Source of the DNA: Aerophototrophica crusticola | GTDB taxonomy: Bacteria > Pseudomonadota > Alphaproteobacteria > Azospirillales > Azospirillaceae | Assembly: GCA_001939945.1 (NCBI GenBank) | Contig: MOEB01000001.1 | Location: forward strand, 451,595-515,594 | Direction: 5' to 3' | DNA length: 64,000 nt | In this document: one piece after another, positions 1 to 64,000 of the stretch | Numbering within the stretch: the stretch's first letter is position 1 | Layout of the letters: every line of letters begins with the position of its first letter | The notes under the pieces: generated by a model | Seen by the model: only the letters and a program-made list of their open reading frames with translations | The model's database searches: none | What the model was told of the DNA's origin: nothing | Program-made: the position numbers and the translations under genes

Positions 1-509
1 GCGCCCACATAGCGGAAGGCCACCCGGCCCTCGCCCTCCAGCCGCTTCAGCGTCTCCCCATCCGCCACATAGTTGCCCTCGCCGTGGCCGACGGGGATGC
101 GGATGGTCTGGCCGGCCTGGTAGTGGGCAGTGAAGGGGCTGTCGGTGGTCTCCACCTTCAGGTCCACCGTCTTGCAGATGTATTTCAGGGTCTTGTTGCG
201 GATCAGCGCACCCGGCAGCAGCCCGGCCTCCGTCAGGATCTGGAAGCCGTTGCAGATGCCCATGACGCGCACGCCCTTGGCCGCCCGCTCCCGCACCACG
301 GCCATGATGGGGCTGTGGGCCGCCATGGCGCCGCAGCGCAGGTAGTCGCCATAGGAGAACCCGCCGGGGACGGCGATCACGTCCACCTCCGGCAGTTCCG
401 TATCCTTGTGGAAAGCCATGTGGGGCTTGCTTCCCGACACCTGCTCCAGGGCGGCCGCCACGTCGCGGTCGCAGTTGGAGCCGGGGAAGACGATGACGGC
501 GGACTTCAT
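1..509 (-). CDS. purQ: phosphoribosylformylglycinamidine synthase subunit PurQ (partial, C-terminus off window)
   Basis: Glutamine amidotransferase subunit of FGAM synthase; it supplies ammonia for step four of purine synthesis together with PurL and PurS. The first 169 codons are present and run off the left edge; the family is usually about 225-230 residues. The N-terminus reads [16 protein letters not shown], the [13 protein letters not shown] motif follows, and the nucleophile Cys lies in GICNGFQIL. The start is the ATG at 507-509. Only the His/Glu part of the triad is outside the window. purS and purL would be expected nearby but cannot be checked here. Confidence 0.95.
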
Positions 510-772
510 CCCGCGGACCCGTTCCGTGAATGGGGAAGGGCTGCCGGCACCGGATGGGGCCGTCACCCCGATGCCGCCGCACCCTAATGGCCGAGGGGGT
601 GGATTGCAAGGCGGGCCGCCTTTGCCGCGGCCATGGCAGCCCGGCGGAAACCGTTCGTCTCCCGACCCTTCATCACAGGCCGGACCACAGAATTTTTGTG
701 GGAATACAGGCTCTTGCGGATGTCGGCAGGTCTTCCCACGTCAGGACTTTCGAAATCGAAAGTGGGATTCCC

Positions 773-868
773 ATGTCGCTCTATGACAAGCTCAGCATCG
801 TCGTCATCGGCTTCGGCTCTTTCGTGGGCATGAAGTACGGCCTCTACCTGCTCTGGGCCTCCAATTAA
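773..868 (+). CDS. 31-residue hydrophobic small protein
   Basis: A 31-codon frame beginning MSLYDKLSIVV and ending LYLLWASN. Residues 8-28 are hydrophobic enough for one membrane helix, with Lys6 and Lys21 as the main charges. The codons are almost all G/C-ending, which supports real coding in this GC-rich genome. A purine-rich AGTGGGA lies about 5 bases before the ATG. Its TAA overlaps the TAA of the convergent kinase gene through a shared TTAA. A longer in-frame extension to 530 reads as non-coding. No family is recognised, so it is an unnamed small membrane protein. Confidence 0.5.
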   Translation: MSLYDKLSIVVIGFGSFVGMKYGLYLLWASN

Positions 869-3546
869 GGGGTGGGGGCGAGCGGCACGGTGAACCGGAA
901 CGTCGCACCTTGGCCGGGCAGGCTCTCCACCCAGATCCGGCCGCCCATGTGCTCCACCAGCCGGCGACAGATGGCCAGGCCCAGGCCCGTGCCCTGGGGC
1001 TTGCCGGCCTGGGCGTCGCTGACCTGGCGGAATCGGTCGAACACCTCCTCCTGGTACTCCGGCGGGATGCCCGGCCCATTGTCGGCCACGGACAGGCGCA
1101 GCATCCCGTCCCCGTCCCGCTCCACCGACAGCACCACCCGCCCGCTCCCCTGGGGCACGAACTTCACCGCGTTGGACAGCAGGTTCAGCACCACTTGGGC
1201 CAGCCGGTCCGCGTCCCCCAGAACCAGCGGCAGGGCAGGGGGGACGGACAACTCCAGCGCCACCCCCCGCTCCCGGTAGAGGGCCTGGGTGGCATCCGCC
1301 GCGTCGCGGGCGATCCTTGCCAGATCCACCGGCCCGATGCTCCAGTCCAAGGCCCCGGCCTCGATCTTCGCCATGTCCAGCACCTGGTTGATCAGGCGGG
1401 TCAGGCGCTCGCTCTCCTTGATGATGGTGCCCAGGAACTCCTGCCGCTGCTCCTCCGGCAGGTCCGGGGTGTCATAGAGGATTTCCGACAGGGCGCGCAC
1501 GCTGGTCAGGGGCGTGCGCAGCTCGTGGGTGATGGTGGACAGGAACTCGTCCTTCATCCGGTCCAGCTCGCGCAGCCGGTCATTCGCCGCCGACAGGGCC
1601 GCCGTGGCGGCCTCCAGCTCGGCGCTCTTCCTTTCCAGGCGCCGGCTGTATTCGATCACGCCGCTGGTCTCATCCAGCATGCGCAGGATGGTGGCCCGCC
1701 CCACCGCACCCCCGCCCAGGACGGAGGCCAGCGCCACCCGGGCGGAGGCCGCGCCGATGGCCCCCGCCAGAAGCCGCTCCGCCCGCCGCACCAGACCGGC
1801 GTCGGCCAGGGCCTGCGGCGGCGGGCAACTCTCCCCCGGCCCGGCCAGCCAGGCGCGTCCGGGCCCCAGGAAGCGGGCCAGCAGGCCCTCCAGCTCCGCC
1901 ACCGTGGCGGTGCCGCGCCAGTCGCCGGGTTCCTCCTCCCCGTCGCCCAGCGCCTCTACGAAGGCGGGTCCTTGGGCGCGCGACCCCTCATCCTCGGGCC
2001 CCAGCACCGACAGGCCCAGATACAGCCCGACATTGGCCACCAGGCTCCAGAACAGGCTGTGGGCCAAGGGGGAAAGGCCCTGGACGCCGAACAGCGCCTC
2101 CGGTCGCAACGCCCCGATTCCCCACGGCCCCGCCAGCACCAGCCTGCTTTCCGGCACCAGGCTCGGCAGCAGCAGGGTATAGGCCCAGACCAGGGTACCA
2201 CCCGCGATCCCGGCGATGGCGCCCTGGCGCGTGCCCCCGATCCAGAACAGGCCGCCCAGCAAGGCCGGGGCGAACTGGGCCACGGCGGCGAAGCTGACCA
2301 GGCCGATGCTCACCAGCCCCGCCGTGCCGCCCGCCGCCTGGACATACAGCGCCCCCAGCAGCATCAGCCCGACGATGGCGGCCCGCCGCACCATCAGGGT
2401 CAGCCGGCCCAGGTCGCGCACCCCCTCCAGCGCGCCCTTGCCGCGGAACAGCAGGGGCAGGACCAGGTCGTTGGACACCATGGTGGCCAGGGCCACCGTC
2501 TCCACGATGATCATTCCGGTGCCGGCCGACAGGCCGCCGATGAAGGCCAGCAGGGCCAAGCCTTCCCACCCCGCCGCCAGGGGCAAGCCCAGCACGAACA
2601 TGTCCGCGGGCACGTTCCCCGCCGGCAGCAGCAGCAGCCCCGCCAGGGCCAGCGGCAGGACGAACAGGTTGATCAGCAGCAGGTACAGGGGGAACAGCCA
2701 TTGGGCGGTGTGCAGGTGCCGTTCGTCCGTGTTCTCCACCACCATCACCTGGAACTGCCGCGGCAGGCACAGGGTGGCGGCCATGGCCAGCAGCAAGCCC
2801 GTCACCCAGGCGCCCCCCTCCAGGGCCGGCGCGCCGGTCAGCAGGCCTGCCGTGCGCGGCACCTCCGCGGCCCGCTCCAGCAACGCCCCCGGCCCCCCGG
2901 CCAGGCCCCAGACCACCGCCGCCCCCACCAGCAGGAAGGCCACAAGCTTCACCACCGCCTCGAAGGCGATGGCGGTGACCAGTCCGGGATGGTGCTCCGT
3001 CGCGTCGATGCTGCGGGTGCCGAAGATGATGGCGAACAGGGCCATCAGCAGGGCGATCCAAAGGCCGGTGTCCGCCAACCCGCCCGGCGCCGCCCCACCG
3101 GTCAGCAGCTCGAACCCCGCCGACATGGCCTTGAGCTGCAAGGCGATGTAGGGCACCAGCCCCACCACCGCCACGCACGCCACCAGCCCGCCCAATGCCT
3201 GGCTTCGGCCATAACGGGCAGCGATGAAGTCGGCGATGGAGGTGGAGCGCTGCCGTCGCGCCACCCGCAGGATCTTCGCCAGCAGCAGCGGCGCCAGCGC
3301 CATCACCAGCGTCGGGCCCAGATAGGTGGGCAGGAACCCCACCCCCGCCTCCGCCGCCCGGCCGACGCTGCCATAGAAGGTCCAGGCCGTGCAGTAGACG
3401 GCAAGGCTCAGGGCATACACAACCGGCCCGCCCACCGCCTTGCCCGCCGCCGCCCGCCGGTCCGCCCCATAGGCCAGGGCGAACAGGCCCAGCAGGTAGG
3501 CTAGGCTGACCCCCGCCACCAGCCAGACGGGCAAGGTATTGCTCAC
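865..3546 (-). CDS. CbrA-like sensor: sodium/solute symporter domain fused to histidine kinase
   Basis: 893-residue membrane sensor. Residues 1 to about 500 are a sodium/solute-symporter (SSS) fold with many membrane segments, including PRQFQVMVVEN, as in CbrA. A STAC-type linker (AELEGLLARFLGP) and a short coiled coil follow. The kinase core has H box TITHELRTPL (His near 675), N box NLLSNAVKF, and G boxes DNGPGIP and GTGLGL, so it looks active. The GTG start at 3546 is chosen because it overlaps the TGA of the upstream small gene by 4 bp (GTGA), implying translational coupling. In pseudomonads CbrA controls carbon/nitrogen use. The same role here is inference, as no NtrC-type CbrB is adjacent. 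Confidence 0.85.
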   Translation of the reverse strand: MSNTLPVWLVAGVSLAYLLGLFALAYGADRRAAAGKAVGGPVVYALSLAVYCTAWTFYGSVGRAAEAGVGFLPTYLGPTLVMALAPLLLAKILRVARRQRSTSIADFIAARYGRSQALGGLVACVAVVGLVPYIALQLKAMSAGFELLTGGAAPGGLADTGLWIALLMALFAIIFGTRSIDATEHHPGLVTAIAFEAVVKLVAFLLVGAAVVWGLAGGPGALLERAAEVPRTAGLLTGAPALEGGAWVTGLLLAMAATLCLPRQFQVMVVENTDERHLHTAQWLFPLYLLLINLFVLPLALAGLLLLPAGNVPADMFVLGLPLAAGWEGLALLAFIGGLSAGTGMIIVETVALATMVSNDLVLPLLFRGKGALEGVRDLGRLTLMVRRAAIVGLMLLGALYVQAAGGTAGLVSIGLVSFAAVAQFAPALLGGLFWIGGTRQGAIAGIAGGTLVWAYTLLLPSLVPESRLVLAGPWGIGALRPEALFGVQGLSPLAHSLFWSLVANVGLYLGLSVLGPEDEGSRAQGPAFVEALGDGEEEPGDWRGTATVAELEGLLARFLGPGRAWLAGPGESCPPPQALADAGLVRRAERLLAGAIGAASARVALASVLGGGAVGRATILRMLDETSGVIEYSRRLERKSAELEAATAALSAANDRLRELDRMKDEFLSTITHELRTPLTSVRALSEILYDTPDLPEEQRQEFLGTIIKESERLTRLINQVLDMAKIEAGALDWSIGPVDLARIARDAADATQALYRERGVALELSVPPALPLVLGDADRLAQVVLNLLSNAVKFVPQGSGRVVLSVERDGDGMLRLSVADNGPGIPPEYQEEVFDRFRQVSDAQAGKPQGTGLGLAICRRLVEHMGGRIWVESLPGQGATFRFTVPLAPTP

Positions 3547-3734
3547 CGCCCCCTCCCGGCCCAGGCCAGCAGCAGGACCAGCAACGCCCAGGCCCCGAAC
3601 AGCCAGGCCAGCAGGCCTGCCCCGGCTTCCTGCCCGAACCCCGACAGCAGGGGCGGGCTGACCATCACGCAGCCTGCCAGGAACAACCCCAGCATCCGCG
3701 CCCGGTGCCGCGCTTCCCGCCGACGCCGGGGCAT
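3543..3734 (-). CDS. small membrane protein upstream of the SSS-kinase (CbrX-like position)
   Basis: 63 residues: an Arg-rich N-terminus (MPRRRREARHRAR) followed by two hydrophobic helices, about 15-32 and 40-58, and a short basic tail. It starts one base inside the stop of the exonuclease gene (TGATG) and overlaps the kinase start by 4 bp, so all three are probably translated together. Pseudomonas cbrA is preceded by a small translationally coupled membrane ORF, cbrX. Position and size match that, but sequence similarity cannot be asserted here. It may help insert or stabilise the SSS sensor. Confidence 0.7.
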   Translation of the reverse strand: MPRRRREARHRARMLGLFLAGCVMVSPPLLSGFGQEAGAGLLAWLFGAWALLVLLLAWAGRGR

Positions 3735-5818
3735 CAGAAGGCGCGCTCCCGCGCGTGCAGCTCCACCGCCATGTTGGACCGGCGGATGGCGTCATCCAGG
3801 GTGACGATCCCCTGGGCCGCCAGGGCGTCCAGGAACCTCAGGAAGATGGCCGCGGTGACCAGGCTGTCCCCCAGGGCGGAGTGGCGGTCCACCACCTCCA
3901 CCCCCAGGCTGGCGGCGATGCCGTCAAGGCTGTGTGTCCCGTCCTCCCCCTGGAGTTGCCGGGACAGGACCATGGTGTCCAGCACGGGCGTGTCGAATTT
4001 CACCCCCGCCGCCTTCTGCTTCATCTTCAGGAATTTCAGGTCGAAGGCCGCGTTGTGCGCCACCAGCACGGCCCCGCCGACAAAGGCGCGGAACTGCTTC
4101 AACACCTGTTCCGGCGGCGGCGCGTCGGCCACCATGGCATCGGTGATGCCGTGGATGGCGGTGCTGGCCGCGGGGATGGCGCGGCCGGGGTTGACCAGGC
4201 TCTGGAAGGTCTCCCCCGTCAGGATGCGGCCATTGACGATGCGCACCCCGGCCACGGACACCAGCTCGTCCCCCTGGCTGGGGGACAGGCCCGTCGTCTC
4301 CGTGTCGAAGACCACATAGGACAGGGTCTTCAACGGCATCCTGGCCAGCGCGTCCTCGGGCAGGGGCTGGTGCAGCAGGTCGAAGTCGAAAAACTCCGGC
4401 CGCGGCGCCGGGGCGGCCTTGCGGCGGCCGTGGGGCTCCTTGGGCAGGGGCAGGGGCACCCGGAGCCGGGACAACCCCTCGCCACAGCGCTCCGACCACA
4501 GGTCCGCGTTGTGGTAATCCAGGATGTCCGCCACGGTCAGGGCGGCCAAAGCGTCGGCCAGGCTGTCGGCCCGCCAGCCCTCCACCGATGCCGCCGCCAG
4601 CGGCTCCCCCTTCCAGCAGAGGTCGGCATAGACGAAGCGGTCGTCATGGGTGGCGGCGATGTCCAGCTCCCGCTGCCCTGTCGCCTCCGCCACCCGCTGG
4701 GCCAGCCGGGACAGCAGCAGTGCCAGGCCGTAGCTGTCCCCATGCAGCCAGCAGGGCAGGCCGGTGCAGGTCAGGGCCGGCCCCCCCTGGCGGGCGCAGC
4801 GCTCCGCCACCAGGGCGAACAGGTTGCCGGAAATGATGTCAGCCATGGGCCAGGCGGCGGTGATGCCGGCACGGTACTCCGTCGTGATGCGGGCCAGGGT
4901 GTCCTGCAACTGCCCGGACCCGGCCAGGATCACCTGCTCGAAGCCCTGCCGCTCTTCCGGCGACAGCTCCGGGTGCTCCGCCAACATCTCCGCCGCGGCG
5001 GACAGGTTCGCCAGGGGGCCGCGCACATCCTCCGTGGCGCTGCGCAGCAGCCGGTCGCGGGCGGCCAGGGACGCCATCTCCTCCGTCGCGTCCTCCAGGG
5101 TCACCACATAGCCGGTGACCGACTCGTCGGTGCCCAGGATGGCGGCCATCCGCCCTTGCAGCAGCCGCCCCTCCGCCGTGCCGGCCACGAAGCCGGCGGT
5201 GGTGCCATCCCGGTGCTCCTTGTGCCGGCCCTCGGCGATGCGCCGGGTCAGCCGGTCCAGGGTGTGCCGCACCGGCTCCGCCGTCACCAGCTCCACCAGC
5301 GGCCGGCCCAGGCCCAGGGCGGCGGCCTGGGGCAGCAGCGCCCGCGCCTCCTCATTGTATAGCAGCACCTGGTGGCGCAGGTTGCAGACCAGGACACCCT
5401 GGTGCAGGTCCCGCAGCAGGGCCGCCAGCCGGCCGGACTGTTCCTCCGCCCGCCGGGTCGCCTCCGCCACGGTGCGGTCGGTGTCCGCCTTCAGGGCCGC
5501 CACCTTAGCCGCCAGCTCCGCCACCAGGGCGGCCAGGGGGCCGATGGCCCCATAGTTCTCCGGCGGCAGCCCGCCCTTGCCGTCGCTCATCAGCAGCACC
5601 GGCACCTGGGCCGCCAGGCGTTTGCCGGGATTGATGACCCCCAGCCGTACCAGCCCCCAGACCAGCGCCACGGCGATCCCCGCCACGGCGGCAGAGACGA
5701 AGGCCATGGTCAGAACCGGGTCCGGCGACCCCCGCACCACCCAGGGCAGGGAAAGGCACAAGGCCGCGGCGCCCAACGCGATGAACAGGGCGACCCGCCC
5801 CAGCCGGGCCGCGTCCAT
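3734..5818 (-). CDS. membrane pseudo-histidine-kinase fused to DnaQ-like 3'-5' exonuclease
   Basis: 694 residues. Two membrane helices (about 8-28 and 36-58) are followed by a coiled coil, a PAS-like domain (about 130-250), a HisKA-like helix pair (255-315), a degraded ATPase-like region (325-457) and a DEDDh exonuclease (500-665). The H-box equivalent, residues 262-269, reads TEDVRGPL, so the phosphoacceptor His is Glu263. No N or G boxes are recognisable. The exonuclease is intact: Asp505 and Glu507 in FDTETTGL, Asp593 in HNAAFD, His646 and Asp651 in RHSALGD. The ATG at 5818 avoids overlap with the receiver gene. Exonuclease genes are known next to SSS transporters and kinases; the physiological substrate is unknown. 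Confidence 0.85.
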   Translation of the reverse strand: MDAARLGRVALFIALGAAALCLSLPWVVRGSPDPVLTMAFVSAAVAGIAVALVWGLVRLGVINPGKRLAAQVPVLLMSDGKGGLPPENYGAIGPLAALVAELAAKVAALKADTDRTVAEATRRAEEQSGRLAALLRDLHQGVLVCNLRHQVLLYNEEARALLPQAAALGLGRPLVELVTAEPVRHTLDRLTRRIAEGRHKEHRDGTTAGFVAGTAEGRLLQGRMAAILGTDESVTGYVVTLEDATEEMASLAARDRLLRSATEDVRGPLANLSAAAEMLAEHPELSPEERQGFEQVILAGSGQLQDTLARITTEYRAGITAAWPMADIISGNLFALVAERCARQGGPALTCTGLPCWLHGDSYGLALLLSRLAQRVAEATGQRELDIAATHDDRFVYADLCWKGEPLAAASVEGWRADSLADALAALTVADILDYHNADLWSERCGEGLSRLRVPLPLPKEPHGRRKAAPAPRPEFFDFDLLHQPLPEDALARMPLKTLSYVVFDTETTGLSPSQGDELVSVAGVRIVNGRILTGETFQSLVNPGRAIPAASTAIHGITDAMVADAPPPEQVLKQFRAFVGGAVLVAHNAAFDLKFLKMKQKAAGVKFDTPVLDTMVLSRQLQGEDGTHSLDGIAASLGVEVVDRHSALGDSLVTAAIFLRFLDALAAQGIVTLDDAIRRSNMAVELHARERAF

Positions 5819-5843
5819 CAGGCTTCCCCGCCCATGCCGGCCG

Positions 5844-6221
5844 TCACGGCCCACCCCCGGCCAGGTGGCGGCGAACCGTCTCAACCAGGTCGCGGGTGGA
5901 GAAGGGCTTGGTGATGTAGTCGGTGGCGCCCAGGGCCAAGCCCTTCTGCTTCTCCACCTCCCGGCTCTTGGCGGTCAGCATCAGCACGGGGATGGTCGCC
6001 CAGCCCGGCTCTGCCCGTATGGCCTGGCACAGGTCGAACCCGTCCCGCCCCGGCATCATGGCGTCCAGCAGCACCAGGTCCGGCCGCTCCTCCAGCATGG
6101 CGGGGATCACCGCGGACCCGTCCCGCACCACCCGCACCCGGTAGCCCGCCTTCTTCAGCAGGAACTCCAGGGACAGGACGATGCTCGGCTCGTCGTCGGC
6201 GACCAGGATGCTGTGCGACAT
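5844..6221 (-). CDS. single-domain (CheY-like) response regulator
   Basis: 125-residue receiver with no output domain. Acidic pocket Asp9/Asp10 (LVADDEPS), phosphoacceptor Asp53 (LVLLDAMMPG), the Thr in LMLTAKS and the Lys in ITKPF are all present, so it should be phosphorylatable. The start MSHSILVADD is chosen over an upstream ATG, which would add 34 non-conserved residues. It is first of a four-gene set, 25 bp ahead of the pseudo-kinase/exonuclease. The distal SSS-kinase is the likely phosphodonor. Output must be through protein interaction, possibly with the degenerate kinase or exonuclease; that is inference. Confidence 0.9.
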   Translation of the reverse strand: MSHSILVADDEPSIVLSLEFLLKKAGYRVRVVRDGSAVIPAMLEERPDLVLLDAMMPGRDGFDLCQAIRAEPGWATIPVLMLTAKSREVEKQKGLALGATDYITKPFSTRDLVETVRRHLAGGGP

Positions 6222-6415
6222 CAGGCGTTTCCCCCGTGCCGCCCCGTCCGCACCGTGTGCCGGCGCTGGCCGTTGGCATATCAGGGCGGCCGCATGCAGG
6301 CAGTGTAGGCCCTTGGCGAACAAGGGATCAAGGGCGCCCCAGGGGCATCACCGGTGCGCCACTCTGCCACGCGACGAAGGTCGCCCAGCGGCGTGGTCGG
6401 TCTTTCCCCGCCCGC

Positions 6416-7075
6416 TCATTCCCCGAGGAAGAAGTGCCGGATGCCCAGGATGATCAGCTTCACCACCACATAGATGCTGGTGGCGGCGACGACGGTGGAG
6501 GCCGCGGCCGCCACATAGCCGATCAGCATGACCAGCCCGTCCCGCTCCAGCAGGGCGATGGCCATGATGGCGATGGCCACGGCGGGGAACAGGTTGCCCA
6601 GCGGCACCGGCAACACCAGGATCACCGACAGGAACAGCACCACCGCCCCCGCCACCCGCTCCGCCAGCCCGGCCACCATCCCGGGCAGGCGGGGCTTGGC
6701 CACCCGCTCCACCCGGCGCATGTAGGGCAGGGCCTTGTTCACCATGGTCAGCATGTCTGACCGGGCGAAGCTGCGGTCGCGCAGGAAGCGCGGCAGCCAG
6801 GGCCGCGGGCTGCCCAGCAGCATCTGGAAGGCGAACAGCAGGATCGGCATCCCCGTGACGGTGGAGACGCCGGGCGGCCCGGGCACGCAGTTTGGCAGGG
6901 CGCAGAGCAGCATCAGCAGCCCATAGGCCCGCTCCCCCATCCCGTCGATCAGCATGCCGATGCTGACCCGGTCCGCCGGCACGCCGGTGGGGGACGCGGG
7001 CGCGTCCGGCCCGTCGCCGGCCAGGAAGGCCAGCAGGATGTCGCTCGTCCGGGGTTCCGGCTGTCTCATGGGCAT
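6416..7075 (-). CDS. exoD: ExoD family membrane protein
   Basis: 219 residues with several hydrophobic segments in the C-terminal half. The conserved ExoD pattern (SIGMLIDGMGERAYGLLML, LPNCVPGPPG) is visible. ExoD proteins were linked to exopolysaccharide production and nodule invasion in rhizobia and to alkali tolerance; the biochemical activity is unknown. Two close in-frame ATGs exist (7075 and 7069) and the choice is uncertain. It is separated from the receiver gene by about 190 bp in which no gene was found. Confidence 0.85.
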   Translation of the reverse strand: MPMRQPEPRTSDILLAFLAGDGPDAPASPTGVPADRVSIGMLIDGMGERAYGLLMLLCALPNCVPGPPGVSTVTGMPILLFAFQMLLGSPRPWLPRFLRDRSFARSDMLTMVNKALPYMRRVERVAKPRLPGMVAGLAERVAGAVVLFLSVILVLPVPLGNLFPAVAIAIMAIALLERDGLVMLIGYVAAAASTVVAATSIYVVVKLIILGIRHFFLGE

Positions 7076-7126
7076 CGCGGGCGACTCCGCCGCGGCACAC
7101 CGCGGCGACAGCGGTCGGGGAGGGTT

Positions 7127-7897
7127 TCAGCCGAGGTTGAAGCGGGTGATGGCGGCGGCGATGTCGTCCTGGAAGGCGGGACCCAGCCGGATCACGGCGG
7201 TCTGGTCCGGCATCCCCTTCAGCGCGTTGGCGTCCAGGCTGGTCAGCAGGGCCATGGGTACCTTCTCGGTGACGGAGATGGCCTTCAGGCCGCGGATCAG
7301 GTCCACGCCGCCCAGCCCGTCCATCACGGCGGCGGCGATCACCATGTCGGGGGGCATGCGCACCGCGATGCTGATGGCCTCGATCGGGTCCGGCACCACG
7401 TTGACCTTGAAGCCGCAGGCCGCCAGCTCCTGCGAGACCTTCTTCGCCACCAGCTTGTTCGGGGTCACCAGCATGATGTCGACGTCGCGGACCTCGACCT
7501 CGGTGATGTCGAACTCGTACCGCACCGGCAGGGCGCGGATGATCTGGTTCGTCTCCACCAGGGTGGGCTGCAGGTCCCGCTCCGCCATCTCGGCGATGCG
7601 GTCGGCGAAGGTGTGCAGGTGCGCCACCTGCTTCCCGTCTAGGTCCCGCAGGCCCGACAGGTAGGTTTCCATGCGCTGGGCGATCAGCGTCACGATGGGG
7701 AAGCCGAAGGTGGCGCCGGTGCCCTTCAGGCTGTGGGTCTCACGCCTGATGTCGCGGATCGTCTCCGCCGCCGTGCGCCGGCCCTCCCGGACCTCCTCCA
7801 GCGCGCGGTAGACACCGCCCAGCCGGTCCTGCACGTCGTCCCGGAACTCCAGCCGGAGCTGGTCCATCAGTTCATCGGAATCGTGAAGCTCGGCCAT
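7127..7897 (-). CDS. Hpt-domain protein with degenerate receiver domain
   Basis: 256 residues. The N-terminal Hpt domain (about 8-110) carries the phosphorylatable His55 in RETHSLKGTG. Residues about 138-254 have receiver-like spacing but lack its chemistry: the acidic pair is replaced in IMLVTPN, the phospho-Asp position is Ala189 (PDMVIAAA) and the KPF lysine is absent (RLGPAF). It can probably accept phosphate on the Hpt but not on the receiver. The start MAELHDSDE is preferred to an upstream ATG that adds an Arg/Pro-rich, unconserved stretch. Partner kinase unknown. Confidence 0.75.
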   Translation of the reverse strand: MAELHDSDELMDQLRLEFRDDVQDRLGGVYRALEEVREGRRTAAETIRDIRRETHSLKGTGATFGFPIVTLIAQRMETYLSGLRDLDGKQVAHLHTFADRIAEMAERDLQPTLVETNQIIRALPVRYEFDITEVEVRDVDIMLVTPNKLVAKKVSQELAACGFKVNVVPDPIEAISIAVRMPPDMVIAAAVMDGLGGVDLIRGLKAISVTEKVPMALLTSLDANALKGMPDQTAVIRLGPAFQDDIAAAITRFNLG

Positions 7898-8052
7898 TCG
7901 TTTCCCCCACCTTTGCAGCCCCTTGTACGCCCGCGGACGCGGGAGGGGCAAGCCGAAGGGTGTGACGATTCAAGTGTCGAGCCGTCGCAGGGGTCGGGCG
8001 GGCTCCGCTTGAACGTGTCTACGGACGGCGAAGGGTAACCCCGAAAAGCGAA

Positions 8053-8080
8053 GGGGCCGGCAGGTCGCCCCGCCGGCCCC
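8053..8080 (-). terminator. hairpin downstream of hemA
   Basis: A 9-bp perfect stem GGGGCCGGC / GCCGGCCCC with a 10-base loop, starting 23 bases after the hemA stop. On the minus strand it is followed by a modest T-rich run (CGCTTTTCGG). A Rho-independent terminator for hemA is the simplest reading. Confidence 0.6.
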
Positions 8081-8103
8081 TCGAACTCAAGCTTGGCCCG
8101 ACC

Positions 8104-9321
8104 TCAAGCCGCCTTGCGCAGCTCCAGGTTTGCCCAGACGGACAGCAGGGCGTCCACCAGATGGTCCATCTTGCGGTCGTCGTGGTACGGGGTCGGGGTG
8201 ATGCGCAGCCGCTCCGTCCCGCGGGGTACGGTGGGATAGTTGATGGGCTGCACATAGATGTTGTGGTTGGTCAGCAGGTCGTCGCTGGCCTGCTTGCACA
8301 ACCGCGGGTCGCCCACCAGCAGCGGCACGATGTGGCTGGCCGACGGCATGACCGGCAGCCCGGCCTGCGCCAGCCGGCGCTTCAGGGTGGCCGCGCGCTC
8401 CTGGTGCAGCTGGCGCATCTCGTCATGCTCCTTCAGGAACCGGACGCTGGCCAGGGCACCCGCCGCCAGGACGGGGGCGAGGGAGGTGGTGAAGATGAAG
8501 CTGGAAGCGAAGCTGCGGACACAGTCCACCAGGGCCGACGACCCGGTGATGTAGCCGCCCATCACGCCATAGGCCTTGCCCAGCGTGCCCTCGATCACCG
8601 TCAGCCGGTGCATCTGGCGGTCCCGCTCCGCCACGCCGGCGCCGCGGGAACCGTACATGCCCACCGCATGGACCTCGTCCAGGTAGGTCATGGCGCCGTG
8701 CTTCTCGGCGACGTCGCAGATCTCATCGATGGGGGCGATGTCGCCGTCCATGGAATAGACGGACTCGAACGCCACCAGCTTGGGCAGGGACTTCGGGTAG
8801 CGGGACAGCAACTGGTCCAGGTGGGCCGGGTCGTTGTGCCGGAAGATGTGCTTCTCCGCCCCGGAGTGGCGGATGCCCTCGATCATGCTGGCGTGGTTCA
8901 GCGCGTCGGAGAAGACCACGCAGTTCGGCAGCAGCTTGGGCAGGGTGCTGAGGGTCGCCTCATTGGAGATGTAGCCGGAGGTGAACAGCAGGGCCGCTTC
9001 CTTGCCGTGCAGGTCCGCCAGCTCCTGCTCCAGCAGGACGTGGTAGTGGTTGGTGCCGGAGATGTTCCGGGTGCCGCCGGCGCCGGCGCCGCACTTGTGC
9101 AGCGCGTCCACCATGGAGCCGATCACGACCGGATGCTGGCCCATGCCCAGATAGTCGTTGGAGCACCAGACGGTGACGTCCTTCGGCTGCCCGGCGGGCT
9201 CCGGGTAATAGGAGGCGACGGGGAACTCCCCGACCTTGCGTTCCAGATCGGCAAAGACGCGATAGCGGCCTTCGCGCTTCAGCCCGTCGATCTGGCTCTT
9301 GAAGAAGCTCTCGTAATCCAT
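8104..9321 (-). CDS. hemA: 5-aminolevulinate synthase
   Basis: 405-residue PLP enzyme of the alpha-oxoamine synthase family. It condenses glycine and succinyl-CoA to 5-aminolevulinate, the first step of haem synthesis in alphaproteobacteria. The N-terminus [20 protein letters not shown], the glycine-rich [21 protein letters not shown] and the PLP lysine in [13 protein letters not shown] are all seen. The ATG at 9321 gives the usual family length. It is probably monocistronic: a hairpin follows it, and a 230-bp gap with a possible FNR-type site precedes it. Confidence 0.96.
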
Positions 9322-9486
9322 GGGCCGTGGTCCCGTGTTGGCCGATCCAGTCTCACCCCGGCCGGAAGGATTGTCCATCCCTATATAATCCAGCGCCGAT
9401 CCCGCTGGAACGCCTACGCGTCCCATTGTCGCGCGGTTTGGCACCCGACCGTATGCGACTTTGGCATCAACCTGAAAGGCGCCGCA

Positions 9487-9500
9487 TTGATTTCGCTCAA
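9487..9500. promoter_or_regulatory. candidate FNR/Anr-type box upstream of hemA
   Basis: TTGATTTCGCTCAA matches the FNR consensus TTGAT-N4-ATCAA at nine of ten defined positions, about 165 bp upstream of the hemA start. hemA is controlled by FNR-type regulators in some alphaproteobacteria. No promoter elements were confirmed, and a single near-match in 230 bp could be chance. Confidence 0.35.
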
Positions 9501-9551
9501 TTCATCATTCCGGCGCCGCGCGGTTTCCTGAGCCTTCGCGTATTGCGAGTG

Positions 9552-12239
9552 TCAGGCCGTCACTTTCTTCGCCGCCGCACGCTTTGCGGGTGCCTTGGCA
9601 GCCGTGGATTTGGTTGCGGACTTGGTCCCCGCCGCCTTCGCCGGGGCCTTCTTGGCAGGGGCCGCCTTCTTCGCCGGGGCCTTCTCCGTCTCGGCCGCAG
9701 CGGGGGCAGGGGCCTTGCCCGAGTCCTTGGCCGCCTTGGCCGCCAGCAGCTCCACCGCCTGCGGCAGGGTGATCTCGTCCGCGTTCATGGATTTCGGGAT
9801 GCTGGCGAACAGCTTCAGGTGCTTGACATAGGGCCCGAACCGGCCGGAGCCGACGCTGATCGGCTTGCCGTCCTTGGGATGCGGCCCCAGCTCGCGCCCC
9901 TGCACCGCCTTCTTCACCGGCCCGTCGCCCAGCAGCACCACGGCCCGGTTCAGGCCGATAGTCAGCACGTCGTCGTCGGCGGTCAGGTTCTTGTAGGCGT
10001 CGCCATGCTTCAGGTACGGCCCGAACCGGCCGATGCCCGCCAGGATCTCCTGGCCCGAGCTGGGGTGCGTGCCCAACGAGCGGGGCAGGGCCAACAGCCG
10101 CAAGGCAATGTCCAGGTCCACGTCCGCCGGGTTCAGCCCGCGGGGCAGGGACACGCGCTTGGGCTTGTCTTCCTTCGACGCGGCGGCACCAAGCTGCACA
10201 TAGACGCCATAGGGCCCGCGCTTCATCTGCACCTGCAGGCCCGTCTCCGGGTCGGTGCCGAGGTCGCGGTCGCCCTCCGCCTGCTCCCCTTCCTCCCCGG
10301 CCACGGCCAGGGGGCGGGTGTACTTGCAGTCGGGGTAGCGGGAACAGCCGATGAAGGCCCCCGTCTTGCCCAGCTTCAGCCCCAGCCGGCCCTGGTGGCA
10401 GTTGGGGCAGACGCGGGTGTCCACCACCTTGCCGTCCGGCCCGGTGACCTGGGGGAAGAAGTGGGGGCCCAGCGCGGCGTCCAGCGCGTCCAGCACCTGG
10501 GTGATGGTCAGGTCCTTGGTCCCCTCCACCGCCTTGGAGAAGTTGAACCAGAACTCCCGCAGCACGTCCTTCCAGAAGACGCGCCCGCCGGAGATGTCGT
10601 CCAGCTTCTCCTCCAGACCCGCCGTGAAGTCGTACTGCACATAGCGGGGGAAGAAGCTCTCCAGGAAGGTGGTGACCAGCCGGCCCCGGTCCTCCGGCAC
10701 GAAGCGCCGCTTGTCCAGCCGGACATATTCCCGGTCCTGGAGCACCTGCAAGATGGACGCATAGGTGGACGGCCGGCCGATGCCCAGCTCCTCCAGCCGC
10801 TTCACCAGGCTGGCCTCGGAGTAGCGGGGCGGCGGCTGGGTGAAGTGCTGCTCGCTCTTCAGGGCGCCGCGGGTCAGGTCGTCGCCGTCCTTCATGGCGG
10901 GCAAGCGGCGGTTGCCCTCGTCCTCGTCGCCGTCGTCGTCCCGGTCCTCCTGGTAGACCTTCAGGAAGCCGTCGAAGCGGATGACGCTGCCGGTGGCGCG
11001 GAACACCGCCTCGGCACCCTTGCTCATGATGTCGACGGTGACCTGGTCCAGGATGGCACTGGCCATCTGGCTGGCCACGGTGCGCTTCCAGACCAGCTCG
11101 TAAAGCCGCAACTCGTCCTTGTCCAGGTACCGGGCCACGTCCTCGGGCCGGCGGAACAGGTCGGTGGGGCGGATCGCCTCGTGGGCCTCCTGCGCGTTCT
11201 TGGCGGCAGACTTGTAGATGCGCGGCTTCTCCGGGACGTAACTGTCGCCCCAGGTGCTGTCGATCAGCCGCCGCGCCCCGTCGATGGCCTCCTGGCTCAG
11301 GGAGACGCCGTCCGTACGCATATAGGTGATCAGGCCGACGGTCTCCCCGCCGATATCCACACCCTCATACAGCTTCTGGGCCGTGCGCATGGTCTTCATG
11401 GCGCCGAAGCCCAGCTTGCGGCTGGCTTCCTGCTGCAAGGTGCTGGTGGTGAAGGGGGCGTAGGGGTTGCGCCGCACCTCCTTGCGCTCCACCCGGCCGA
11501 CCTTAAACAGCATGGGGCGGATGCGGGCCAGCGCCGCCTCGGCCGCCCCCTTGTCGCCCAGGCTGAACTTCTCCAGCCGCTTGCCGTCCAGCTGGGTCAG
11601 GCGCGCGGTGAAGGACTGGCCGGCGTGGGTCTTGAACTCCGCCTCGATGGTCCAGTATTCCTGCGGGCGGAACGCCTCGATCTCCGCCTCGCGCTCACAG
11701 ACCAGCCGCAGGGCGACCGACTGCACCCGGCCGGCGGACTTGGACCCCGGCAGCTTGCGCCACAGCACCGGCGACAGGGTGAAGCCCACCAGATAGTCCA
11801 GGGCGCGCCGGGCCAGGTAGGCCTGCACCAGCTCCTGGTCCACGTCGCGGGGCTTGCGGATGGCCTCCTGCACCGCGGACTTGGTGATCTCGTTGAAGGT
11901 GACGCGCTTGACGTCCGCCTTGCCCAGCAGCTTGCGCTCGGCCAGCAGTTCCTTCACGTGCCAGGCGATGGCCTCCCCCTCCCGGTCCGGGTCGGTGGCC
12001 AGGTAGACTTTCTGCGCGCCGCGCACGGCCCGGGCGATCTCGTCCACATGGCGCTTGGAGCGGTCGCCCAGCTCCCACTCCATGGCGAAATCCTCTTCCG
12101 GCCGCACGGACCCGTCCTTGGGCGGCAGGTCCCGCACATGGCCGAAGCTCGCCAGGACGGTGAAGTCGGAGCCGAGATACTTGTTGATCGTCTTGGCCTT
12201 GGCCGGGGACTCGACGATGAGGACGCTGCTGCCAGCCAC
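9552..12239 (-). CDS. topA: DNA topoisomerase I
   Basis: 895-residue type IA topoisomerase that relaxes negative supercoils. The TOPRIM domain is at the N-terminus (LIVESPAKAKTI; ATDPDREGEAIAWH), the catalytic Tyr lies in GLITYMRTDG, and one C4 zinc ribbon (CPNC...CSRYPDC) sits near residue 600. Further topo C-terminal repeats end in a Lys/Ala-rich basic tail of about 60 residues. The GTG start at 12239 is preferred because the longer frame adds unconserved sequence that reaches into the dprA coding region. dprA lies 40 bp upstream, and the pair is commonly adjacent in alphaproteobacteria. Confidence 0.96.
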   Translation of the reverse strand: MAGSSVLIVESPAKAKTINKYLGSDFTVLASFGHVRDLPPKDGSVRPEEDFAMEWELGDRSKRHVDEIARAVRGAQKVYLATDPDREGEAIAWHVKELLAERKLLGKADVKRVTFNEITKSAVQEAIRKPRDVDQELVQAYLARRALDYLVGFTLSPVLWRKLPGSKSAGRVQSVALRLVCEREAEIEAFRPQEYWTIEAEFKTHAGQSFTARLTQLDGKRLEKFSLGDKGAAEAALARIRPMLFKVGRVERKEVRRNPYAPFTTSTLQQEASRKLGFGAMKTMRTAQKLYEGVDIGGETVGLITYMRTDGVSLSQEAIDGARRLIDSTWGDSYVPEKPRIYKSAAKNAQEAHEAIRPTDLFRRPEDVARYLDKDELRLYELVWKRTVASQMASAILDQVTVDIMSKGAEAVFRATGSVIRFDGFLKVYQEDRDDDGDEDEGNRRLPAMKDGDDLTRGALKSEQHFTQPPPRYSEASLVKRLEELGIGRPSTYASILQVLQDREYVRLDKRRFVPEDRGRLVTTFLESFFPRYVQYDFTAGLEEKLDDISGGRVFWKDVLREFWFNFSKAVEGTKDLTITQVLDALDAALGPHFFPQVTGPDGKVVDTRVCPNCHQGRLGLKLGKTGAFIGCSRYPDCKYTRPLAVAGEEGEQAEGDRDLGTDPETGLQVQMKRGPYGVYVQLGAAASKEDKPKRVSLPRGLNPADVDLDIALRLLALPRSLGTHPSSGQEILAGIGRFGPYLKHGDAYKNLTADDDVLTIGLNRAVVLLGDGPVKKAVQGRELGPHPKDGKPISVGSGRFGPYVKHLKLFASIPKSMNADEITLPQAVELLAAKAAKDSGKAPAPAAAETEKAPAKKAAPAKKAPAKAAGTKSATKSTAAKAPAKRAAAKKVTA

Positions 12240-12279
12240 GGGAGGCCCTTTACCCCAACGGAAATGTGCAAGGGGGCCC

Positions 12280-13401
12280 TCAACCCACCAGGCTGACCTG
12301 GCCCCCCGGATGCCGATGCAGCCGCCCCGCCAGCTCAAGCTCCAGCAAGACGGTCAGCACCACCCCGGCAGACAATTGGCAGCCCCTGACAACTTCGTCA
12401 ATGAGGACGGGGGTGGGGGACAGCGCCTCCAGCACCAGCCGCCGCGCCTCCTGGAGGTCCCGCTCGTCGGCGGCGACCGGCCCCGCGGCCCGGTAGAACC
12501 GCTCCTTCTCCGCCAGCGGGCGGGTCGCCGCCTGGCGCAGCACCATGACCACGTCGTCCGCGCTTTCCACCAGCACGGCCCCGTCCTTCAGCAGCCGGTT
12601 GCAACCCTGGGCCCGCGGGTCCAGGGGTGAGCCCGGCACGGCGAACACGTCCCGGCCCTGCTCCCCCGCCAGCCGGGCGGTGATCAGGGAACCGGACTTC
12701 AGCGCCGCCTCCACCACCAGCACGCCCAGGGACAGGCCGGAGATCAGGCGGTTCCGCCGGGGGAAGTGCCGGGCCTGCGGTTCGGTGCCCAGGGGCGACT
12801 CGGCCACGATGGCGCCGCGGTGGCGCAGATCCTCATACAGCCCCTTGTTCTCCGGCGGATAGACCACGTCCGCCCCGCCGGCCACCACGGCCGCCGTGCC
12901 GCCGGCGATGGCCCCCAGATGGGCCGCGGTGTCGATCCCCCGGGCCATGCCCGACACCACCAGGAACCCGGCCTCCGCCAGGTCGCGGGCCAGGGTCTCC
13001 GCCATCTTCCGCCCGTTGACGCTGGCGTTGCGCGCGCCAACCACGGCCACGCTGGGCCGTTGCAGCAGTTGCGCGAAGCCCAGCACGCTCAGCACCGGCG
13101 GCGCGTCGTCGATCCCGGCGAGGGGCAGGGGATAGTCCGGCTCCACCGCACAGACCAGCCGCCCGCCCATCCTGTCCAGGGCCGCCAGCTCCCGCTCCGC
13201 CTCCGCCTTGCCGGGCACCCGCAGGGGCTGCGCCCGGCCGCCGCGCCGGGCCAGGTCGGGCAGGGCCGCCAGCGCTGCCGCGGCGCTGCCGAACCGCTCC
13301 AGCAGCCGGGCGAAAGTCACGGGCCCCACATTCTCCGCCCGGGAGAGGCGGAGCCAGTCCAGGCGCTCTTGCGCGTTCAACGGGCGTCGGTCGATCTGCA
13401 T
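12280..13401 (-). CDS. dprA: DNA-processing protein DprA
   Basis: 373 residues. A helix-hairpin region (RLSRAENVGPVTFARLL) is followed by the Rossmann-like DprA/Smf domain with SVAVVGARNASVNG, SGMARGIDTAAH and SGLSLGVLVVEA. A C-terminal winged-helix region (about 310-373) completes it. DprA loads RecA on incoming single-stranded DNA during transformation; many non-competent species also keep it. The ATG at 13401 fits the family. It probably co-transcribes into topA. Confidence 0.94.
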   Translation of the reverse strand: MQIDRRPLNAQERLDWLRLSRAENVGPVTFARLLERFGSAAAALAALPDLARRGGRAQPLRVPGKAEAERELAALDRMGGRLVCAVEPDYPLPLAGIDDAPPVLSVLGFAQLLQRPSVAVVGARNASVNGRKMAETLARDLAEAGFLVVSGMARGIDTAAHLGAIAGGTAAVVAGGADVVYPPENKGLYEDLRHRGAIVAESPLGTEPQARHFPRRNRLISGLSLGVLVVEAALKSGSLITARLAGEQGRDVFAVPGSPLDPRAQGCNRLLKDGAVLVESADDVVMVLRQAATRPLAEKERFYRAAGPVAADERDLQEARRLVLEALSPTPVLIDEVVRGCQLSAGVVLTVLLELELAGRLHRHPGGQVSLVG

Positions 13402-13539
13402 ACAAGAAGGGTTGTGGAATTCGTAGGTCCCGTCAACCCCTTTGCGCCTGCCGGGTTACTCCATTCGATAGAGCTATGGTAAGCTCCCTGGATACGCGCG
13501 GCCGTCCTATGGCCGGCATGTCAGGGGGAGAGGGCGTCG

Positions 13540-14175
13540 ATGATCCCGCAGCAGTGCATCGATTTCATCATCACCGAGGAAACGGGCGGCCAAGCTTATT
13601 ACACCAAGTTCGCCTGCCACCCGGTCTGGCCGGGCGGGGCGTCGGGCATCACCATCGGCGTCGGCTATGACCTGGGGCAGAACACCCTGGCCGACCTCAA
13701 GGCCACCTGGGGCGACCTGCTGGACGCCGCCACGATCCAGCAGCTCGGCACCGCCGTGGGCATCGTCGGCTCCCCCGCCAACCAGGCGAAGCTCCAGGCC
13801 CTGGTGGCCCAGCTCAAGGGCATCACCATCCCCTTCGCCGACGTCGTCCAGGTCTTCACCACCAAGTCACTGCCCGTGTATGAGGCCAAGACCCTGGCGG
13901 CCTTTCCCGGCCTGGACAAGCTGAACGGCCTTTGCATCGGCGCCATGGTCAGCCTGGTCTACAACCGCGGCACGGTCCTGACCGGCCCCACCCGGACGGA
14001 GATGCAGGCCATCCGCGACCTGATCGCCCAGGGCAAGCCGGAAGGCGTGCCGGCCCAGTTCACGTCCATGAAGCGCCTGTGGCCCAACGCCCCCGGCCTG
14101 CAGAAGCGCCGGGACGCGGAATCCCAGATGTTCCAGCAAGGCCTGAACGCCATGGCCGCCGCGCCGGTGGCGTGA
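13540..14175 (+). CDS. lysozyme-like (GH24/pesticin-type) protein, stand-alone
   Basis: 211 residues with no signal peptide or membrane segment. The N-terminus has a lysozyme-type layout: FIITEETGGQAYYTK with candidate catalytic Glu13/Glu14, then GITIGVGYDLG, close to the TIGYGH element of phage GH24 lysozymes. Toward the C-terminus ICIGAMVSLVYNRG-type spacing recalls the FxxNxG helix of that fold (here SLVYNRG). It lies between dprA and plsY on the opposite strand, and no holin, spanin or other phage genes are nearby. It may be a domesticated endolysin or a cargo effector; activity is unproven. Confidence 0.6.
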   Translation: MIPQQCIDFIITEETGGQAYYTKFACHPVWPGGASGITIGVGYDLGQNTLADLKATWGDLLDAATIQQLGTAVGIVGSPANQAKLQALVAQLKGITIPFADVVQVFTTKSLPVYEAKTLAAFPGLDKLNGLCIGAMVSLVYNRGTVLTGPTRTEMQAIRDLIAQGKPEGVPAQFTSMKRLWPNAPGLQKRRDAESQMFQQGLNAMAAAPVA

Positions 14176-14184
14176 GGGTGCTGG

Positions 14185-14817
14185 TCAGGGGGTGGGGGTG
14201 GCCCCGGCCGCCTCCGCCTTCTTGCCGCCGATCCGCGGCTCGGTCCCGGCCAGCAGGCGGGTTATGTTGTCCTTGTGGCGGACGAACACCAGCACGGCGA
14301 TGAAGGCGGCCAGACCCGCCACGGCGGGACCCGACCACCACCAGCCGAACAGGGGCGACAGGGCCAGGGCCACCAGGGCCGACAGGCTGCTGATCCGGAA
14401 CACCACCGCCGTCAGCAGCCACATGCCGCAGGCGAACAGGCCCACGGGCCAGGATATGGCCAGCAGCACGCCCAGGGCGGTGGCCACCCCCTTGCCGCCC
14501 TTGAAGCCCAGCCAGACCGGGAAGGCGTGGCCCAGCATGGACCCGCCCGCCGCCAGCAGCGCCGACTCTTGGCCCCCCAGCCAGAGGGCCAGCAGGGTGG
14601 CGATGCCGCCCTTGCCGCTGTCCAGCAGCAGGGTCGCCAGCGCCAGCGGCTTGTTGCCCGTCCGCAGCACGTTGGTGGCGCCGATGTTGCCGGAGCCGAT
14701 CTTGCGGATGTCGCCATAGCCGGCCAGCCGGGCCAGCACCAGGCCGAAGGGGATGGAACCCAGCAGGTAGCCGCCCAGCGCGGCGGCCGCCAGGACCAGG
14801 GCAGACGTCTCGACCAT
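14185..14817 (-). CDS. plsY: glycerol-3-phosphate acyltransferase PlsY
   Basis: 210-residue inner-membrane protein with five or six hydrophobic helices. It uses acyl-phosphate to acylate glycerol-3-phosphate at position 1 in phospholipid synthesis. Signature loops are present: GSIPFGLVLARL, GSGNIGATNVLR and GFKGGKGVATALG. The start lies 14 bp after the pyrC-like gene, so the two are probably in one transcript. Its stop is 9 bp from the end of the convergent lysozyme-like gene. Confidence 0.95.
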   Translation of the reverse strand: MVETSALVLAAAALGGYLLGSIPFGLVLARLAGYGDIRKIGSGNIGATNVLRTGNKPLALATLLLDSGKGGIATLLALWLGGQESALLAAGGSMLGHAFPVWLGFKGGKGVATALGVLLAISWPVGLFACGMWLLTAVVFRISSLSALVALALSPLFGWWWSGPAVAGLAAFIAVLVFVRHKDNITRLLAGTEPRIGGKKAEAAGATPTP

Positions 14818-14831
14818 CGGTATCGCCCCCC

Positions 14832-16130
14832 TCAGGCCGACGCGCGGGTATGGACGGTGCGCCCGTCCACCACGGTGCGCAGGACCATGCCCTGCACCGG
14901 CCGCTTGTCGAAGCAGGTGTTCTTGGATTTGGACGCCAGCCGGTCCCCGTCCACCTTCCAGGGCCGGTCCAGGTCGAACACCACCAGGTCCGCCGGCCCG
15001 CCCTTCGCCAGCCGGCCCAGCGCGGGCAGGCCCAGAATGTCCGCGGGCACCTTGGTCACCTTGTCCAGGGCCGCCAGCAGGGGCAGGGCGCCCTTGTGGT
15101 GCAGCTCCAGCACCAGGGGCAGCAGCGTCTCGAACCCCACGGCACCGAAGGCCGCCTGGGCGAAGGGTACCCGCTTCTCATCCTGGTCGTGGGGCGTGTG
15201 GTCGCTGGCGATGGCGTCGATGGTGCCGTCCGCCAACCCCTCCACGATGGCCCGGCGGTCCATCTCCGTCCGCAGTGGCGGGTCCAGCTTGAAGAAGGTG
15301 CGGTACTCGCCGACATCCTGCTCCGTCAGGGCGAAATAGGGCGGGGCCGTGTCGCAGGTCACCCGCAACCCCTTGGCCTTGGCCCGGCGGATCACCTCCA
15401 CCGACTCGGCGGTGCTGATATGGGCGGCGTGGTAGCGGCCGCCGGTCATCTCCACCAGCCGCATGTCCCGTTCCAGCATGATCACCTCGGCCATGGCCGG
15501 GCTGCCGGACAGGCCCAGCCGGCTGGCGATCTCCCCCGCGTTCATCACCCCGCCGGACAGGCGCGGCTCCGCCGGGTGCTGCATGATCGGCTTGCCCCAG
15601 ACGGTGGCATAGGACAGGGCCCGGCGCAGCAGCAGCGCGTCCGCCACGGCGCAGGTGCCGTCGGTGAAGCCCACGGCCCCCGCCTCCGACAGCAGGCCCA
15701 TCTCCGTCAGCTCCTTGCCCGCCGTCTCCTTGGTCAGGGCGCCATAGGCGAAGACCTTGACCAGCTTGGTCTCCCGCGCCCGGCGGGCGATGAATTCCAG
15801 CCCCGACACGTCGTCGATCACCGGATCGGTGTTGGGCAGCACCGCCACCGCCGTGATGCCGCCCGCCGCGGCGCTGCGGCTGGCGGTGGCAATGGTCTCG
15901 TTATGCTCGAACCCCGGCTCCCCCACCTGGGCCCGCAGATCCACCAGGCCGGGCGCCAGACAGGCCCCGGCGCAGTCCACCACCTGGATGCCCTCCGGCA
16001 CCCCGTCGGCGAACAGCCCGGGCCCGAAGTCCGCCACCTTCGCCCCCTCCGTCAGCAGGGTGCCCAAGGCATCCAGCCCCGTCGCGGGGTCCAGCAAGCG
16101 GGCGTTGGTATAGGCGGTGCGGTTGGTCAT
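14832..16130 (-). CDS. dihydroorotase-like protein, HxH metal motif missing (probably non-catalytic)
   Basis: 432-residue class I dihydroorotase relative of the amidohydrolase superfamily. The strand-1 metal motif that is normally DxHxH reads DLRAQ, so ligands 66 and 68 are Arg and Gln. The usual TPHH segment reads APPY. Other ligand positions survive: His in MQHPAE, His in AAHISTAES and Asp in ASDHTPHD. Non-catalytic PyrC homologues (PyrC', PyrX) act as scaffolds for aspartate transcarbamoylase in several bacteria, which fits the nearby pyrB. If so, an active dihydroorotase must be encoded elsewhere. Usually annotated pyrC. Confidence 0.85.
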   Translation of the reverse strand: MTNRTAYTNARLLDPATGLDALGTLLTEGAKVADFGPGLFADGVPEGIQVVDCAGACLAPGLVDLRAQVGEPGFEHNETIATASRSAAAGGITAVAVLPNTDPVIDDVSGLEFIARRARETKLVKVFAYGALTKETAGKELTEMGLLSEAGAVGFTDGTCAVADALLLRRALSYATVWGKPIMQHPAEPRLSGGVMNAGEIASRLGLSGSPAMAEVIMLERDMRLVEMTGGRYHAAHISTAESVEVIRRAKAKGLRVTCDTAPPYFALTEQDVGEYRTFFKLDPPLRTEMDRRAIVEGLADGTIDAIASDHTPHDQDEKRVPFAQAAFGAVGFETLLPLVLELHHKGALPLLAALDKVTKVPADILGLPALGRLAKGGPADLVVFDLDRPWKVDGDRLASKSKNTCFDKRPVQGMVLRTVVDGRTVHTRASA

Positions 16131-16241
16131 CAGGCAACTCGGCTCACGGCGGGGAAGGCAGTCGAACTCTGCATAAACCGCCCGGATTGTCGAGATGCGG
16201 TGACGGTCCGGCAGCCCCTTTTCGGCGCGGGCCCGGAATTA

Positions 16242-16275
16242 CGACGTCCGCCGGTGCGGTGCCCGGCGGACGTCG
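16242..16275 (-). terminator. strong hairpin after the tyrosinase gene
   Basis: A 13-bp perfect stem (CGACGTCCGCCGG and its complement) with an 8-base loop, 33 bases beyond the tyrosinase stop. Only a weak T tract (TAATTCC) follows on the minus strand. It probably ends tyrosinase transcription and isolates pyrC from it. Confidence 0.5.
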
Positions 16276-16307
16276 CGAATGCCGCCCCTGGTGGGCGGTT
16301 ATGGGGA

Positions 16308-17849
16308 TCAGACCTGCCGGATGAGGATGGCGCCGACGGTGGGTTTGGCCGCGTCGTTCACCGGCCCGGCAGGCAGGAAGGCGACGACCGGCTTCGCCAG
16401 CATCTTCGCGGAGATGGCGCCGCTGGCCACCTCATTGGTGATGTCGAAATAGGCGTTCACCCCGCCCGCCGTGCCACCATGAGCGGAATGGTCCATGTCG
16501 GCCGGCATGGCCGGGAAGAAGGAGACCTGGCCGACATAGGTGCCGGACTTCGCATCCTCCCCGATATAGACGTTGAAGGCCTGGCCCACCGGCCCGGACT
16601 GCACGAGCTGGCTCAACTCCAGGACCATGCGCTTGCCCGCGGCGGGCGCCTTCGGGGCAGCCTGGAACAGGGCTGTGCCCTCACTCGTGGAGGTGAGGAC
16701 CGCACGGGTCAGCCCGGCGCCCAGCACCGTAGGGCCCGTGGCCGCCGCCGCCTGGACCGGGGCGGGAGCGGCCGCACCGACAGGGGCCGTGTTCACAGCG
16801 AGCTGCAGCGTCTCCACCTTGGCTGTGCCGGGCCCGAACTGCGCGCCGTAATAGGCGTCGAAAACGTAGCCCAGCTCCACCGTGTCGCCCACCTTGGCGG
16901 CGTTGTAGCTGACCGCGTTCCCGTTGCCGTCGGCGAAGGTGTAATCGTAGCTCGTCCACTCGGAAAGCGGGTTCTGGCCGCCGTTCTTGTTCCAGCTGGC
17001 CCAGACGCGGTCCACGTTGGAATGGTGCAGCCAAAAGATCGGGTCGTTGGCGGCCGTGGGCACATAGCCCATGCCCTTCTCGTTGCCGACATAGTCGTGG
17101 ACGATGCCGTGGGGATTGCTGTTCAGGCCGTTGCAGAACCCCGCCACCCCGCTCGCATCGTCATAGGTGGTGGCCTGCATGCAATTCAGGTTGATCGCCC
17201 CCTCCGGCTGGCCCAGGTCGATGGGCGTGCCCGCATTGACATCGATGTTGTAGGTCTTGCCGGTCTTCGGGTCGGTGTAGACGTACTTGTTCCGGTCCGG
17301 ACGGTAGAGGGACTTGTAGAGTGGATCGTTCGGTTGGCGGAACTCCTCCGGCAGGGACTTCTGCGTCGGGTCCAGGTAATCCCAGTAGGGCAGGGTGAAT
17401 TCCGGCTTGCCGGAGATGGCGCGGATGATCTCCTCGAAGCAGAGCACGTACATGCGGTGCCAGGGCAGGAACATGTAGGCGTTCTGAGCCTTTAGGTGCG
17501 ACTGGCACATGCTCCACATCTGTTCGGCGAGCTGCCGGTTCGGGTCCTTGGAGGCGCCGTAGACCTCCAGGATCTTCGGGAGCTTGGTCGTCAGGTTCTG
17601 GGGGCCGGGGATGAAATGCGTGTACCACTGGAAATCCCAGGACCGCGGGTCCTTGGTCTGCAGGGCCATCATCTTGCCGACCGCATCGGCGTAGATGGCC
17701 AGCATCTGCTTACCTTTGGCCGAGTAGGCATTGTACCGCACGGTCGGCTGCTGGGCGCTGGCGACCCGGGCGAGCAGGCCAGGCACCGCAAGGCTGCCAA
17801 TACCCGCCATCGTTCCGATCAGAGCCCCACGGCGCGAAATGGTCATCAT
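16308..17849 (-). CDS. secreted tyrosinase / polyphenol oxidase with C-terminal barrel domain
   Basis: 513 residues. A twin-arginine-type leader (SRRGALIGTM... ending ASAQQ) suggests Tat export, fitting a folded copper enzyme. The type-3 copper site is visible: CuA His78, His118 and His131 (the last in FLPWHRMY), CuB His247 and His251 (NPHGIVHDY) and His275 in WLHHSNVDRVW. Cys115 sits close to His118. Residues about 330-513 form the C-terminal domain typical of polyphenol oxidases. Substrate could be mono- or diphenols. A strong Shine-Dalgarno (AAGGAGG) lies 8 bases before the first ATG. It interrupts the pyrB-pyrC neighbourhood and is preceded by a related companion gene. Confidence 0.9.
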   Translation of the reverse strand: MMTISRRGALIGTMAGIGSLAVPGLLARVASAQQPTVRYNAYSAKGKQMLAIYADAVGKMMALQTKDPRSWDFQWYTHFIPGPQNLTTKLPKILEVYGASKDPNRQLAEQMWSMCQSHLKAQNAYMFLPWHRMYVLCFEEIIRAISGKPEFTLPYWDYLDPTQKSLPEEFRQPNDPLYKSLYRPDRNKYVYTDPKTGKTYNIDVNAGTPIDLGQPEGAINLNCMQATTYDDASGVAGFCNGLNSNPHGIVHDYVGNEKGMGYVPTAANDPIFWLHHSNVDRVWASWNKNGGQNPLSEWTSYDYTFADGNGNAVSYNAAKVGDTVELGYVFDAYYGAQFGPGTAKVETLQLAVNTAPVGAAAPAPVQAAAATGPTVLGAGLTRAVLTSTSEGTALFQAAPKAPAAGKRMVLELSQLVQSGPVGQAFNVYIGEDAKSGTYVGQVSFFPAMPADMDHSAHGGTAGGVNAYFDITNEVASGAISAKMLAKPVVAFLPAGPVNDAAKPTVGAILIRQV

Positions 17850-17900
17850 GCGTATACCTCCTTAGCATTGATTTTTTCGAGGGGATGGCAGTTTTATCAG

Positions 17901-17915
17901 GTATATTCAATATAC
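17901..17915. promoter_or_regulatory. AT-rich palindrome upstream of tyrosinase
   Basis: GTATATTCAATATAC is a perfect 7-bp inverted repeat around one base. It sits in an AT-rich 124-bp gap between the companion gene and tyrosinase, about 52 bp before the tyrosinase start. It looks like an operator or promoter-associated site; the cognate regulator is unknown. Confidence 0.4.
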
Positions 17916-17973
17916 CCAAGTGCGCTTTCAACGCGATCTGTAGGTGGAGTTATCGGAATAAGCGATACGTGGT

Positions 17974-18555
17974 TCAGCCGCCGGCAATCAGAGATAGGCT
18001 GTGCAGCCGCGGATCGGACCCGGCCGCGATCGGACCGGAGTGCAAGATACCCACCCAAATCTCCCCCGCCTCCGCAAAGCGGCGGCCGATCAGGCCCGTC
18101 ACTTCCGCACTGAAATCAATGGGCGGGTCTTCTTCGGCCGTGTAGCTGCGCCCGACGGCGTTGAAGAAGGAGAGAGCGCCGACGAAGCGCGCCCGCGGCC
18201 ATAGCGCCGGCGGGGCGGCGGGGTCGATGCCGAGATAGAGGTTGAATGGCCGCGACACCGGCCCCGCCGCCATCAGGCCATAGCAGGTGAGGTGGATCCG
18301 CGCGCCGGGGCCGACCCGGTCGAGCGCTGCCCGGAAGCTTGGCGCCCCGCCGTCGGGCACTAGCCGCACCAGGGTCGCCACCCCGTCCAAGGGAATGGGC
18401 CCAGGCTCCGCCGGGACGGCCAAACGGACGGGGCCGGTCGTGGGGGCGGGTTGGGAGCGGTCGGAGGCCCAAGCGCTGGAGAGGCCGGCCACCGGCGCCA
18501 GACAGGGCAGGCCCATGGTGACTGCCAGCAAACGCCGCCTGATCCTGTCCGTCAT
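17974..18555 (-). CDS. secreted companion protein resembling the tyrosinase C-terminal domain
   Basis: 193 residues: a signal peptide (RIRRRLLAVTMG...SSAWA, about 1-30) and one domain. The domain resembles the last about 120 residues of the downstream tyrosinase: GPVSRPFNLYLG against GPVGQAFNVYIG, RFVGALSFFNA against YVGQVSFFPA, and a final SGPI/AGPV strand segment. No copper-ligand histidine clusters are seen. A good Shine-Dalgarno (AGGAGGG) precedes the ATG. It lies 125 bp upstream of tyrosinase in the same direction. By analogy with MelC1-MelC2 of Streptomyces it could be a caddie or regulatory subunit, but its fold class appears different; function is inference. Confidence 0.75.
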   Translation of the reverse strand: MTDRIRRRLLAVTMGLPCLAPVAGLSSAWASDRSQPAPTTGPVRLAVPAEPGPIPLDGVATLVRLVPDGGAPSFRAALDRVGPGARIHLTCYGLMAAGPVSRPFNLYLGIDPAAPPALWPRARFVGALSFFNAVGRSYTAEEDPPIDFSAEVTGLIGRRFAEAGEIWVGILHSGPIAAGSDPRLHSLSLIAGG

Positions 18556-18707
18556 CGATCCCTCCTATTGCATCGAGTGACCGGTGACATGGTCGCAGAT
18601 GCGGTTCCAAAACGATAGGATGTATCAATGGCGAAAATACGGCCGTCACCGGCGGCAACTAGTCCTGCCCTTTATTGCAGGGTCCCAAGCCGACGGTGTC
18701 CGCGTCC

Positions 18708-19700
18708 TCAGTTCCGGCCGCGGGTCAGTAAGTCCAGGCACGCCATCCGCACAGCCACGCCCAGTTCCACCTGTTGCAGGATGAGCGACCGGTGGATGTC
18801 GTCGGCCACCAGGCTGTCGATCTCCACGCCCCGGTTCATCGGGCCGGGGTGCATGATCAGGGCGTCGGGCTTGGCCAGCCCCAGCTTGTCCCGGTCCAGG
18901 CCGTAGAAGCGGAAATACTCCCGCTGGCTGGGTAGGAACTGGCCCTGCATGCGCTCGCTCTGCACGCGCAGCATCATCACGATGTCGGCGTCGCGCAGGC
19001 CGGTGGCCATGGTGTGGTGCACCTCCACCCCCATCCGGTCCACGGCCGCGGGCAGCAGGGTGGGGGGCGCCACCACGCGCACCGTGGCGCCCATGATGTT
19101 CAGCAGGTGGATGTTGGACCGGGCCACGCGGCTGTGCAGCACGTCGCCGCAGATGGCGACGGTCAGGCCCTTCAGCTTGCCCTTGCGCTGTCGGATGGTC
19201 AGGGCGTCCAGCAGGGCCTGGGTCGGGTGCTCATGCTGGCCGTCGCCGGCATTGATCACGGCGCAGTTCACCTTGTCCGCCAGCAGCTTGGGCGCGCCCG
19301 ATTCCTGGTGGCGCACCACCAGCACGTCCAGGTGCATGGCGTTCAGGGTCATGGCCGTGTCGATCAGCGTCTCCCCCTTCTTCACGGAGGAGCCATCGAC
19401 GGACATGTTGATGGCGTCGGCGCCCAGGCGCTTGGCCGCCAGCTCGAAGCTGGTGCGGGTCCGGGTGCTGTTCTCGAAGAACAGGTTCACCACGGTCTTG
19501 CCGTTGAGGGCCCTGCTCTTCCGCTCCTGGCTGCGGTTCTGGGCGACATAGGTGTCCGCCAGATCCAGCACCAGGTTGATCTCCGGCGCCGTCAGCCCCT
19601 CAATCCCCAGCAGGTGCCGGTGCGGGAACGCATGCGCGCGCCCCTCCAGGTCATGGGGATGCACGAAGGTCGGGGCGGGGGTGGGCATGGCGGTGTCCAT
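18708..19700 (-). CDS. pyrB: aspartate carbamoyltransferase catalytic subunit
   Basis: 330 residues. It forms carbamoyl-aspartate in pyrimidine synthesis. Carbamoyl-phosphate loop [17 protein letters not shown], the SVKKGET loop and [11 protein letters not shown] are present. No PyrI is adjacent. The first ATG (19700) is used; a second Met four residues on is possible. The pyrC-like gene expected directly downstream is displaced by the 2.5-kb tyrosinase module. Confidence 0.96.
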
Positions 19701-19750
19701 GGGCCGGGACTATGGCAGGCGGGAAGCGTCAGGGTTCCCGATGGTCACCC

Positions 19751-19806
19751 CGACCTACGGGGCACGTGATACCGTAGGTCGCGGGTGAGCGCCAGCGAAC
19801 CCCGAC
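19751..19806. repeat. REP-type repeat (GTAGGTCG family)
   Basis: CGACCTACGG and CCGTAGGTCG form a 10-bp stem. The second arm continues into a unit with GCGGGTGAGCGCCAGCG and ends in CCCCGAC. Related units recur in at least six other gaps in the window. Confidence 0.7.
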
Positions 19807-19815
19807 ACCCCAAGC

Positions 19816-20691
19816 TCACGCCACCCCGTGTCGCTTGAACCAGGCGAGGCACCGCTTCCACCCGTCAGCCGCCGCGTCGGGCGTATAGCTCGGCCGGTAG
19901 TCGGCGAAGAAGGCGTGCGGGGCGCCGGGGTACAGCACGATCTCGCTGTCCGTCTTGCCGGCGGCCTTCAGCGCCTCACGCATCTTCTCCACGTCCGCCA
20001 CGGGGATGCCCTTGTCCGCCTCACCGTACAGGCCCAGCACCGGGGCCTTCAGCTCCTTCACCCGCTCGATGGGCACCATGTCCTGCAACGGGTTGGCCGG
20101 GGTGGTCAGGCGGCCGTACCAGGCCACGCCCGCCTTCAGGGACGGGTTGTGGCTGGCGTACAGCCAGGTCACCCGCCCGCCCCAGCAGAAGCCCGTGATG
20201 CCCAGCCGGTTCGTGTCGCCGCCATTCTCCTTGGCCCAGGCGACGGTGGCGTCCAGGTCGGCCATGACCTGCAGGTCCGGCACCTTGGACACGATCTCCT
20301 TCATCAGTTGCTGCACGTCCTTGATGGCGGCCGGGTTGCCCTGGCGGGCATAGAGCTCCGGCGCGATGGCCAGGTAACCCTGCTGGGCGAAGCGGCGGCA
20401 GATATCCTTGACATGCTCATGCACGCCGAAAATCTCCTGCACCACCAGCACGATGGGGAAGGGCCCCTTGGTGTTCGGCATGGCGTGATAGGCGGGGATG
20501 GTCCCGTCCTTCACCCTCACCGTGATCTCACCCACCATCAGCCCGTCCGCCGGGGTGGTCACTATGGTCTGGGCGCTGACGGGCAGGGAGGCCAGGGCGA
20601 AGCCGGTGGCCAGCGTGGTCATGGCGAATCCGCGGCGGGTCATCTCCGGGTCGGGCAGCAGGCACTTGGCTTCGGCGGAATCGGTGCTCAT
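19816..20691 (-). CDS. dienelactone hydrolase family protein, exported
   Basis: 291-residue alpha/beta hydrolase. A Tat-like leader ([13 protein letters not shown]...SAQT) is at residues about 18-42. The DLH nucleophile is Cys in GITGFCWGG, with acid and His expected in [10 protein letters not shown] and PGAPHAFF, both present. The ATG at 20691 is chosen because GGAGG lies 4 bases before it; the adjacent ATG at 20694 is too close. Genuine dienelactone hydrolases act in chloroaromatic breakdown, but exported relatives often have unknown substrates. Confidence 0.88.
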
Positions 20692-20777
20692 CATTCCTCC
20701 CAGGGGATCGGCGCTTTGGCGCAAGAGCATGGGGCCGCGGGACCGGCTGTCCAGTCCGGCGAACGGCCGAAGGCGGC

Positions 20778-22019
20778 CTAGACCACGCCCTTGCCGCGCA
20801 GGGCCTCCACGGCGGCCCCGTCCAGCTTCAGCCACTCGCCCAGCACCTCGCCCGTGTGCTGCCCCAGGGTGGGCGGGGCGTGGCGGTAGTTCACGGGCGT
20901 GTCGCTGAACTTCAGCGGGCTGCCGATCAGGGGCACCGGCTCCGGCGCCGCGGCGTGGGGCATGCGCACCACCATCTCCCGCGCCAGCACCTGCGGGTCG
21001 GCGAAGACCTGGTCAAGCCGGTTGATCGGCCCGCAGGGCACGCCCAGCGGCTCCAGCCCCTCCAGCCAGTACGCGGCCGGCTTGGCGGCGATGATCCCCG
21101 CCAGCACCGGGACCAACTCCCCCCGGTTCGCCACCCGGGCGCGGTTCCTGGCATAGCGCTCGTCCGCCGCCAGCTCCGGGCAGCCGGCGAAGGCGCAGAA
21201 CTTGCGGAACTGCTCGTCATTGCCCACGGCCAGGATGATCCAGCCGTCTGCCGCCTGGAAGGTCTGGTAGGGCACGATGGTGGGGTGGCCGTTGCCGTAG
21301 CGCGGCGTCACCTGCCCGCTGGTCAGGAAATACTGCCCGGCGTTGGACAGCCAGGCCACCTGGCTGTCCAGCAAAGCCATGTCGATGTGCTGCCCGCGGC
21401 CCGACTGGTCCCGGTGGCGCAGGGCCGCCAGGATCGCCACGGTCGCATACATCCCCGCCATCAGGTCGGCGATGGCCACGCCCGCCTTCATGGGCTCGCC
21501 CCCCGGCTCCCCCGTCAGGGACATGATCCCGCCCATGCCCTGGACCAGGAAGTCGTACCCGGCCCGCGGCGCATAGGGGCCCGTCTGCCCGAACCCGGTG
21601 AGGGAGCAATAGACCAGCCGCGGGTGCGCGTCGCGCAGGTCGTCATACGCCAGCCCGTACTTCGCCAGCGTCCCGGTCTTGTAGTTCTCCACCAGCACGT
21701 CCGCCTTGCCCACCAGCCGCAGGGCCAGGGCCTTCCCCTCCGGCTTGGTGAAGTCCAGCGTCAGGGACCGCTTGTTGCGGTTGCAGCTCAGGTAATAGCT
21801 GCTCTCCGCCGTCTCGTTCCCGTCGGCGTCCTTGACGAAGGGCGGGCCCCACTTGCGGGTGTCGTCGCCCTCGCCGGGCTTCTCCACCTTCACCACGTCG
21901 GCGCCCAGGTCGCCCAGGATCTGGGTGGCGCTGGGTCCCGCCAGGATGCGGCTCATGTCCAGCACCTTGATCCCTGCCAACGGGCCGGTGACGGGCGGGA
22001 CGTGGGCGCGGTTCGGCAT
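20778..22019 (-). CDS. CaiB/BaiF (class III) CoA-transferase
   Basis: 413 residues. Class III CoA-transferases move CoA between carboxylic acids. The N-terminus [16 protein letters not shown], the [12 protein letters not shown] motif and the catalytic Asp in [11 protein letters not shown] are seen. The start MPNRAHVPP is preferred because the longer frame is unconserved. No partner pathway gene is adjacent, so the acyl substrate (formyl, succinyl, carnitine-like) cannot be named. Confidence 0.9.
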
Positions 22020-22153
22020 GGGGCACCAGGCTGTGGCGGGTGGGTGTCCCGCCCTTATAGGTCCCGGGGTCGAGCGGCGGCAAGGTCCCGGCCTTGCGCC
22101 CGGCCGGGCCCCGGCGCATCCTTGGCCGTGAAGCCCGACTGCCGGAGCCACCC

Positions 22154-22492
22154 ATGCCCGCCGACGCCAAGACCACCCTGCTGCGCCAGATCCGGGACTT
22201 GCGCGCCGGCATCGACCCGGCTGTGCTGAAGAGGGCGGAGGAGGCGGCCCGCAACACCCCCGTGGCCCGGGCCGCCGGCGTGAAGCCAGCCGCCCCGCCG
22301 CCGGACATGGAGCCCTATGACAAGCAGGCGGCGCGGGACGCGGTGATGCAGTTCCTCCACGCCCGCAACGACCGGGGCCAGTTCGCCCAGCGCCTGATGG
22401 ACATGATGAAGAAGGGCGACCAGGCCGCCCAGGCCTACACCTCCGCCGACCGCAGCGCCCAGCAGAGCCCGCCCAAGGGCAAGCGGGTCTGA
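22154..22492 (+). CDS. conserved-looking hypothetical protein, 112 aa
   Basis: No family recognised. A soluble, helix-rich, charged protein beginning MPADAKTTLLRQIRDLRAG, with a Pro-rich break near residue 50 and a second helical part (QFAQRLMDMMKKGDQAAQ). It is divergent from the CoA-transferase and its 3' end is 13 bp from the end of the convergent AEC transporter gene. The ATG at 22154 follows CCGGAGCC. Codon use matches neighbours. Confidence 0.7.
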   Translation: MPADAKTTLLRQIRDLRAGIDPAVLKRAEEAARNTPVARAAGVKPAAPPPDMEPYDKQAARDAVMQFLHARNDRGQFAQRLMDMMKKGDQAAQAYTSADRSAQQSPPKGKRV

Positions 22493-22505
22493 ACGGCGGC
22501 CTTGG

Positions 22506-23435
22506 TCACACCAGGCTGACAACCCACAGCCACAGGGGCAGCGTCAGCGCCGCCGCCAGCGTCTGGGCGGTGATGATCCCGGCCATCAGCCCTGAGTCAC
22601 CGCCCATCTGCCGCGCCAGCACATAGGCCGAGGCGGAGGTGGGCAGCCCGTTGTACAGCACCGCCACCACCAGGGGCAGCGGCCCCAGCCCCCACAGGCT
22701 GCCCACGCCCAGGGTGATCCCTGGCACCACCGCCAGCCGCATGACGCTGGCCGCCACCAGGCTCGCCCCCGCCGCCCGCACCGCGCTGAAATCCAGCCCC
22801 GCGCCCACCGCCAGCAACCCCAGCGGCAGGCTCGCCGCGCCCAGGATGGACAGCAGCGGCGACACGACGGGCACGGCATGGATGCCCAGGGCATTCAGCA
22901 ACGCCCCCAGCGTCACCGACAGGATCAGCGGGTTGGTCAGCACCCCCTTCACCGCCTGCCGCCATGTCGCCCGGCCCGGCCCTTCCTTCCGCCCCCAGCG
23001 GGTCAGCACCAGCACGCTCAGCACGTTGACCATGGGCACGATGGCGATCACGCCGATGGCCATCAGGGCCGTGCCCTCCCGCCCATGCAGCGCCGACCCG
23101 GCCGCCAGGCCCACATAGGTGTTGACCCTGACCGCCCCCTGGAAAACGGAGGTGAAGGCCGGCCCGTCCGTCGCCAGCCAGGGCCGCAGCGCCAGCACCA
23201 GCGCCGCCCCGCAGAGCATGGCCGCCAGCAGCGACCCGCCCAGGCCCACGATGTCCAACCCGGCCAGGTCCGCCTTGGCCGTGCTGTCCACCAGCAGGGC
23301 AGGGAACAGCACGTAATAGGTCAGCTTTTCCGCCGGCGGCCAGAAATGGTCCGGCAGCACCCGGAACCGCCGCAGCCCGAACCCCAGCACGATCAACAGG
23401 AAGATGGGCGCAAGCGCCAGGACGACGGCGGTCAC
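22506..23435 (-). CDS. AEC family transporter (auxin efflux carrier type permease)
   Basis: 309 residues with about ten hydrophobic helices in the two-half AEC layout. It begins MTAVVLALAPIFLLIVLGF, and the mid-protein unit NPLILSVTLGALLNALG is typical of the family. Bacterial AEC proteins export or import carboxylates such as malate or malonate; the substrate here is unknown. The upstream gap holds the inverted ACGGAT element. Confidence 0.88.
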   Translation of the reverse strand: MTAVVLALAPIFLLIVLGFGLRRFRVLPDHFWPPAEKLTYYVLFPALLVDSTAKADLAGLDIVGLGGSLLAAMLCGAALVLALRPWLATDGPAFTSVFQGAVRVNTYVGLAAGSALHGREGTALMAIGVIAIVPMVNVLSVLVLTRWGRKEGPGRATWRQAVKGVLTNPLILSVTLGALLNALGIHAVPVVSPLLSILGAASLPLGLLAVGAGLDFSAVRAAGASLVAASVMRLAVVPGITLGVGSLWGLGPLPLVVAVLYNGLPTSASAYVLARQMGGDSGLMAGIITAQTLAAALTLPLWLWVVSLV

Positions 23436-23479
23436 GGGGGCGGCCTGCTGGATAGGGCGGTTGGTCCTGGCATGGGCCT

Positions 23480-23683
23480 GTGTTGGGAAAACGGATGGGA
23501 ACGGATCGAAGCGGATTTGAACGGATTGGTCGACACACCAGCAGCCCGGGTGCCAAGCCCCATGATGTTGAATGGCTGCGCCGCAGGCAATCAGACCTCC
23601 AAGGACTTCCCCAACGGCGGGATCACACCGGCCCCACCGTTTTCATCCGTTGTGATCCGTTCCAATCCGTTTTCCCCACACAC
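23480..23683. repeat. 204-bp element with ACGGAT-iteration inverted ends (copy 1)
   Basis: The left end (23480-23526) has GGGAAAACGGAT followed by three more ACGGAT/GCGGAT hexamers spaced about 11 bp apart. The right end (23637-23683) is its imperfect inverted copy, ending TTTTCCCCACACAC. The interior of about 110 bp is GC-rich and shows no gene. A second copy with the same ends lies at 61382-61570. Both are between genes. Confidence 0.8.
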
Positions 23684-23708
23684 CTCGCCGCCCGGCCGAC
23701 AGCGGACG

Positions 23709-24242
23709 TCACTCCCCCTCATCCACCCCGTCGAAGTCCCGCCCGAACGTGTCCGGCAGCGACGGCGGCCGGCCGATGAAGTCCAGCGCCCCTTGCAGGA
23801 TGTAGGCGGCGGCCATCTTGTCCACCACCTCGTCCCGGCGCTTCCGGGTCATGTCGAAGCCGATCATCATCCGCTCCACCGCACTGGTGGACAGGCGCTC
23901 ATCCCAGAAGGCCAGGTCCGGCTCGAACCCGAACACGGCGGACTTCTGCAACAGCAGGCGGGAGAAGTCCCGAACCGACTGGCAGCGCGGCCCCTCCGTC
24001 CCGTCCATGTTGACCGGCAGGCCCACCACCAGGGCGCGGACGTTGCGGTCCTTCATGGCCCGGGCAAGCTCGTTCAGGTCCTGCGTGAACTTGGTCCGCC
24101 GGACCGTGCCGATGGGGGAGGCGACGCGCAGGTCCGGGTCGCTGACCGCCATCCCGATGGTCTTCTCACCCAGGTCCAGCCCGATGATGCGCCCGCCCTT
24201 CGGCAGCGCGTCCTTCAGTTCCATGAGGTTGCGGATCGGCAT
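23709..24242 (-). CDS. ruvX: Holliday junction resolvase-like protein RuvX/YqgF
   Basis: 177 residues with an RNase H-like fold. The metal Asp is in GRIIGLDLGEKTIGMAVSD; VVGLPVNMDGTEGP and FWDERLSTSAVE are typical motifs. YqgF acts in 16S rRNA 5'-end maturation and resolvase-like roles. It is transcribed away from gatCA, an arrangement common in alphaproteobacteria. Confidence 0.95.
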   Translation of the reverse strand: MPIRNLMELKDALPKGGRIIGLDLGEKTIGMAVSDPDLRVASPIGTVRRTKFTQDLNELARAMKDRNVRALVVGLPVNMDGTEGPRCQSVRDFSRLLLQKSAVFGFEPDLAFWDERLSTSAVERMMIGFDMTRKRRDEVVDKMAAAYILQGALDFIGRPPSLPDTFGRDFDGVDEGE

Positions 24243-24313
24243 GGCGGGGTGCTAGCTTCCGTGCGCTTTTTCAGGAGGGGGCATCATGCCCCGGCGCGGA
24301 GAGACTTAGCACC

Positions 24314-24616
24314 ATGTCGGTCGACAAAGCCACATTGGACGCCAAGACGGTGGCGAAGATCGCCCACCTGGCCCGGATCAAGGTCCCGGAGGAGGACCAG
24401 GCCGGCCTGGCCCAGGAGCTGAACAAGATCCTGGATTGGGTGGAGCAATTGAACGAGGTCGACACGGACGGGGTCGCCCCCATGACCAGCGTGGCCGCGC
24501 AGACCCTGCGCCGCCGCGACGACGTGGTCTCCGACGGCGGCTACCCGGACAAGGTGGTGAAGAACGCCACCGACGCCGCCGAACATTTCTTCTCCGTGCC
24601 CAAGGTGGTCGAATAA
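24314..24616 (+). CDS. gatC: aspartyl/glutamyl-tRNA amidotransferase subunit C
   Basis: 100-residue small subunit of the GatCAB amidotransferase, which converts misacylated Glu-tRNA(Gln) or Asp-tRNA(Asn). [13 protein letters not shown] and [16 protein letters not shown] match the family. Its TAA overlaps the gatA ATG by one base (TAATG). gatB is not directly downstream in this window. Confidence 0.96.
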
Positions 24617-26097
24617 TGACGAACCTGACCCACCTGTCCATGGCGGAGGCCCTGGAGGGCCTGCGTTCCAAGCAGTTCACCGCCACCGAGCTGACCGAGG
24701 CCTATGTGAAGGCGGTGGAGGCGGCGCGTCCCCTCAACGCCTTCATCACCGAGACGCCGGAGATCGCCCTGCGCCAGGCGAAGGCCGCGGATGAGCGTTA
24801 TGCCGCCGGCAAGGCCCTGCCGCTGGACGGCATGCCCCTGGGCATCAAGGACCTGTTCTGCACGGAGGGGGTGCTGACCACCGCCGCCAGCCACATCCTG
24901 GACGGCTTCCACCCACCGTATGAGAGCACGGTCACCAGCAACCTGTTCCGCGATGGCGCGGTGATGCTGGGCAAGCTGAATTTGGACGAGTTCGCCATGG
25001 GCTCGGCCAACATCACCAGCCATTACGGCCCGGTGCTGAACCCCTGGACCGGCAAGGACCCCGCCAACGCCCCGCGCAAGCTGGTCCCCGGCGGCTCCTC
25101 CGGCGGCTCCGCGGCCAGCGTCTCCGGCCGTTTCGCCATCGCCGCCACGGGTACTGACACCGGCGGCTCCATCCGCCAGCCCGCCAGCTTCGTCGGCATC
25201 GTCGGGTTGAAGCCCACCTATGGCCGCTGCTCCCGCTGGGGAATCGTCGCCTTCGCCAGCTCCCTCGACCAGGCGGGCCCCATGACCCGCACGGTGAAGG
25301 ACGCGGCCCTCATGCTGCAAAGCATGGCCGGCTTCGACCCGAAGGACAGCACGTCCGTGGACATGCCCGTGCCGGACTTCGCCGCAGCGCTCACCGGCGA
25401 CATCCGTGGCCTGCGCGTCGGCATCCCCCGCGAATACCGCGTGGACGGCATGCCGGCGGAGGTGGAGCGCGTCTGGCAGCAAGGGATCGAGTGGCTGAAG
25501 GCGGCCGGCGCGGTGCCGGTGGAGATCAGCCTGCCCCACACCAAGTACGCCCTCCCCACCTACTACATCGTGGCGCCGGCGGAATGCTCCTCCAACCTCG
25601 CCCGCTATGACGGCGTCCGCTTCGGCCTGCGGGTCGAGGGCAAGGACCTGAAGGACATGTACGAGAACACCCGCGCCGCGGGGTTCGGCAAGGAGGTGCG
25701 CCGCCGCATCCTGATCGGCACCTACGTGCTGTCGGCCGGCTATTACGATGCCTATTACCTGAAGGCCCAGAAGGTCCGCGCCCGCATCGCGGAGGACTTC
25801 ACGAAAGCCTACGAGCAGTGCGACGTCATCCTGACCCCGACGGCCCCCAGCACGGCCTTCGCCATCGGGGAGAAGCAGGACGACCCCATCGCCATGTACC
25901 TGAACGACGTGTTCACGGTCCCGGCCAGCCTCGCCGGCCTCCCCGGCATCTCCGTCCCCGCCGGCCTCGCCAACGATGGCCTCCCCCTGGGCCTCCAGCT
26001 CCTGGGCCGGCCGTTCGACGAGGAAACCCTGCTGCGCGTCGCCGGCGTCCTGGAACAGGCGGCAGGCCCGCAGCCCCTGCCGCCGTATGTGGGGTGA
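24616..26097 (+). CDS. gatA: aspartyl/glutamyl-tRNA amidotransferase subunit A
   Basis: 493-residue amidase. The Ser-cisSer-Lys triad is visible: Lys in [13 protein letters not shown], the Gly/Ser loop [13 protein letters not shown], and the nucleophile Ser in [12 protein letters not shown]. It releases ammonia from glutamine for GatB. The start is the ATG overlapping the gatC stop; a longer frame from 24436 reads through gatC out of frame. A REP unit and an IS110 relic follow. Confidence 0.97.
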
Positions 26098-26100
26098 CCC

Positions 26101-26138
26101 GTGGGTCGGGGTGAGGCGCAGCCGAACCCCGACACTAC
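26101..26138. repeat. degenerate REP-type unit after gatA
   Basis: GTGGGTCGGGGTGAGGCG followed by CAGCCGAACCCCGACAC, a diverged form of the GTAGGTCG family with a GTCGGGGT / ACCCCGAC stem. It starts three bases after the gatA stop. Confidence 0.5.
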
Positions 26139-26159
26139 CGCGCCGATGCCGATCTCTGG

Positions 26160-26700
26160 ATGTCATCCCTGGCTTGACCCGGCGCTTTTGTATCCTGCCC
26201 GAGCCATCGCCCAGTAAAGGTTCAGCGGCAGCGGCCGGGAGGCCTCAGGGCAGCGAAGCCCGTTCCCGAGCGCGGGCCCCCGGCCGTCGTTCCCCGAAAC
26301 CCGGACAGTCGCCGGAGCCGCCAAGCGAGCTCGCATCGGCAAGGAGGGGTCATGTCGGGGGACCTGCTGTACGTCGGAGTGGACGTCTCCAAGGACCGGC
26401 TGGACGCGCGTGCCCGGCCCACGGGGGAGGCCCTCGCCGTCGCGCGCGACGGCGCGCTGGCGGTGCGGCTGTTGGCGCTCGGCCCGGCGCTGGTGGTACT
26501 GGATGCCATCGGCGAGTTTGAGATGGTAATGGCGGCCGGGCTGGCCGCGGCGGGGCTGCCGCTGGTGAACCCGCGCCAGGTGCTCGTCGCCGTCGCCCGA
26601 AAGCTCCTGCTCATCCTCAGGGACAAGACCTCATTGCAAACCACTTGACCGGCAAGACAGTCGATCGGGATTGGCCCATGCAGGGCACCGAACGCCCGTT
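26160..26700 (+). mobile_element. internally deleted IS110-family relic
   Basis: About 190 bp of gene-free sequence leads to a shortened IS110 transposase frame, with possible right-end remnant to about 26700. The IS110 family carries a non-coding left region of this kind that encodes its bridge RNA, so 26160-26340 may be a vestige of it. Element ends were not defined because IS110 elements lack terminal inverted repeats and target duplications. Confidence 0.45.
26352..26648 (+). pseudogene. IS110-family transposase, internal deletion
   Basis: 98-codon frame with a strong Shine-Dalgarno (AAGGAGG). Residues 6-76 match the N-terminal RuvC-like part of IS110 transposases: VGVDVSKDRLDA with Asp11, PALVVLDAIGEFE and LPLVNPRQV. 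From about residue 78 it jumps to VARKLLLILRDKT, which resembles the extreme C-terminus of the same family. Some 200 residues, including the later catalytic acids and the Ser-bearing domain, are missing, and the usual ATGGFE is altered. Certainly inactive as a transposase. Confidence 0.75.
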
Positions 26701-26805
26701 TTCCTTATCCTGTCATCCGCTGCCGCCCGTTGGCAAATCAGCTTTGCCAAGGCACCCGGGGTCAGTCCCGGGGTGACCTTCGGTATTTTGCACGTCCCAA
26801 AACAA

Positions 26806-26832
26806 AAAGGCCGCCCTTGCGGGGCGGCCTTT
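26806..26832 (-). terminator. Rho-independent terminator of rpmG
   Basis: AAAGGCCGCCC and GGGCGGCCTTT form an 11-bp stem with a short TTGCG-type loop, 24 bases after the rpmG stop. On the minus strand it is followed by TTTTTGTTTTGGG. Confidence 0.88.
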
Positions 26833-26855
26833 CGGACGAAGCGCGGCGGGGCCGC

Positions 26856-27023
26856 TTACTTCATCTTGGCTTCCTTGAACTCGACATGCTTGCGGGCGAC
26901 CGGGTCGTACTTGTTGAACGACAGCTTCTCGGTCGTCTTACGGGGGTTCTTCTTCTTCACGTAGAAGTACCCGGTGTCGGCGGTGCTGACGAGCTTGATC
27001 AGCACGGTGTTCTGCTTTGCCAT
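26856..27023 (-). CDS. rpmG: 50S ribosomal protein L33
   Basis: 55 residues, the normal length. It begins [20 protein letters not shown], continues [20 protein letters not shown] and ends VEFKEAKMK. It lacks the CxxC pairs, so it is the zinc-free form. A strong terminator follows. Upstream to 27233 no other gene was found, so the promoter should lie there. Confidence 0.96.
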
Positions 27024-27233
27024 GATACGAGTCCTACCTGCGGCCTTACTTGGGCGGCCACAGCGTCATGCCAGGCCGTGAAACGAATCCGTACCGCATC
27101 CCTGCGGCGTAGCGCGGCAATCTAGCCATAAGCGCCCTGATGTCAAGGGCAATCCACCAGAAGGAGCCGTCCTGGCCTGCCGGTACGGCTCACGGCCGTG
27201 ACGACGGCGCCCGCCGTTTGAGAGGACACGAAA

Positions 27234-28793
27234 TCAGCGCTGCGCCATGCGGGTCCCGGACAGGGCCAGGGCGCGGGCGTACAGGTTGGGGTCGCCCAGC
27301 AGGGCCTTGGCGATGTCCACGTCCAGCTCGGGCGCGTGCTCCTTGTAAGGGCAGGCGCCGCGCAATTCGGTCAGCGCCGCCTCATCCTCCGGGGCCCGCA
27401 TGCGCCACAAGGCGAGCGTGGAGGGCGGGACGGTGCCGCCGGCCTTCAGCACCTGGAAGGCCTGCTCGGGCGTCGCCACGTCGTTGCTGGTGCAGATGGT
27501 GGGCTGCACCCCCTGGCGGTGCAGGGTATAGCCGCTGGGGGCATAGATGCGCGCCCAGGTCAGGAACAGCTCACCCTGGTTCGGCAGGGTGGTCACGGTC
27601 TGTACGCTGCCCTTGCCATAGGAAGAGGCGCCCACCAGCACGGCCCGCCCCGAATCCTGCAACGAGGCGGCCACGATCTCCGCCGCGGAGGCGCTGCGGC
27701 CATCCACCAGCACCACCATGGGCTTGCCATCCAGGATGTCGTCCGGCTTGGCATCCCATTGCTGCAGGCTGGCGGGGTTGCGGCCACGGGTGGTGATGAT
27801 CCGACCCTCGCGCACGAACAGGTCGGCCACGGCCACCGCCTGATCGAGCTTGCCGCCGGGGTTGCCCCGCAGGTCCAGGACATAGCCCTTGGCCGACGGC
27901 CCAAGCTGCTGCGCCAGCCGGGCCGCGGCGGCACGCAGGGTGGTCTCCGTCGCGGCGTTGAAGCGGTCCACCCGCAGCACGCCGACCCCGTCGGTGATCC
28001 GCGCCTCCACCGTGGTGGGCACCACATGGGCCCGGCGGACGGAGACCTTGCGGGTGTGGTTGGCCACGGGCCCCACCGTCAGCAGCACGGAGGTGCCCTC
28101 CATGCCGCGCAGGCGGTTGCCGACGGCATCCTGCTCCAGCCCCGCGGTGGAAGTGCCGTCAATGGCGTAGATGCGCTCCCCGATCACCAGCCCGGCCTTC
28201 TCCGCCGGCCCGTCGGGTTGGATCGCGGCGATCTCCGGGATGTTGCCGGCATAGCGGATGCTGATGCCGACGCCGCCATAGCCTTCCCGCTGCGACCGCT
28301 CCGCCCCGGCTTGGCGGGCGTCGGTATAGCGGGAATAGGGGTCAAGGTCGGACACCATGGCCGTGAAGAAATGGCTGTACAGCTCATCCCGGCCCATCCC
28401 GCCCAGCTTGGGGGAAAGGGGGCGCAGCTTCTCCAGCACCTTGGCCGTGGCCTGGGCCCAGTCCTGCGGGTCGTTGCCGTCGGGTAGGGCCATCTCGCCC
28501 AGGGACAGGTTGCCGACTTTAGCAACCAGCTTGTCCTTGCCCAGGCCCAGGCTCAGCCCCGGCTCCACCTCCGCCAGCCCGCGCAGCCCGTCCACCATCA
28601 GCCGGCGCAGGTCGGGTGGGTCCAGGTACACGTCGGCGATCTGGGTGTAGGCGACGGTGAACAGCCGCTCACCCGGCAGCCGTTCCAGCGCCCCACGCCC
28701 TTCCTGCGCCACAGCCGGGGGTGTCCAGGCCATGCCCCCGCCACCAAGGGCCAGGGCGACAGCCAGGGCAAGGGGGGCGAGGCGCTTGGGCAT
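27234..28793 (-). CDS. S41 family carboxyl-terminal processing protease
   Basis: 519 residues. Signal peptide (MPKRLAPLALAVALALGG...AVAQE, about 1-30), helical N-domain, PDZ (GVGISIRYAGNIPEIAAI, about 170-260) and S41 catalytic domain. The Ser is in DGRSASAAEIVAAS and the Lys in SSYGKGSVQ, the usual Ser-Lys dyad. It probably acts in the periplasm on C-terminal tails of envelope proteins. The gene stands alone, with rpmG about 210 bp downstream and rnr 275 bp upstream. Confidence 0.92.
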   Translation of the reverse strand: MPKRLAPLALAVALALGGGGMAWTPPAVAQEGRGALERLPGERLFTVAYTQIADVYLDPPDLRRLMVDGLRGLAEVEPGLSLGLGKDKLVAKVGNLSLGEMALPDGNDPQDWAQATAKVLEKLRPLSPKLGGMGRDELYSHFFTAMVSDLDPYSRYTDARQAGAERSQREGYGGVGISIRYAGNIPEIAAIQPDGPAEKAGLVIGERIYAIDGTSTAGLEQDAVGNRLRGMEGTSVLLTVGPVANHTRKVSVRRAHVVPTTVEARITDGVGVLRVDRFNAATETTLRAAAARLAQQLGPSAKGYVLDLRGNPGGKLDQAVAVADLFVREGRIITTRGRNPASLQQWDAKPDDILDGKPMVVLVDGRSASAAEIVAASLQDSGRAVLVGASSYGKGSVQTVTTLPNQGELFLTWARIYAPSGYTLHRQGVQPTICTSNDVATPEQAFQVLKAGGTVPPSTLALWRMRAPEDEAALTELRGACPYKEHAPELDVDIAKALLGDPNLYARALALSGTRMAQR

Positions 28794-29068
28794 TGGCGAT
28801 CCCTGTCAGTCGGCGGTCCCGCCCGCCAAGGCGGGCCGGGGGAGGGGAAGGGTCCGGGGCAGGTCTACGTCGCGCATGGGGGGACTCTGCACAATCCGCA
28901 TGGCTGGGTAAAGGCCCTGGGAGGGTAGGGCCTACCCCGTCTGGCTGGTGCCATTTCCAGCGCACTGGAATCGGCCCCAGCTCTTCGGGGTCCTCAATCG
29001 CCCCCGGCTCGGGGGCCGGGGCAGGCTCCGCCGCACCCGCGGCTGGGCTCACGCGACCGGGAACCGCA

Positions 29069-31357
29069 CTATCGCCGCCGCCGGGGCGGCTTGGGCGCGT
29101 CCAGGGACCCCCCTTCCGAGAAATTCCGGTCCCGGTCCCGGCCGCGGCGCGGCATGGTCATCCGCGCCCCGCCGCGGCCGGGGGGCAAATCCGCCCCGTC
29201 CTCGTCCAGCAGGCGGAACACCATGCTGCCGGCGATGGGGTCCGCCTCCACCAGCCGCACCTTGACCCGGGAGCCCAACCGGAACACCCGCCGGGACCGC
29301 CGGCCAACCAGGGCGTGGTTGGCCTCGTCATGGTCATAGAAGTCCTCGGGCAGGCTGGAGACGGGCACCAGCCCGTCCGCCCCCGTCTCGTCCAACGTGA
29401 CGAACAGGCCGAAATGGGTGACGCCGCCGATCTTGCCGCTGAACATCCCGCCCACCCGGTCAGCCAGGTATGCGGCGATGTAGCGGTTCATGCTGTCCCG
29501 TTCGGCCTCCGCCGCACGGCGCTCGGTCAAGCTGATATGTTCGCCGATCTTGTCCAGGGTGGCGGCCTCATGGTCGTCCAGCCCGCCATCACCCAGGCGA
29601 TAGGACCGCACCAGCGACCGGTGCACCAGCAGGTCGGCATAGCGCCGGATCGGGCTGGTGAAGTGGGCGTAGCGGGTGAGCGCCAGGCCGAAATGGCCGA
29701 TGTTCTCCGGCTGGTACACCGCCTGGGCCTGGCTGCGCAGGATGACCGTGCTGATCAGTTCGGACTCTGGCGTGTCCCTGGCCTTGTCGAGGATGTTGGT
29801 GAAGGCGATGGGCTTCAGCACCTGCCCCTTGGCCAGATTGTAGCCGAAGGTCTTCAGGAACTCCCGCAGCGGCTCCAGCTTGTCCCGCGCGGGCTCGGCA
29901 TGGACGCGGTACATGCAGGGCGCGTGCCTGGCCTCCAGGGCCTCCGCTGCGGCCACGTTGGCGGCGATCATGAACTCCTCGATCAGGCGGTGGCTGTCCA
30001 GCCGCTCCCGCACGCCGATCTCGGCCACCTTGCCGTCCGGGGTCAGGCGCACCTTGCGCTCCGGCAGGTCCAGTTCCAGGGTGCCCCGCTTCTGCCGCGC
30101 CTTGGCCAGCACGTCATAGGCGCCGTAGAGCGGCCGGATCACGGTATCCAGCAGGGGCCCTGTGGTCTCATCCGGTTGCCCGTCATGGGCAGCCTGCGCC
30201 TGCTCATAGGTCAGCCGGGCGGCGGAGCGCATCAGCCCGCGCACGAACTTGTGGCGCTTCAGGTTGCCCTTGGCGTCGATCCACAAATGCACGGCCAGGC
30301 AGGCCCGGTTCACCTTGGGCTTCAGGCTGCACAGCTCATTGGACAGGGCTTCCGGCAGCATGGGCACGACCCGGTCGGGGAAGTAGCAGCTGTTGCCCCG
30401 CTCATAGGCCGCCCGGTCCAGGGCGGAGCCGGGCCGCACATAGAAGCTGACGTCGGCGATGGCCACCAGCAGGTGCCAGCCGCCCTTGTTCTCCGGGTCC
30501 GTGTCCGGCTCGGCGAAGACGGCGTCGTCGAAGTCCCGCGCGTCCGCCCCGTCGATGGTGACCAGGGGGAAGTCGCGCAGGTCCGTGCGCCCTTCCAGCG
30601 TCGGCTCCTCCGCCCGCTCCGCCTCTTCGATGGCGGCCTTGGGGAAGACGGTAGGGATGCCGTTCTGGTGGATGGCGATCAGGCTGATGGCCTTGGGCTC
30701 CTCCACCCCGCCCAGCCGCTCCACCACCCTTGCCTGCTTCAGCCCGTGGCGGGAGGAGGGCAGCAGCTCCGCCACCACCAGCTCACCCGGCCGGGCGCCC
30801 TCGCTGTTCTGGGGCATGATGACCAGTTCGGCCTTGGCCTTGCGGTCGGCGGGGCGTAGGCGGCCACCGTCGCGGCCCAGCTCATACACGCCCACCACCC
30901 GGGCAGTCTCGTTGCCGCCCAGCTTCTTGATGGTGCGGCCCTCATAGAGGGTGTCTTCCACCCGGGCCAGCCGGGCCAGCACCCGGTCGCCCACGGCCAG
31001 GGCCGGGTTGCCCCGCCGCTCCGGCTGCATGACGATGCGGGGTGGTTCGTTCTCCTCGTCCGTCCAGTTGGTGGGCCGGGCCAGCACCTCCCCGTCCGGG
31101 TCGATGTCGGTGATGATGAGGACACCCACCTCCGGCAGTGCCGCGGGAACGGAGACGCGGCGCTGTCCGCCCTTCTCGATGGACCCGTCCGCCTCAAGCT
31201 CCCGCAGCAAATGCTTCAGCAGGGCGCGGTTGTCCCCTGTGATGTGGAAGGCCCGGGCGATTTCCCGCTTGCCCACGGGAAAGGGGCTCTCCCGGATGAA
31301 TTCCAGGACCTGCTCCCGGCTGGGGAAGGGGGCTTCTTTCTTCTTTGGCGCGGTCAA
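29069..31357 (-). CDS. rnr: ribonuclease R
   Basis: 762-residue processive 3'-5' exoribonuclease. N-terminal helix-turn-helix (VLEFIRESPFPVGKREIARA), cold-shock domains, the RNB catalytic core with DGADARDFDDAVF, and a C-terminal S1 domain (THFGLFVTLDETGADG). The tail is Arg-rich. The TTG start at 31357 is inferred (MTAPKKKEAPFP): it gives the usual family length and avoids overlap with the PIN-domain gene, which the ATG-initiated frame would run through. Confidence 0.93.
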   Translation of the reverse strand: MTAPKKKEAPFPSREQVLEFIRESPFPVGKREIARAFHITGDNRALLKHLLRELEADGSIEKGGQRRVSVPAALPEVGVLIITDIDPDGEVLARPTNWTDEENEPPRIVMQPERRGNPALAVGDRVLARLARVEDTLYEGRTIKKLGGNETARVVGVYELGRDGGRLRPADRKAKAELVIMPQNSEGARPGELVVAELLPSSRHGLKQARVVERLGGVEEPKAISLIAIHQNGIPTVFPKAAIEEAERAEEPTLEGRTDLRDFPLVTIDGADARDFDDAVFAEPDTDPENKGGWHLLVAIADVSFYVRPGSALDRAAYERGNSCYFPDRVVPMLPEALSNELCSLKPKVNRACLAVHLWIDAKGNLKRHKFVRGLMRSAARLTYEQAQAAHDGQPDETTGPLLDTVIRPLYGAYDVLAKARQKRGTLELDLPERKVRLTPDGKVAEIGVRERLDSHRLIEEFMIAANVAAAEALEARHAPCMYRVHAEPARDKLEPLREFLKTFGYNLAKGQVLKPIAFTNILDKARDTPESELISTVILRSQAQAVYQPENIGHFGLALTRYAHFTSPIRRYADLLVHRSLVRSYRLGDGGLDDHEAATLDKIGEHISLTERRAAEAERDSMNRYIAAYLADRVGGMFSGKIGGVTHFGLFVTLDETGADGLVPVSSLPEDFYDHDEANHALVGRRSRRVFRLGSRVKVRLVEADPIAGSMVFRLLDEDGADLPPGRGGARMTMPRRGRDRDRNFSEGGSLDAPKPPRRRR

Positions 31358-31440
31358 CGGGCGATCCGTGGTTGCGTGTCGGGGACGGTTGCTCCTGACA
31401 GCTATAACGGATGCGGGGGCGCCCCGTCGCGGGGAATGGC

Positions 31441-31845
31441 TCAATGCGGCCGGAATGCGGGGGCCAGGTCTGTGCGGCGGAAGTCGTTGCCCTTGTACAG
31501 CAGGGGGATGCGGCGGGACCGGGCCAGGGCATAGGCGGCGCAGTCCCCCATGTTCAGCGCCGCGGGGTGCCGGCCCTTGCCGAAGCGGCGGAACGCGTCC
31601 TGGGCCTCCCGCACGTCCGCAAGCCCGAACGGCACCATGGCCACGCCGAATTCGGCGATGAACCGTTCCAGGATGTCCGGCATGCCCCCGCTGCCCTGCC
31701 TGCCGGTCAGGACCATTGCGCATTCATGCAGGTTCACCGCCGACATGCACACGCCACGGGCGGTCCGGACCAAGTCGAGGAAATGGTCTTCCTCAGGCTC
31801 CAGCAACAGGATCGCCAGCACCGCGGACGTGTCGATGGCAATCAT
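31441..31845 (-). CDS. PIN-domain toxin, VapC type
   Basis: 134 residues. PIN ribonuclease with acidic residues in the expected places: Asp5 in IAIDTSAVLAIL, Glu in AVNLHECAMVL, and Asp in LNMGDCAAYALA. VapC toxins cut tRNA or rRNA. Its ATG overlaps the stop of the upstream gene by 4 bp (ATGA), the usual antitoxin-toxin coupling. The partner is not a standard VapB. Confidence 0.9.
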   Translation of the reverse strand: MIAIDTSAVLAILLLEPEEDHFLDLVRTARGVCMSAVNLHECAMVLTGRQGSGGMPDILERFIAEFGVAMVPFGLADVREAQDAFRRFGKGRHPAALNMGDCAAYALARSRRIPLLYKGNDFRRTDLAPAFRPH

Positions 31846-32213
31846 GCCGGCAGGCCGTCGTCACCATAAAGCGTATCGGCCTGGCCGCTGCCGATACCGG
31901 GATAAAGGCCCGCTTGTTCCCGCAGGAAGGCCTGGAACTGTCGCTTCCGCGCGTCTCCCTCGGCCCGCTCGTCCGGGGTTAGCTCCTGCCGCCGGACCCC
32001 GCCGGCATGGAACTCCAGGCCCAACTCCTCGAACTTGTCGCGGATGGACCGCACCGCCTCTGGCCAGTGCCCCGCCGGGTCGCGGCTTTCCTCCACGGCC
32101 AAGACCACCTCCTCCGGCACCGCCGTCAGGAAGGTGATATGGCCGGGGTCGTAGCCCAGCAGGGCTCTGGCAGCCCGAAGCTGCTCGCCGGACAGGGGGA
32201 TGCGTGTCGCCAT
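31842..32213 (-). CDS. putative antitoxin with XRE-like helix-turn-helix
   Basis: 123 residues. The N-terminus (SGEQLRAARALLGYDPGH to about residue 42) resembles short XRE-type repressors of alphaproteobacteria (normally ARALLGWSQxDLA). A segment GLEFHAGGVRRQEL recalls their C-terminal strand. Residues 80-123 form an acidic tail that could wrap the toxin. No AbrB, Phd or RHH fold typical of VapB is apparent. First gene of the pair, 4-bp overlap with the PIN toxin. The antitoxin role is inferred from position. Confidence 0.7.
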   Translation of the reverse strand: MATRIPLSGEQLRAARALLGYDPGHITFLTAVPEEVVLAVEESRDPAGHWPEAVRSIRDKFEELGLEFHAGGVRRQELTPDERAEGDARKRQFQAFLREQAGLYPGIGSGQADTLYGDDGLPA

Positions 32214-32273
32214 GGCCGTACTCTAGCAAAGCGGGTGCGCGAGGCAAGGGGCACGCCGCGCACCCGCAAACCG

Positions 32274-33671
32274 TCAGGCCACCCGCACCCCCTCCCGAAC
32301 CAGCCAGTCCGCCGTGTCGTCCAGCGCCTTGCCGAAGCGGGCCAGCAGCTCGTCCAGCTCGCCTTCGTTGATGACCAGGGGCGGGCTGAAGCCCACCGTG
32401 TCGCCGATGGGGCGCAGGATGGCGCCGTGCTGGTGGGCGAAGGCGACCAGCTTGCCGGCCACGTTCAGCTTCGGGTCGAAGGGCTGCTTGGTGGCCTTGT
32501 CCGCCACCAGCTCCACCCCGGCGATCAGGCCGACGCCGCGCACCTCCCCCACCAGCGGGTGGTCCAGGTACCGGCGCAGGGTGCCCTGCATGCGGGGGGA
32601 CAGGTCGCGCACCCGGGCGACGATGTCCCGCTCCTCATAGATCTTCAGGGTCTCCAGGGCGACGGCGCAGCTCACGGGGTGGCCGCCATAGGTGAAACCG
32701 TGGCCGAAGACACCGATCTTCTCCGACTCCGCCACGCAGGCCTTATAGATGGCGTCGGACACCAGCACCGCCGACAGGGGCAGGTAGGCGGAGGTGAGCG
32801 CCTTGGCCGACGTCAGGATGTCCGGCCGCATGCCATAGGTCTGGCTGCCCCACATGTTGCCGGTCCGGCCATAGCCGCAGATCACCTCATCCGCCACCAA
32901 CAGCACGTCGTACTTGGCCAGGACCGCCTGGACCTTCTCAAAGTACGTCGCGGGCGGGGGGATCACGCCGCCCGCGCCCATCACGGGCTCCGCGAAGAAA
33001 GCGGCCACCGTCTCCGGCCCCTCCCGCAGGATCAGGGCTTCCAGATTGTCGGCGAGCCGGGTGGCGAACTGCTCCTCCGTCTCCCCGTCCTGGCCGAAGC
33101 GGTAATAGTGGGGGCAGTCCGTGTGCAGCACCCGGGCGATGGGCAGGTCGAAGTCGCGGTGGCAGTTGGGCAGGCCCGTCAGGCTGGCCGCCGCCACGGT
33201 AACGCCGTGATAGGCCTTGGTCCGGGCGATGATCTTCTTCTTCTCCGGCCGGCCCAGGGCGTTGTTGTAGTACCAGACCAGCTTTATGGCCGTATCGTTG
33301 GCCTCCGACCCCGAACAGGCAAAGAAGGCCTTGCTCATGGGCACGGGCGCCAGGGCCACCAGCTTCTCCGCCAGGTCGATGGCGGGCTCATGCGACTTGT
33401 GGGCGAAGGCGTGATAGAAGGGCAGCTTGCGCATCTGCGCGATGGCGGCATCCACCAGCCGCGGCTCGTCGAAGCCCAGCGAGGTGCACCACAGGCCGGC
33501 CACGCCCTCGATGTAGCTCTTGCCGGTGTCGTCCGTGACGGTCACGCCCTTGCCGCCGCTGATCACCAGCGGGCCGACGCTCTCATGCGCCTTGGCGTTC
33601 GTGTAGGGGTGCAGGTGATAGGCGATGTCGCGGCTCGCGGCCGAATTGCCAAGGTGCGCAGGGGCTTGCAT
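32274..33671 (-). CDS. class III omega-aminotransferase (amine/polyamine-pyruvate type)
   Basis: 465 residues, fold type I PLP enzyme. The PLP lysine is in TSAKALTSAYLP; GVAGLWCTSLG, ACSGSEANDTAIKL, KAYHGVTVAAAS and VADEVICGYGRTG are family motifs. The closest functional types are putrescine/taurine/beta-alanine:pyruvate aminotransferases. With agmatine deiminase and a PuuC-like dehydrogenase elsewhere in the window it may serve polyamine breakdown, but exact substrate is not readable. Confidence 0.88.
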   Translation of the reverse strand: MQAPAHLGNSAASRDIAYHLHPYTNAKAHESVGPLVISGGKGVTVTDDTGKSYIEGVAGLWCTSLGFDEPRLVDAAIAQMRKLPFYHAFAHKSHEPAIDLAEKLVALAPVPMSKAFFACSGSEANDTAIKLVWYYNNALGRPEKKKIIARTKAYHGVTVAAASLTGLPNCHRDFDLPIARVLHTDCPHYYRFGQDGETEEQFATRLADNLEALILREGPETVAAFFAEPVMGAGGVIPPPATYFEKVQAVLAKYDVLLVADEVICGYGRTGNMWGSQTYGMRPDILTSAKALTSAYLPLSAVLVSDAIYKACVAESEKIGVFGHGFTYGGHPVSCAVALETLKIYEERDIVARVRDLSPRMQGTLRRYLDHPLVGEVRGVGLIAGVELVADKATKQPFDPKLNVAGKLVAFAHQHGAILRPIGDTVGFSPPLVINEGELDELLARFGKALDDTADWLVREGVRVA

Positions 33672-33850
33672 GGCGGTGCGTCCCGTCCCAAGGATCGTTT
33701 CTTCTCTGCCCCGCAGGATGCGCCGCCCCGCCCCCGCCGGGCAAGGGGGCGGATGGCATGGCTGTATAGACAGGGTATGGGGCTGGTCGCCGGGCCATCA
33801 TTGATTTACGCCGGGGTACGGGCCACAATGGCTGCCGTGGGGACCCGCTC

Positions 33851-34141
33851 ATGAAGACTGTTTTCCATGACCGGCATGAAGAACGCGACTACCGCAAGGC
33901 ACTGATCCTGGCGGACCAGTTGCGGCGCGACGCGTCGCTGGTCGCCAACGCCAAGCGGCACGTGGAACGCTTCATGGCGAACGATCCCCATATGGCCCGG
34001 TACACGGCCCTCTGGCGTGACCTGCTGGATCTGCCAGCCCATGAGATTGCTGCCGCCCTCGTTGAGGACACCCCCCGCGGCGCCCTGATCCGCGAGACAA
34101 GGCCCGCCTTCTACGGGGAAGCGCAAGACGCCGCTGAGTGA
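33851..34141 (+). CDS. small protein paired with a DUF6036-type nucleotidyltransferase (candidate antitoxin)
   Basis: 96 residues, charged and helical, beginning MKTVFHDRHEERDYRKALIL. No DNA-binding motif recognised. Its TGA overlaps the next gene's ATG (TGATG), so the two are translationally coupled. Base composition is a little less GC-rich than neighbouring housekeeping genes. An antitoxin or partner role is inferred only from this arrangement. Confidence 0.6.
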   Translation: MKTVFHDRHEERDYRKALILADQLRRDASLVANAKRHVERFMANDPHMARYTALWRDLLDLPAHEIAAALVEDTPRGALIRETRPAFYGEAQDAAE

Positions 34142-34683
34142 TGCTCAACCGGGAAAAGATCCATCATATCTTGCGGGCCGCAGCTACGCTCACCGGTCAG
34201 GCAAGCTTCGTCATGGTCGGCAGCGGGGCGATGATCCTGAACGCGCGGACTCTCCCCGCGACGATGATGCTGACGCCGGAGGTCGATATCTACGCGCCGC
34301 ACGCTGATGACGTGGAACTGGTGTCAGAGATCATCGACGGCAGCCTCGGCAGGGATAGTCCCTTCCACGCCCGGTTTGGATACTTCTGCGATGGGGTGAG
34401 CCCGACGACGGCGATCCTTCCGGCCGGATGGGAAGCTCGGCAGAAGACACATCTGACACCGGATGACATCAGGGTCGTGTGCCCTGAGAATGATGATGTT
34501 GCCCTGTCGAAGTTGTGCGCCTGGCGAGAGAAGGACATCGACTGGCTGAAGGTGGCGGCCCGGTCAGGCCTGATCCGGGTGGAGAAGATGGCCGAAAGGC
34601 TGACAGACCTGCCGATAAAGGCACCAGCCCTGCCGGTGTTGCTCGACCGACTGGCAAGCATCAAGGCCGCCACCGGGCGATAA
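34141..34683 (+). CDS. DUF6036-like nucleotidyltransferase-fold protein
   Basis: 180 residues. FVMVGSGAMILN and the later TPEVDIYAPHADD fit the glycine-serine plus acidic motif of minimal nucleotidyltransferases (GSxA...DID), as seen in AbiEii/DUF6036 proteins. VALSKLCAWREKDIDWL matches the K/D helix typical there. Such proteins are often toxins of type IV-like pairs. The ATG at 34141 is preferred to the GTG one codon earlier. Function is not proven by sequence. Confidence 0.65.
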   Translation: MLNREKIHHILRAAATLTGQASFVMVGSGAMILNARTLPATMMLTPEVDIYAPHADDVELVSEIIDGSLGRDSPFHARFGYFCDGVSPTTAILPAGWEARQKTHLTPDDIRVVCPENDDVALSKLCAWREKDIDWLKVAARSGLIRVEKMAERLTDLPIKAPALPVLLDRLASIKAATGR

Positions 34684-34701
34684 GAGCCGGCTAGTCACCG
34701 G

Positions 34702-36183
34702 TTATCCCGCCCACGTCCGGCTCGTGCCCGTATCCAGCCGGATTTCCATGATGCGGTGGTTGTTGGTGTCGCTGACCAGGATGCGGTCCGGCCCGTCGGC
34801 CCAGACGCCCGCCGGTTCGCTATAGGGCAGGCAGACGGGGTCGATGCAGGTGATACGGCCCTGTTCCAGCTCCATAAGGGTCCCTGTTTCCAGGTCCAGC
34901 ACCCGGATGGCGGCGTTGTAGCTGTCCGCCACCAGCAGCTTGCCGTTTCCCCACGCCGCCACGCCCAGCGGATGTTGCAGCTTGGCCCGGTCCAGCGGGC
35001 CATCCTCGTTGCCGAAGTCGAACAAGCCCGTACCCACCAGGGTCCTTACGGTGCCGGATGTAAGGTCCAGGGCGCGGACGGAGGAGGTCTCGCTGTCGGC
35101 GAAGTACAAGGTGGCCCCGTCTGGAGACAGGCTCAAGCCGCTGGGCTGGGCCAGCGGCATCTCCGCCGCCGGGCCGTCATGCAGCCCTTCCGCCCCGCTG
35201 CCGGCGATGGCGCGAAGCTCCCCCGTGTCCAGGTCCAGGGCGGCGAGTTGGTGGGTGCCGGCGTTGGCGATGTACAGGGTGCGGCCCTTCAGTTCCAAAT
35301 CCCAGGGGGAGGCGAGGGCGGTGGCAAGGCCGGGGACGGGATCGAAGCCCAGTGCCGGCCCGCGCTTGCCCGTCCCGGCCAGGGTGGTGATTTCCCCCGT
35401 TGCCCGGTCGATGCGGCGGACGGCATGGTTGCCCGTGTCGGCCACATAGACGCTGTCCTCATCCGCCACCAGCCCCTGGGGGCTGCTGAACACGCCGTGG
35501 GACGCGGCCCCGTCCCCCGGCCCTTCCCGGCCGGAGCCGAAGCGCAGCAACTCCTGCCCCTCATCATCCAGCAGGACCACCTGGTGGTGGCCCGCATCCG
35601 CCACGACCCAGCCCTTGTCCGGCCCGGGCAAGGGCTTGACCTTACCGGGGAACAGCAGGCTGCCGGCAGGCACCACGGGCTCCGGCAGGTCCAGTGCGCC
35701 GGGGCGCATCAGCCCCTCCCCATGGTACTGGCGCAACGCCTCGGTCACCGCCTCCAACAGGACCTGCGGGTCCGACTCGCCGGAGGTCTGGCCCACCACA
35801 TAGCCGTGGGGGGAGATGAAGGAGAGGGTAGGCCAGGCCCGCACGCCGTATTGCTGCCAGAGCTGGAAGCCGGGGTCGTGGGCCACCGGGTGCCGGATGC
35901 CATAGCGGGCGATAGCGGCGGCCACGTTCTTCGGCTGGCGCTCCGCGCTGAACTTGGGGGAGTGGACGCCGATGACCACCACGTCGTCGGGGAACGTCTC
36001 TTCCACCAGCCGCAGGGTGGGCAGGATCTGGACGCAATTGATGCAGCAGAAGGTCCAGAAATCCAGGAGTACCAGCTTGCCGCGCAGGTCCTTCAGGGAC
36101 AGCGGCCTGCCGGTGTTGAACCAAGTAAGCCCGGGCCGGTCGATCTCCGGGGCCCGGGTGATGCCGAAAGCCTGCCGCGCCAT
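34702..36183 (-). CDS. thioredoxin-like / NHL-repeat protein (NHLRC2-like)
   Basis: 493 residues. An N-terminal thioredoxin-like fold (1 to about 150) carries the CxxC in FCCINCVQILP and a cis-Pro in RAWPTLSF. At least four NHL beta-propeller blades follow (VADTGNHAVRRID, IANAGTHQLAALD, FADSETSSVRALD, VADSYNAAIRVLD, VSDTNNHRIMEI). The combination matches NHLRC2 homologues. No signal peptide, so it should be cytoplasmic. Redox partner unknown. Confidence 0.92.
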   Translation of the reverse strand: MARQAFGITRAPEIDRPGLTWFNTGRPLSLKDLRGKLVLLDFWTFCCINCVQILPTLRLVEETFPDDVVVIGVHSPKFSAERQPKNVAAAIARYGIRHPVAHDPGFQLWQQYGVRAWPTLSFISPHGYVVGQTSGESDPQVLLEAVTEALRQYHGEGLMRPGALDLPEPVVPAGSLLFPGKVKPLPGPDKGWVVADAGHHQVVLLDDEGQELLRFGSGREGPGDGAASHGVFSSPQGLVADEDSVYVADTGNHAVRRIDRATGEITTLAGTGKRGPALGFDPVPGLATALASPWDLELKGRTLYIANAGTHQLAALDLDTGELRAIAGSGAEGLHDGPAAEMPLAQPSGLSLSPDGATLYFADSETSSVRALDLTSGTVRTLVGTGLFDFGNEDGPLDRAKLQHPLGVAAWGNGKLLVADSYNAAIRVLDLETGTLMELEQGRITCIDPVCLPYSEPAGVWADGPDRILVSDTNNHRIMEIRLDTGTSRTWAG

Positions 36184-36290
36184 GTTGGTTCCTTCTGGCG
36201 GTACCGCAGGCCCTTAAATTGGATTGGACAGCCGGCAAGGGAACAGGGCCCCCCGATGTTCCCCTGCCGGCCGTCCGCGCAGCCCTGCCG

Positions 36291-36701
36291 TTACTCCGCC
36301 GCCGGCAGGGCCGCAGCCCGTCGGGCCGAACTGGTGGCCCGGAAGACCTGCACGGCGAACAGCGCCATGCCAAGGATGGTGAGCATCGCGCCGGCCCCCG
36401 CCAGCGGGCCCACTTTCTCATGCTGGCCCATGCCGATCATCACCAGCGCCGGCAGCATCAGGGCCAAACCGGTGGCCGAGGCGCCCAGGTGCCAGCGGGG
36501 CAGCCGGCCCCAGGCCATGTCGGGCACCACGTGGTAGACCAGCCCGAACAAGGTCATGGACAGCCAGCCCAGCGTGTTCAGGTGCACATGCACCGGCACC
36601 TGGCTGTGGTCGCCGCTCATGGCCATGGCGATGCCCACGCCCATGGCCCCCACGCCGGACAGGGCCGCCAGCCGCAGGAACCAGGCGGATACGGTGTTCA
36701 T
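36291..36701 (-). CDS. four-helix membrane protein related to haem-copper oxidase subunit I-like family
   Basis: 136 residues with four hydrophobic helices. PVHVHLNTLGWLSMTLFGL resembles a short membrane family with a haem-copper oxidase subunit I-type helix (HxHLNxLGW). Its histidines could bind haem or metal, though the full oxidase ligand set is absent. The start MNTVSAWFLRL is used; an ATG eight codons upstream is possible. Isolated gene. Confidence 0.75.
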   Translation of the reverse strand: MNTVSAWFLRLAALSGVGAMGVGIAMAMSGDHSQVPVHVHLNTLGWLSMTLFGLVYHVVPDMAWGRLPRWHLGASATGLALMLPALVMIGMGQHEKVGPLAGAGAMLTILGMALFAVQVFRATSSARRAAALPAAE

Positions 36702-36831
36702 ATCTACATCCCCCGAAGCGATCATCCTGGCCGCCTGCTTCTGCCGCGGCCGTCATGGGGCAAAGGATGCGCCGGTCGCGGGGCAGGCGTCTTTAAGGCC
36801 GGTCTGAAAAATTCTTAAAATGCTGGAGACC

Positions 36832-38322
36832 TCATTCCGCCGGCACGGCCGCGCGGAACAGGCCGCGGCGGCGGGCGGGCAGGGCCCTGTCCAGCACCAG
36901 GGCCAGCCGCTCTGCGGCCCGGCCGATCCTTTCCGGCGTGAAGGGGGCATAGCCCAGCACCACCATGTCCCGCTCCCCCGCCCCCTGGCGGAAGCCGGAC
37001 AGGGCGGGAAGCTCCAGGCGGTGGGCGGCGGCCAGGGCCTCCAGCTCCGTGTCGGCGAAACCCAGGCCCGGGTCGATCCGGCCGGTCAGGTGCAGCCCGG
37101 CCGGCGAGGGGGAAAGGCTGATCGCCCCATGCCAGTGCCGCTTGGCCGCGGTCAGCAGGGCCTCCTGCCGCTCGGCATAGGCACAGCGGGCCCGCCGCAG
37201 GTGGCTTGCGAAATGACCCTCCGCCAGGAAGTCGTGCACCGCCATCTGCTCCGGCAGGGCCACGGCCAGGTCCAGGGTCTGGCGAAGGGCCTGGGCGGCG
37301 CCTACCAGCTCCGGCGGCACCACCAGCCAGGCAAGCCGCAGGGCGGGCACAAGGGTCCGCTCCAGGCATCCCAGGTGCAGCACCCGGCCGCCGCCGTCCA
37401 ACCCCTGCAGGGAGGCCAGCGGGCGGCCGCTGTAGCGGATGCCGCCGTCACAATCATCCTCGATTATCCAGGCGCCGGACCGCCGGGCCCAGGCCAACAG
37501 CGCCTGCCGGCGGCGCATGCCCAGGCTGCCGCCCAGGGGGAACTGCCAGCCCGGCGTGACCAGGGCGGCATCCACGTCCGGGGCTAGGCGTTGGGCACGG
37601 TCGACGTCCATGCCTTCGGCGTCCACGGGCACGGTGACCGGGTGCAGCCCCCGCCCGTTCAGCACGGTCCGCTGCACGGGGCAGCCGGGGTCCTCCACCC
37701 AGACCCGCGCGCCAGGGGCGAGGACGAGGGCGGCGGCGAGCTGCAGGGCGGCCGTGCGCCCCGGCAGCACCAGGATCTGTTCGGCGTCGCAGTCCAGCCC
37801 GCGGCTGGTCTGCAAATGGGCGGCCAGGGTGCGGCGCAAGGGCAGCCACCCGCCTGAGGTGTCGGACCCCAGCAGCAGGCCGGCGGCATCGCGCCAGCGC
37901 TTGGCCAGCAGCTTGCGCCAGGTCTCCACCTCGAACTGGTCGATGGCGGGGACGCCGGGGCGGAAGGGCAGCAGCTCCGCCCCCGCGGCGGGGACGGTGG
38001 CCGGCCGCACGGGCCGCGGTGTCGGGGCCAGGCGCAGGGCCGGGGCCATGGCCTCCTCCGGCAGGGCGCGCGAAACGTAGGTGCCACTGCCGACCCGGGC
38101 TTCCAGGTAACCCTCGGAGGTCAGCCGGTCCACCGCCGCCACCACCGTGTTGCGGGACACGCCCAGGTCGCGGGACAGGGTCCGGGTGCTGGGCAGGCGG
38201 TCGCCCGGCCTTATCGCGCCGGAAAGGATGGCGCCGCGCAGCCGGTCGAACAGCCGCTGTTGCAGCGGCACGCCGGTATCCTCGGCGAACAGGCTGACCA
38301 GGGGTCCTTGGCTGAGCTTCAT
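36832..38322 (-). CDS. MocR/GntR-type regulator with degenerate PLP site
   Basis: 496 residues. GntR-type winged helix (1 to about 80: RLPSTRTLSRDLGVSRNTV) joined to an aminotransferase-like domain. In functional MocR proteins the PLP lysine lies in a GTFSKTLFPALRLGY-type motif; here it reads GCLERTLVPALRLAW with Arg322. The usual EDDYDSE is EDDCDGG (Cys291) and the usual SHQFPLG is GWQFPLG. PLP cannot form a Schiff base here, so it may sense something else or bind DNA constitutively. No obvious target operon is adjacent. Confidence 0.85.
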   Translation of the reverse strand: MKLSQGPLVSLFAEDTGVPLQQRLFDRLRGAILSGAIRPGDRLPSTRTLSRDLGVSRNTVVAAVDRLTSEGYLEARVGSGTYVSRALPEEAMAPALRLAPTPRPVRPATVPAAGAELLPFRPGVPAIDQFEVETWRKLLAKRWRDAAGLLLGSDTSGGWLPLRRTLAAHLQTSRGLDCDAEQILVLPGRTAALQLAAALVLAPGARVWVEDPGCPVQRTVLNGRGLHPVTVPVDAEGMDVDRAQRLAPDVDAALVTPGWQFPLGGSLGMRRRQALLAWARRSGAWIIEDDCDGGIRYSGRPLASLQGLDGGGRVLHLGCLERTLVPALRLAWLVVPPELVGAAQALRQTLDLAVALPEQMAVHDFLAEGHFASHLRRARCAYAERQEALLTAAKRHWHGAISLSPSPAGLHLTGRIDPGLGFADTELEALAAAHRLELPALSGFRQGAGERDMVVLGYAPFTPERIGRAAERLALVLDRALPARRRGLFRAAVPAE

Positions 38323-38492
38323 GCGACCGGGCCTTTCGGGATCGGGGCGGGGTGGTTGGGTGGGGCTCGGGAAGGGGACCCTGGCAGGCGGTGGGGAACA
38401 CCGCCTGCCAAGTGGGTTGGGGCGGCTTGACGACCGGGGAGCCGCCCCGACGACGGCGGGCAGGGGCAGCCCGCCGGCGGTCTCTCGGAACG

Positions 38493-38783
38493 TCAGCCCT
38501 CCACCTTGCCGGTGGCGGGGTCCACCACGATGGTGCCCAGGGGCACGCCCTCGCGGCTCTCGACCTTGAAGTGGTACTTGCCGTCCACCTGCCGACCGGT
38601 GCCCAACCAGCCCTTGTTCTTGGTCTCTTTCAGGTGGGCACGTGCCACCTGCTTGGCCTCGGACATGGTCATGGGCTGCGCCGTGGCGGCTGTTGCCTCA
38701 CCTCGGCCGGGCGTCTCGGTGGCGGCCAGGGCGGGTGCGGCCAGCAAAAGGGTCGCCAGGGCGGCGGCGGTCAGGATACGCAT
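38493..38783 (-). CDS. small exported PepSY-domain protein
   Basis: 96 residues: signal peptide (MRILTAAALATLLLAAPALA) then a PepSY-like domain ending GTIVVDPATGKVEG. PepSY proteins are often targets or modulators of envelope two-component systems. It is divergent from an OmpR-type regulator gene, with a palindrome in the shared 200-bp gap. The start at MRILTAA gives a clean leader. Confidence 0.8.
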   Translation of the reverse strand: MRILTAAALATLLLAAPALAATETPGRGEATAATAQPMTMSEAKQVARAHLKETKNKGWLGTGRQVDGKYHFKVESREGVPLGTIVVDPATGKVEG

Positions 38784-38922
38784 CTGGTTGTCTCCTCGGT
38801 GGGAAGGCAACCGTCCGGGGCGGCGAACGGATCAGGTAAGGAGGAGGAGACCACAGGGCCGTTGCCGGTCCATGTCACCCGCGCGGGGCTTTTGAAACAC
38901 TTCGTATCGGTGGGGCCAAAGC

Positions 38923-38938
38923 GTTACAGTGCGGTAAC
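38923..38938. promoter_or_regulatory. palindrome GTTAC-N6-GTAAC in the pepSY/response-regulator gap
   Basis: GTTACAGTGCGGTAAC lies 46 bp before the regulator start and about 140 bp before the pepSY start. It is a plausible binding site for the adjacent OmpR-type regulator, controlling both divergent genes. Confidence 0.4.
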
Positions 38939-38983
38939 AACAAGCCGTTCGGCACCACCCCAGGGCGACGTTAATATTCGGCC

Positions 38984-39700
38984 ATGACCGAGACCACGCA
39001 TCTGCTTGTCGTCGACGACGACCGAGAGATCAGGGACCTGCTGACGCGATACCTGACGCGCCACGGATACCGTGTCACCGCCGCCAAGGACGGGGCGGAG
39101 ATGCGCCGCTTCCTGGCGGACCGCAACATAGACCTGATCGTGCTGGACCTGATGCTGCCGGGTGAGGACGGGCTGTCCCTCTGCCGCTCCGTCCGGGCGG
39201 AAGGTGGGCCCCCCGTGGTCATGCTGTCCGCCATGGGTGAGGACGCGGACCGCATCCTGGGCCTGGAGATCGGCGCCGACGACTACCTGCCGAAGCCCTT
39301 CAACCCGCGGGAACTGGTGGCCCGCATCAAGGCGGTGCTGCGCCGGGCGCAGGGAACGTCCCATGCCGGGCCGGTCGCCACCGGCTCCGTCCATTTCTGC
39401 GGATTCACCCTGGACCAGGCCCAGCGCCGCCTGACCGACAAGGACGGGCAGGAGGTGGCGCTGACCGCCGGGGAGTATGAGCTGCTGGTGGCCCTGGCCA
39501 CCCGGCCACGCCGGGTGCTGTCCCGGGATGATCTGCTGGAAATCACCCGTGGCCGCTCCGCCGGGCCGTTCGACCGCTCCATCGACGTGCAGATCAGCCG
39601 CCTGCGCCGGAAGATCGAGCCCGACCCCGCCGACCCCACCATCATCAAGACCGTCCGTTCGGGCGGCTACATCTTCTCGCCGGAGGTCTCCGCACCATGA
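38984..39700 (+). CDS. OmpR-family response regulator
   Basis: 238 residues. Receiver (1-120) with DDD near residue 10, phospho-Asp in IVLDLMLPGEDG and Lys in LPKPFN. A C-terminal OmpR winged helix (about 135-235: DRSIDVQISRLRRKIE) follows. Its stop overlaps the kinase start by 4 bp (ATGA). Likely targets are the divergent pepSY gene and mipA, inferred from position. Confidence 0.95.
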   Translation: MTETTHLLVVDDDREIRDLLTRYLTRHGYRVTAAKDGAEMRRFLADRNIDLIVLDLMLPGEDGLSLCRSVRAEGGPPVVMLSAMGEDADRILGLEIGADDYLPKPFNPRELVARIKAVLRRAQGTSHAGPVATGSVHFCGFTLDQAQRRLTDKDGQEVALTAGEYELLVALATRPRRVLSRDDLLEITRGRSAGPFDRSIDVQISRLRRKIEPDPADPTIIKTVRSGGYIFSPEVSAP

Positions 39701-41010
39701 GGGCCCTCACCGACCGGATGTCCTACTCGATCTTCGCGGTGCTGGTGGGGGGCATCCTGCTGTCGCAGGCCATCGCCCTGGGCCTTTACCGCAACGACCG
39801 GGCAGAGGCGGTGGCCGACGCGGAAGGCGGGCAGCTCTCCAATTGCCTCGACGCCTTCGCCCTGGCCATCGAGGGGCAGCCCACCGACGTGCGCACCGGC
39901 CTGCTGGCCAGCCTGAAGCAGCAGGAGCTGACCGTGCGCACGGCGGCCGGCCATTCCGTCGTGCTGGACGTCTATGAGAGGCAGAAGAAGGTGGAGGGCA
40001 AGCCGGAGATGAGCCCCGCCGTCTCCGTCCCGCCCTTCGGCGTGCCCCTGCCGCCCCCGCCGGAGCCGAACATCATCGAGGTGTCGCGCCAGTTGAAGGA
40101 CGGCACCTGGATGAAGTTCCACGCCCCCGTCACCGCCACCGACGCGCTGAAGGAGCCGGGCTTCATGGCCTCGCTCGCCGGCAGCGCCGCCGTGGCCATC
40201 CTGCTGTCCGCCTGGGTGCTGGGCTTCACCACCCGGCCGCTTCGCCGCTTCGCCGCCGCCGCCAACCGGCTGGGCGTGGACATGAGCGCGCCGTCCCTGG
40301 ACGAGTCCGGCCCGCGGGAGGTGCGCCTGGCCGCCAGCGCCTTCAACACCATGCAGCGCCGGCTGAAGGCGTTCGTGGAGGACCGGACGCGCATGCTGGC
40401 CGCCGTCAGCCACGACCTGCGCACTCCGCTTACCCGCCTGCGCCTCCGGGCGGAGTTCATCGACGACGACGCGGTGCGGGAGAAGATGCTGGAGGACCTG
40501 GCGGAGATGGAGGCGATGATCGGCTCCACCCTGGCCTTCGCCCGTGACCAGGCGAACGAGGAACCGATGCAGGCCATCGACCTCAACGCCATGCTGGGCA
40601 AGGTGGCGGAGGACATGCGCGATGCCGGCAGGCCGGTGGGCCTCACCCCCGCGCCGCAGCCGCTGCCCGTGATGGGCCGTCGCATGGGCCTGCGCCGGGC
40701 CTTCTGCAACCTGCTGGACAATGCCGTGAAGTATGGCGGCACGGCAGAGCTTGGCCTGTCCCGCGGGGCGGAAACGGTGACGGTCACCATCGACGACCAC
40801 GGCCCCGGCATCCCGGAGGCGGAGTTCGACAACGTCTTCCGGCCCTTTTACCGGCTGGAGGCTTCCCGCTCCCGCGACACGGGCGGCACGGGGCTGGGCC
40901 TGTCGGTCGCCAACGACATCATCCGCGGCCATGGCGGGGAAATCCGCCTGTCCAACCGGCCCGGCGGCGGCCTCCGGGTGACGGTGACCCTGCCGGTGGG
41001 GGAGGGGTGA
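39697..41010 (+). CDS. sensor histidine kinase (EnvZ/QseC-like)
   Basis: 437 residues. Helix 1 at about 10-28, a periplasmic domain of about 125 residues with a Pro-rich stretch, helix 2 at about 152-172, then HAMP, HisKA and HATPase_c. H box AAVSHDLRTPLTRL, N box NLLDNAVKYGG, DHGPGIPE and GTGLGLSVAND are all intact. It is expected to phosphorylate the overlapping OmpR-type regulator. The signal is unknown; the pepSY and mipA neighbours suggest envelope stress. Confidence 0.95.
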   Translation: MRALTDRMSYSIFAVLVGGILLSQAIALGLYRNDRAEAVADAEGGQLSNCLDAFALAIEGQPTDVRTGLLASLKQQELTVRTAAGHSVVLDVYERQKKVEGKPEMSPAVSVPPFGVPLPPPPEPNIIEVSRQLKDGTWMKFHAPVTATDALKEPGFMASLAGSAAVAILLSAWVLGFTTRPLRRFAAAANRLGVDMSAPSLDESGPREVRLAASAFNTMQRRLKAFVEDRTRMLAAVSHDLRTPLTRLRLRAEFIDDDAVREKMLEDLAEMEAMIGSTLAFARDQANEEPMQAIDLNAMLGKVAEDMRDAGRPVGLTPAPQPLPVMGRRMGLRRAFCNLLDNAVKYGGTAELGLSRGAETVTVTIDDHGPGIPEAEFDNVFRPFYRLEASRSRDTGGTGLGLSVANDIIRGHGGEIRLSNRPGGGLRVTVTLPVGEG

Positions 41011-41103
41011 GGGTAGTGTTTGTCTTCCGGAGCCATTGAAGCTTTCGTCATCCCGGCGAAAGCCATAGGCGTCGGGTCAAGCGGCAGGGCCGCGTTTCTG
41101 TTT

Positions 41104-41194
41104 CCCCCGCGCAGGCGGGGGCCCACAGTTCTTGACCAGGGATGTGCTGTCACTGGGTTCTGGAAAAACCGTGGACCCCCGCCTGCGCGGGGGA
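41104..41194. repeat. inverted GTGGACCCCCGCC-family repeat
   Basis: CCCCCGCGCAGGCGGGGG (itself palindromic) with CCCAC at one end and GTGGACCCCCGCCTGCGCGG in inverse orientation about 65 bp on. The same pair recurs at 61216-61300. Intergenic, downstream of the kinase. Confidence 0.65.
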
Positions 41195-41280
41195 AGCAGG
41201 GAAGGGCAACTGTCGCCGTGGGGGATGGCGCTGGAGCCTGCGGGTCAGGGTGCCCAACGGAAACCCCGCCCCACCCCACC

Positions 41281-42072
41281 TCAGAAGCTGTAGCTCACGC
41301 CCAGCCCGCCGAAGAACTGGTCGGCGCTGCCGTCCCGGTCCACGATGGGGCTGTCCTTCGCGTCGCCCAGCAGGCGCTTGTAGCCGGCGATGCCGGTCAG
41401 GGCCCAATCCTCCGTCAGGCTGTAGATGCCGAACACGGTGAAGGCCACGTCCTTGAAGCCGGAGTCGGTCTCGTATACCGGCCGCCCGGAACGCTCGGCC
41501 TGGGCCGGGGTGATGCCGAAATAGGACCGCATGTAATCCTTGCTGGCCCAGGTGGCGGAGGGACCGGCGAACAGCATCAGGTCGTCGGTCGGCCGGGCCT
41601 GGTAGATGGCGGAGACGGTGGCCGTCACCCCGTCATGCCCGTCGCCCAGCAGATCGCCCGTCACATCCAGCCCCAGCCCCACCTGGCCGATCCGGTACTC
41701 GGCAAAGGCGGTGCCGACCATGGTCCCGTCCACGTCGCCCAGGCCGCGCAGGGCGTCGTTGTCGTTTTCCTCACGCCCGCCGTCATAGTTCAGGCTGACG
41801 CCGGCGGTCAGGGACCGGGTGTTCAGCACGTTCACGCCCAGGCCTCGGCGATCCAGGAAGAAGGTCTCGCCATAGGTGATCTCCAGGTCCGGGACCGGCT
41901 TCACCTCATACTCGTCCGCTCCCTCATATTCCGGCAGCACCAGGCCCAGCAGGCCGACACGGGCATTCCACCCCTCCTTCGGGGGCGGGCCACCCTGGGC
42001 CAGGGCGGGGGCAGGCAGGGTCAGGCCGGCCAGCAGCGCCAGGGCGGCTGGCGCGCGCAGCGAAAAGCTCAT
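41281..42072 (-). CDS. MipA/OmpV family outer-membrane protein
   Basis: 263 residues: signal peptide (ending APALAQG), then a beta-barrel of alternating strands closing with the C-terminal GGLGVSYSF, the aromatic ending of outer-membrane proteins. ARVGLLGLVLPEYEGADEYEV is typical of MipA/OmpV. MipA-type proteins scaffold murein enzymes and respond to antimicrobial stress. It stands at the end of the two-component cluster, convergent with the kinase. Confidence 0.9.
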   Translation of the reverse strand: MSFSLRAPAALALLAGLTLPAPALAQGGPPPKEGWNARVGLLGLVLPEYEGADEYEVKPVPDLEITYGETFFLDRRGLGVNVLNTRSLTAGVSLNYDGGREENDNDALRGLGDVDGTMVGTAFAEYRIGQVGLGLDVTGDLLGDGHDGVTATVSAIYQARPTDDLMLFAGPSATWASKDYMRSYFGITPAQAERSGRPVYETDSGFKDVAFTVFGIYSLTEDWALTGIAGYKRLLGDAKDSPIVDRDGSADQFFGGLGVSYSF

Positions 42073-42285
42073 GGTCCGAAGACTCCCGATGATCTGGCGG
42101 CGACACCACCATAGGGTCGGCCGCGGCGTGGTGGTACCCGCGGCGGTATCCCGTGGCTGTGACCGGTGTCACGGGCCGAAGTCGTTGCGAAAACAAACGT
42201 TACCAGGGTGACCGCGCCCGCGCCGCTTGCTAATGTCCTCACCTTGCACCCGCGCGGAAGACGCGGGCCAACGGAGTTTCGAGAC

Positions 42286-43467
42286 ATGCCCATCGTCAAC
42301 CGCATCGCCGAATTCCACGCCGACATGACGCAATGGCGGCACCAGATCCACGCCAACCCGGAACTGGGCTTCGAGGAGCACCAGACCTCTGCCCTGGTGG
42401 CGGCGAAGCTGGCGGAATGGGGGATCGAGGTGCACCGGGGCCTGGCGGGTACCGGCGTGGTGGGCGTGCTGCACGGGGCGAAGGGGCCCAACGGCCGGGC
42501 CGTCGGCCTGCGTGCCGACATGGACGCGCTGCCCATGCAGGAGGCGAACGACTTCGCCCACGCCTCCAAGGTCCCCGGCAAGATGCACGCCTGCGGCCAT
42601 GACGGCCACACCACCATGCTGCTGGGGGCCGCCCGCTACCTGGCGGAGACGCGCAACTTCGACGGTACGGTGAACTTCATCTTCCAGCCCGCCGAGGAAG
42701 GGAAGGGCGGCGGCCGCAAGATGGTGGAGGAGGGGCTGTTCGAGAAGTTCCCCTGCGACCTGGTCTTCGGTATGCACAACTGGCCTGACATGCCGCCGGG
42801 GGAGATCATGGTGAAGCCCGGCCCGATCATGGCCGGCGCCGACCAGTTCGACATCAGGATCTACGGCCGCGGCGGCCACGCCGCCCTGCCGCACCATTCC
42901 ATCGACCCGGTGGTTGTGGCCGCCCAGGTGATCATGGCCGCCCAGACCCTGGTCAGCCGCAATGTCAGCCCCATCGAGGCCGGCGTGGTCAGCATCACCC
43001 AGGTGAATGCCGGCAGCGCCTACAACGTCATCCCGCAGGAGGTTTCCCTGCGCGGCACTGTCCGCGCCCTGACGCATGAGGTGCGGGACATGCTGGAGGC
43101 GGGCCTGCGCCGCATCGTGGACACCATCCCGCAGGCGTTCGGCGCGACGGCGGAGATCGAGTACCGCATCGGTTACCCGCCCACCGTGAACAGCAGCGGC
43201 ACCCCCAACGACCTGGCCCGCGCCGCCGCGGAGGCGCTGGTCGGCAGGGACCGGGTGCATGACGACCTCGGGCCCAGCATGGGGGCGGAGGACTTCGCCT
43301 TCATGCTGAAGGAACGGCCGGGCACCTATGTCTGGATCGGCCAGGGCGGGTCGGAACTGGGCTGCATGCTCCACAACCCGCGCTACGACTTCAACGACGA
43401 GGTGCTGCCGCTGGGCGCCAGCTACTGGGCCAAGCTGGTAGAGACGGCACTGCCCAAGGCCGCCTGA
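42286..43467 (+). CDS. M20 family amidohydrolase (hippurate/aminoacylase type)
   Basis: 393 residues. Metal-binding motifs GLRADMDALPMQE, HACGHDGHTTML and FQPAEEGKGGG fit the M20D aminoacylase/hippuricase group. It hydrolyses an N-acyl amino acid or related amide. The ATG at 42286 is chosen over a 40-residue unconserved extension. The next gene follows after 2 bp, so they are likely co-transcribed. Confidence 0.93.
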   Translation: MPIVNRIAEFHADMTQWRHQIHANPELGFEEHQTSALVAAKLAEWGIEVHRGLAGTGVVGVLHGAKGPNGRAVGLRADMDALPMQEANDFAHASKVPGKMHACGHDGHTTMLLGAARYLAETRNFDGTVNFIFQPAEEGKGGGRKMVEEGLFEKFPCDLVFGMHNWPDMPPGEIMVKPGPIMAGADQFDIRIYGRGGHAALPHHSIDPVVVAAQVIMAAQTLVSRNVSPIEAGVVSITQVNAGSAYNVIPQEVSLRGTVRALTHEVRDMLEAGLRRIVDTIPQAFGATAEIEYRIGYPPTVNSSGTPNDLARAAAEALVGRDRVHDDLGPSMGAEDFAFMLKERPGTYVWIGQGGSELGCMLHNPRYDFNDEVLPLGASYWAKLVETALPKAA

Positions 43468-43469
43468 CC

Positions 43470-43994
43470 ATGCGGCTGGCACGCCCGGTCGTCGCCGCCG
43501 CCCTGCTGCTGCCCGCGCTGTCGGGCTGCGGCGGGGCATCTGCCTGGCTGGCGGGGGAGTCGGCCATGAGCACGGCCGACATGCCGCCGTCGGAGGCGGG
43601 AATGCCGCTGGTGGGACGGCGGCAATGGCACGGCGACGTCAGCCGCGCCCAGAGCACCGCCTTCCTGGTGGCGCGGACGGAGGCCGAGTGGAAGGCCCTT
43701 TGGGACCTGGTGGGCAAGGACCCGCCGGGCGCCTTGCCGGACAAGCTGATGGCCCTGGGCGTCTTCATCGGCACCCGCACCAGCACCGGCTACGGCGTGG
43801 ACATCCAGAACATCCGCCTGGACAGCCGCCCCGGCCAGCGCGACCGCCTTCTGGTGGAATACCGGGAGAAATCGCCGCCGGAGCAGCTGATGGTGGCCCA
43901 GATGCTGACCAGCCCCTATGCCATCATCCTGGTGGACCAGACTGACGCCCCCGTCCGCTATGCCAAGCTGCCGGACGAGCCCAGACGCCCGTAG
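43470..43994 (+). CDS. putative lipoprotein with PrcB-like domain
   Basis: 174 residues. A lipobox (LLLPALSGCGG) marks Cys18 as the lipidation site. The rest resembles the PrcB C-terminal family: TEAEWKALWDLV, LGVFIGTRTSTGYGVDIQNI and TSPYAIILVDQ. PrcB-type proteins bind proteases in some bacteria; the role here is open. Its TAG stop is the TAG of a GTAGGTCG repeat unit. Confidence 0.75.
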   Translation: MRLARPVVAAALLLPALSGCGGASAWLAGESAMSTADMPPSEAGMPLVGRRQWHGDVSRAQSTAFLVARTEAEWKALWDLVGKDPPGALPDKLMALGVFIGTRTSTGYGVDIQNIRLDSRPGQRDRLLVEYREKSPPEQLMVAQMLTSPYAIILVDQTDAPVRYAKLPDEPRRP

Positions 43995-44072
43995 GTCGGG
44001 GTGACCAACGGGAACCCCGACATCCCAGGCCGGCGATTGTCGGGGTTCGGCTCCGCCCCATCCACGACCTAC
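43991..44072. repeat. REP-type pair filling a convergent gap
   Basis: GTAGGTCGGGGTGACC on the left and its partner ending CACGACCTAC on the right enclose a CCCCGAC / GTCGGGG pair. The left GTAG provides the stop of the PrcB-like gene; the right CTAC provides the stop of the oppC-type gene. Confidence 0.75.
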
Positions 44073-45046
44073 TTCTTGTCCCCTGAGGAGCGGGGGTCCA
44101 GCGCGTCCTGCAGCCCGTCGCCCAGGAAGTTGAAGCTGATCACGGTGACGAAGATCAGCAACCCGGGCCAGAAGGCCAGCAGCGGGGCCGACCAGATGGT
44201 CTCCTGCGCGTTGGTCAGCATGTTGCCCCAGCTCGGCAGGGGAAGCTGGATGCCCAGTCCCAGGAAGCTCAGCACCGACTCCAGCAGGATGATGTTGCCG
44301 ATGGACAGGGTGGTGGCCACGACGATGGGGCTGACCACGTTGGGCAGGATGTGGGTCAGCATGATCCGGCCGTTCCCGGCACCCAGGGCCACCGCCGCCC
44401 GCACATACTCCCGCTGCCTTGCCGCCAGGGTGGCTGCCCGCACCAGCCTTGCCACCGTGGTCCAGCCGAACAGGGCGATGATGAGGACGATGCGGTAAAG
44501 GCTGAAGCTGTCTGACCCGGTCAGCGCCTCCGGCAGGGGCAGCTTCTTCGGGTCCAGGGCCGCCAGGATGATCAGAAGCGGCAGCACCGGCACGGCGATC
44601 ATGGTGTCGGTAAATCGCATCAGCAACTGGTCCAGCCGCCCGCCGTGATAGCCGGCCAGCAGCCCCACCGTCGTGCCGATCAGGGCGGCGAAGACGGCGG
44701 TGACCAGCCCCACCGTCAGCGACACCTGCCCACCCTCCAGCAGGCGGATCAGCACGTCGCGGCCCAGCTCGTCCGTGCCCAGCCAGTGCTGGGCCGAGGG
44801 GGCGTCGAACCGCTTGAACAGGCTGATGCTGGTGGAATCCACCCCCAGCGCCGCCGCCAGCAGTGGCGCGCTGAAGCACAGGCACAACAGGAACACCAGC
44901 ACCCCGGCGCTGACCAGCGCCGCCCGGTGCCTCTTGAACCGCTCCCAGCGCAGCCGGCCGGGGGTGACGGAGGGGAGGGCGGCCGTGGCGGTGGCAGCGG
45001 CAAGCTGGCCGGTATCGGGCGCCATGCCCTGGGGGAGCGCGCTCAT
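44069..45046 (-). CDS. peptide/nickel-type ABC transporter permease (OppC/DppC-like)
   Basis: 325-residue inner-membrane permease with six helices. HWLGTDELGRDVLIRLLEGG and the EAA loop EYVRAAVALGAGNGRI are family marks. Its start overlaps the OppB-type stop by 4 bp. The ATPases and the binding protein are not adjacent, so substrate and activity are uncertain. Confidence 0.92.
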   Translation of the reverse strand: MSALPQGMAPDTGQLAAATATAALPSVTPGRLRWERFKRHRAALVSAGVLVFLLCLCFSAPLLAAALGVDSTSISLFKRFDAPSAQHWLGTDELGRDVLIRLLEGGQVSLTVGLVTAVFAALIGTTVGLLAGYHGGRLDQLLMRFTDTMIAVPVLPLLIILAALDPKKLPLPEALTGSDSFSLYRIVLIIALFGWTTVARLVRAATLAARQREYVRAAVALGAGNGRIMLTHILPNVVSPIVVATTLSIGNIILLESVLSFLGLGIQLPLPSWGNMLTNAQETIWSAPLLAFWPGLLIFVTVISFNFLGDGLQDALDPRSSGDKK

Positions 45047-46011
45047 CCCGCCCTCGCCTGGAAGCTGACCCGCGGGTCCAGCAGCACATAGGCCATGTCG
45101 GCCAGCAGGTTGCCCAGCAGCACCATGATGGTGACGAACAGCAGGGCGCAGAGGGCCACGTTGAAGTCGTTGCCCAGGATGCTGTCATAGATCAGCTTTC
45201 CCATGCCCAGGTAGCTGAACATGGTCTCCGTCACCAGGGCGCCGCCGAACAGGGTTCCGAACTCCAGCGCCACGATGGTGACCACGGGGATCAGCGCATT
45301 GCGCAGGGCGTGGCGGTAGACGACGCCCCCCTCCGGCACGCCCTTGGCCCGGGCGGTGCGGACATAGTCCTGGCGCAGCGCCTCCAGCATGGCGGCCCGC
45401 ACATAGCGTGTCTGGTGGCCGATGCTCAGCAGCACCAGGGTGGTGACGGGCAACACCATGTATTTCAGGGAGTCCCAGACGCCTCCCGCCCCGCCGATGG
45501 TCCCCATGCCGCCGGCCGGCAGCCAGCCCAGCGTCACCGCGAACAGCATGATCAGCAGCAGCGCCAGCCAGAACGGGGGCATGGAGATGCCGCCGAAGCA
45601 CATCAGGTTGATCAGGCTGTCCAGCTTCGTATAGGGGTGCCGGGCCGCGTAGATGCCCACCGGGATGGCGATGGCCAGGGAAATGACCAACACCGGCGCC
45701 AGCAGCGCAAGCGTGTTCAGCAGCCGGGGCAGCAGGATCTCGCCCACCGGCTGGGCGAACAGCCGGCTATAGCCCAGGTCGCCCTGCAACAGGGCGGTCA
45801 GCCAGTTCCAGTATCGGTCCAGCAGCGGCTGGTCCAACCCATACAGGGCGCGCAGCCGCGCCGCGTCCTCCGGCGTCAGTTCCGGGTTGGCGGCGATCAT
45901 CAGGTCGATGGGGTCGCCGGGCATCAGCCCGATCAGCATGTAGACGACGAAGGAGACGACCAGCAGGACGACCAGCGACTGCAACAGCCGGTTGACCAGG
46001 AACCTTGCCAT
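45043..46011 (-). CDS. peptide/nickel-type ABC transporter permease (OppB/DppB-like)
   Basis: 322 residues: N-terminal helix (ARFLVNRLLQSLVVLLVVSF), a periplasmic loop and five further helices. The EAA loop QDYVRTARAKGVPE is present. The ATG at 46011 precedes the conserved N-terminus. First gene of a two-permease unit. The upstream 270-bp gap holds two hairpins and no binding-protein gene. Confidence 0.92.
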   Translation of the reverse strand: MARFLVNRLLQSLVVLLVVSFVVYMLIGLMPGDPIDLMIAANPELTPEDAARLRALYGLDQPLLDRYWNWLTALLQGDLGYSRLFAQPVGEILLPRLLNTLALLAPVLVISLAIAIPVGIYAARHPYTKLDSLINLMCFGGISMPPFWLALLLIMLFAVTLGWLPAGGMGTIGGAGGVWDSLKYMVLPVTTLVLLSIGHQTRYVRAAMLEALRQDYVRTARAKGVPEGGVVYRHALRNALIPVVTIVALEFGTLFGGALVTETMFSYLGMGKLIYDSILGNDFNVALCALLFVTIMVLLGNLLADMAYVLLDPRVSFQARAG

Positions 46012-46098
46012 GGGCAGCCCGCCATCCCCGCATCGTGCCGTTACCACCATCGCACGATGCCGCCGGGCCGCGACGCTGTCTACGGTTTTCCCGCGCGC

Positions 46099-46129
46099 TC
46101 AGAGCGGTTTGCAGTTGACTGGAAACCGC
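46099..46129. repeat. GAGCGGTTT / AAACCGCTC hairpin
   Basis: A 9-bp perfect inverted repeat around a 13-base loop that itself contains AGTT/ACT. Similar GAGCGGTTT palindromes are common between genes of alphaproteobacteria. Confidence 0.55.
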
Positions 46130-46217
46130 TCCGGCGGCGACTGCCGCCGCGCGCACTCGTGTGCGCGTAAGCCAAGCCGCGGATGCGGCGCCGGCGCCTG
46201 AGGACCACGAAATGCTG

Positions 46218-46247
46218 GACCTGCTTCCAGTCTGCTGGAAGCAGGTC
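46218..46247 (-). terminator. 13-bp hairpin after the 77-aa hypothetical gene
   Basis: GACCTGCTTCCAG and CTGGAAGCAGGTC form a perfect stem with loop TCTG, 35 bases past the stop at 46282. No T run follows, so it could be a terminator or a repeat palindrome. Confidence 0.4.
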
Positions 46248-46281
46248 TAAGCCCGCACGAGATGCCAGGATAGGGCCGCCG

Positions 46282-46515
46282 TCAGCGGTCGTCCCACTCC
46301 GCCTCGTCGGCGCGCAGCAGTTCGATCAACCGGGCGACAGAGGGGTCCAGCCGCTTGCCCAGGGTGCCTCCCAGCACGTCGTCCGCTGCCATCCAGCCCT
46401 TGGCCTCGGTCAGCTGGGCGGGGGTGACGCCGGTGCCAATGATGCTGGCGATGCGGAAATCGTCCATGGGACCGCAGATCTCGATGACCATGTCACGGGT
46501 CAGGGGCATCGTCAT
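46282..46515 (-). CDS. conserved hypothetical protein, 77 aa
   Basis: Small acidic protein (MTMPLTRDMVIEICGPMDDF; ends ADEAEWDDR). DDFRIASIIGTGVTPAQLTEAKGWM looks like a folded helical unit seen in short alphaproteobacterial proteins. No function recognised. Divergent from the ThDP enzyme. Confidence 0.7.
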   Translation of the reverse strand: MTMPLTRDMVIEICGPMDDFRIASIIGTGVTPAQLTEAKGWMAADDVLGGTLGKRLDPSVARLIELLRADEAEWDDR

Positions 46516-46645
46516 GGCGCGTCCTCCAGGAAGGGGGCGGTTTCGGCTTGGCAGATACGGAATGCTCCCCCCAAATGCAAGGGGGCGCCGGGGGTGACCC
46601 CGGAAGAAGCGGGCGCCCCTCGGGTGGGCGCTTGGACGGGGGGAA

Positions 46646-48319
46646 ATGGCGATGGCCGCAGGCCGGACGGGCGGGCGAATCCTGGTGGACGCGCTGGTGG
46701 GGCAGGGGGCGGAGATCGCCTTCTGCGTGGCGGGCGAAAGCTACCTGGAGGTGCTTGACGCCGCCCTGGACCGGCCGGAGCTGCGCCTCATCACCTGCCG
46801 GCAGGAAGGCGGGGCCGCCTTCATGGCCGAGGCGTACGGCAAGCTCACCGGCCGCCCGGCCGTCTGCATGGTGACCCGCGGGCCAGGGGCCTGCAATGCC
46901 AGCATCGGAATCCACACCGCCTTCCAGGACAGCACGCCCCTGGTGCTGCTGGTCGGGCAGGTGGCCCGCGACCAGCGGGACCGGGAGGCCTTCCAGGAGG
47001 TGGACTTCCGCCAGATGTTCGGACCGCTGGCCAAGTGGGTGGCCCAGATCGACAGTGCCGCGCGCATCCCGGAATACGTCGCCCGGGCCTTCCGCACCGC
47101 CATCACGGGCCGCCCGGGCCCGGTGGTGCTGGCCCTGCCGGAGGACATGCTGCGGGAGCGGGCCGACGTGCCCGACCTGCCGCGGGCCGCTCCCGTCCAG
47201 GCCACCCCCTCCGACGGCGACATGGGGCGACTCGCCGAGATGCTGCGCCGGGCGCAGCGGCCCCTTGCCATCGTCGGCGGCGCACCCTGGCCCGATTCGG
47301 CCTGCGCCCGGTTCCAGTCCTTCGCGGAGGCGTGGCACCTGCCGGTCGCGTGTTCCTTCCGCCGCCAGGACGTGATGCACAACGCCAGCCGGTCCTACGT
47401 CGGCGACCTGGGCACCGGCCCGAACCCGGCCTTGCTGGAGCGGGTGCGGGCCGCCGACCTGCTGCTGGTGGCCGGCGCGCGGTTGGGGGAGATCACCACC
47501 CAGGGCTACGGCCTGCCCGCCCCGCCCAAGGCCGCGGCGGCCCTCATCCATGTCCATGCCGACTTGGCAGAACTGGGCCGGGTCTACCAGCCCGACCTTG
47601 CCATCCCATCCAGCCCCGCCGCCTTTGCCGACGTGGCCGCCGCATTGGCCCCGCCACCCGAGCTGCCCTGGGCCGCCTGGACCGCGGCGGCACGGCAGGA
47701 TTACGAATCGTGGCAGCGGCCGGGTCCCTGCCCGGGGACGCTCGACCTGGGGGCCGTCTTCTGCTGGTTGCGGGATCGGCTGCCCCCGAATGCCATCGTC
47801 ACCAACGACGCCGGCAACTTTTCCGGCTGGGGCCACCGATTCCTGCGCTACGGCCGCCCGGGCCGACAGCTCGGCCCCACCAGCGGGGCCATGGGCTATG
47901 CCTATCCGGCGGCGGTGGCGGCCAAGATCACCCATCCGGAGCGGTTGGTCCTGTCCCTGTCGGGCGATGGCGGCTTCCTGATGACGGGGCAGGAGCTGGC
48001 CACCGCCATGCATGCCGGCGCCGCCCCCATCGCCCTGGTCATCAACAACGGCATGTACGGCACCATCCGCATGCACCAGGAAAACCGCTTCCCCGGCCGC
48101 GTCAGCGCCACCGACCTGACCAACCCCGACTTCGCCGCACTGGCCCGGTCCTACGGCGCTTTCGGGGCCACGCTCACCCGCACGGAAGAGTTCGCCCCGG
48201 CCTTCGAGGAAGCCGTGGCGTCAGGACGGGCCGCCGTCATCGAATTGAAGCCGGACCCCGAGGCGATCACCACCCGCACCACCCTGTCGGCGTTGCGCGC
48301 CAAGGCCCGGTCGGGCTGA
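46646..48319 (+). CDS. thiamine-diphosphate enzyme, acetolactate synthase-like
   Basis: 557 residues in the Pyr-central-PP layout. The activating Glu is in CRQEGGAAFMAEAYG; the ThDP/Mg motif runs from GDGGFLMTGQEL to NNGMYGTI about 25 residues later. It lacks an adjacent small subunit (ilvH), so it is more likely a catabolic or broad decarboxylase/carboligase than biosynthetic IlvB. A second ATG two codons on is possible. Confidence 0.88.
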   Translation: MAMAAGRTGGRILVDALVGQGAEIAFCVAGESYLEVLDAALDRPELRLITCRQEGGAAFMAEAYGKLTGRPAVCMVTRGPGACNASIGIHTAFQDSTPLVLLVGQVARDQRDREAFQEVDFRQMFGPLAKWVAQIDSAARIPEYVARAFRTAITGRPGPVVLALPEDMLRERADVPDLPRAAPVQATPSDGDMGRLAEMLRRAQRPLAIVGGAPWPDSACARFQSFAEAWHLPVACSFRRQDVMHNASRSYVGDLGTGPNPALLERVRAADLLLVAGARLGEITTQGYGLPAPPKAAAALIHVHADLAELGRVYQPDLAIPSSPAAFADVAAALAPPPELPWAAWTAAARQDYESWQRPGPCPGTLDLGAVFCWLRDRLPPNAIVTNDAGNFSGWGHRFLRYGRPGRQLGPTSGAMGYAYPAAVAAKITHPERLVLSLSGDGGFLMTGQELATAMHAGAAPIALVINNGMYGTIRMHQENRFPGRVSATDLTNPDFAALARSYGAFGATLTRTEEFAPAFEEAVASGRAAVIELKPDPEAITTRTTLSALRAKARSG

Positions 48320-48323
48320 GCGT

Positions 48324-48956
48324 TCAGGCCGGCACCTTCATCCCCCGCTGCACCGCCTCCCGCGCGCCCACCTCCGCGTACCAGCGGGCGAGGTGGGGCA
48401 TGCTGCCGTCCTTCAGCGACCCACCCTTCGCCGTGGCGTCCACGAAGGGGAAGGCGGCCACGTCGGCCACGCTGTACTCGGCGCCGCCCAGGTAGGGGCA
48501 GGAGGCCAGCCGCCCATCCAGCGCCGCCAGGCAGCGGCGTACCTCCGCGGCAAAGAAGTCGATGGCGTAGTCGAAGCGGTCCGGGGCCAGCACGTTGAAG
48601 CGGAATTGGCCGCTGACCGCGGGGGTCAGGTCGGTCATCACCAGGTTCAGCCAGTTCAGCACCTCACCCCGCGCCGCCGGCTCACCCGGCAGCAGCTTGC
48701 CGGTGGTCAACGCCAGGTGCAGCAGGATGGCGCCCGACCCGAACAGGGTATGGGGCAGGCTGTCGGCATCGTCGATCTCCAGGGCGGGGAACTTGCCCAG
48801 CGGGCTGACCTTGGCATAGCCCGGGTCCCGGACCACGCCGCCCACATAGTCCAGCTTGTGGACCACGTACTCCAGCCCCAGCTCCTCCAGCATCACGGAG
48901 GCCCGGTGGCCGTGGGGGGAGCCGGCGGTGTGCAGGGTGAGCCGGGACATGGCCAC
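48324..48956 (-). CDS. glutathione S-transferase family protein
   Basis: 210 residues: thioredoxin-like N-domain (LTLHTAGSPHGHRASVML; cis-Pro in KFPALEIDD) and a helical C-domain with YLGGAEYSVADVAAFPF. Close in layout to YfcG/Nu-class GSTs, where TPNG is replaced by SPHG here. Substrate unknown. It ends 4 bp from the convergent ThDP gene. A second ATG two codons on is possible. Confidence 0.9.
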   Translation of the reverse strand: MAMSRLTLHTAGSPHGHRASVMLEELGLEYVVHKLDYVGGVVRDPGYAKVSPLGKFPALEIDDADSLPHTLFGSGAILLHLALTTGKLLPGEPAARGEVLNWLNLVMTDLTPAVSGQFRFNVLAPDRFDYAIDFFAAEVRRCLAALDGRLASCPYLGGAEYSVADVAAFPFVDATAKGGSLKDGSMPHLARWYAEVGAREAVQRGMKVPA

Positions 48957-48959
48957 CCC

Positions 48960-50930
48960 TCAGCGGGGCCGGCGGGGCAGGGCGCCCCTGGCGCTCTCGT
49001 CGTCGGGCGGCACGTTGGCGGCACGGTGGAAATCCGGGACGATATGTTCGATCAGGGCCAACACGCGCGCCTCATCCCAGGAAAGGGCCGCCGCCTCGAG
49101 CTCGTCGAGCGACCGGCACAGGATAGCCCAATCCACCGCCCTTGGGGAGGCCACAAGCACGCCCGGCGCATCGGTGGGCAGGGGCGGCTCCTTGGCGTCG
49201 AACATCTCCTCATACAGCTTCTCGCCGGGGCGCAGGCCGGTGAAGGCGATCTTGATGTCCCGGTCGGGGTGCAGGCCCGCCAGCCGGATCATCTGCCGCG
49301 CCAAGTCGACGATCTTTACCGGCTGGCCCATGTCCAGCACGAAGATGCGCCCCCGCTCGTCCCGGTGCGCCATGCCGTAGGCGGACGCCTGCAGGACCAG
49401 CTCTACCGCCTCCTGCACCGTCATGAAATAGCGGCAGACCTCCGGGTGGGTCACGGTCAGCGGCCCGCCGGCGCGGAGTTGGCGGGTGAACAGCGGAACC
49501 ACCGACCCGGTGGAGCCCAGCACGTTGCCGAAGCGCACGGTCATGAACCGGGTGCCGCCCTCGGCGCCGGTGGCCAGGTCCAAGGCTTGGCAATAGGCCT
49601 CGGCACTGCGTTTGGTCGCACCCATCACGTTGGTGGGCGCCACGGCCTTGTCGGTGGAGATCAGCACCATGGCCTTCACCCCATGGGCCGCCGCCGCGTC
49701 CGCCACGTTGCGGGTGCCGATGACGTTGGTCAGCACACCCTCGACGGCGTTGAACTCCACCATCGGCACATGCTTCAGGGCCGCCGCGTGGAACACCAGC
49801 TCCGGCTGTTCCTCCGCGAAGACCTGCATGATCCGGGACCGGTCGCGCACGCTGGCCAGCACCGCCCGCCGGTCCAGCCCAGGGAAGCTCTCGCCCAGTT
49901 CCAGGTCGGCGGTGTAGAGGTTGAACTCCGCGTTATCCAGCAGCACCAGCCGTTTGGGACCAAGCCTGGCGATCTGGCGTACCAGCTCCGACCCGATGGT
50001 GCCGCCGGCCCCGGTCACCAGCACGGCCCGGCCGGCGATCAGCCCGCCGATGGACTGGCGGTCCAGGGCCACCTGCGGCCGGCCGAGTAGATCCTCGATG
50101 ACGATGGGCTTGGGCGTCAGCCCGTTTTCCGGCACGGCCGCGCGAAAATCGGTCAGGTCCGGCAGCCGGGCCAGCACCAGGTTCAGGGCCTCGCATTGCT
50201 CCACCAACCGGCCCAGCTCGTCACCGGACAGGCGCTCCCGCGGGCGGGTCAGGATCAGGCGGCGGGGATGCTCGCCCCCTTCCGCCAACCGCTTCACCAC
50301 GTCCGTCAGCTCATCCACATGCCCCAGCACCTTGACGCCGTGGATCTCGCGGCCGATGCGGCTCTGCTTGTCGTCCAGGATCCCCACCACCCGGAAGGTG
50401 GCATCGGGGTCCTGCTGCATGGCGCGGATGAACAGCTCGGCCGGGTCGCCGGCCCCTACCAGCAGCACCGGGATGCGGTCGCCGCTGTTGTGCTCCAGGA
50501 TGCTGGCCACCCGCCGGTCCTTCATCATGCGGTAGACCAGCCGCGGCCCGCCCAGGAACACCATCAGGACGAACCAGTTCAGGATGGGCAGGGACCGTGG
50601 CAGCAGCTCCAGCCGCGTCACCAGGAACAGCAGCAGCACGAAGACCAGGATGGTGGCCGTGACCGCCCGGGCGATGGCCACCAGGTCGCTCAGCGAGGCA
50701 TAGCGCCAGACGCCGGAGTTCATGCCGAACACCCGGTAGCTGACGGCGGCGATGGCCGTGAAGATCAGCAGGCCCGGCCACAGGGCGGGGATGAACTCCA
50801 TGAAGTCGTCGCCGACCCGCAGGTACAGGGACAGGACGAACGACAGGGCGGCGGCCAGGATGTCGTGCGTATAGGCCAGCGTGCGTGCATCGCTGGCGGA
50901 ACGTCGCGCCAAGTCGGCCAGTCTCTCCAT
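48960..50930 (-). CDS. CapD/WbpM-type membrane nucleotide-sugar dehydratase/epimerase
   Basis: 656 residues. Four N-terminal membrane helices (about 20-130), a first Rossmann-like domain (IPVLLVGAGDPAELF), and a second SDR domain with VTGAGGTIGSELVRQ and STDKAVAPTNVMGATKR. The family makes 4-keto-6-deoxy sugars for capsule, O-antigen or glycan synthesis. No other glycan genes are adjacent. The start MERLADLARRS precedes the first helix. Confidence 0.93.
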   Translation of the reverse strand: MERLADLARRSASDARTLAYTHDILAAALSFVLSLYLRVGDDFMEFIPALWPGLLIFTAIAAVSYRVFGMNSGVWRYASLSDLVAIARAVTATILVFVLLLFLVTRLELLPRSLPILNWFVLMVFLGGPRLVYRMMKDRRVASILEHNSGDRIPVLLVGAGDPAELFIRAMQQDPDATFRVVGILDDKQSRIGREIHGVKVLGHVDELTDVVKRLAEGGEHPRRLILTRPRERLSGDELGRLVEQCEALNLVLARLPDLTDFRAAVPENGLTPKPIVIEDLLGRPQVALDRQSIGGLIAGRAVLVTGAGGTIGSELVRQIARLGPKRLVLLDNAEFNLYTADLELGESFPGLDRRAVLASVRDRSRIMQVFAEEQPELVFHAAALKHVPMVEFNAVEGVLTNVIGTRNVADAAAAHGVKAMVLISTDKAVAPTNVMGATKRSAEAYCQALDLATGAEGGTRFMTVRFGNVLGSTGSVVPLFTRQLRAGGPLTVTHPEVCRYFMTVQEAVELVLQASAYGMAHRDERGRIFVLDMGQPVKIVDLARQMIRLAGLHPDRDIKIAFTGLRPGEKLYEEMFDAKEPPLPTDAPGVLVASPRAVDWAILCRSLDELEAAALSWDEARVLALIEHIVPDFHRAANVPPDDESARGALPRRPR

Positions 50931-50973
50931 GGGTCCCCCGTACCCGGCCGGGATGGCCGGGCGCACCATCGGG

Positions 50974-51702
50974 TCAGAGCTTCAGGGTCAGGCGGACGGC
51001 CGTGCCTGCCCCGAGGTTGATGTCCAGGTCGGCGCCCAGCTGGGTGGCCAGCGCCTCCACCAGCATCGTGGCGGCATCCGCGTCCGGGTCGAAGCCCTGG
51101 GGCAGCCCGCGGCCGCTGTCGGCCACCGTCAGCCGCGCCTGGCCGGACGCCAGCCGCTCCAGCCGGACCTTCATCCAGGCATCGTCCGGATAGGCATGGC
51201 GCAGGCCCTGCATCACCAGCTCGTTCAGGATCAGGCCCAGCGGCATGGCCGTATAGAGGGAGGTGGTCAGCGGCTCGCCCTCCACCGTCACCTTCACCGG
51301 CGCCGGCAGGTCGCCCACATTGGCCACCGCCGTCTCACACACCTCCCGCATGTAGCGGGCCAGGTTTACCTGGGTCTCCGACCGGGTCTCATGCACCTGA
51401 CGGTACAGGATGGCGAGCACCTCCACCCGGTACATGGTCTGGTCATAGGCCGCGCGGGCGGCGGGGTCGGTGATCCGGTGGTGCTGCAAGCGCAGCAGGC
51501 TGATGACAAGCTGGAGGCTGTTCTTGGCCCGGTGCTGCAATTCGCGCAGCGCCGTGTCCTTCTCCGAAAGTGCTAACTCAAGCGCACGGCACCGCTCGGC
51601 AAGAACGCTTGCCGGCAAGTTCTCCAAATCTTCGAGTTGAGCTTCGGAGCCGGGCATATTGCCCGTCGCCACATCTGCCTTAGCCATCCGGGAACCGGCC
51701 AC
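50974..51702 (-). CDS. HWE/HisKA_2-type sensor kinase with damaged ATP site
   Basis: 242 residues, soluble. The HisKA_2 H box ELQHRAKNSLQLV holds His57. The ATPase part has lost key features: the N box reads ELVMQGLRHAYP with Gln165 in place of Mg-binding Asn, and the SLGLxLV lid motif is replaced by ATMLVEAL; only DSGRGLP remains intact. It has no sensor domain beyond a short coiled coil. Kinase activity is doubtful; it may be a phosphotransfer or docking protein. Confidence 0.8.
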   Translation of the reverse strand: MAGSRMAKADVATGNMPGSEAQLEDLENLPASVLAERCRALELALSEKDTALRELQHRAKNSLQLVISLLRLQHHRITDPAARAAYDQTMYRVEVLAILYRQVHETRSETQVNLARYMREVCETAVANVGDLPAPVKVTVEGEPLTTSLYTAMPLGLILNELVMQGLRHAYPDDAWMKVRLERLASGQARLTVADSGRGLPQGFDPDADAATMLVEALATQLGADLDINLGAGTAVRLTLKL

Positions 51703-51821
51703 CGCGATTTATTCGCCAAGCCCAAATTTCTAATGCAGTGGTGCTGGTGCTGAAATAGAGCTTCCGACCTACTTCCCCTGCCATACGGTGGAGTTATCGG
51801 AAAAGTTGCCGGATTCCCCGA

Positions 51822-52145
51822 TCAGCGAAGCAGCCAGCCCAACAGGCCCTTGGGCTTCGTTTTCCCCCCGGCCTTCGGCGCCGCCGGCCGGCGTGGTCCC
51901 GGGGCCGGCGGCTTGCCCTGCACATACTCATTCCGGAAGCGGTCGAAATCCTCCTTCCGGCCGAACTTGAAGCGGACATGGGTGACCTGGCTCTTCATCC
52001 CGGTCCCGATGTCCATCTCCTCCTGAAGGCCGATGAACTCCACCGCCCACAACCCTTTGACGTTGGCCCGGATCCAATCCTCGGCCTTGTCCATCTCCCC
52101 GCTGGATTTGAACTTCAGTGTCGTCTCGAAGTCGTAGTACGGCAT
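51822..52145 (-). CDS. hypothetical protein, 107 aa
   Basis: Mixed alpha/beta globular part (MPYYDFETTLKFKSSGEMDK to about 75) with a basic, Pro-rich linker and a short hydrophobic end (GLLGWLLR). THVRFKFGRKEDFDRFRNEY looks conserved in form. No family recognised. It lies 6 bp after the next upstream small gene, so the two probably form an operon. Confidence 0.7.
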   Translation of the reverse strand: MPYYDFETTLKFKSSGEMDKAEDWIRANVKGLWAVEFIGLQEEMDIGTGMKSQVTHVRFKFGRKEDFDRFRNEYVQGKPPAPGPRRPAAPKAGGKTKPKGLLGWLLR

Positions 52146-52151
52146 GGGCGG

Positions 52152-52373
52152 TTACCCGAACAGGTGGACCAGCAGCACCAGCACGACGGTCACGATCAAG
52201 ACGGCCAGGATGGGGTTGTTCTGCAGCCAGGTGTCCAGCCCCACCGGGGCCGATACGCCGGGCTCGGCCGCGGGTTGGAAGGCCGGTGTCTGGCCGGCCA
52301 GCCGCTCCAGCTTCGCCTCCAGTTCGGCAAGGCGCTGCTCCAGGCTGTCCAGTCGGGTGTCGTGCTCGCTCAT
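52152..52373 (-). CDS. small coiled-coil membrane-anchored protein, 73 aa
   Basis: A heptad-rich helix (RLDSLEQRLAELEAKLERL, about 6-26), a Pro-rich linker and one C-terminal membrane helix (about 50-72). The start MSEHDTRL is used; the longer frame is unconserved. Likely a tail-anchored protein working with the downstream 107-residue product; function unknown. Confidence 0.7.
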   Translation of the reverse strand: MSEHDTRLDSLEQRLAELEAKLERLAGQTPAFQPAAEPGVSAPVGLDTWLQNNPILAVLIVTVVLVLLVHLFG

Positions 52374-52505
52374 GATCTGTACGGTTGTGGAAGGGGAGGA
52401 AAGTCTGATCCAAGATACCCCTTTCGTCCGGCCGGATGGAAGGGCACATGATGGGACCGCCGGCCCCATGGTCCCGGCCCCTTTCCCGAAGCCGGATCAG
52501 CCCGG

Positions 52506-53489
52506 ATGCGCCATTCCCTATTCGCCGCCCTGCTAACGGCCATCCTGTTGGCCGTTTCCACGACCGAAGCCGCCCCGCCGGCCGATTCCAGCCCCGTCGG
52601 CCTGTCGGAGGAACGGGGTCGCGGGGACCGGGTGGGACCCCTGATTTTCCGGGGCGGGCTGCACCTGCGGTCCGGATCATCCAGCTTCGGCGGCCTCTCC
52701 GCCCTGCGGGTCAGCCCCGACGGCAGCCAGTTCGTCGCCCTTACCGACCGGGGGGCCGTGGTCAACGGCCGGCTGTCCTACAGGCCCGACGGGACCCTGG
52801 CCGGTGCCGGTTCCTATGCCATCCGCGGCCTGCTGGGGGGCGGGGGCAAACCGCTGGGAAGCGGGGAGCGGGACTCGGAAGGGCTGGCGATCCTGGGCTC
52901 CTGGCCCGGCGACGGTTGGGTTGTCTCCTTCGAGCGGGACCACCGGCTGGTCCGCTATCCCGCCGCCCTGGCCGGGGTCGCGGGCAAGACGCTGCAAGGC
53001 CCGCCGGGCATCGCTGACCTTCCCCTGAACAGCGGGCTTGAGACCGTGCTCGCCCTTTCGGACGGCACCCTGCTGGCCCTGGCAGAGGATGATGCGGGGG
53101 AAGGGCGGCACAAGGCCTGGCTGGGCCGGTCTGGGGACTGGAAGGCTTTCACCTATGCCGCGCGACCGCCTTTCCTGCCGGTGGACGCGGCCCTGCTGCC
53201 GGGCGGTGACGTGCTGGTGCTGGAGCGGCGGGCCTCCTGGATCGGCGGCTGGGGTTCGCGCCTGGTCCGCATCGCCGCGTCGGACCTGTCCCGGGCGGCG
53301 GCGACGGGTGGGGTGGTGGAAGGGGCCGAGCTGGCCCGCCTGGACCCGCCCCTGCTGGTGGACAATTTCGAAGGAATCGACGTGCGTCCGGGGAAGGACG
53401 GTAGCCTGTTCATCTATCTGCTGTCCGACGACAATTTCTCCATCCTCCAGCGCACCTTGCTGCTGATGTTCGAGCTGCCGCCGGGGTAA
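52506..53489 (+). CDS. secreted esterase-like/phytase-like protein (PF13449 type)
   Basis: 327 residues: signal peptide (MRHSLFAALLTAILLAVSTTEA), then a beta-propeller-like domain. FGGLSALRVSPDGSQFVALTD, GSGERDSEGLAI and VDNFEGIDVRP are the calcium/phytase-like signatures. Proteins of this family are periplasmic or extracellular; substrate not established. Confidence 0.85.
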   Translation: MRHSLFAALLTAILLAVSTTEAAPPADSSPVGLSEERGRGDRVGPLIFRGGLHLRSGSSSFGGLSALRVSPDGSQFVALTDRGAVVNGRLSYRPDGTLAGAGSYAIRGLLGGGGKPLGSGERDSEGLAILGSWPGDGWVVSFERDHRLVRYPAALAGVAGKTLQGPPGIADLPLNSGLETVLALSDGTLLALAEDDAGEGRHKAWLGRSGDWKAFTYAARPPFLPVDAALLPGGDVLVLERRASWIGGWGSRLVRIAASDLSRAAATGGVVEGAELARLDPPLLVDNFEGIDVRPGKDGSLFIYLLSDDNFSILQRTLLLMFELPPG

Positions 53490-53611
53490 CCCGCGGCCCG
53501 GCGGCGGATATCGCGGGAGCGCATGACGGGGATCGGATGGCCCGGACCCGCTTCCCGCCACCTGGAAACGGGTCTAGGCTCGGGGTTCCCGCAACAACCA
53601 CAGTGCGTGTC

Positions 53612-54937
53612 ATGGATGGACTGACCCCGCCGCCCAACGACCTCGGCGCCTATTGGATGCCGTTCACGGCCAACCGCCAGTTCAAGGCGAACCCCCGCCT
53701 GCTGGTTGCCGCGGATGGCATGTACTACCGCAGCCATGACGGGCGGCAGGTGCTGGACGGGACGGCGGGGCTCTGGTGCGTCAATGCCGGCCACAACGCC
53801 CCGCGGGTGACGGAGGCGATCCGCCAGGCGGCGGGCGTGCTGGACTATGCCCCCAGCTTCCAGATGGGCCACCCCGGCGCCTTCCGCCTGGCCAGTCGGC
53901 TGGCGGAGCTCGCCCCCGGTGACCTGAACCACGTCTTCTTCACCGGTTCAGGGTCGGAAAGCGTGGAAACCGCCCTGAAGATCGCCCTGGCCTATCACCG
54001 GGCCAAGGGCCAGGGCCAGCGCACCCGCTTGATCGGGCGGGAACGGGGCTACCACGGCGTGGGCTTCGGCGGCATCGCCGTGGGCGGCATCCTGAACAAC
54101 CGGCGCGCCTTCGGCAGCCTGTTCGCCGGGGTGGACCACCTGCGCCACACCCACGACCCCGCCCGCAACGCCTTCAGCCGGGGCCAACCCACCCATGGGG
54201 CTGAGCTGGCCGACGACCTTGAGCGGCTGGTGGCCCTGCACGGGGCCGACACCATCGCCGCCGTGATCGTGGAGCCCCTGGCCGGCTCCACCGGCGTCCT
54301 CGTTCCGCCGGTGGGCTACCTGGAGCGGCTGCGCGGCATCTGCGACCGGCACGGCATCTTGCTGATCTTCGATGAGGTGATCACCGGCTTCGGCCGGCTG
54401 GGCGCACCCTTCGCCGCCGACCGGTTCGGCGTGCTGCCGGACCTGATGACCACGGCCAAGGGGCTGACCAACGGCGCCGTGCCCATGGGCGCCGTCTTTG
54501 CCCGGGACCATGTGCATGACGCCATCGTCCAGGGGCCGGAGCACCTGATCGAGCTGTTCCACGGCTACACCTACAGCGGCCACCCCCTGGCCTGTGCCGC
54601 GGCAGAGGCCGTTCTGGACACCTATGCGGTGGAAGGGCTGTTCGAGCGCGCGGCGGGGCTGGAGGGCGCCTTCGCCGACGCCGTGCACAGCCTGCGCGGA
54701 AAGCCCCATGTCATCGACGTACGCAACCTGGGCCTGGTCGGCGGGATCGAGCTGGAATCGCGCCCCGGCGCCCCCGGCGGCCGCGCCCATGAGGTGTTCG
54801 TCCGCTGCTATGGGGCAGGCGTGCTGATCCGCGTCACCGGCGACATCATCGCCCTGTCACCGCCGCTGATCGTGGAGGAAGGGCAAATTGCCCGGATGGT
54901 GGAGACCATCGCCGATGCCCTTGCGGCCGTCGAATGA
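53612..54937 (+). CDS. omega-amino acid:pyruvate aminotransferase (beta-alanine type)
   Basis: 441 residues, class III PLP fold. AYWMPFTANRQFKANPRLLV and DGTAGLWCVNAGHN are characteristic of beta-alanine:pyruvate aminotransferase. The PLP lysine is in TTAKGLTNGAVPMG and IFDEVITGFGRLG holds the PLP-contact Asp. The ATG at 53612 is the conserved start. A 12-bp hairpin follows the gene. Confidence 0.92.
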   Translation: MDGLTPPPNDLGAYWMPFTANRQFKANPRLLVAADGMYYRSHDGRQVLDGTAGLWCVNAGHNAPRVTEAIRQAAGVLDYAPSFQMGHPGAFRLASRLAELAPGDLNHVFFTGSGSESVETALKIALAYHRAKGQGQRTRLIGRERGYHGVGFGGIAVGGILNNRRAFGSLFAGVDHLRHTHDPARNAFSRGQPTHGAELADDLERLVALHGADTIAAVIVEPLAGSTGVLVPPVGYLERLRGICDRHGILLIFDEVITGFGRLGAPFAADRFGVLPDLMTTAKGLTNGAVPMGAVFARDHVHDAIVQGPEHLIELFHGYTYSGHPLACAAAEAVLDTYAVEGLFERAAGLEGAFADAVHSLRGKPHVIDVRNLGLVGGIELESRPGAPGGRAHEVFVRCYGAGVLIRVTGDIIALSPPLIVEEGQIARMVETIADALAAVE

Positions 54938-55008
54938 GTGTGCGCGGAGCGTGTCGGATGACCGCAGCTACTTGCTAGATGAAGCTCTGCCCTAATCCAC
55001 CGGATCTA

Positions 55009-55038
55009 CCGTCATCCCGGCGAAAGCCGGGATGACGG
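55009..55038 (+). terminator. 12-bp hairpin after the aminotransferase
   Basis: CCGTCATCCCGG and CCGGGATGACGG with loop CGAAAG, then GCTTCCTTTTAT. Also a widespread CGTCATCCCGGCGAAAGC repeat type (a partial unit is at 41047), so it may be repeat-derived yet act as a terminator. Confidence 0.5.
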
Positions 55039-55208
55039 GCTTCCTTTTATCTTGGAAGGCCTCGATGAGGAGGGCCCCCCACCAAGCCATGCGCGCGGCG
55101 CAGCCCGGCCCCGGCGGGCCCCGGCATGGCTGTAAGGGCGCCGCGCAACTATATTACGTCCATCGTCAACAGCGATGGGGATCCATCTTGCGGTACTTTT
55201 TCATGCTC

Positions 55209-55233
55209 CCGACCCTGCGGCTCGGCATTTTTT
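55209..55233 (+). terminator. terminator-like hairpin 1 upstream of aguA
   Basis: CCGACC / GGCTCGG stem with a one-base bulge and CTGC loop, followed by CATTTTTT. Moderate strength. Confidence 0.4.
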
Positions 55234-55385
55234 CGCCTTTCGCCGCCCAGTCTGACGTCCAAAAGTCCGCCCGCCGCGATTAAGGCGAACCGGACCCTTT
55301 CTTTTCTCAGTCTCGTTTTGATGTGGGAATGAAAGCCGATCTGGCCGGTGCCCGTTTCCGCGGCCCGGCATGAGGTTGTCAGACC

Positions 55386-55423
55386 AACGCCCCGGCGATT
55401 AAGTTCGCCGGGGCGTTCGTTTT
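55386..55423 (+). terminator. strong terminator 2 upstream of aguA
   Basis: A 13-bp perfect stem (AACGCCCCGGCGA and complement) with loop TTAAGT, then CGTTTT, 44 bp before the aguA ATG on the same strand. It must either end an upstream transcript or be read through in a regulated way. Confidence 0.8.
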
Positions 55424-55466
55424 CCAGGACGCACCGGTTCCTGAGTCGCACGAAGGACAGACGCGC

Positions 55467-56480
55467 ATGAGCACGCCCGCCGCCGACGGATTCCGCATGC
55501 CTGGGGAGTGGGAACCCCATGCCCGCTGCTGGATGGCCTGGCCTGTCCGGGGGGAGACGTTCCCCAACGGCCTGGAGGCGGCCCGCCTGGCCTATGCGGA
55601 GGTGGCCAAGGCCATCGCCCAGTTCGAGCCGGTGACCATGGTCTGCCCGGACGGGGAAGTGGCGTCCGTCAGCCTCGCGGTCGGCAAGGACGTGGCGGTG
55701 ATGCCCATCAGCATCTCCGACAGCTGGATCCGCGACAACGGCCCCAGCTTCGTGAAGAACCCGGCGACGGGGGAGGTGGCTGGCGTGGACTGGCAGTTCA
55801 ACGCCTGGGGCCGCAACTACGACGCCTTCGAGCCGGACACGCTGGTGGCCCGCCAGATCCTGGACCGGCTGAAGCTCCGCCGGTACGAGGCGCCCCTGGT
55901 GATGGAGGGCGGCAGCTTCCATGTGGACGGGCAGGGCACCCTGCTGACCACGGAGGAGTGCCTGCTGAACCCCAACCGCAACCCGCACCTGAGCAAGGCA
56001 GAGATCGAGGGCCACCTGCGCGACCAGCTCGGCGTCACCAGCTTCATCTGGCTGGGCCAGGGCTATGAGCAGGATGAGACGGACGGCCATATCGATGAGA
56101 TCGCCACCCTCATTCGCCCGGGCCTGGTCCTGGCCATGACCACGGATGACACCGCCGACCCCAACTATCCCGTCTTCCAGGACAACCTTGAGCGCCTCGC
56201 CATGGCCCGCGACGCCGCGGGGCGGGAGCTGGAAGTGGTCACCCTGCGCACCCCGGCGCGACGGGAGCAGGCGGGCGTGCGCCTGACCTTGTCCTACACG
56301 AACTTCTATCTCGCCAACGGCGGCGTGGTCATGCCCCTGTTCGAGGACGCGGCGGACGACGAAGCCATCCGCACCTTCAAGAAGCTGTTCCCCGACCGCC
56401 AGATCGTCCCCGTCCCGGCCCTGGACATCGTGCGCGGCGGCGGCGGCATCCACTGCATCACCCAGCAGCAGCCGGCGTGA
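55467..56480 (+). CDS. aguA: agmatine deiminase
   Basis: 337-residue guanidino-modifying enzyme. It converts agmatine to N-carbamoylputrescine plus ammonia. PGEWEPHARCWMAWP, SDSWIRDNGPSF, EGGSFHVDG and DETDGHIDEI are family motifs; the catalytic Cys is in GGGGIHCITQQQP. No aguB amidohydrolase is adjacent. The strong terminator 44 bp upstream suggests control in its leader. Confidence 0.95.
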   Translation: MSTPAADGFRMPGEWEPHARCWMAWPVRGETFPNGLEAARLAYAEVAKAIAQFEPVTMVCPDGEVASVSLAVGKDVAVMPISISDSWIRDNGPSFVKNPATGEVAGVDWQFNAWGRNYDAFEPDTLVARQILDRLKLRRYEAPLVMEGGSFHVDGQGTLLTTEECLLNPNRNPHLSKAEIEGHLRDQLGVTSFIWLGQGYEQDETDGHIDEIATLIRPGLVLAMTTDDTADPNYPVFQDNLERLAMARDAAGRELEVVTLRTPARREQAGVRLTLSYTNFYLANGGVVMPLFEDAADDEAIRTFKKLFPDRQIVPVPALDIVRGGGGIHCITQQQPA

Positions 56481-56492
56481 TGCCGGCTGCTT

Positions 56493-56511
56493 GAGAATAA
56501 AAATCATTAGA
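56493..56511. promoter_or_regulatory. candidate Fur/Mur-type box upstream of Mn-catalase
   Basis: GAGAATAAAAATCATTAGA agrees with the 19-bp Fur consensus at 14 positions. It lies in a short AT-rich patch 80 bp before the Mn-catalase start. Iron or manganese control would suit the gene; unproven. Confidence 0.4.
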
Positions 56512-56592
56512 AAAATGTGGGTAAGGGCCTGACGGGCGGGCAGCTCGGCTGTTGGCGGGGTCATTGTGCCCGTCAGCAGGAGGCCCAGCCCC

Positions 56593-57477
56593 ATGTACTT
56601 CCACGACAAGCGCCTGCAGTACCCGGTCAAGGTGACCACCCCCGACCCGTTGTTCGCCCGCCAGCTCCAGCAGGCCATCGGTGGCGTGGAGGGGGAGATC
56701 CGCGTCTGCCTCCAGTACTTCTTCCAGGCCTGGGGCAACCGCAGCCCGAACACCAAATACCGGGACATGCTGCTGCATACCGCGACGGAGGAAATCGGCC
56801 ACATCGAGATGCTGGCCACCGCCGTCGCCCTGAACCTGGAGACGGCGCCCTTGTCGCTGCAGGAATCCACGGCCGCCGCCAACCCGGTGGTCAACGCCGT
56901 CATGGGTGGTGAGCGGCCGCGCCATGTGGTGGAGGGGATGCTGCACAAGCACCTGCTGTCCACCGGCCTCGCCGCCTTCCCCGGCAACTCCGACGGCGTG
57001 CCCTTCGACGGCTCCCACGTCTATGCCAGCGGCAACCTGGCCGCCGACATGTTCGCCAACGTGGCGGCGGAAAGCACGGGCCGCGTCCTGGCCGTGCGCC
57101 TGTACAACGCGGCCCACGACCCCGGCATGAAGGACATGCTGAGCTTCCTGATCGCCCGCGACACCATGCACCAGCAGCAGTGGCTGGCCGTGATCGAGGA
57201 GCTGGGCGGCTATGGGGAGCAGTTGCCGATCCCCAACAGCTTCGACCAGAACCTGGAGAAGAAGGAGTTCTCCTACGCCTTCTTCGGCCATGACAAGGAC
57301 GGCACCCCGCCGCCCGCCGGCCGCTTCACCCAGGGCCCGTCCCTGGACGGCAAGGGCCAGTTCAAGCCGCTCCAGTCCGAGCCGCTGGGTGAGGAACCGG
57401 TCCTCGGCCCTGCCCGCGACGGCTCCGGCGCCCAGAAGGAACAGATCGGCAAGCCGTCGGGCCCCGCCGTGATGTGA
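56593..57477 (+). CDS. manganese catalase
   Basis: 294 residues, non-haem dimanganese catalase that removes hydrogen peroxide. The ferritin-like bundle carries the ligands in GGVEGEIRVCLQYFFQ, TATEEIGHIEML and ARDTMHQQQW. The C-terminal about 80 residues are the Pro/Gly-rich tail common in the family. ATG at 56593 follows CAGCAGGAGG. Peroxide defence links it to dps near the right edge. Confidence 0.94.
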   Translation: MYFHDKRLQYPVKVTTPDPLFARQLQQAIGGVEGEIRVCLQYFFQAWGNRSPNTKYRDMLLHTATEEIGHIEMLATAVALNLETAPLSLQESTAAANPVVNAVMGGERPRHVVEGMLHKHLLSTGLAAFPGNSDGVPFDGSHVYASGNLAADMFANVAAESTGRVLAVRLYNAAHDPGMKDMLSFLIARDTMHQQQWLAVIEELGGYGEQLPIPNSFDQNLEKKEFSYAFFGHDKDGTPPPAGRFTQGPSLDGKGQFKPLQSEPLGEEPVLGPARDGSGAQKEQIGKPSGPAVM

Positions 57478-57554
57478 GCCACCGGCCGGGGCGTGCCAAG
57501 CGCCCGCCCCGGCCGTTCTCCCGCAAGCAAGAAGGTTTGGAGGGGGGAGGGGCC

Positions 57555-57965
57555 ATGCCGTACCACACCGGCCGCTTCATCGACCATGTGCACCTGAAGG
57601 TCCGCGACCTGGAGGCGTCCCGCCGCTTCTACAAGGCCGTCGCGGGGGTGCTGGGCATCCCCGTCAGCAGCGAGGACGCCGACCACCTGGCCATCGATGA
57701 GCTGTACGTCTCCACCGGCGAGCCCTTGACCTCAGGCCTGCACCTCGCCTTCCAGGCCCGCGACCGCGATGCCGTCCATGGCTTCCACGCCGCCGCCCTG
57801 GCCGCTGGCGGCACGGACAATGGCGGCCCCGGCGAACGGCACTACCACCCCGGCTACTACGCCGCCTTCGTGCTGGACCCGGACGGGAACAACATCGAGG
57901 CCGTCCACCACGGCCCCGCCACCCGCTCCGCAGACAGCGTGGAGATCACGCCCAACGCCCCGTAG
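57555..57965 (+). CDS. VOC (glyoxalase/bleomycin resistance) superfamily protein
   Basis: 136 residues, two beta-alpha-beta-beta-beta units. Metal-ligand type positions: His in DHVHLKVRDLEAS, and YYAAFVLDPDGNNIEAVHH. Reaction not predictable. GGGGAGGGG lies just before the ATG. Its TAG stop is part of a GTAGGTCG repeat. It may follow Mn-catalase in one transcript. Confidence 0.88.
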   Translation: MPYHTGRFIDHVHLKVRDLEASRRFYKAVAGVLGIPVSSEDADHLAIDELYVSTGEPLTSGLHLAFQARDRDAVHGFHAAALAAGGTDNGGPGERHYHPGYYAAFVLDPDGNNIEAVHHGPATRSADSVEITPNAP

Positions 57966-58002
57966 GTCGCGGCTGAGCGGCAGCGAAGCCCGACAGATCA
58001 GG
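57962..58002. repeat. REP-type unit at the 3' end of the VOC gene
   Basis: GTAGGTCGCGGCTGAGCG then CAGCGAAGCCCGAC, the same sub-type as at 19772. It provides the TAG stop of the VOC gene. Confidence 0.65.
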
Positions 58003-58005
58003 CCC

Positions 58006-58650
58006 TCACACCTCCGCCAACGCCTCCCGCAGGTCTTCCTTCCACCGGTCCGCCAGTTCCGGCAGGGCCAGGGCCGCGCGCACGTCCGCGTCCACCTTGG
58101 GCTTGGCATAGAGGATGCGGTTCAGGGCCAGGATGGTCCACCCCTCCGGCCCCCGTTCCACCAGCTCGATGGCGTCCCCGGCCTGGAGCGTGCCCGGCTC
58201 CAGCACGTCCATGTACCAGCCGGTCAGCCCCTGCTGCGTCGCCCATTTGCTGATCCGCGGCTCACCGGACACGGTGGTGGGCCAGCGGCAGCGCACCACC
58301 GGCTGGTTCACCCGCAGCAGCACCGTGCCGACCCGCAGCACGTCACCCACCCGCGCCTCGGCCTCCGTATAGCCCTCGACGGACAGGTTCTCCCCGAAGC
58401 TGGGGATCGGGAATTGCCGCCCGTCCCCGGCCAGGGCGCCGAACTGCGCATAGCTCTCCCGGCAGAAGGCATGCACGGCCGTGTCGCCCAGGTCCCGAGC
58501 CCGATAGGCGCTCTCGTCCCCCTCAAGCCCGCGCGGTCCCACCCGCACCGGCCCGTCCACCGGCGCCTTGGCGATCCCCGTATCGCCCGGCTTGCCGTTG
58601 CTGCTGAGCCGCGTCTGCACCTTCCCCGCATAGACCCCGACGACACGCAT
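58006..58650 (-). CDS. MOSC domain protein (YiiM-like)
   Basis: 214 residues. MRVVGVYAGKV start, PSFGENLSVEG, and the conserved Cys in QPVVRCRWPT identify a MOSC domain with the C-terminal 3-alpha part of YiiM. YiiM-type proteins use molybdenum cofactor to reduce N-hydroxylated compounds such as 6-hydroxylaminopurine. Confidence 0.9.
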   Translation of the reverse strand: MRVVGVYAGKVQTRLSSNGKPGDTGIAKAPVDGPVRVGPRGLEGDESAYRARDLGDTAVHAFCRESYAQFGALAGDGRQFPIPSFGENLSVEGYTEAEARVGDVLRVGTVLLRVNQPVVRCRWPTTVSGEPRISKWATQQGLTGWYMDVLEPGTLQAGDAIELVERGPEGWTILALNRILYAKPKVDADVRAALALPELADRWKEDLREALAEV

Positions 58651-58672
58651 TGCCGAACCTCCCGCAACCTCC

Positions 58673-58709
58673 CGTAGGTCGGATTAGCGCCAGCGGCGCG
58701 TAATCCGAC
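58673..58709. repeat. REP unit (GTAGGTCGGATTAG sub-type)
   Basis: GTAGGTCGGATTAGCGCC and GGCGCGTAATCCGAC form an inverted pair. Same sub-type as the cluster at 63324-63460. Confidence 0.75.
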
Positions 58710-58800
58710 GGCATCCCCGCCGTGAGGACCTGGCAACCTGCCCAGACAAAGCGAAAGGCACGAAAGACAATGCCTTCGTGCCTTCCACGATGATCTGGGA

Positions 58801-58832
58801 TGTCGGATTACGCTACGCTAATCCGACCTACG
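58801..58832. repeat. REP unit (inverse orientation)
   Basis: TGTCGGATTACGC, short loop, GCTAATCCGACCTACG. Opposite orientation to the unit at 58673, so the two frame the gap between the MOSC and ClpP-like genes. Confidence 0.75.
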
Positions 58833-58837
58833 AAACC

Positions 58838-59476
58838 TCACACGAACTCGTCCATCGAGCCCACGATGTGGCTGACGATGCCGTAGTCCTTGGCCTCGGT
58901 GGCGCTCATCCAATAGTTCCGGTCGGTGTCCTGCTCCACCCGCTCCAGCGGCTGGCCGGTCTCCCGGGCGATGATGCTGTTGATGCGCTTGCGCATCTTG
59001 ATGATTTCCTGCGCCTCGATGGCGATGTCCGTGGCCCGGCCGCCGGCCCCGCCCAGGGGCTGGTGGATCAGGAAGCGGGTGTTGGGCAGGCAGAAGCGGT
59101 TTTCCTTCTTGGCGCCCAGGAAGATGTGCGCGCCGGCCGAGGCCACCCAGCCCGTGCCCAGCACCATGACGCGCGGCTTGATGAAGCCGATCATGTCATG
59201 GATGCTGTCGCCGCTCTCCACGTGCCCGCCGGGGGAGTTGATCACCAGGCGGATGGGATCGTCGCTGATGGCGGAGTAGGCCAGCAGCTGGGCGACCGTG
59301 TCCTGGGCGACCTTCTGGTTGATCTCGCCGAACACCAGCACGGTGCGGCTCTTGAAAAGGGCCTGCTGGATGGCCTGGAAGGGGCCCGGCTGGGTCTCGG
59401 CCTTCTTCGCGCCGTTGTCCGGGGTCTCCGGGGTCTCGGGCTCTTCGTCGTCAAGGCGGAACGGGTTCACCGACAC
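58838..59476 (-). CDS. ClpP-family serine protease (paralogue)
   Basis: 212 residues. Catalytic Ser in VASAGAHIF, His in FLIHQPLGG and Asp region TDRNYWMSATEA are kept; the oxyanion PGGHVESGDSI loop is present. The N-terminus is longer and acidic, and CMGQAASM is GTGWVASA, so this is not the main ClpP but an accessory copy. No clpX/clpA is adjacent. GTG start at 59476. Confidence 0.88.
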   Translation of the reverse strand: MSVNPFRLDDEEPETPETPDNGAKKAETQPGPFQAIQQALFKSRTVLVFGEINQKVAQDTVAQLLAYSAISDDPIRLVINSPGGHVESGDSIHDMIGFIKPRVMVLGTGWVASAGAHIFLGAKKENRFCLPNTRFLIHQPLGGAGGRATDIAIEAQEIIKMRKRINSIIARETGQPLERVEQDTDRNYWMSATEAKDYGIVSHIVGSMDEFV

Positions 59477-59575
59477 TGGGGTCGCTCCATGGCTTCGCGG
59501 GTCTGCCTAGTCACCTAGCGGGAAATGGGCGGCTGTTCAACCCATCCGGTCCGTGTCACAGCCGCCCTCCCACTG

Positions 59576-61069
59576 TCACAACTGAATCCACACGCTCTTC
59601 AGGTCGGTGTACTTCTCCAGGGCGTGCAGGCTCTTGTCGCGGCCGAAGCCGGATTGCTTGAAGCCGCCGAACGGGGTGGTGATGTCGCCGGCGTCGAAGC
59701 AGTTGATCCAGACGCTGCCCGCCTTGATGGTCCGCGCCGCCTTCATGGCGGTGGAGATGTCGCGGGTCCAGATGGCGGCGGCCAGGCCATAGATCGTGTC
59801 GTTGGCGATCTTGAAGGCCTCTTCCGTCGTCTTGAAGGTCAGGGTGGACAGGACCGGGCCGAAGATCTCCTCCCGGGCAATGGTCATGCCGCTGTCTACC
59901 TTGTCGAACACGGTGGGCTGCACGTAATAGCCGCCGCAGTCCGCGTGCGCCGCGGCACCGCCGCTCTTCAGCACCGCGCCCTCGGCCTTGCCCTTCTCGA
60001 TATAGCCCAGCACCCGCTCATGCTGGCGCTTGTCCACGATGGCGCCCATGCGGGTCTTGGGGTCCAGCGGGTCGCCAGGGACCCACTTCTGGCCGTAATG
60101 GACCACCTTCTCCAGGAACGCGTCCTTGATGCTCTCATGCACCAGCAGGCGGGAGCCGGCGTTGCACACCTCCCCCTGGTTGAAGAAGATGCCGCCTGCC
60201 GCCTCGGCCGCGGCTTTGTCCAGGTCGGCAGCGTCGGGCATGATGATGTGCGGGGTCTTGCCGCCGCACTCCAGCGACACGCGCTTCAGGTTGCTCTCCC
60301 CCGAATAGCGCATGAAGTACTTGCCCACCTCCGTGCTGCCGGTGAAGGCCAGCATGTCCACGTCCATGTGGCGGCCGATGGCCTGGCCCGCGGTTTCCCC
60401 GAAGCCGGGGACCACGTTCAGCACGCCGGGCGGCAGGCCCGCCTCGATGGCCAGTTCCGCCAGGCGGATGGCGGACAGGGGCGACTGCTCCGCCGGCTTC
60501 AGCACGACCGAGTTGCCGGTGGCAAGCGCCGGGGCCACTTTCCACACCGCCATCATCAGCGGGAAATTCCAGGGCACCACGATGCCGATCACGCCCAGCG
60601 GCTCCCGCAGGATCAGGGACATGGCATCCGTGCCGCTGGGGCCCACCTGGTCGTACAGCTTGTCGATGGCCTCGGCGTAGTACTGCACGCAGCGGGCGGA
60701 CAGGGGCACGTCGATGCTGCGGCTGTCGCGGATGGGCTTGCCCATGTCCAGCGTCTCCAGCAACGCCAGCTCGTCCGCATGGGTCTCGATCAGCAGGGCC
60801 AGGTTCAGCAGCACCGCCTTGCGCGCCCGCGGGTGCTGGTCACGCCAGACGCCGGACTCGAAGGTCCGCCGCGCGGCGGCCACGGCGCGGTTCACGTCCT
60901 CCCGGTCGCATTCCGCCACATGGGCGATCACCTTGCCGTCCCGCGGGCTGACCTTGTCGAAGGTCTTTCCCGACGCGGACGGCACGAACTTGCCGTCGAT
61001 GAAGGCCTGGGTCCGGAACTGCATCCGGGCGGCGCGGTCGTGCCAGTTGGTGGTGGCGAGCGCGTCCAT
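59576..61069 (-). CDS. aldehyde dehydrogenase, PuuC-like
   Basis: 497-residue NAD(P)-dependent aldehyde dehydrogenase. Cys nucleophile in NQGEVCNAGSRL, general base Glu in SLECGGKTPH, and GSTEVGKYFM. The sequence style (FIDGKFVPSASGKTFDKVSP) suits gamma-glutamyl-gamma-aminobutyraldehyde or related aminoaldehyde dehydrogenases of putrescine breakdown. Start MDALATTNW has GGGAGGA before it; the longer frame crosses repeats. A large intergenic gap follows upstream. Confidence 0.9.
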   Translation of the reverse strand: MDALATTNWHDRAARMQFRTQAFIDGKFVPSASGKTFDKVSPRDGKVIAHVAECDREDVNRAVAAARRTFESGVWRDQHPRARKAVLLNLALLIETHADELALLETLDMGKPIRDSRSIDVPLSARCVQYYAEAIDKLYDQVGPSGTDAMSLILREPLGVIGIVVPWNFPLMMAVWKVAPALATGNSVVLKPAEQSPLSAIRLAELAIEAGLPPGVLNVVPGFGETAGQAIGRHMDVDMLAFTGSTEVGKYFMRYSGESNLKRVSLECGGKTPHIIMPDAADLDKAAAEAAGGIFFNQGEVCNAGSRLLVHESIKDAFLEKVVHYGQKWVPGDPLDPKTRMGAIVDKRQHERVLGYIEKGKAEGAVLKSGGAAAHADCGGYYVQPTVFDKVDSGMTIAREEIFGPVLSTLTFKTTEEAFKIANDTIYGLAAAIWTRDISTAMKAARTIKAGSVWINCFDAGDITTPFGGFKQSGFGRDKSLHALEKYTDLKSVWIQL

Positions 61070-61215
61070 CTCTGTCCTCCCTGGTGGGATCGCTTTTCGT
61101 TGGTCGCACAGTGCACCGGCGGCAACCTTCCGGACAAGCCGGAAAGCGGGGCGGGGAGGTGCTTCCCGGCCGTCGCTTTGGGTTGGCTGACCAGCGAGGC
61201 CCACGCAGAATTGCC

Positions 61216-61300
61216 TCCCCCGCGAAGGCGGAGGTCCACGGTTCTTTGCCTCAGCCGGCGCGGAACCCACGCCAACAACAGTGGACCCCCGCCTTCGCGC
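61216..61300. repeat. inverted GTGGACCCCCGCC-family repeat (copy 2)
   Basis: CCCCCGCGAAGGCGGAGG with TCCAC, then GTGGACCCCCGCCTTCGCG in inverse orientation about 65 bp on; same family as 41104-41194. Confidence 0.65.
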
Positions 61301-61381
61301 TTGGGCATTCACAAAATCCCGGCACGCTTATGGATCAACAGCTTGGCCGGTCCAATCGGGCAACGAGGTGCCTGGGCATAG

Positions 61382-61570
61382 GTGTGTTTGGAAAACGGAT
61401 TTTAACGGATCAAAACGGATTTAACGGATACTATAACATAGCAACCAATTTCCGTTCCTAAGAATTCTGGATTGCTAAGTCGTATTTAAGAACAGAACTA
61501 TGAATGCTAAATAGCAGTTCTATCCGTTACCATCCGTTCCGATCCGTTTAAATCCGTTTTCCCCACACAC
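61382..61570. repeat. 189-bp element with ACGGAT-iteration inverted ends (copy 2)
   Basis: The left end (61382-61430) has GTGTGTTTGGAAAACGGAT plus three further AACGGAT units. The right end (61521-61570) is its imperfect inverse, finishing TTTTCCCCACACAC exactly like copy 1. The 90-bp core is AT-rich and unrelated to the core of copy 1. Confidence 0.85.
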
Positions 61571-61709
61571 TTCTCCGCAGGGCCAAGCCGATCCTCCAAA
61601 TGCTCGCCGCATCTGGCTTCTGAAGCTGGCGTCATCCAAGAATGTGTGAACGCCCTCTGCGCCTTCACGGGGAATCAGAGCCGGGCACGGGGCTATGGGC
61701 GGCGGGCAA

Positions 61710-62474
61710 TCACACCGTCAGCACATGGCTCCTCAACGGCACCCCCGGCTCCCACACATGCAGCGCGAAACCCGGCGGGTCGTCGGTCCACACGGGCGGG
61801 GCGCCGGGCGTGGGGTCGAAGGCCAGCAGCATGCCGGTGCTGGGGGCACAGAAACCCAGGGTGCCGGCGAAGGGCACGGCGATCCCCCGGTGCACATGCC
61901 CGCACAGCACGCCCGCGATGTTCCCGTGCTGCCGCAGCAGCATCTCGAACGCCTCACCCCCCTGGCAGCGGATCGGGTCCATGACGCCGGAGCCCACCAG
62001 GAAGGGCGGGTGGTGCATGATCACCAGGGTGGGGCCGGAATCTTCGCGCAGCCGCGCCTCCACCCAGGACAGGCGCGCGTCGCACAGGCGGCCCGGCACG
62101 TCCATGGGGATCACCGTATCCAGGGCCAGGATACGCAATCCGCCGACCCGGTGCTCGTAATGCAGGAACTCGCCCTCCGCCGGGAACAGGCCCAAATGCC
62201 CGAACGCCTCCCGCAGGCCCTGGCGGTCGTCATGGTTGCCGGGCAGGGGCAGGAAGGGAATCTCCAGCCGCCCCAGCAGTTCCGCCGCCGGCCCGTACTC
62301 CCCCGGCTTCGGCCCGTTGCCGATGTCGCCGGTCACCACCACCAGGTCTGGCCGGGGCCGCAGGCCGTTCACCCGCTCCACCGCCCGGGCCAGGGCGGCA
62401 TTGGTGTCATAACGCTTTACCGCCCGCTCGCCGGGCACTGTGCAATGCAGGTCGGAAAGCTGGGCGATGATCAT
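61710..62474 (-). CDS. CpdA-like metallophosphoesterase
   Basis: 254 residues with all calcineurin-like motifs: SDLHCTVPGE, VVTGDIGNG, LPGNHDDRQG, IMHHPPF and CGHVHRGI. The CpdA/class III cyclic nucleotide phosphodiesterase group hydrolyses cAMP or related phosphodiesters; 3',5'-cAMP is plausible but not certain. Divergent from the creatininase gene by 62 bp. Confidence 0.9.
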   Translation of the reverse strand: MIIAQLSDLHCTVPGERAVKRYDTNAALARAVERVNGLRPRPDLVVVTGDIGNGPKPGEYGPAAELLGRLEIPFLPLPGNHDDRQGLREAFGHLGLFPAEGEFLHYEHRVGGLRILALDTVIPMDVPGRLCDARLSWVEARLREDSGPTLVIMHHPPFLVGSGVMDPIRCQGGEAFEMLLRQHGNIAGVLCGHVHRGIAVPFAGTLGFCAPSTGMLLAFDPTPGAPPVWTDDPPGFALHVWEPGVPLRSHVLTV

Positions 62475-62536
62475 GGGCAGCGCTCCCCCCGTGGCCTATC
62501 TTCCTGGTCAGCCGAGCCGACACCGGACACCCCACC

Positions 62537-63298
62537 ATGCCGCCCCGCCGTTGGGAAGAGCTGACCTCACCGGACATCGCCGCCCTCCTGCCGGAAACCG
62601 TGGCGATCCTGCCCGTCTCGGCCACAGAGCAGCACGGCCCCCACCTGCCCCTGAACACGGACGCGGTGATCAATGCCGGCATCCTGGACAGGGCCTTGTC
62701 CCAGCTGCCGGACAGCGTCCCCGCCCTGGCCCTGCCGCCCTGGGTCTACGGCTTCTCGCCTGAGCACCTGTCTTTCCCCGGCACCATGACCCTCCCGGCG
62801 GAGGCGCTGCTGGCCGGCTGGCGCGCGGTGGCGGAGGGGGTGCACCGCGCGGGCCTGCGCCGACTCGTCCTGTTCAACAGCCATGGCGGCAACCCGCCGG
62901 TCATGGAACTGCTGGCCTTCGAGCTGCGCCAGCGGCTGGGCATGCTGGTGGTGCCGGTGAGCTGGGGCCGCTTCGGCCTGCCCGACAGGCTGTTCCCGGA
63001 GGATGAGCTGAAATGGGGCATCCATGGCGGCGCCGTGGAGACCAGCCTGATGCTCCATTTGCGCCCGGACCTGGTGCGCGCCGACAAGCTCGCCGACTTC
63101 CGATCCGCCGCCGCTGGTTTGCGGACCAAGGCCCTGCGCCTGCACGACATCGGCTGGGCCGCCCAGGACCTGAACCCGGCCGGGGTCGTGGGTGACACCA
63201 CGCTCGCCACGGCGGGGAAGGGCGCCGCGGTGCTTGAGCACGCGGCACGGGGTCTGGCGACGTTGCTGGAAGAGGTCGCGGCCCACCCCTGGCCGTGA
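62537..63298 (+). CDS. creatininase family protein
   Basis: 253 residues. Metal-site motifs TEQHGPHLPLNTDAV, FNSHGGNPPVMEL and the Glu in GAVETSLML match creatininase/amidohydrolase. Members hydrolyse creatinine or act in other pathways (for example formamide hydrolysis in riboflavin synthesis or mycofactocin), so the substrate is left open. Followed by a REP cluster. Confidence 0.9.
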   Translation: MPPRRWEELTSPDIAALLPETVAILPVSATEQHGPHLPLNTDAVINAGILDRALSQLPDSVPALALPPWVYGFSPEHLSFPGTMTLPAEALLAGWRAVAEGVHRAGLRRLVLFNSHGGNPPVMELLAFELRQRLGMLVVPVSWGRFGLPDRLFPEDELKWGIHGGAVETSLMLHLRPDLVRADKLADFRSAAAGLRTKALRLHDIGWAAQDLNPAGVVGDTTLATAGKGAAVLEHAARGLATLLEEVAAHPWP

Positions 63299-63323
63299 CC
63301 TGTCGAACCTGTGCGCCGTGTAC

Positions 63324-63460
63324 TGTCGGATTACGCTTCGCTAATCCGACCTACGATGCGGCACCCCGTAGGTCGGATTAGGCGCGTGAGCGCCGTAATC
63401 CGACGCCCAATCCCTCAGCCCCGTAGGTCGGATTAGGCGCCTTGGCGCTGTAATCCGACA
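63324..63460. repeat. cluster of three REP units
   Basis: Units at about 63324-63356 (inverse), 63368-63404 and 63423-63460, each a GTAGGTCGGATTAG / TAATCCGAC inverted pair. They fill the convergent gap between creatininase and dps. Confidence 0.8.
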
Positions 63461-63475
63461 CGCAACGGCCAGGCC

Positions 63476-63958
63476 TTAATCCTCCAGCAGGCTCCGCAGC
63501 ATCCACGCGGTCTTCTCATGGATCTGCAAGCGCTGGGTCAGCAGGTCGGCGGTGGCCTCGTCGCCGCCCTTCTCGGCGGCGGGGAACACGGCGCGGGCGG
63601 TGCGGGCGACAGCCTCATGGCCTTCCACCAGCTGCCGGATCATGTCCGTGGCGTTGGGCACGCCCTGCTCTTCGCGCACGCTGGTCAGCCGGCCGAACTG
63701 GCCGCCGCTGGCCGGGGCGAAGTGGCCCAGGGACCGGATGCGCTCCGCCAGCTCGTCCAGGGCGGTCCACAGCTCCGTGTACTGGGTCATGAACATGGTG
63801 TGCAGCGTGTTGAACTGCGGCCCGGTGACGTTCCAGTGGAAGCCATGGGTCTTCAGGTACAGCTGGAAGGTGTCGGCCAGCAGGCGCGACAGCCCCTCCG
63901 CGATGGCCTGCCGGTCCTCGGCGGCGATCCCGATGTCGATGGCGACGGACTTTGCCAT
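63476..63958 (-). CDS. dps: Dps DNA-protection / ferritin-like protein
   Basis: 160 residues. Ferroxidase residues in [12 protein letters not shown] and [11 protein letters not shown] are typical of Dps dodecamers, which store iron and shield DNA from peroxide. The N-terminus has one Lys and lacks a long basic tail, so direct DNA binding is uncertain. ATG at 63958, with GAGAGGA upstream. It ends 15 bp from the REP cluster. Confidence 0.94.
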
Positions 63959-64000
63959 GGTTCCTCTCCGAATCCTCGTCTGCTCCCAGGAAGGATGGTC

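Follow-up and report, generated by a model that had tools for sequence, protein, structure and literature searches.

A histidine kinase-like module without kinase residues, fused to a DEDDh exonuclease, is a possible docking site for a response regulator

We have analysed a stretch of 64,000 nucleotides from Aerophototrophica crusticola (the window), which encodes a membrane protein composed of a PAS domain, a histidine kinase-like module and a DEDDh exonuclease, as shown in Table 1. The kinase-like module is a conserved non-kinase: its kinase fold is recognised, while the phospho-His, the N box and the G1 Asp are missing across the family. From the distribution of its DHp hairpin among related genomes, the dead kinase probably serves to dock a response regulator, by which a nutrient sensor encoded nearby may switch the nuclease. 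The parts of the protein are already known. Their combination, which we propose to be a receiver-sensing pseudokinase like DivL but with a nuclease as output, did not turn up in the open literature searched (the PubMed Central open subset), where we saw no description of an exonuclease joined to a kinase-like module or of an exonuclease–DUF294 fusion. A preliminary description of this gene gave its coordinates correctly and its residue numbering exactly (D505, E507, D593, H646, D651 and E263); the strand, which it did not give, is minus.

Table 1. Positions of the fusion gene, its domains, its neighbours and related single-chain fusions. Positions refer to the window unless a locus is named.
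Feature	Position	Strand	Evidence
Fusion protein, 694 aa: membrane helices, PAS, pseudo-histidine-kinase, linker motif, DEDDh exonuclease	3734..5818	minus	
PAS domain, residues 130-243	5090..5431	minus	Pfam PAS 7.2e-7
Pseudo-DHp hairpin, residues 245-322; Glu263 at the phosphoacceptor position (5030-5032)	4853..5086	minus	AlphaFold2 model, hhalign register
Degenerate ATPase-like layer, residues 326-456; D361, W402 and H436 highly conserved	4451..4843	minus	Model
Linker motif RPEFFDFDL, residues 473-481	4376..4402	minus	
DEDDh exonuclease domain, residues 500-693	3740..4321	minus	Pfam RNase_T 7.9e-37; PDB 2p1j 2.2e-29
Receiver-only response regulator, 125 aa, ATG 6221	5844..6221	minus	Pfam Response_reg 6.7e-30; start codon taken from the sequence
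Small membrane ORF, 63 aa	3543..3734	minus	Sequence
Intact sensor kinase, transporter-like N-terminus (CbrA/CrbS type)	865..3546	minus	HisKA 1e-20, HATPase_c 1.3e-34
Single-chain exonuclease, two CBS, DUF294, DUF294_C	L165:6034-8148, L166:7308-9767, L167:6000-8117		

Pfam identifies RNase_T (residues 502–659, 7.9e-37) and PAS (residues 130–243, 7.2e-7) in the fusion protein; HisKA matches residues 253–309 at 8e-5, under its curated cut-off, and HATPase_c was unmatched. The AlphaFold2 model (mean pLDDT 84.8, pTM 0.54) places two N-terminal helices before the PAS domain, followed by DHp-like helices at 245–281 and 287–322 and an alpha/beta layer at 326–456, which a low-confidence linker separates from the nuclease. 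The two N-terminal helices are hydrophobic and are followed by a coil, in agreement with the membrane anchor originally proposed. Comparison of the model with the PDB using Foldseek returned WalK (6.7e-19), further histidine kinases, DivL (2.1e-9) and the exonucleases of PolC and epsilon, and among the 50 BFVD fold matches listed there were none but generic kinases or exonucleases. Using hhalign, the family profile aligns with the kinase domain of the intact sensor kinase encoded next to the fusion gene cluster's small ORF, with a probability of 97.5 and an E value of 6.9e-12. The model, Foldseek and hhalign thus all place an overall histidine kinase fold within the fusion protein. We note that Cys145 of the PAS domain (window numbering) is Cys in 27/27 members of a narrower alignment, as against 58/91 of a wider set.

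In the hhalign register, with residue pairing read off the alignment, E263 falls on the phospho-His, W402 falls on the G1-box Asp, and the N box is without its Asn. These losses are general. Among the 98 members with a complete DHp (profile occupancy of at least 0.7), the alignment places no His at positions 262–264. A pattern search of a 91-row set, which does not include L034 and L083, found an HxLRxP-like H box in none, an N box in none and a G1-like pattern in one, whereas in the neighbouring kinases, which served as a control, the H box was found in 42/44, the N box in 41/44 and G1 in 35/44. HisKA was reached at E ≤ 0.01 by 4 of 27 family members, and HATPase_c was absent from the Pfam match list. 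Homologues with an intact His and N and G boxes were searched for among the relatives, and none was found. The loss of His and ATP boxes described for the single protein therefore extends to the family, and the fold matches, the absent kinase residues and the retained nuclease residues together bear out the description of a pseudo-kinase fused to an intact nuclease. Glu263 itself is not the conserved feature: this position is E in 47, D in 22, R in 9 and other residues in 20 of the 98 members, and its variability rules out a phosphomimetic Glu as the key feature. The residues that do persist are W402 at the G1 Asp position (96/98) and H436 (98/98).

The exonuclease is intact. The catalytic D-E-D-H-D set is present in the fusion protein and is retained by alignment in 152/153 members; the row of the remaining one, L258, is misaligned and its motifs are visible by eye, so that the claim that every catalytic residue is kept holds for all 153 members examined. 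The fold is that of the DEDDh group, with a TM-score of 0.84–0.85 to epsilon (Foldseek, normalised on the target), and its nearest solved relatives are the exonuclease domains of PolC and epsilon. The linker ahead of it is almost as constant, with F479 in 91/91 and D478 in 90/91 members, and is kept as [FYH]DF even in members without the kinase-like part. A role in anti-phage defence was considered and set aside: PADLOC returns only a generic DEDDh model and PDC-S48, both on the nuclease part.

The occurrence of the family was analysed in several sets of genomes. A search of genome contigs confirmed 33 loci, comprising 32 family members, from Rhodospirillales/Acetobacterales-like, Burkholderiales and Desulfobacterota records, and one unrelated Flavobacterium exonuclease. 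This set is biased because the linker motif (RPEFFDFD) was among its seed peptides; the sets from the class and from the phylum, described next, were obtained without that seed. The full-length form occurs in 12/385 genomes of an even sample of the class (E ≤ 1.6e-62), in which two congeners of the window's organism were without it. When the phylum was sampled evenly, a linker–nuclease profile matched 53/398 genomes (E ≤ 1e-45); of the 53 loci retrieved, 50 encode linker-nucleases whose N-terminal part is long, and three encode exonuclease–DUF294 fusions. Within the family f23, 72/149 genera are carriers (E ≤ 1e-60), of which 60 were retrieved in addition to four obtained earlier. The resulting set of 153 loci, 60 of them from f23, omits L036 (a non-member), L029 and L035 (broken frame), L033 (contig end) and the fusions L165–L167. 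Shorter forms are found in several lineages, either TM–nuclease (L030) or TM–PAS–nuclease (L034, L083, L084 and many of f23). One short member, L263, was scored as keeping the ATPase layer while being too short to hold it, and is probably misaligned. Since members without any kinase-like module occur, the nuclease with its linker is the constant core of the family, and the kinase-like part is optional.

In the window the fusion gene lies within a compact cluster. The gene for the receiver-only regulator ends 25 bases before it, and on its other side a 63-residue ORF overlaps both the stop of the nuclease (TGATG) and the start of the transporter-kinase (GTGA; the kinase starts with GTG). This ORF has no match in Pfam, and related small ORFs were found at nine loci. 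Residues 13–463 of the transporter-kinase match PDB 10ed_A, a 606-residue ‘histidine kinase’ that may be the transporter part of CbrA, with an E value of 2e-76. Pfam finds no SSF domain in the window's transporter-kinase; that of a relative (L013) gives a weak SSF match, below the cut-off (E 0.0023). A short way upstream of the cluster, at 7951–7127, is a 274-residue protein in which an Hpt domain precedes a weakly matched receiver-like one.

The wider neighbourhood of the family points to carbon uptake and to a DUF294 protein. Within 6 kb of the 153 loci we counted DUF294 at 130, an SSF symporter at 111 and an intact transporter-kinase at 44. Within 5 kb of 67 loci plus the window, the counts are receiver 53, DUF294 51, SSF symporter 38, small membrane ORF 37, transporter-kinase 35, DUF4212 16 and acetyl-CoA synthetase 15. 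At two loci (L078 and L082) the genes for symporter, DUF294, small membrane protein, receiver and fusion protein are contiguous, and in some Burkholderiales (L014, L026, L027 and L031) the fusion-family gene follows PEP synthase. The window's own genome has DUF294 genes on two other contigs, one of them beside an SSF symporter. At three loci of relatives (L078:6762-7283, L082:10210-10740 and L040:8593-9111), a conserved membrane protein of about 170 residues, unmatched in Pfam, is encoded between DUF294 and the receiver.

DUF294_C is present in 164/398 genomes, and in all 53 of the nuclease carriers, in two of which the sole match is the fusion itself; the hypergeometric probability, calculated without correction for the tree, is 1.1e-23. 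The nucleotidyltransferase motif DQD is found in 69 of 70 DUF294 neighbours (52 by a strict pattern, and 17 of the 18 others in fragments). The association also exists within single chains (Table 1), and two of these fusions, L166 and L167, adjoin genes for SSF and DUF4212 symporters. When the 30 best-scoring DUF294_C loci, which are not a random sample, were inspected, an exonuclease was adjacent in 28, three being of the present family and 25 standalone proteins of about 230 residues. In the standalone exonucleases beside DUF294 (within L168–L197), the third acidic residue is Glu in 22/25 and Asp in 3/25; because of this replacement they may differ in activity from the membrane form. Overall, the gene neighbourhood suggests a link with a GlnD/GlnE-like nucleotidyltransferase rather than with a nucleotide messenger. 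The protein could instead be an RNA-decay enzyme that trims the transcripts of carbon metabolism, in which case its link to DUF294 would be co-regulation only. DEDDh folds include RNases, and such a role was speculated for P. putida pp_0353, the loss of which slows growth on pyruvate (available text of PMC9927547); this explanation is nevertheless doubtful, as it does not account for the exonuclease–CBS–DUF294 fusions or for the adjacency at 28 of the best 30 DUF294_C loci.

If the DHp hairpin docks a receiver, then it is expected to persist where a receiver is encoded beside it. We compared the 151 loci that have at least 450 bases of upstream sequence. Where the DHp is complete, the gene immediately upstream and on the same strand encodes a receiver-only regulator in 87/98 loci, against 1/53 where the DHp is eroded or absent; when the occupancy threshold is lowered to 0.5, the figures are 88/107 and 0/44. 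Fisher's test gives 2.5e-28 and 2.3e-23 respectively, with loci counted without tree correction. The starts of the receivers were set by alignment, which adds L079, L082 (a weak match, 38 bits), L131 and L153 to a cruder count of 84/98 against 0/53. The single exception, L153, is borderline, with a DHp occupancy of 0.68 and a receiver present, and there are 11 complete-DHp loci without an adjacent receiver. On a tree of the nuclease domain there are three to four independent pairs on supported branches, or 8–11 if all branches are counted. In the supported pairs the receiver changes in the same way as the DHp in about 2.4–2.5 on average and never in the opposite way, and a sign test is unable to reach 0.05 because the independent pairs are too few.

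The order of genes and domains is receiver–TM–PAS–DHp–ATPase layer–nuclease, and since the TM–PAS segment between the receiver and the DHp survives, a single deletion does not explain their joint loss. Within one genus (g338), L119 and L122 are without both DHp and receiver and keep the ATPase-like layer, while L118 and L123 have both. In a further member of this genus, L124, the DHp stretch resembles out-of-frame sequence and no receiver is nearby, indicating either a compensated frameshift or an assembly error. The 60 upstream receivers of relatives that were aligned all retain the phospho-Asp and the conserved Lys (60/60 for each).

DHp hairpins dimerise, and the kinase remnant might merely dimerise and tether a constitutive nuclease to the membrane; members without the module (L030 and the forms of about 470 residues) do still have their membrane helices. 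A passive scaffold of this kind fails to predict the near restriction of the DHp to loci with an adjacent receiver gene, or the strong conservation of W402 and H436, and we consider it unlikely. Of the ‘signalling scaffold’ in the preliminary description, the pseudo-kinase and the membrane anchor stand; the scaffold itself is more plausibly a switch on which a receiver docks, since the DHp is rarely retained where no receiver-only regulator is encoded alongside. An ordinary replication or repair exonuclease that became fused by chance would fit the closest solved relatives, the PolC and epsilon domains; this is very improbable, being disfavoured by a gene context of carbon uptake and sensing and by the presence in the genome of another DnaQ-like protein (C296). 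Finally, an active kinase that uses another residue, for which the E or D at position 263 in 69/98 members could in principle accept phosphate, is to all intents ruled out by the missing His, N and G boxes and by the Trp at the G1 Asp position.

Starting from the observed anatomy, residue loss and retention, gene linkage and DHp–receiver association, we infer phosphotransfer, docking, switching, substrate and physiology as follows. The transporter-kinase encoded downstream would read the organic-acid state and phosphorylate the receiver-only regulator encoded upstream. The regulator would dock on the pseudo-DHp hairpin, where it would be read jointly with the PAS domain, and docking would shift the attached exonuclease between states at the membrane; the kinase-like module would thus be an input domain and not an enzyme. 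The nuclease would cleave a phosphodiester that arises or is consumed in the pathway to which DUF294 belongs, in the uptake of monocarboxylates (acetate or pyruvate), and candidate substrates are RNA, as speculated in the available text of PMC9927547, or a nucleotidyl mark made by DUF294. We put at about an even chance this reading of the protein, in which it senses a receiver as DivL does, responds through its nuclease, takes its signal from the CbrA/CrbS-type transporter-kinase next to it and acts in a DUF294 pathway. The docking step is directly testable, because there are natural versions in which receiver and docking part have both been lost.

GlnD combines the functions of writer, eraser and sensor in one protein. 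A comparable pair may be envisaged here, in which DUF294 would attach a nucleotidyl mark to a protein (for instance the monocarboxylate symporter or its partner) or to the 3' end of an RNA, and the DEDDh domain would remove this mark under the control of the transporter-kinase acting through the dead kinase. This proposal draws on the exonuclease–DUF294 fusions, on the co-occurrence, on the placing of DUF294_C in one substrate-binding group with GlnD/GlnE (available text of PMC3710099) and on the precedent of RNase Z, a ribonuclease that removes AMP from proteins (available text of PMC12663964); it is speculative, and we think it improbable as it stands. If it were true, the exonuclease–CBS–DUF294 single proteins would be a self-contained version of the system. 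Like GlnD, these fusions add a phosphodiesterase-type domain and, in CBS, sensors; unlike GlnD, they carry a DEDDh domain where GlnD has an HD domain.

To our knowledge, few bacterial pseudo-histidine-kinases have a known role. The closest comparison is DivL of Caulobacter, which likewise has PAS and a kinase fold with the His replaced, and whose structure (4q20) is matched by our model. DivL binds DivK~P, with phospho-specificity provided by PAS, and its partner is a single-domain receiver (available text of PMC5361649), whereas here a receiver is the candidate partner, suggested by gene linkage and co-loss. The output of the fusion protein is a covalently attached nuclease rather than another kinase, and the fusion does not have the Tyr. 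A device of the DivL kind seems here to act on an enzyme within its own polypeptide, and to do so in numerous species.

The system also provides a way of finding out what the DUF294 nucleotidyltransferase and exonucleases of the pp_0353 type do when acetate and pyruvate are used. According to the available text of PMC9927547, pp_0353 is a standalone RNase_T exonuclease under MxtR/ErdR and shares its operon with pp_0354, a CBS protein; pp_0353 is needed for normal growth on pyruvate and not on acetate, and deletion of pp_0354 gives no defect on either. It resembles the fusion protein in lying beside a CBS/DUF294-type gene and in its connection to acetate and pyruvate metabolism. It differs in that its description, in the same available text, mentions no membrane, PAS or kinase-like part, and by that description, rather than by sequence, it would belong with the standalone exonuclease group. 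The small ORF and kinase have the layout of cbrX-cbrA (available text of PMC13022988): as in CbrX–CbrA/CrbS, a small membrane ORF overlaps the transporter-kinase gene translationally and is placed before it as CbrX is before CbrA. In contrast to the cluster in the window, CbrA works with CbrB, and the available portions of the texts on CbrA, CrbS and RpuS name no exonuclease.
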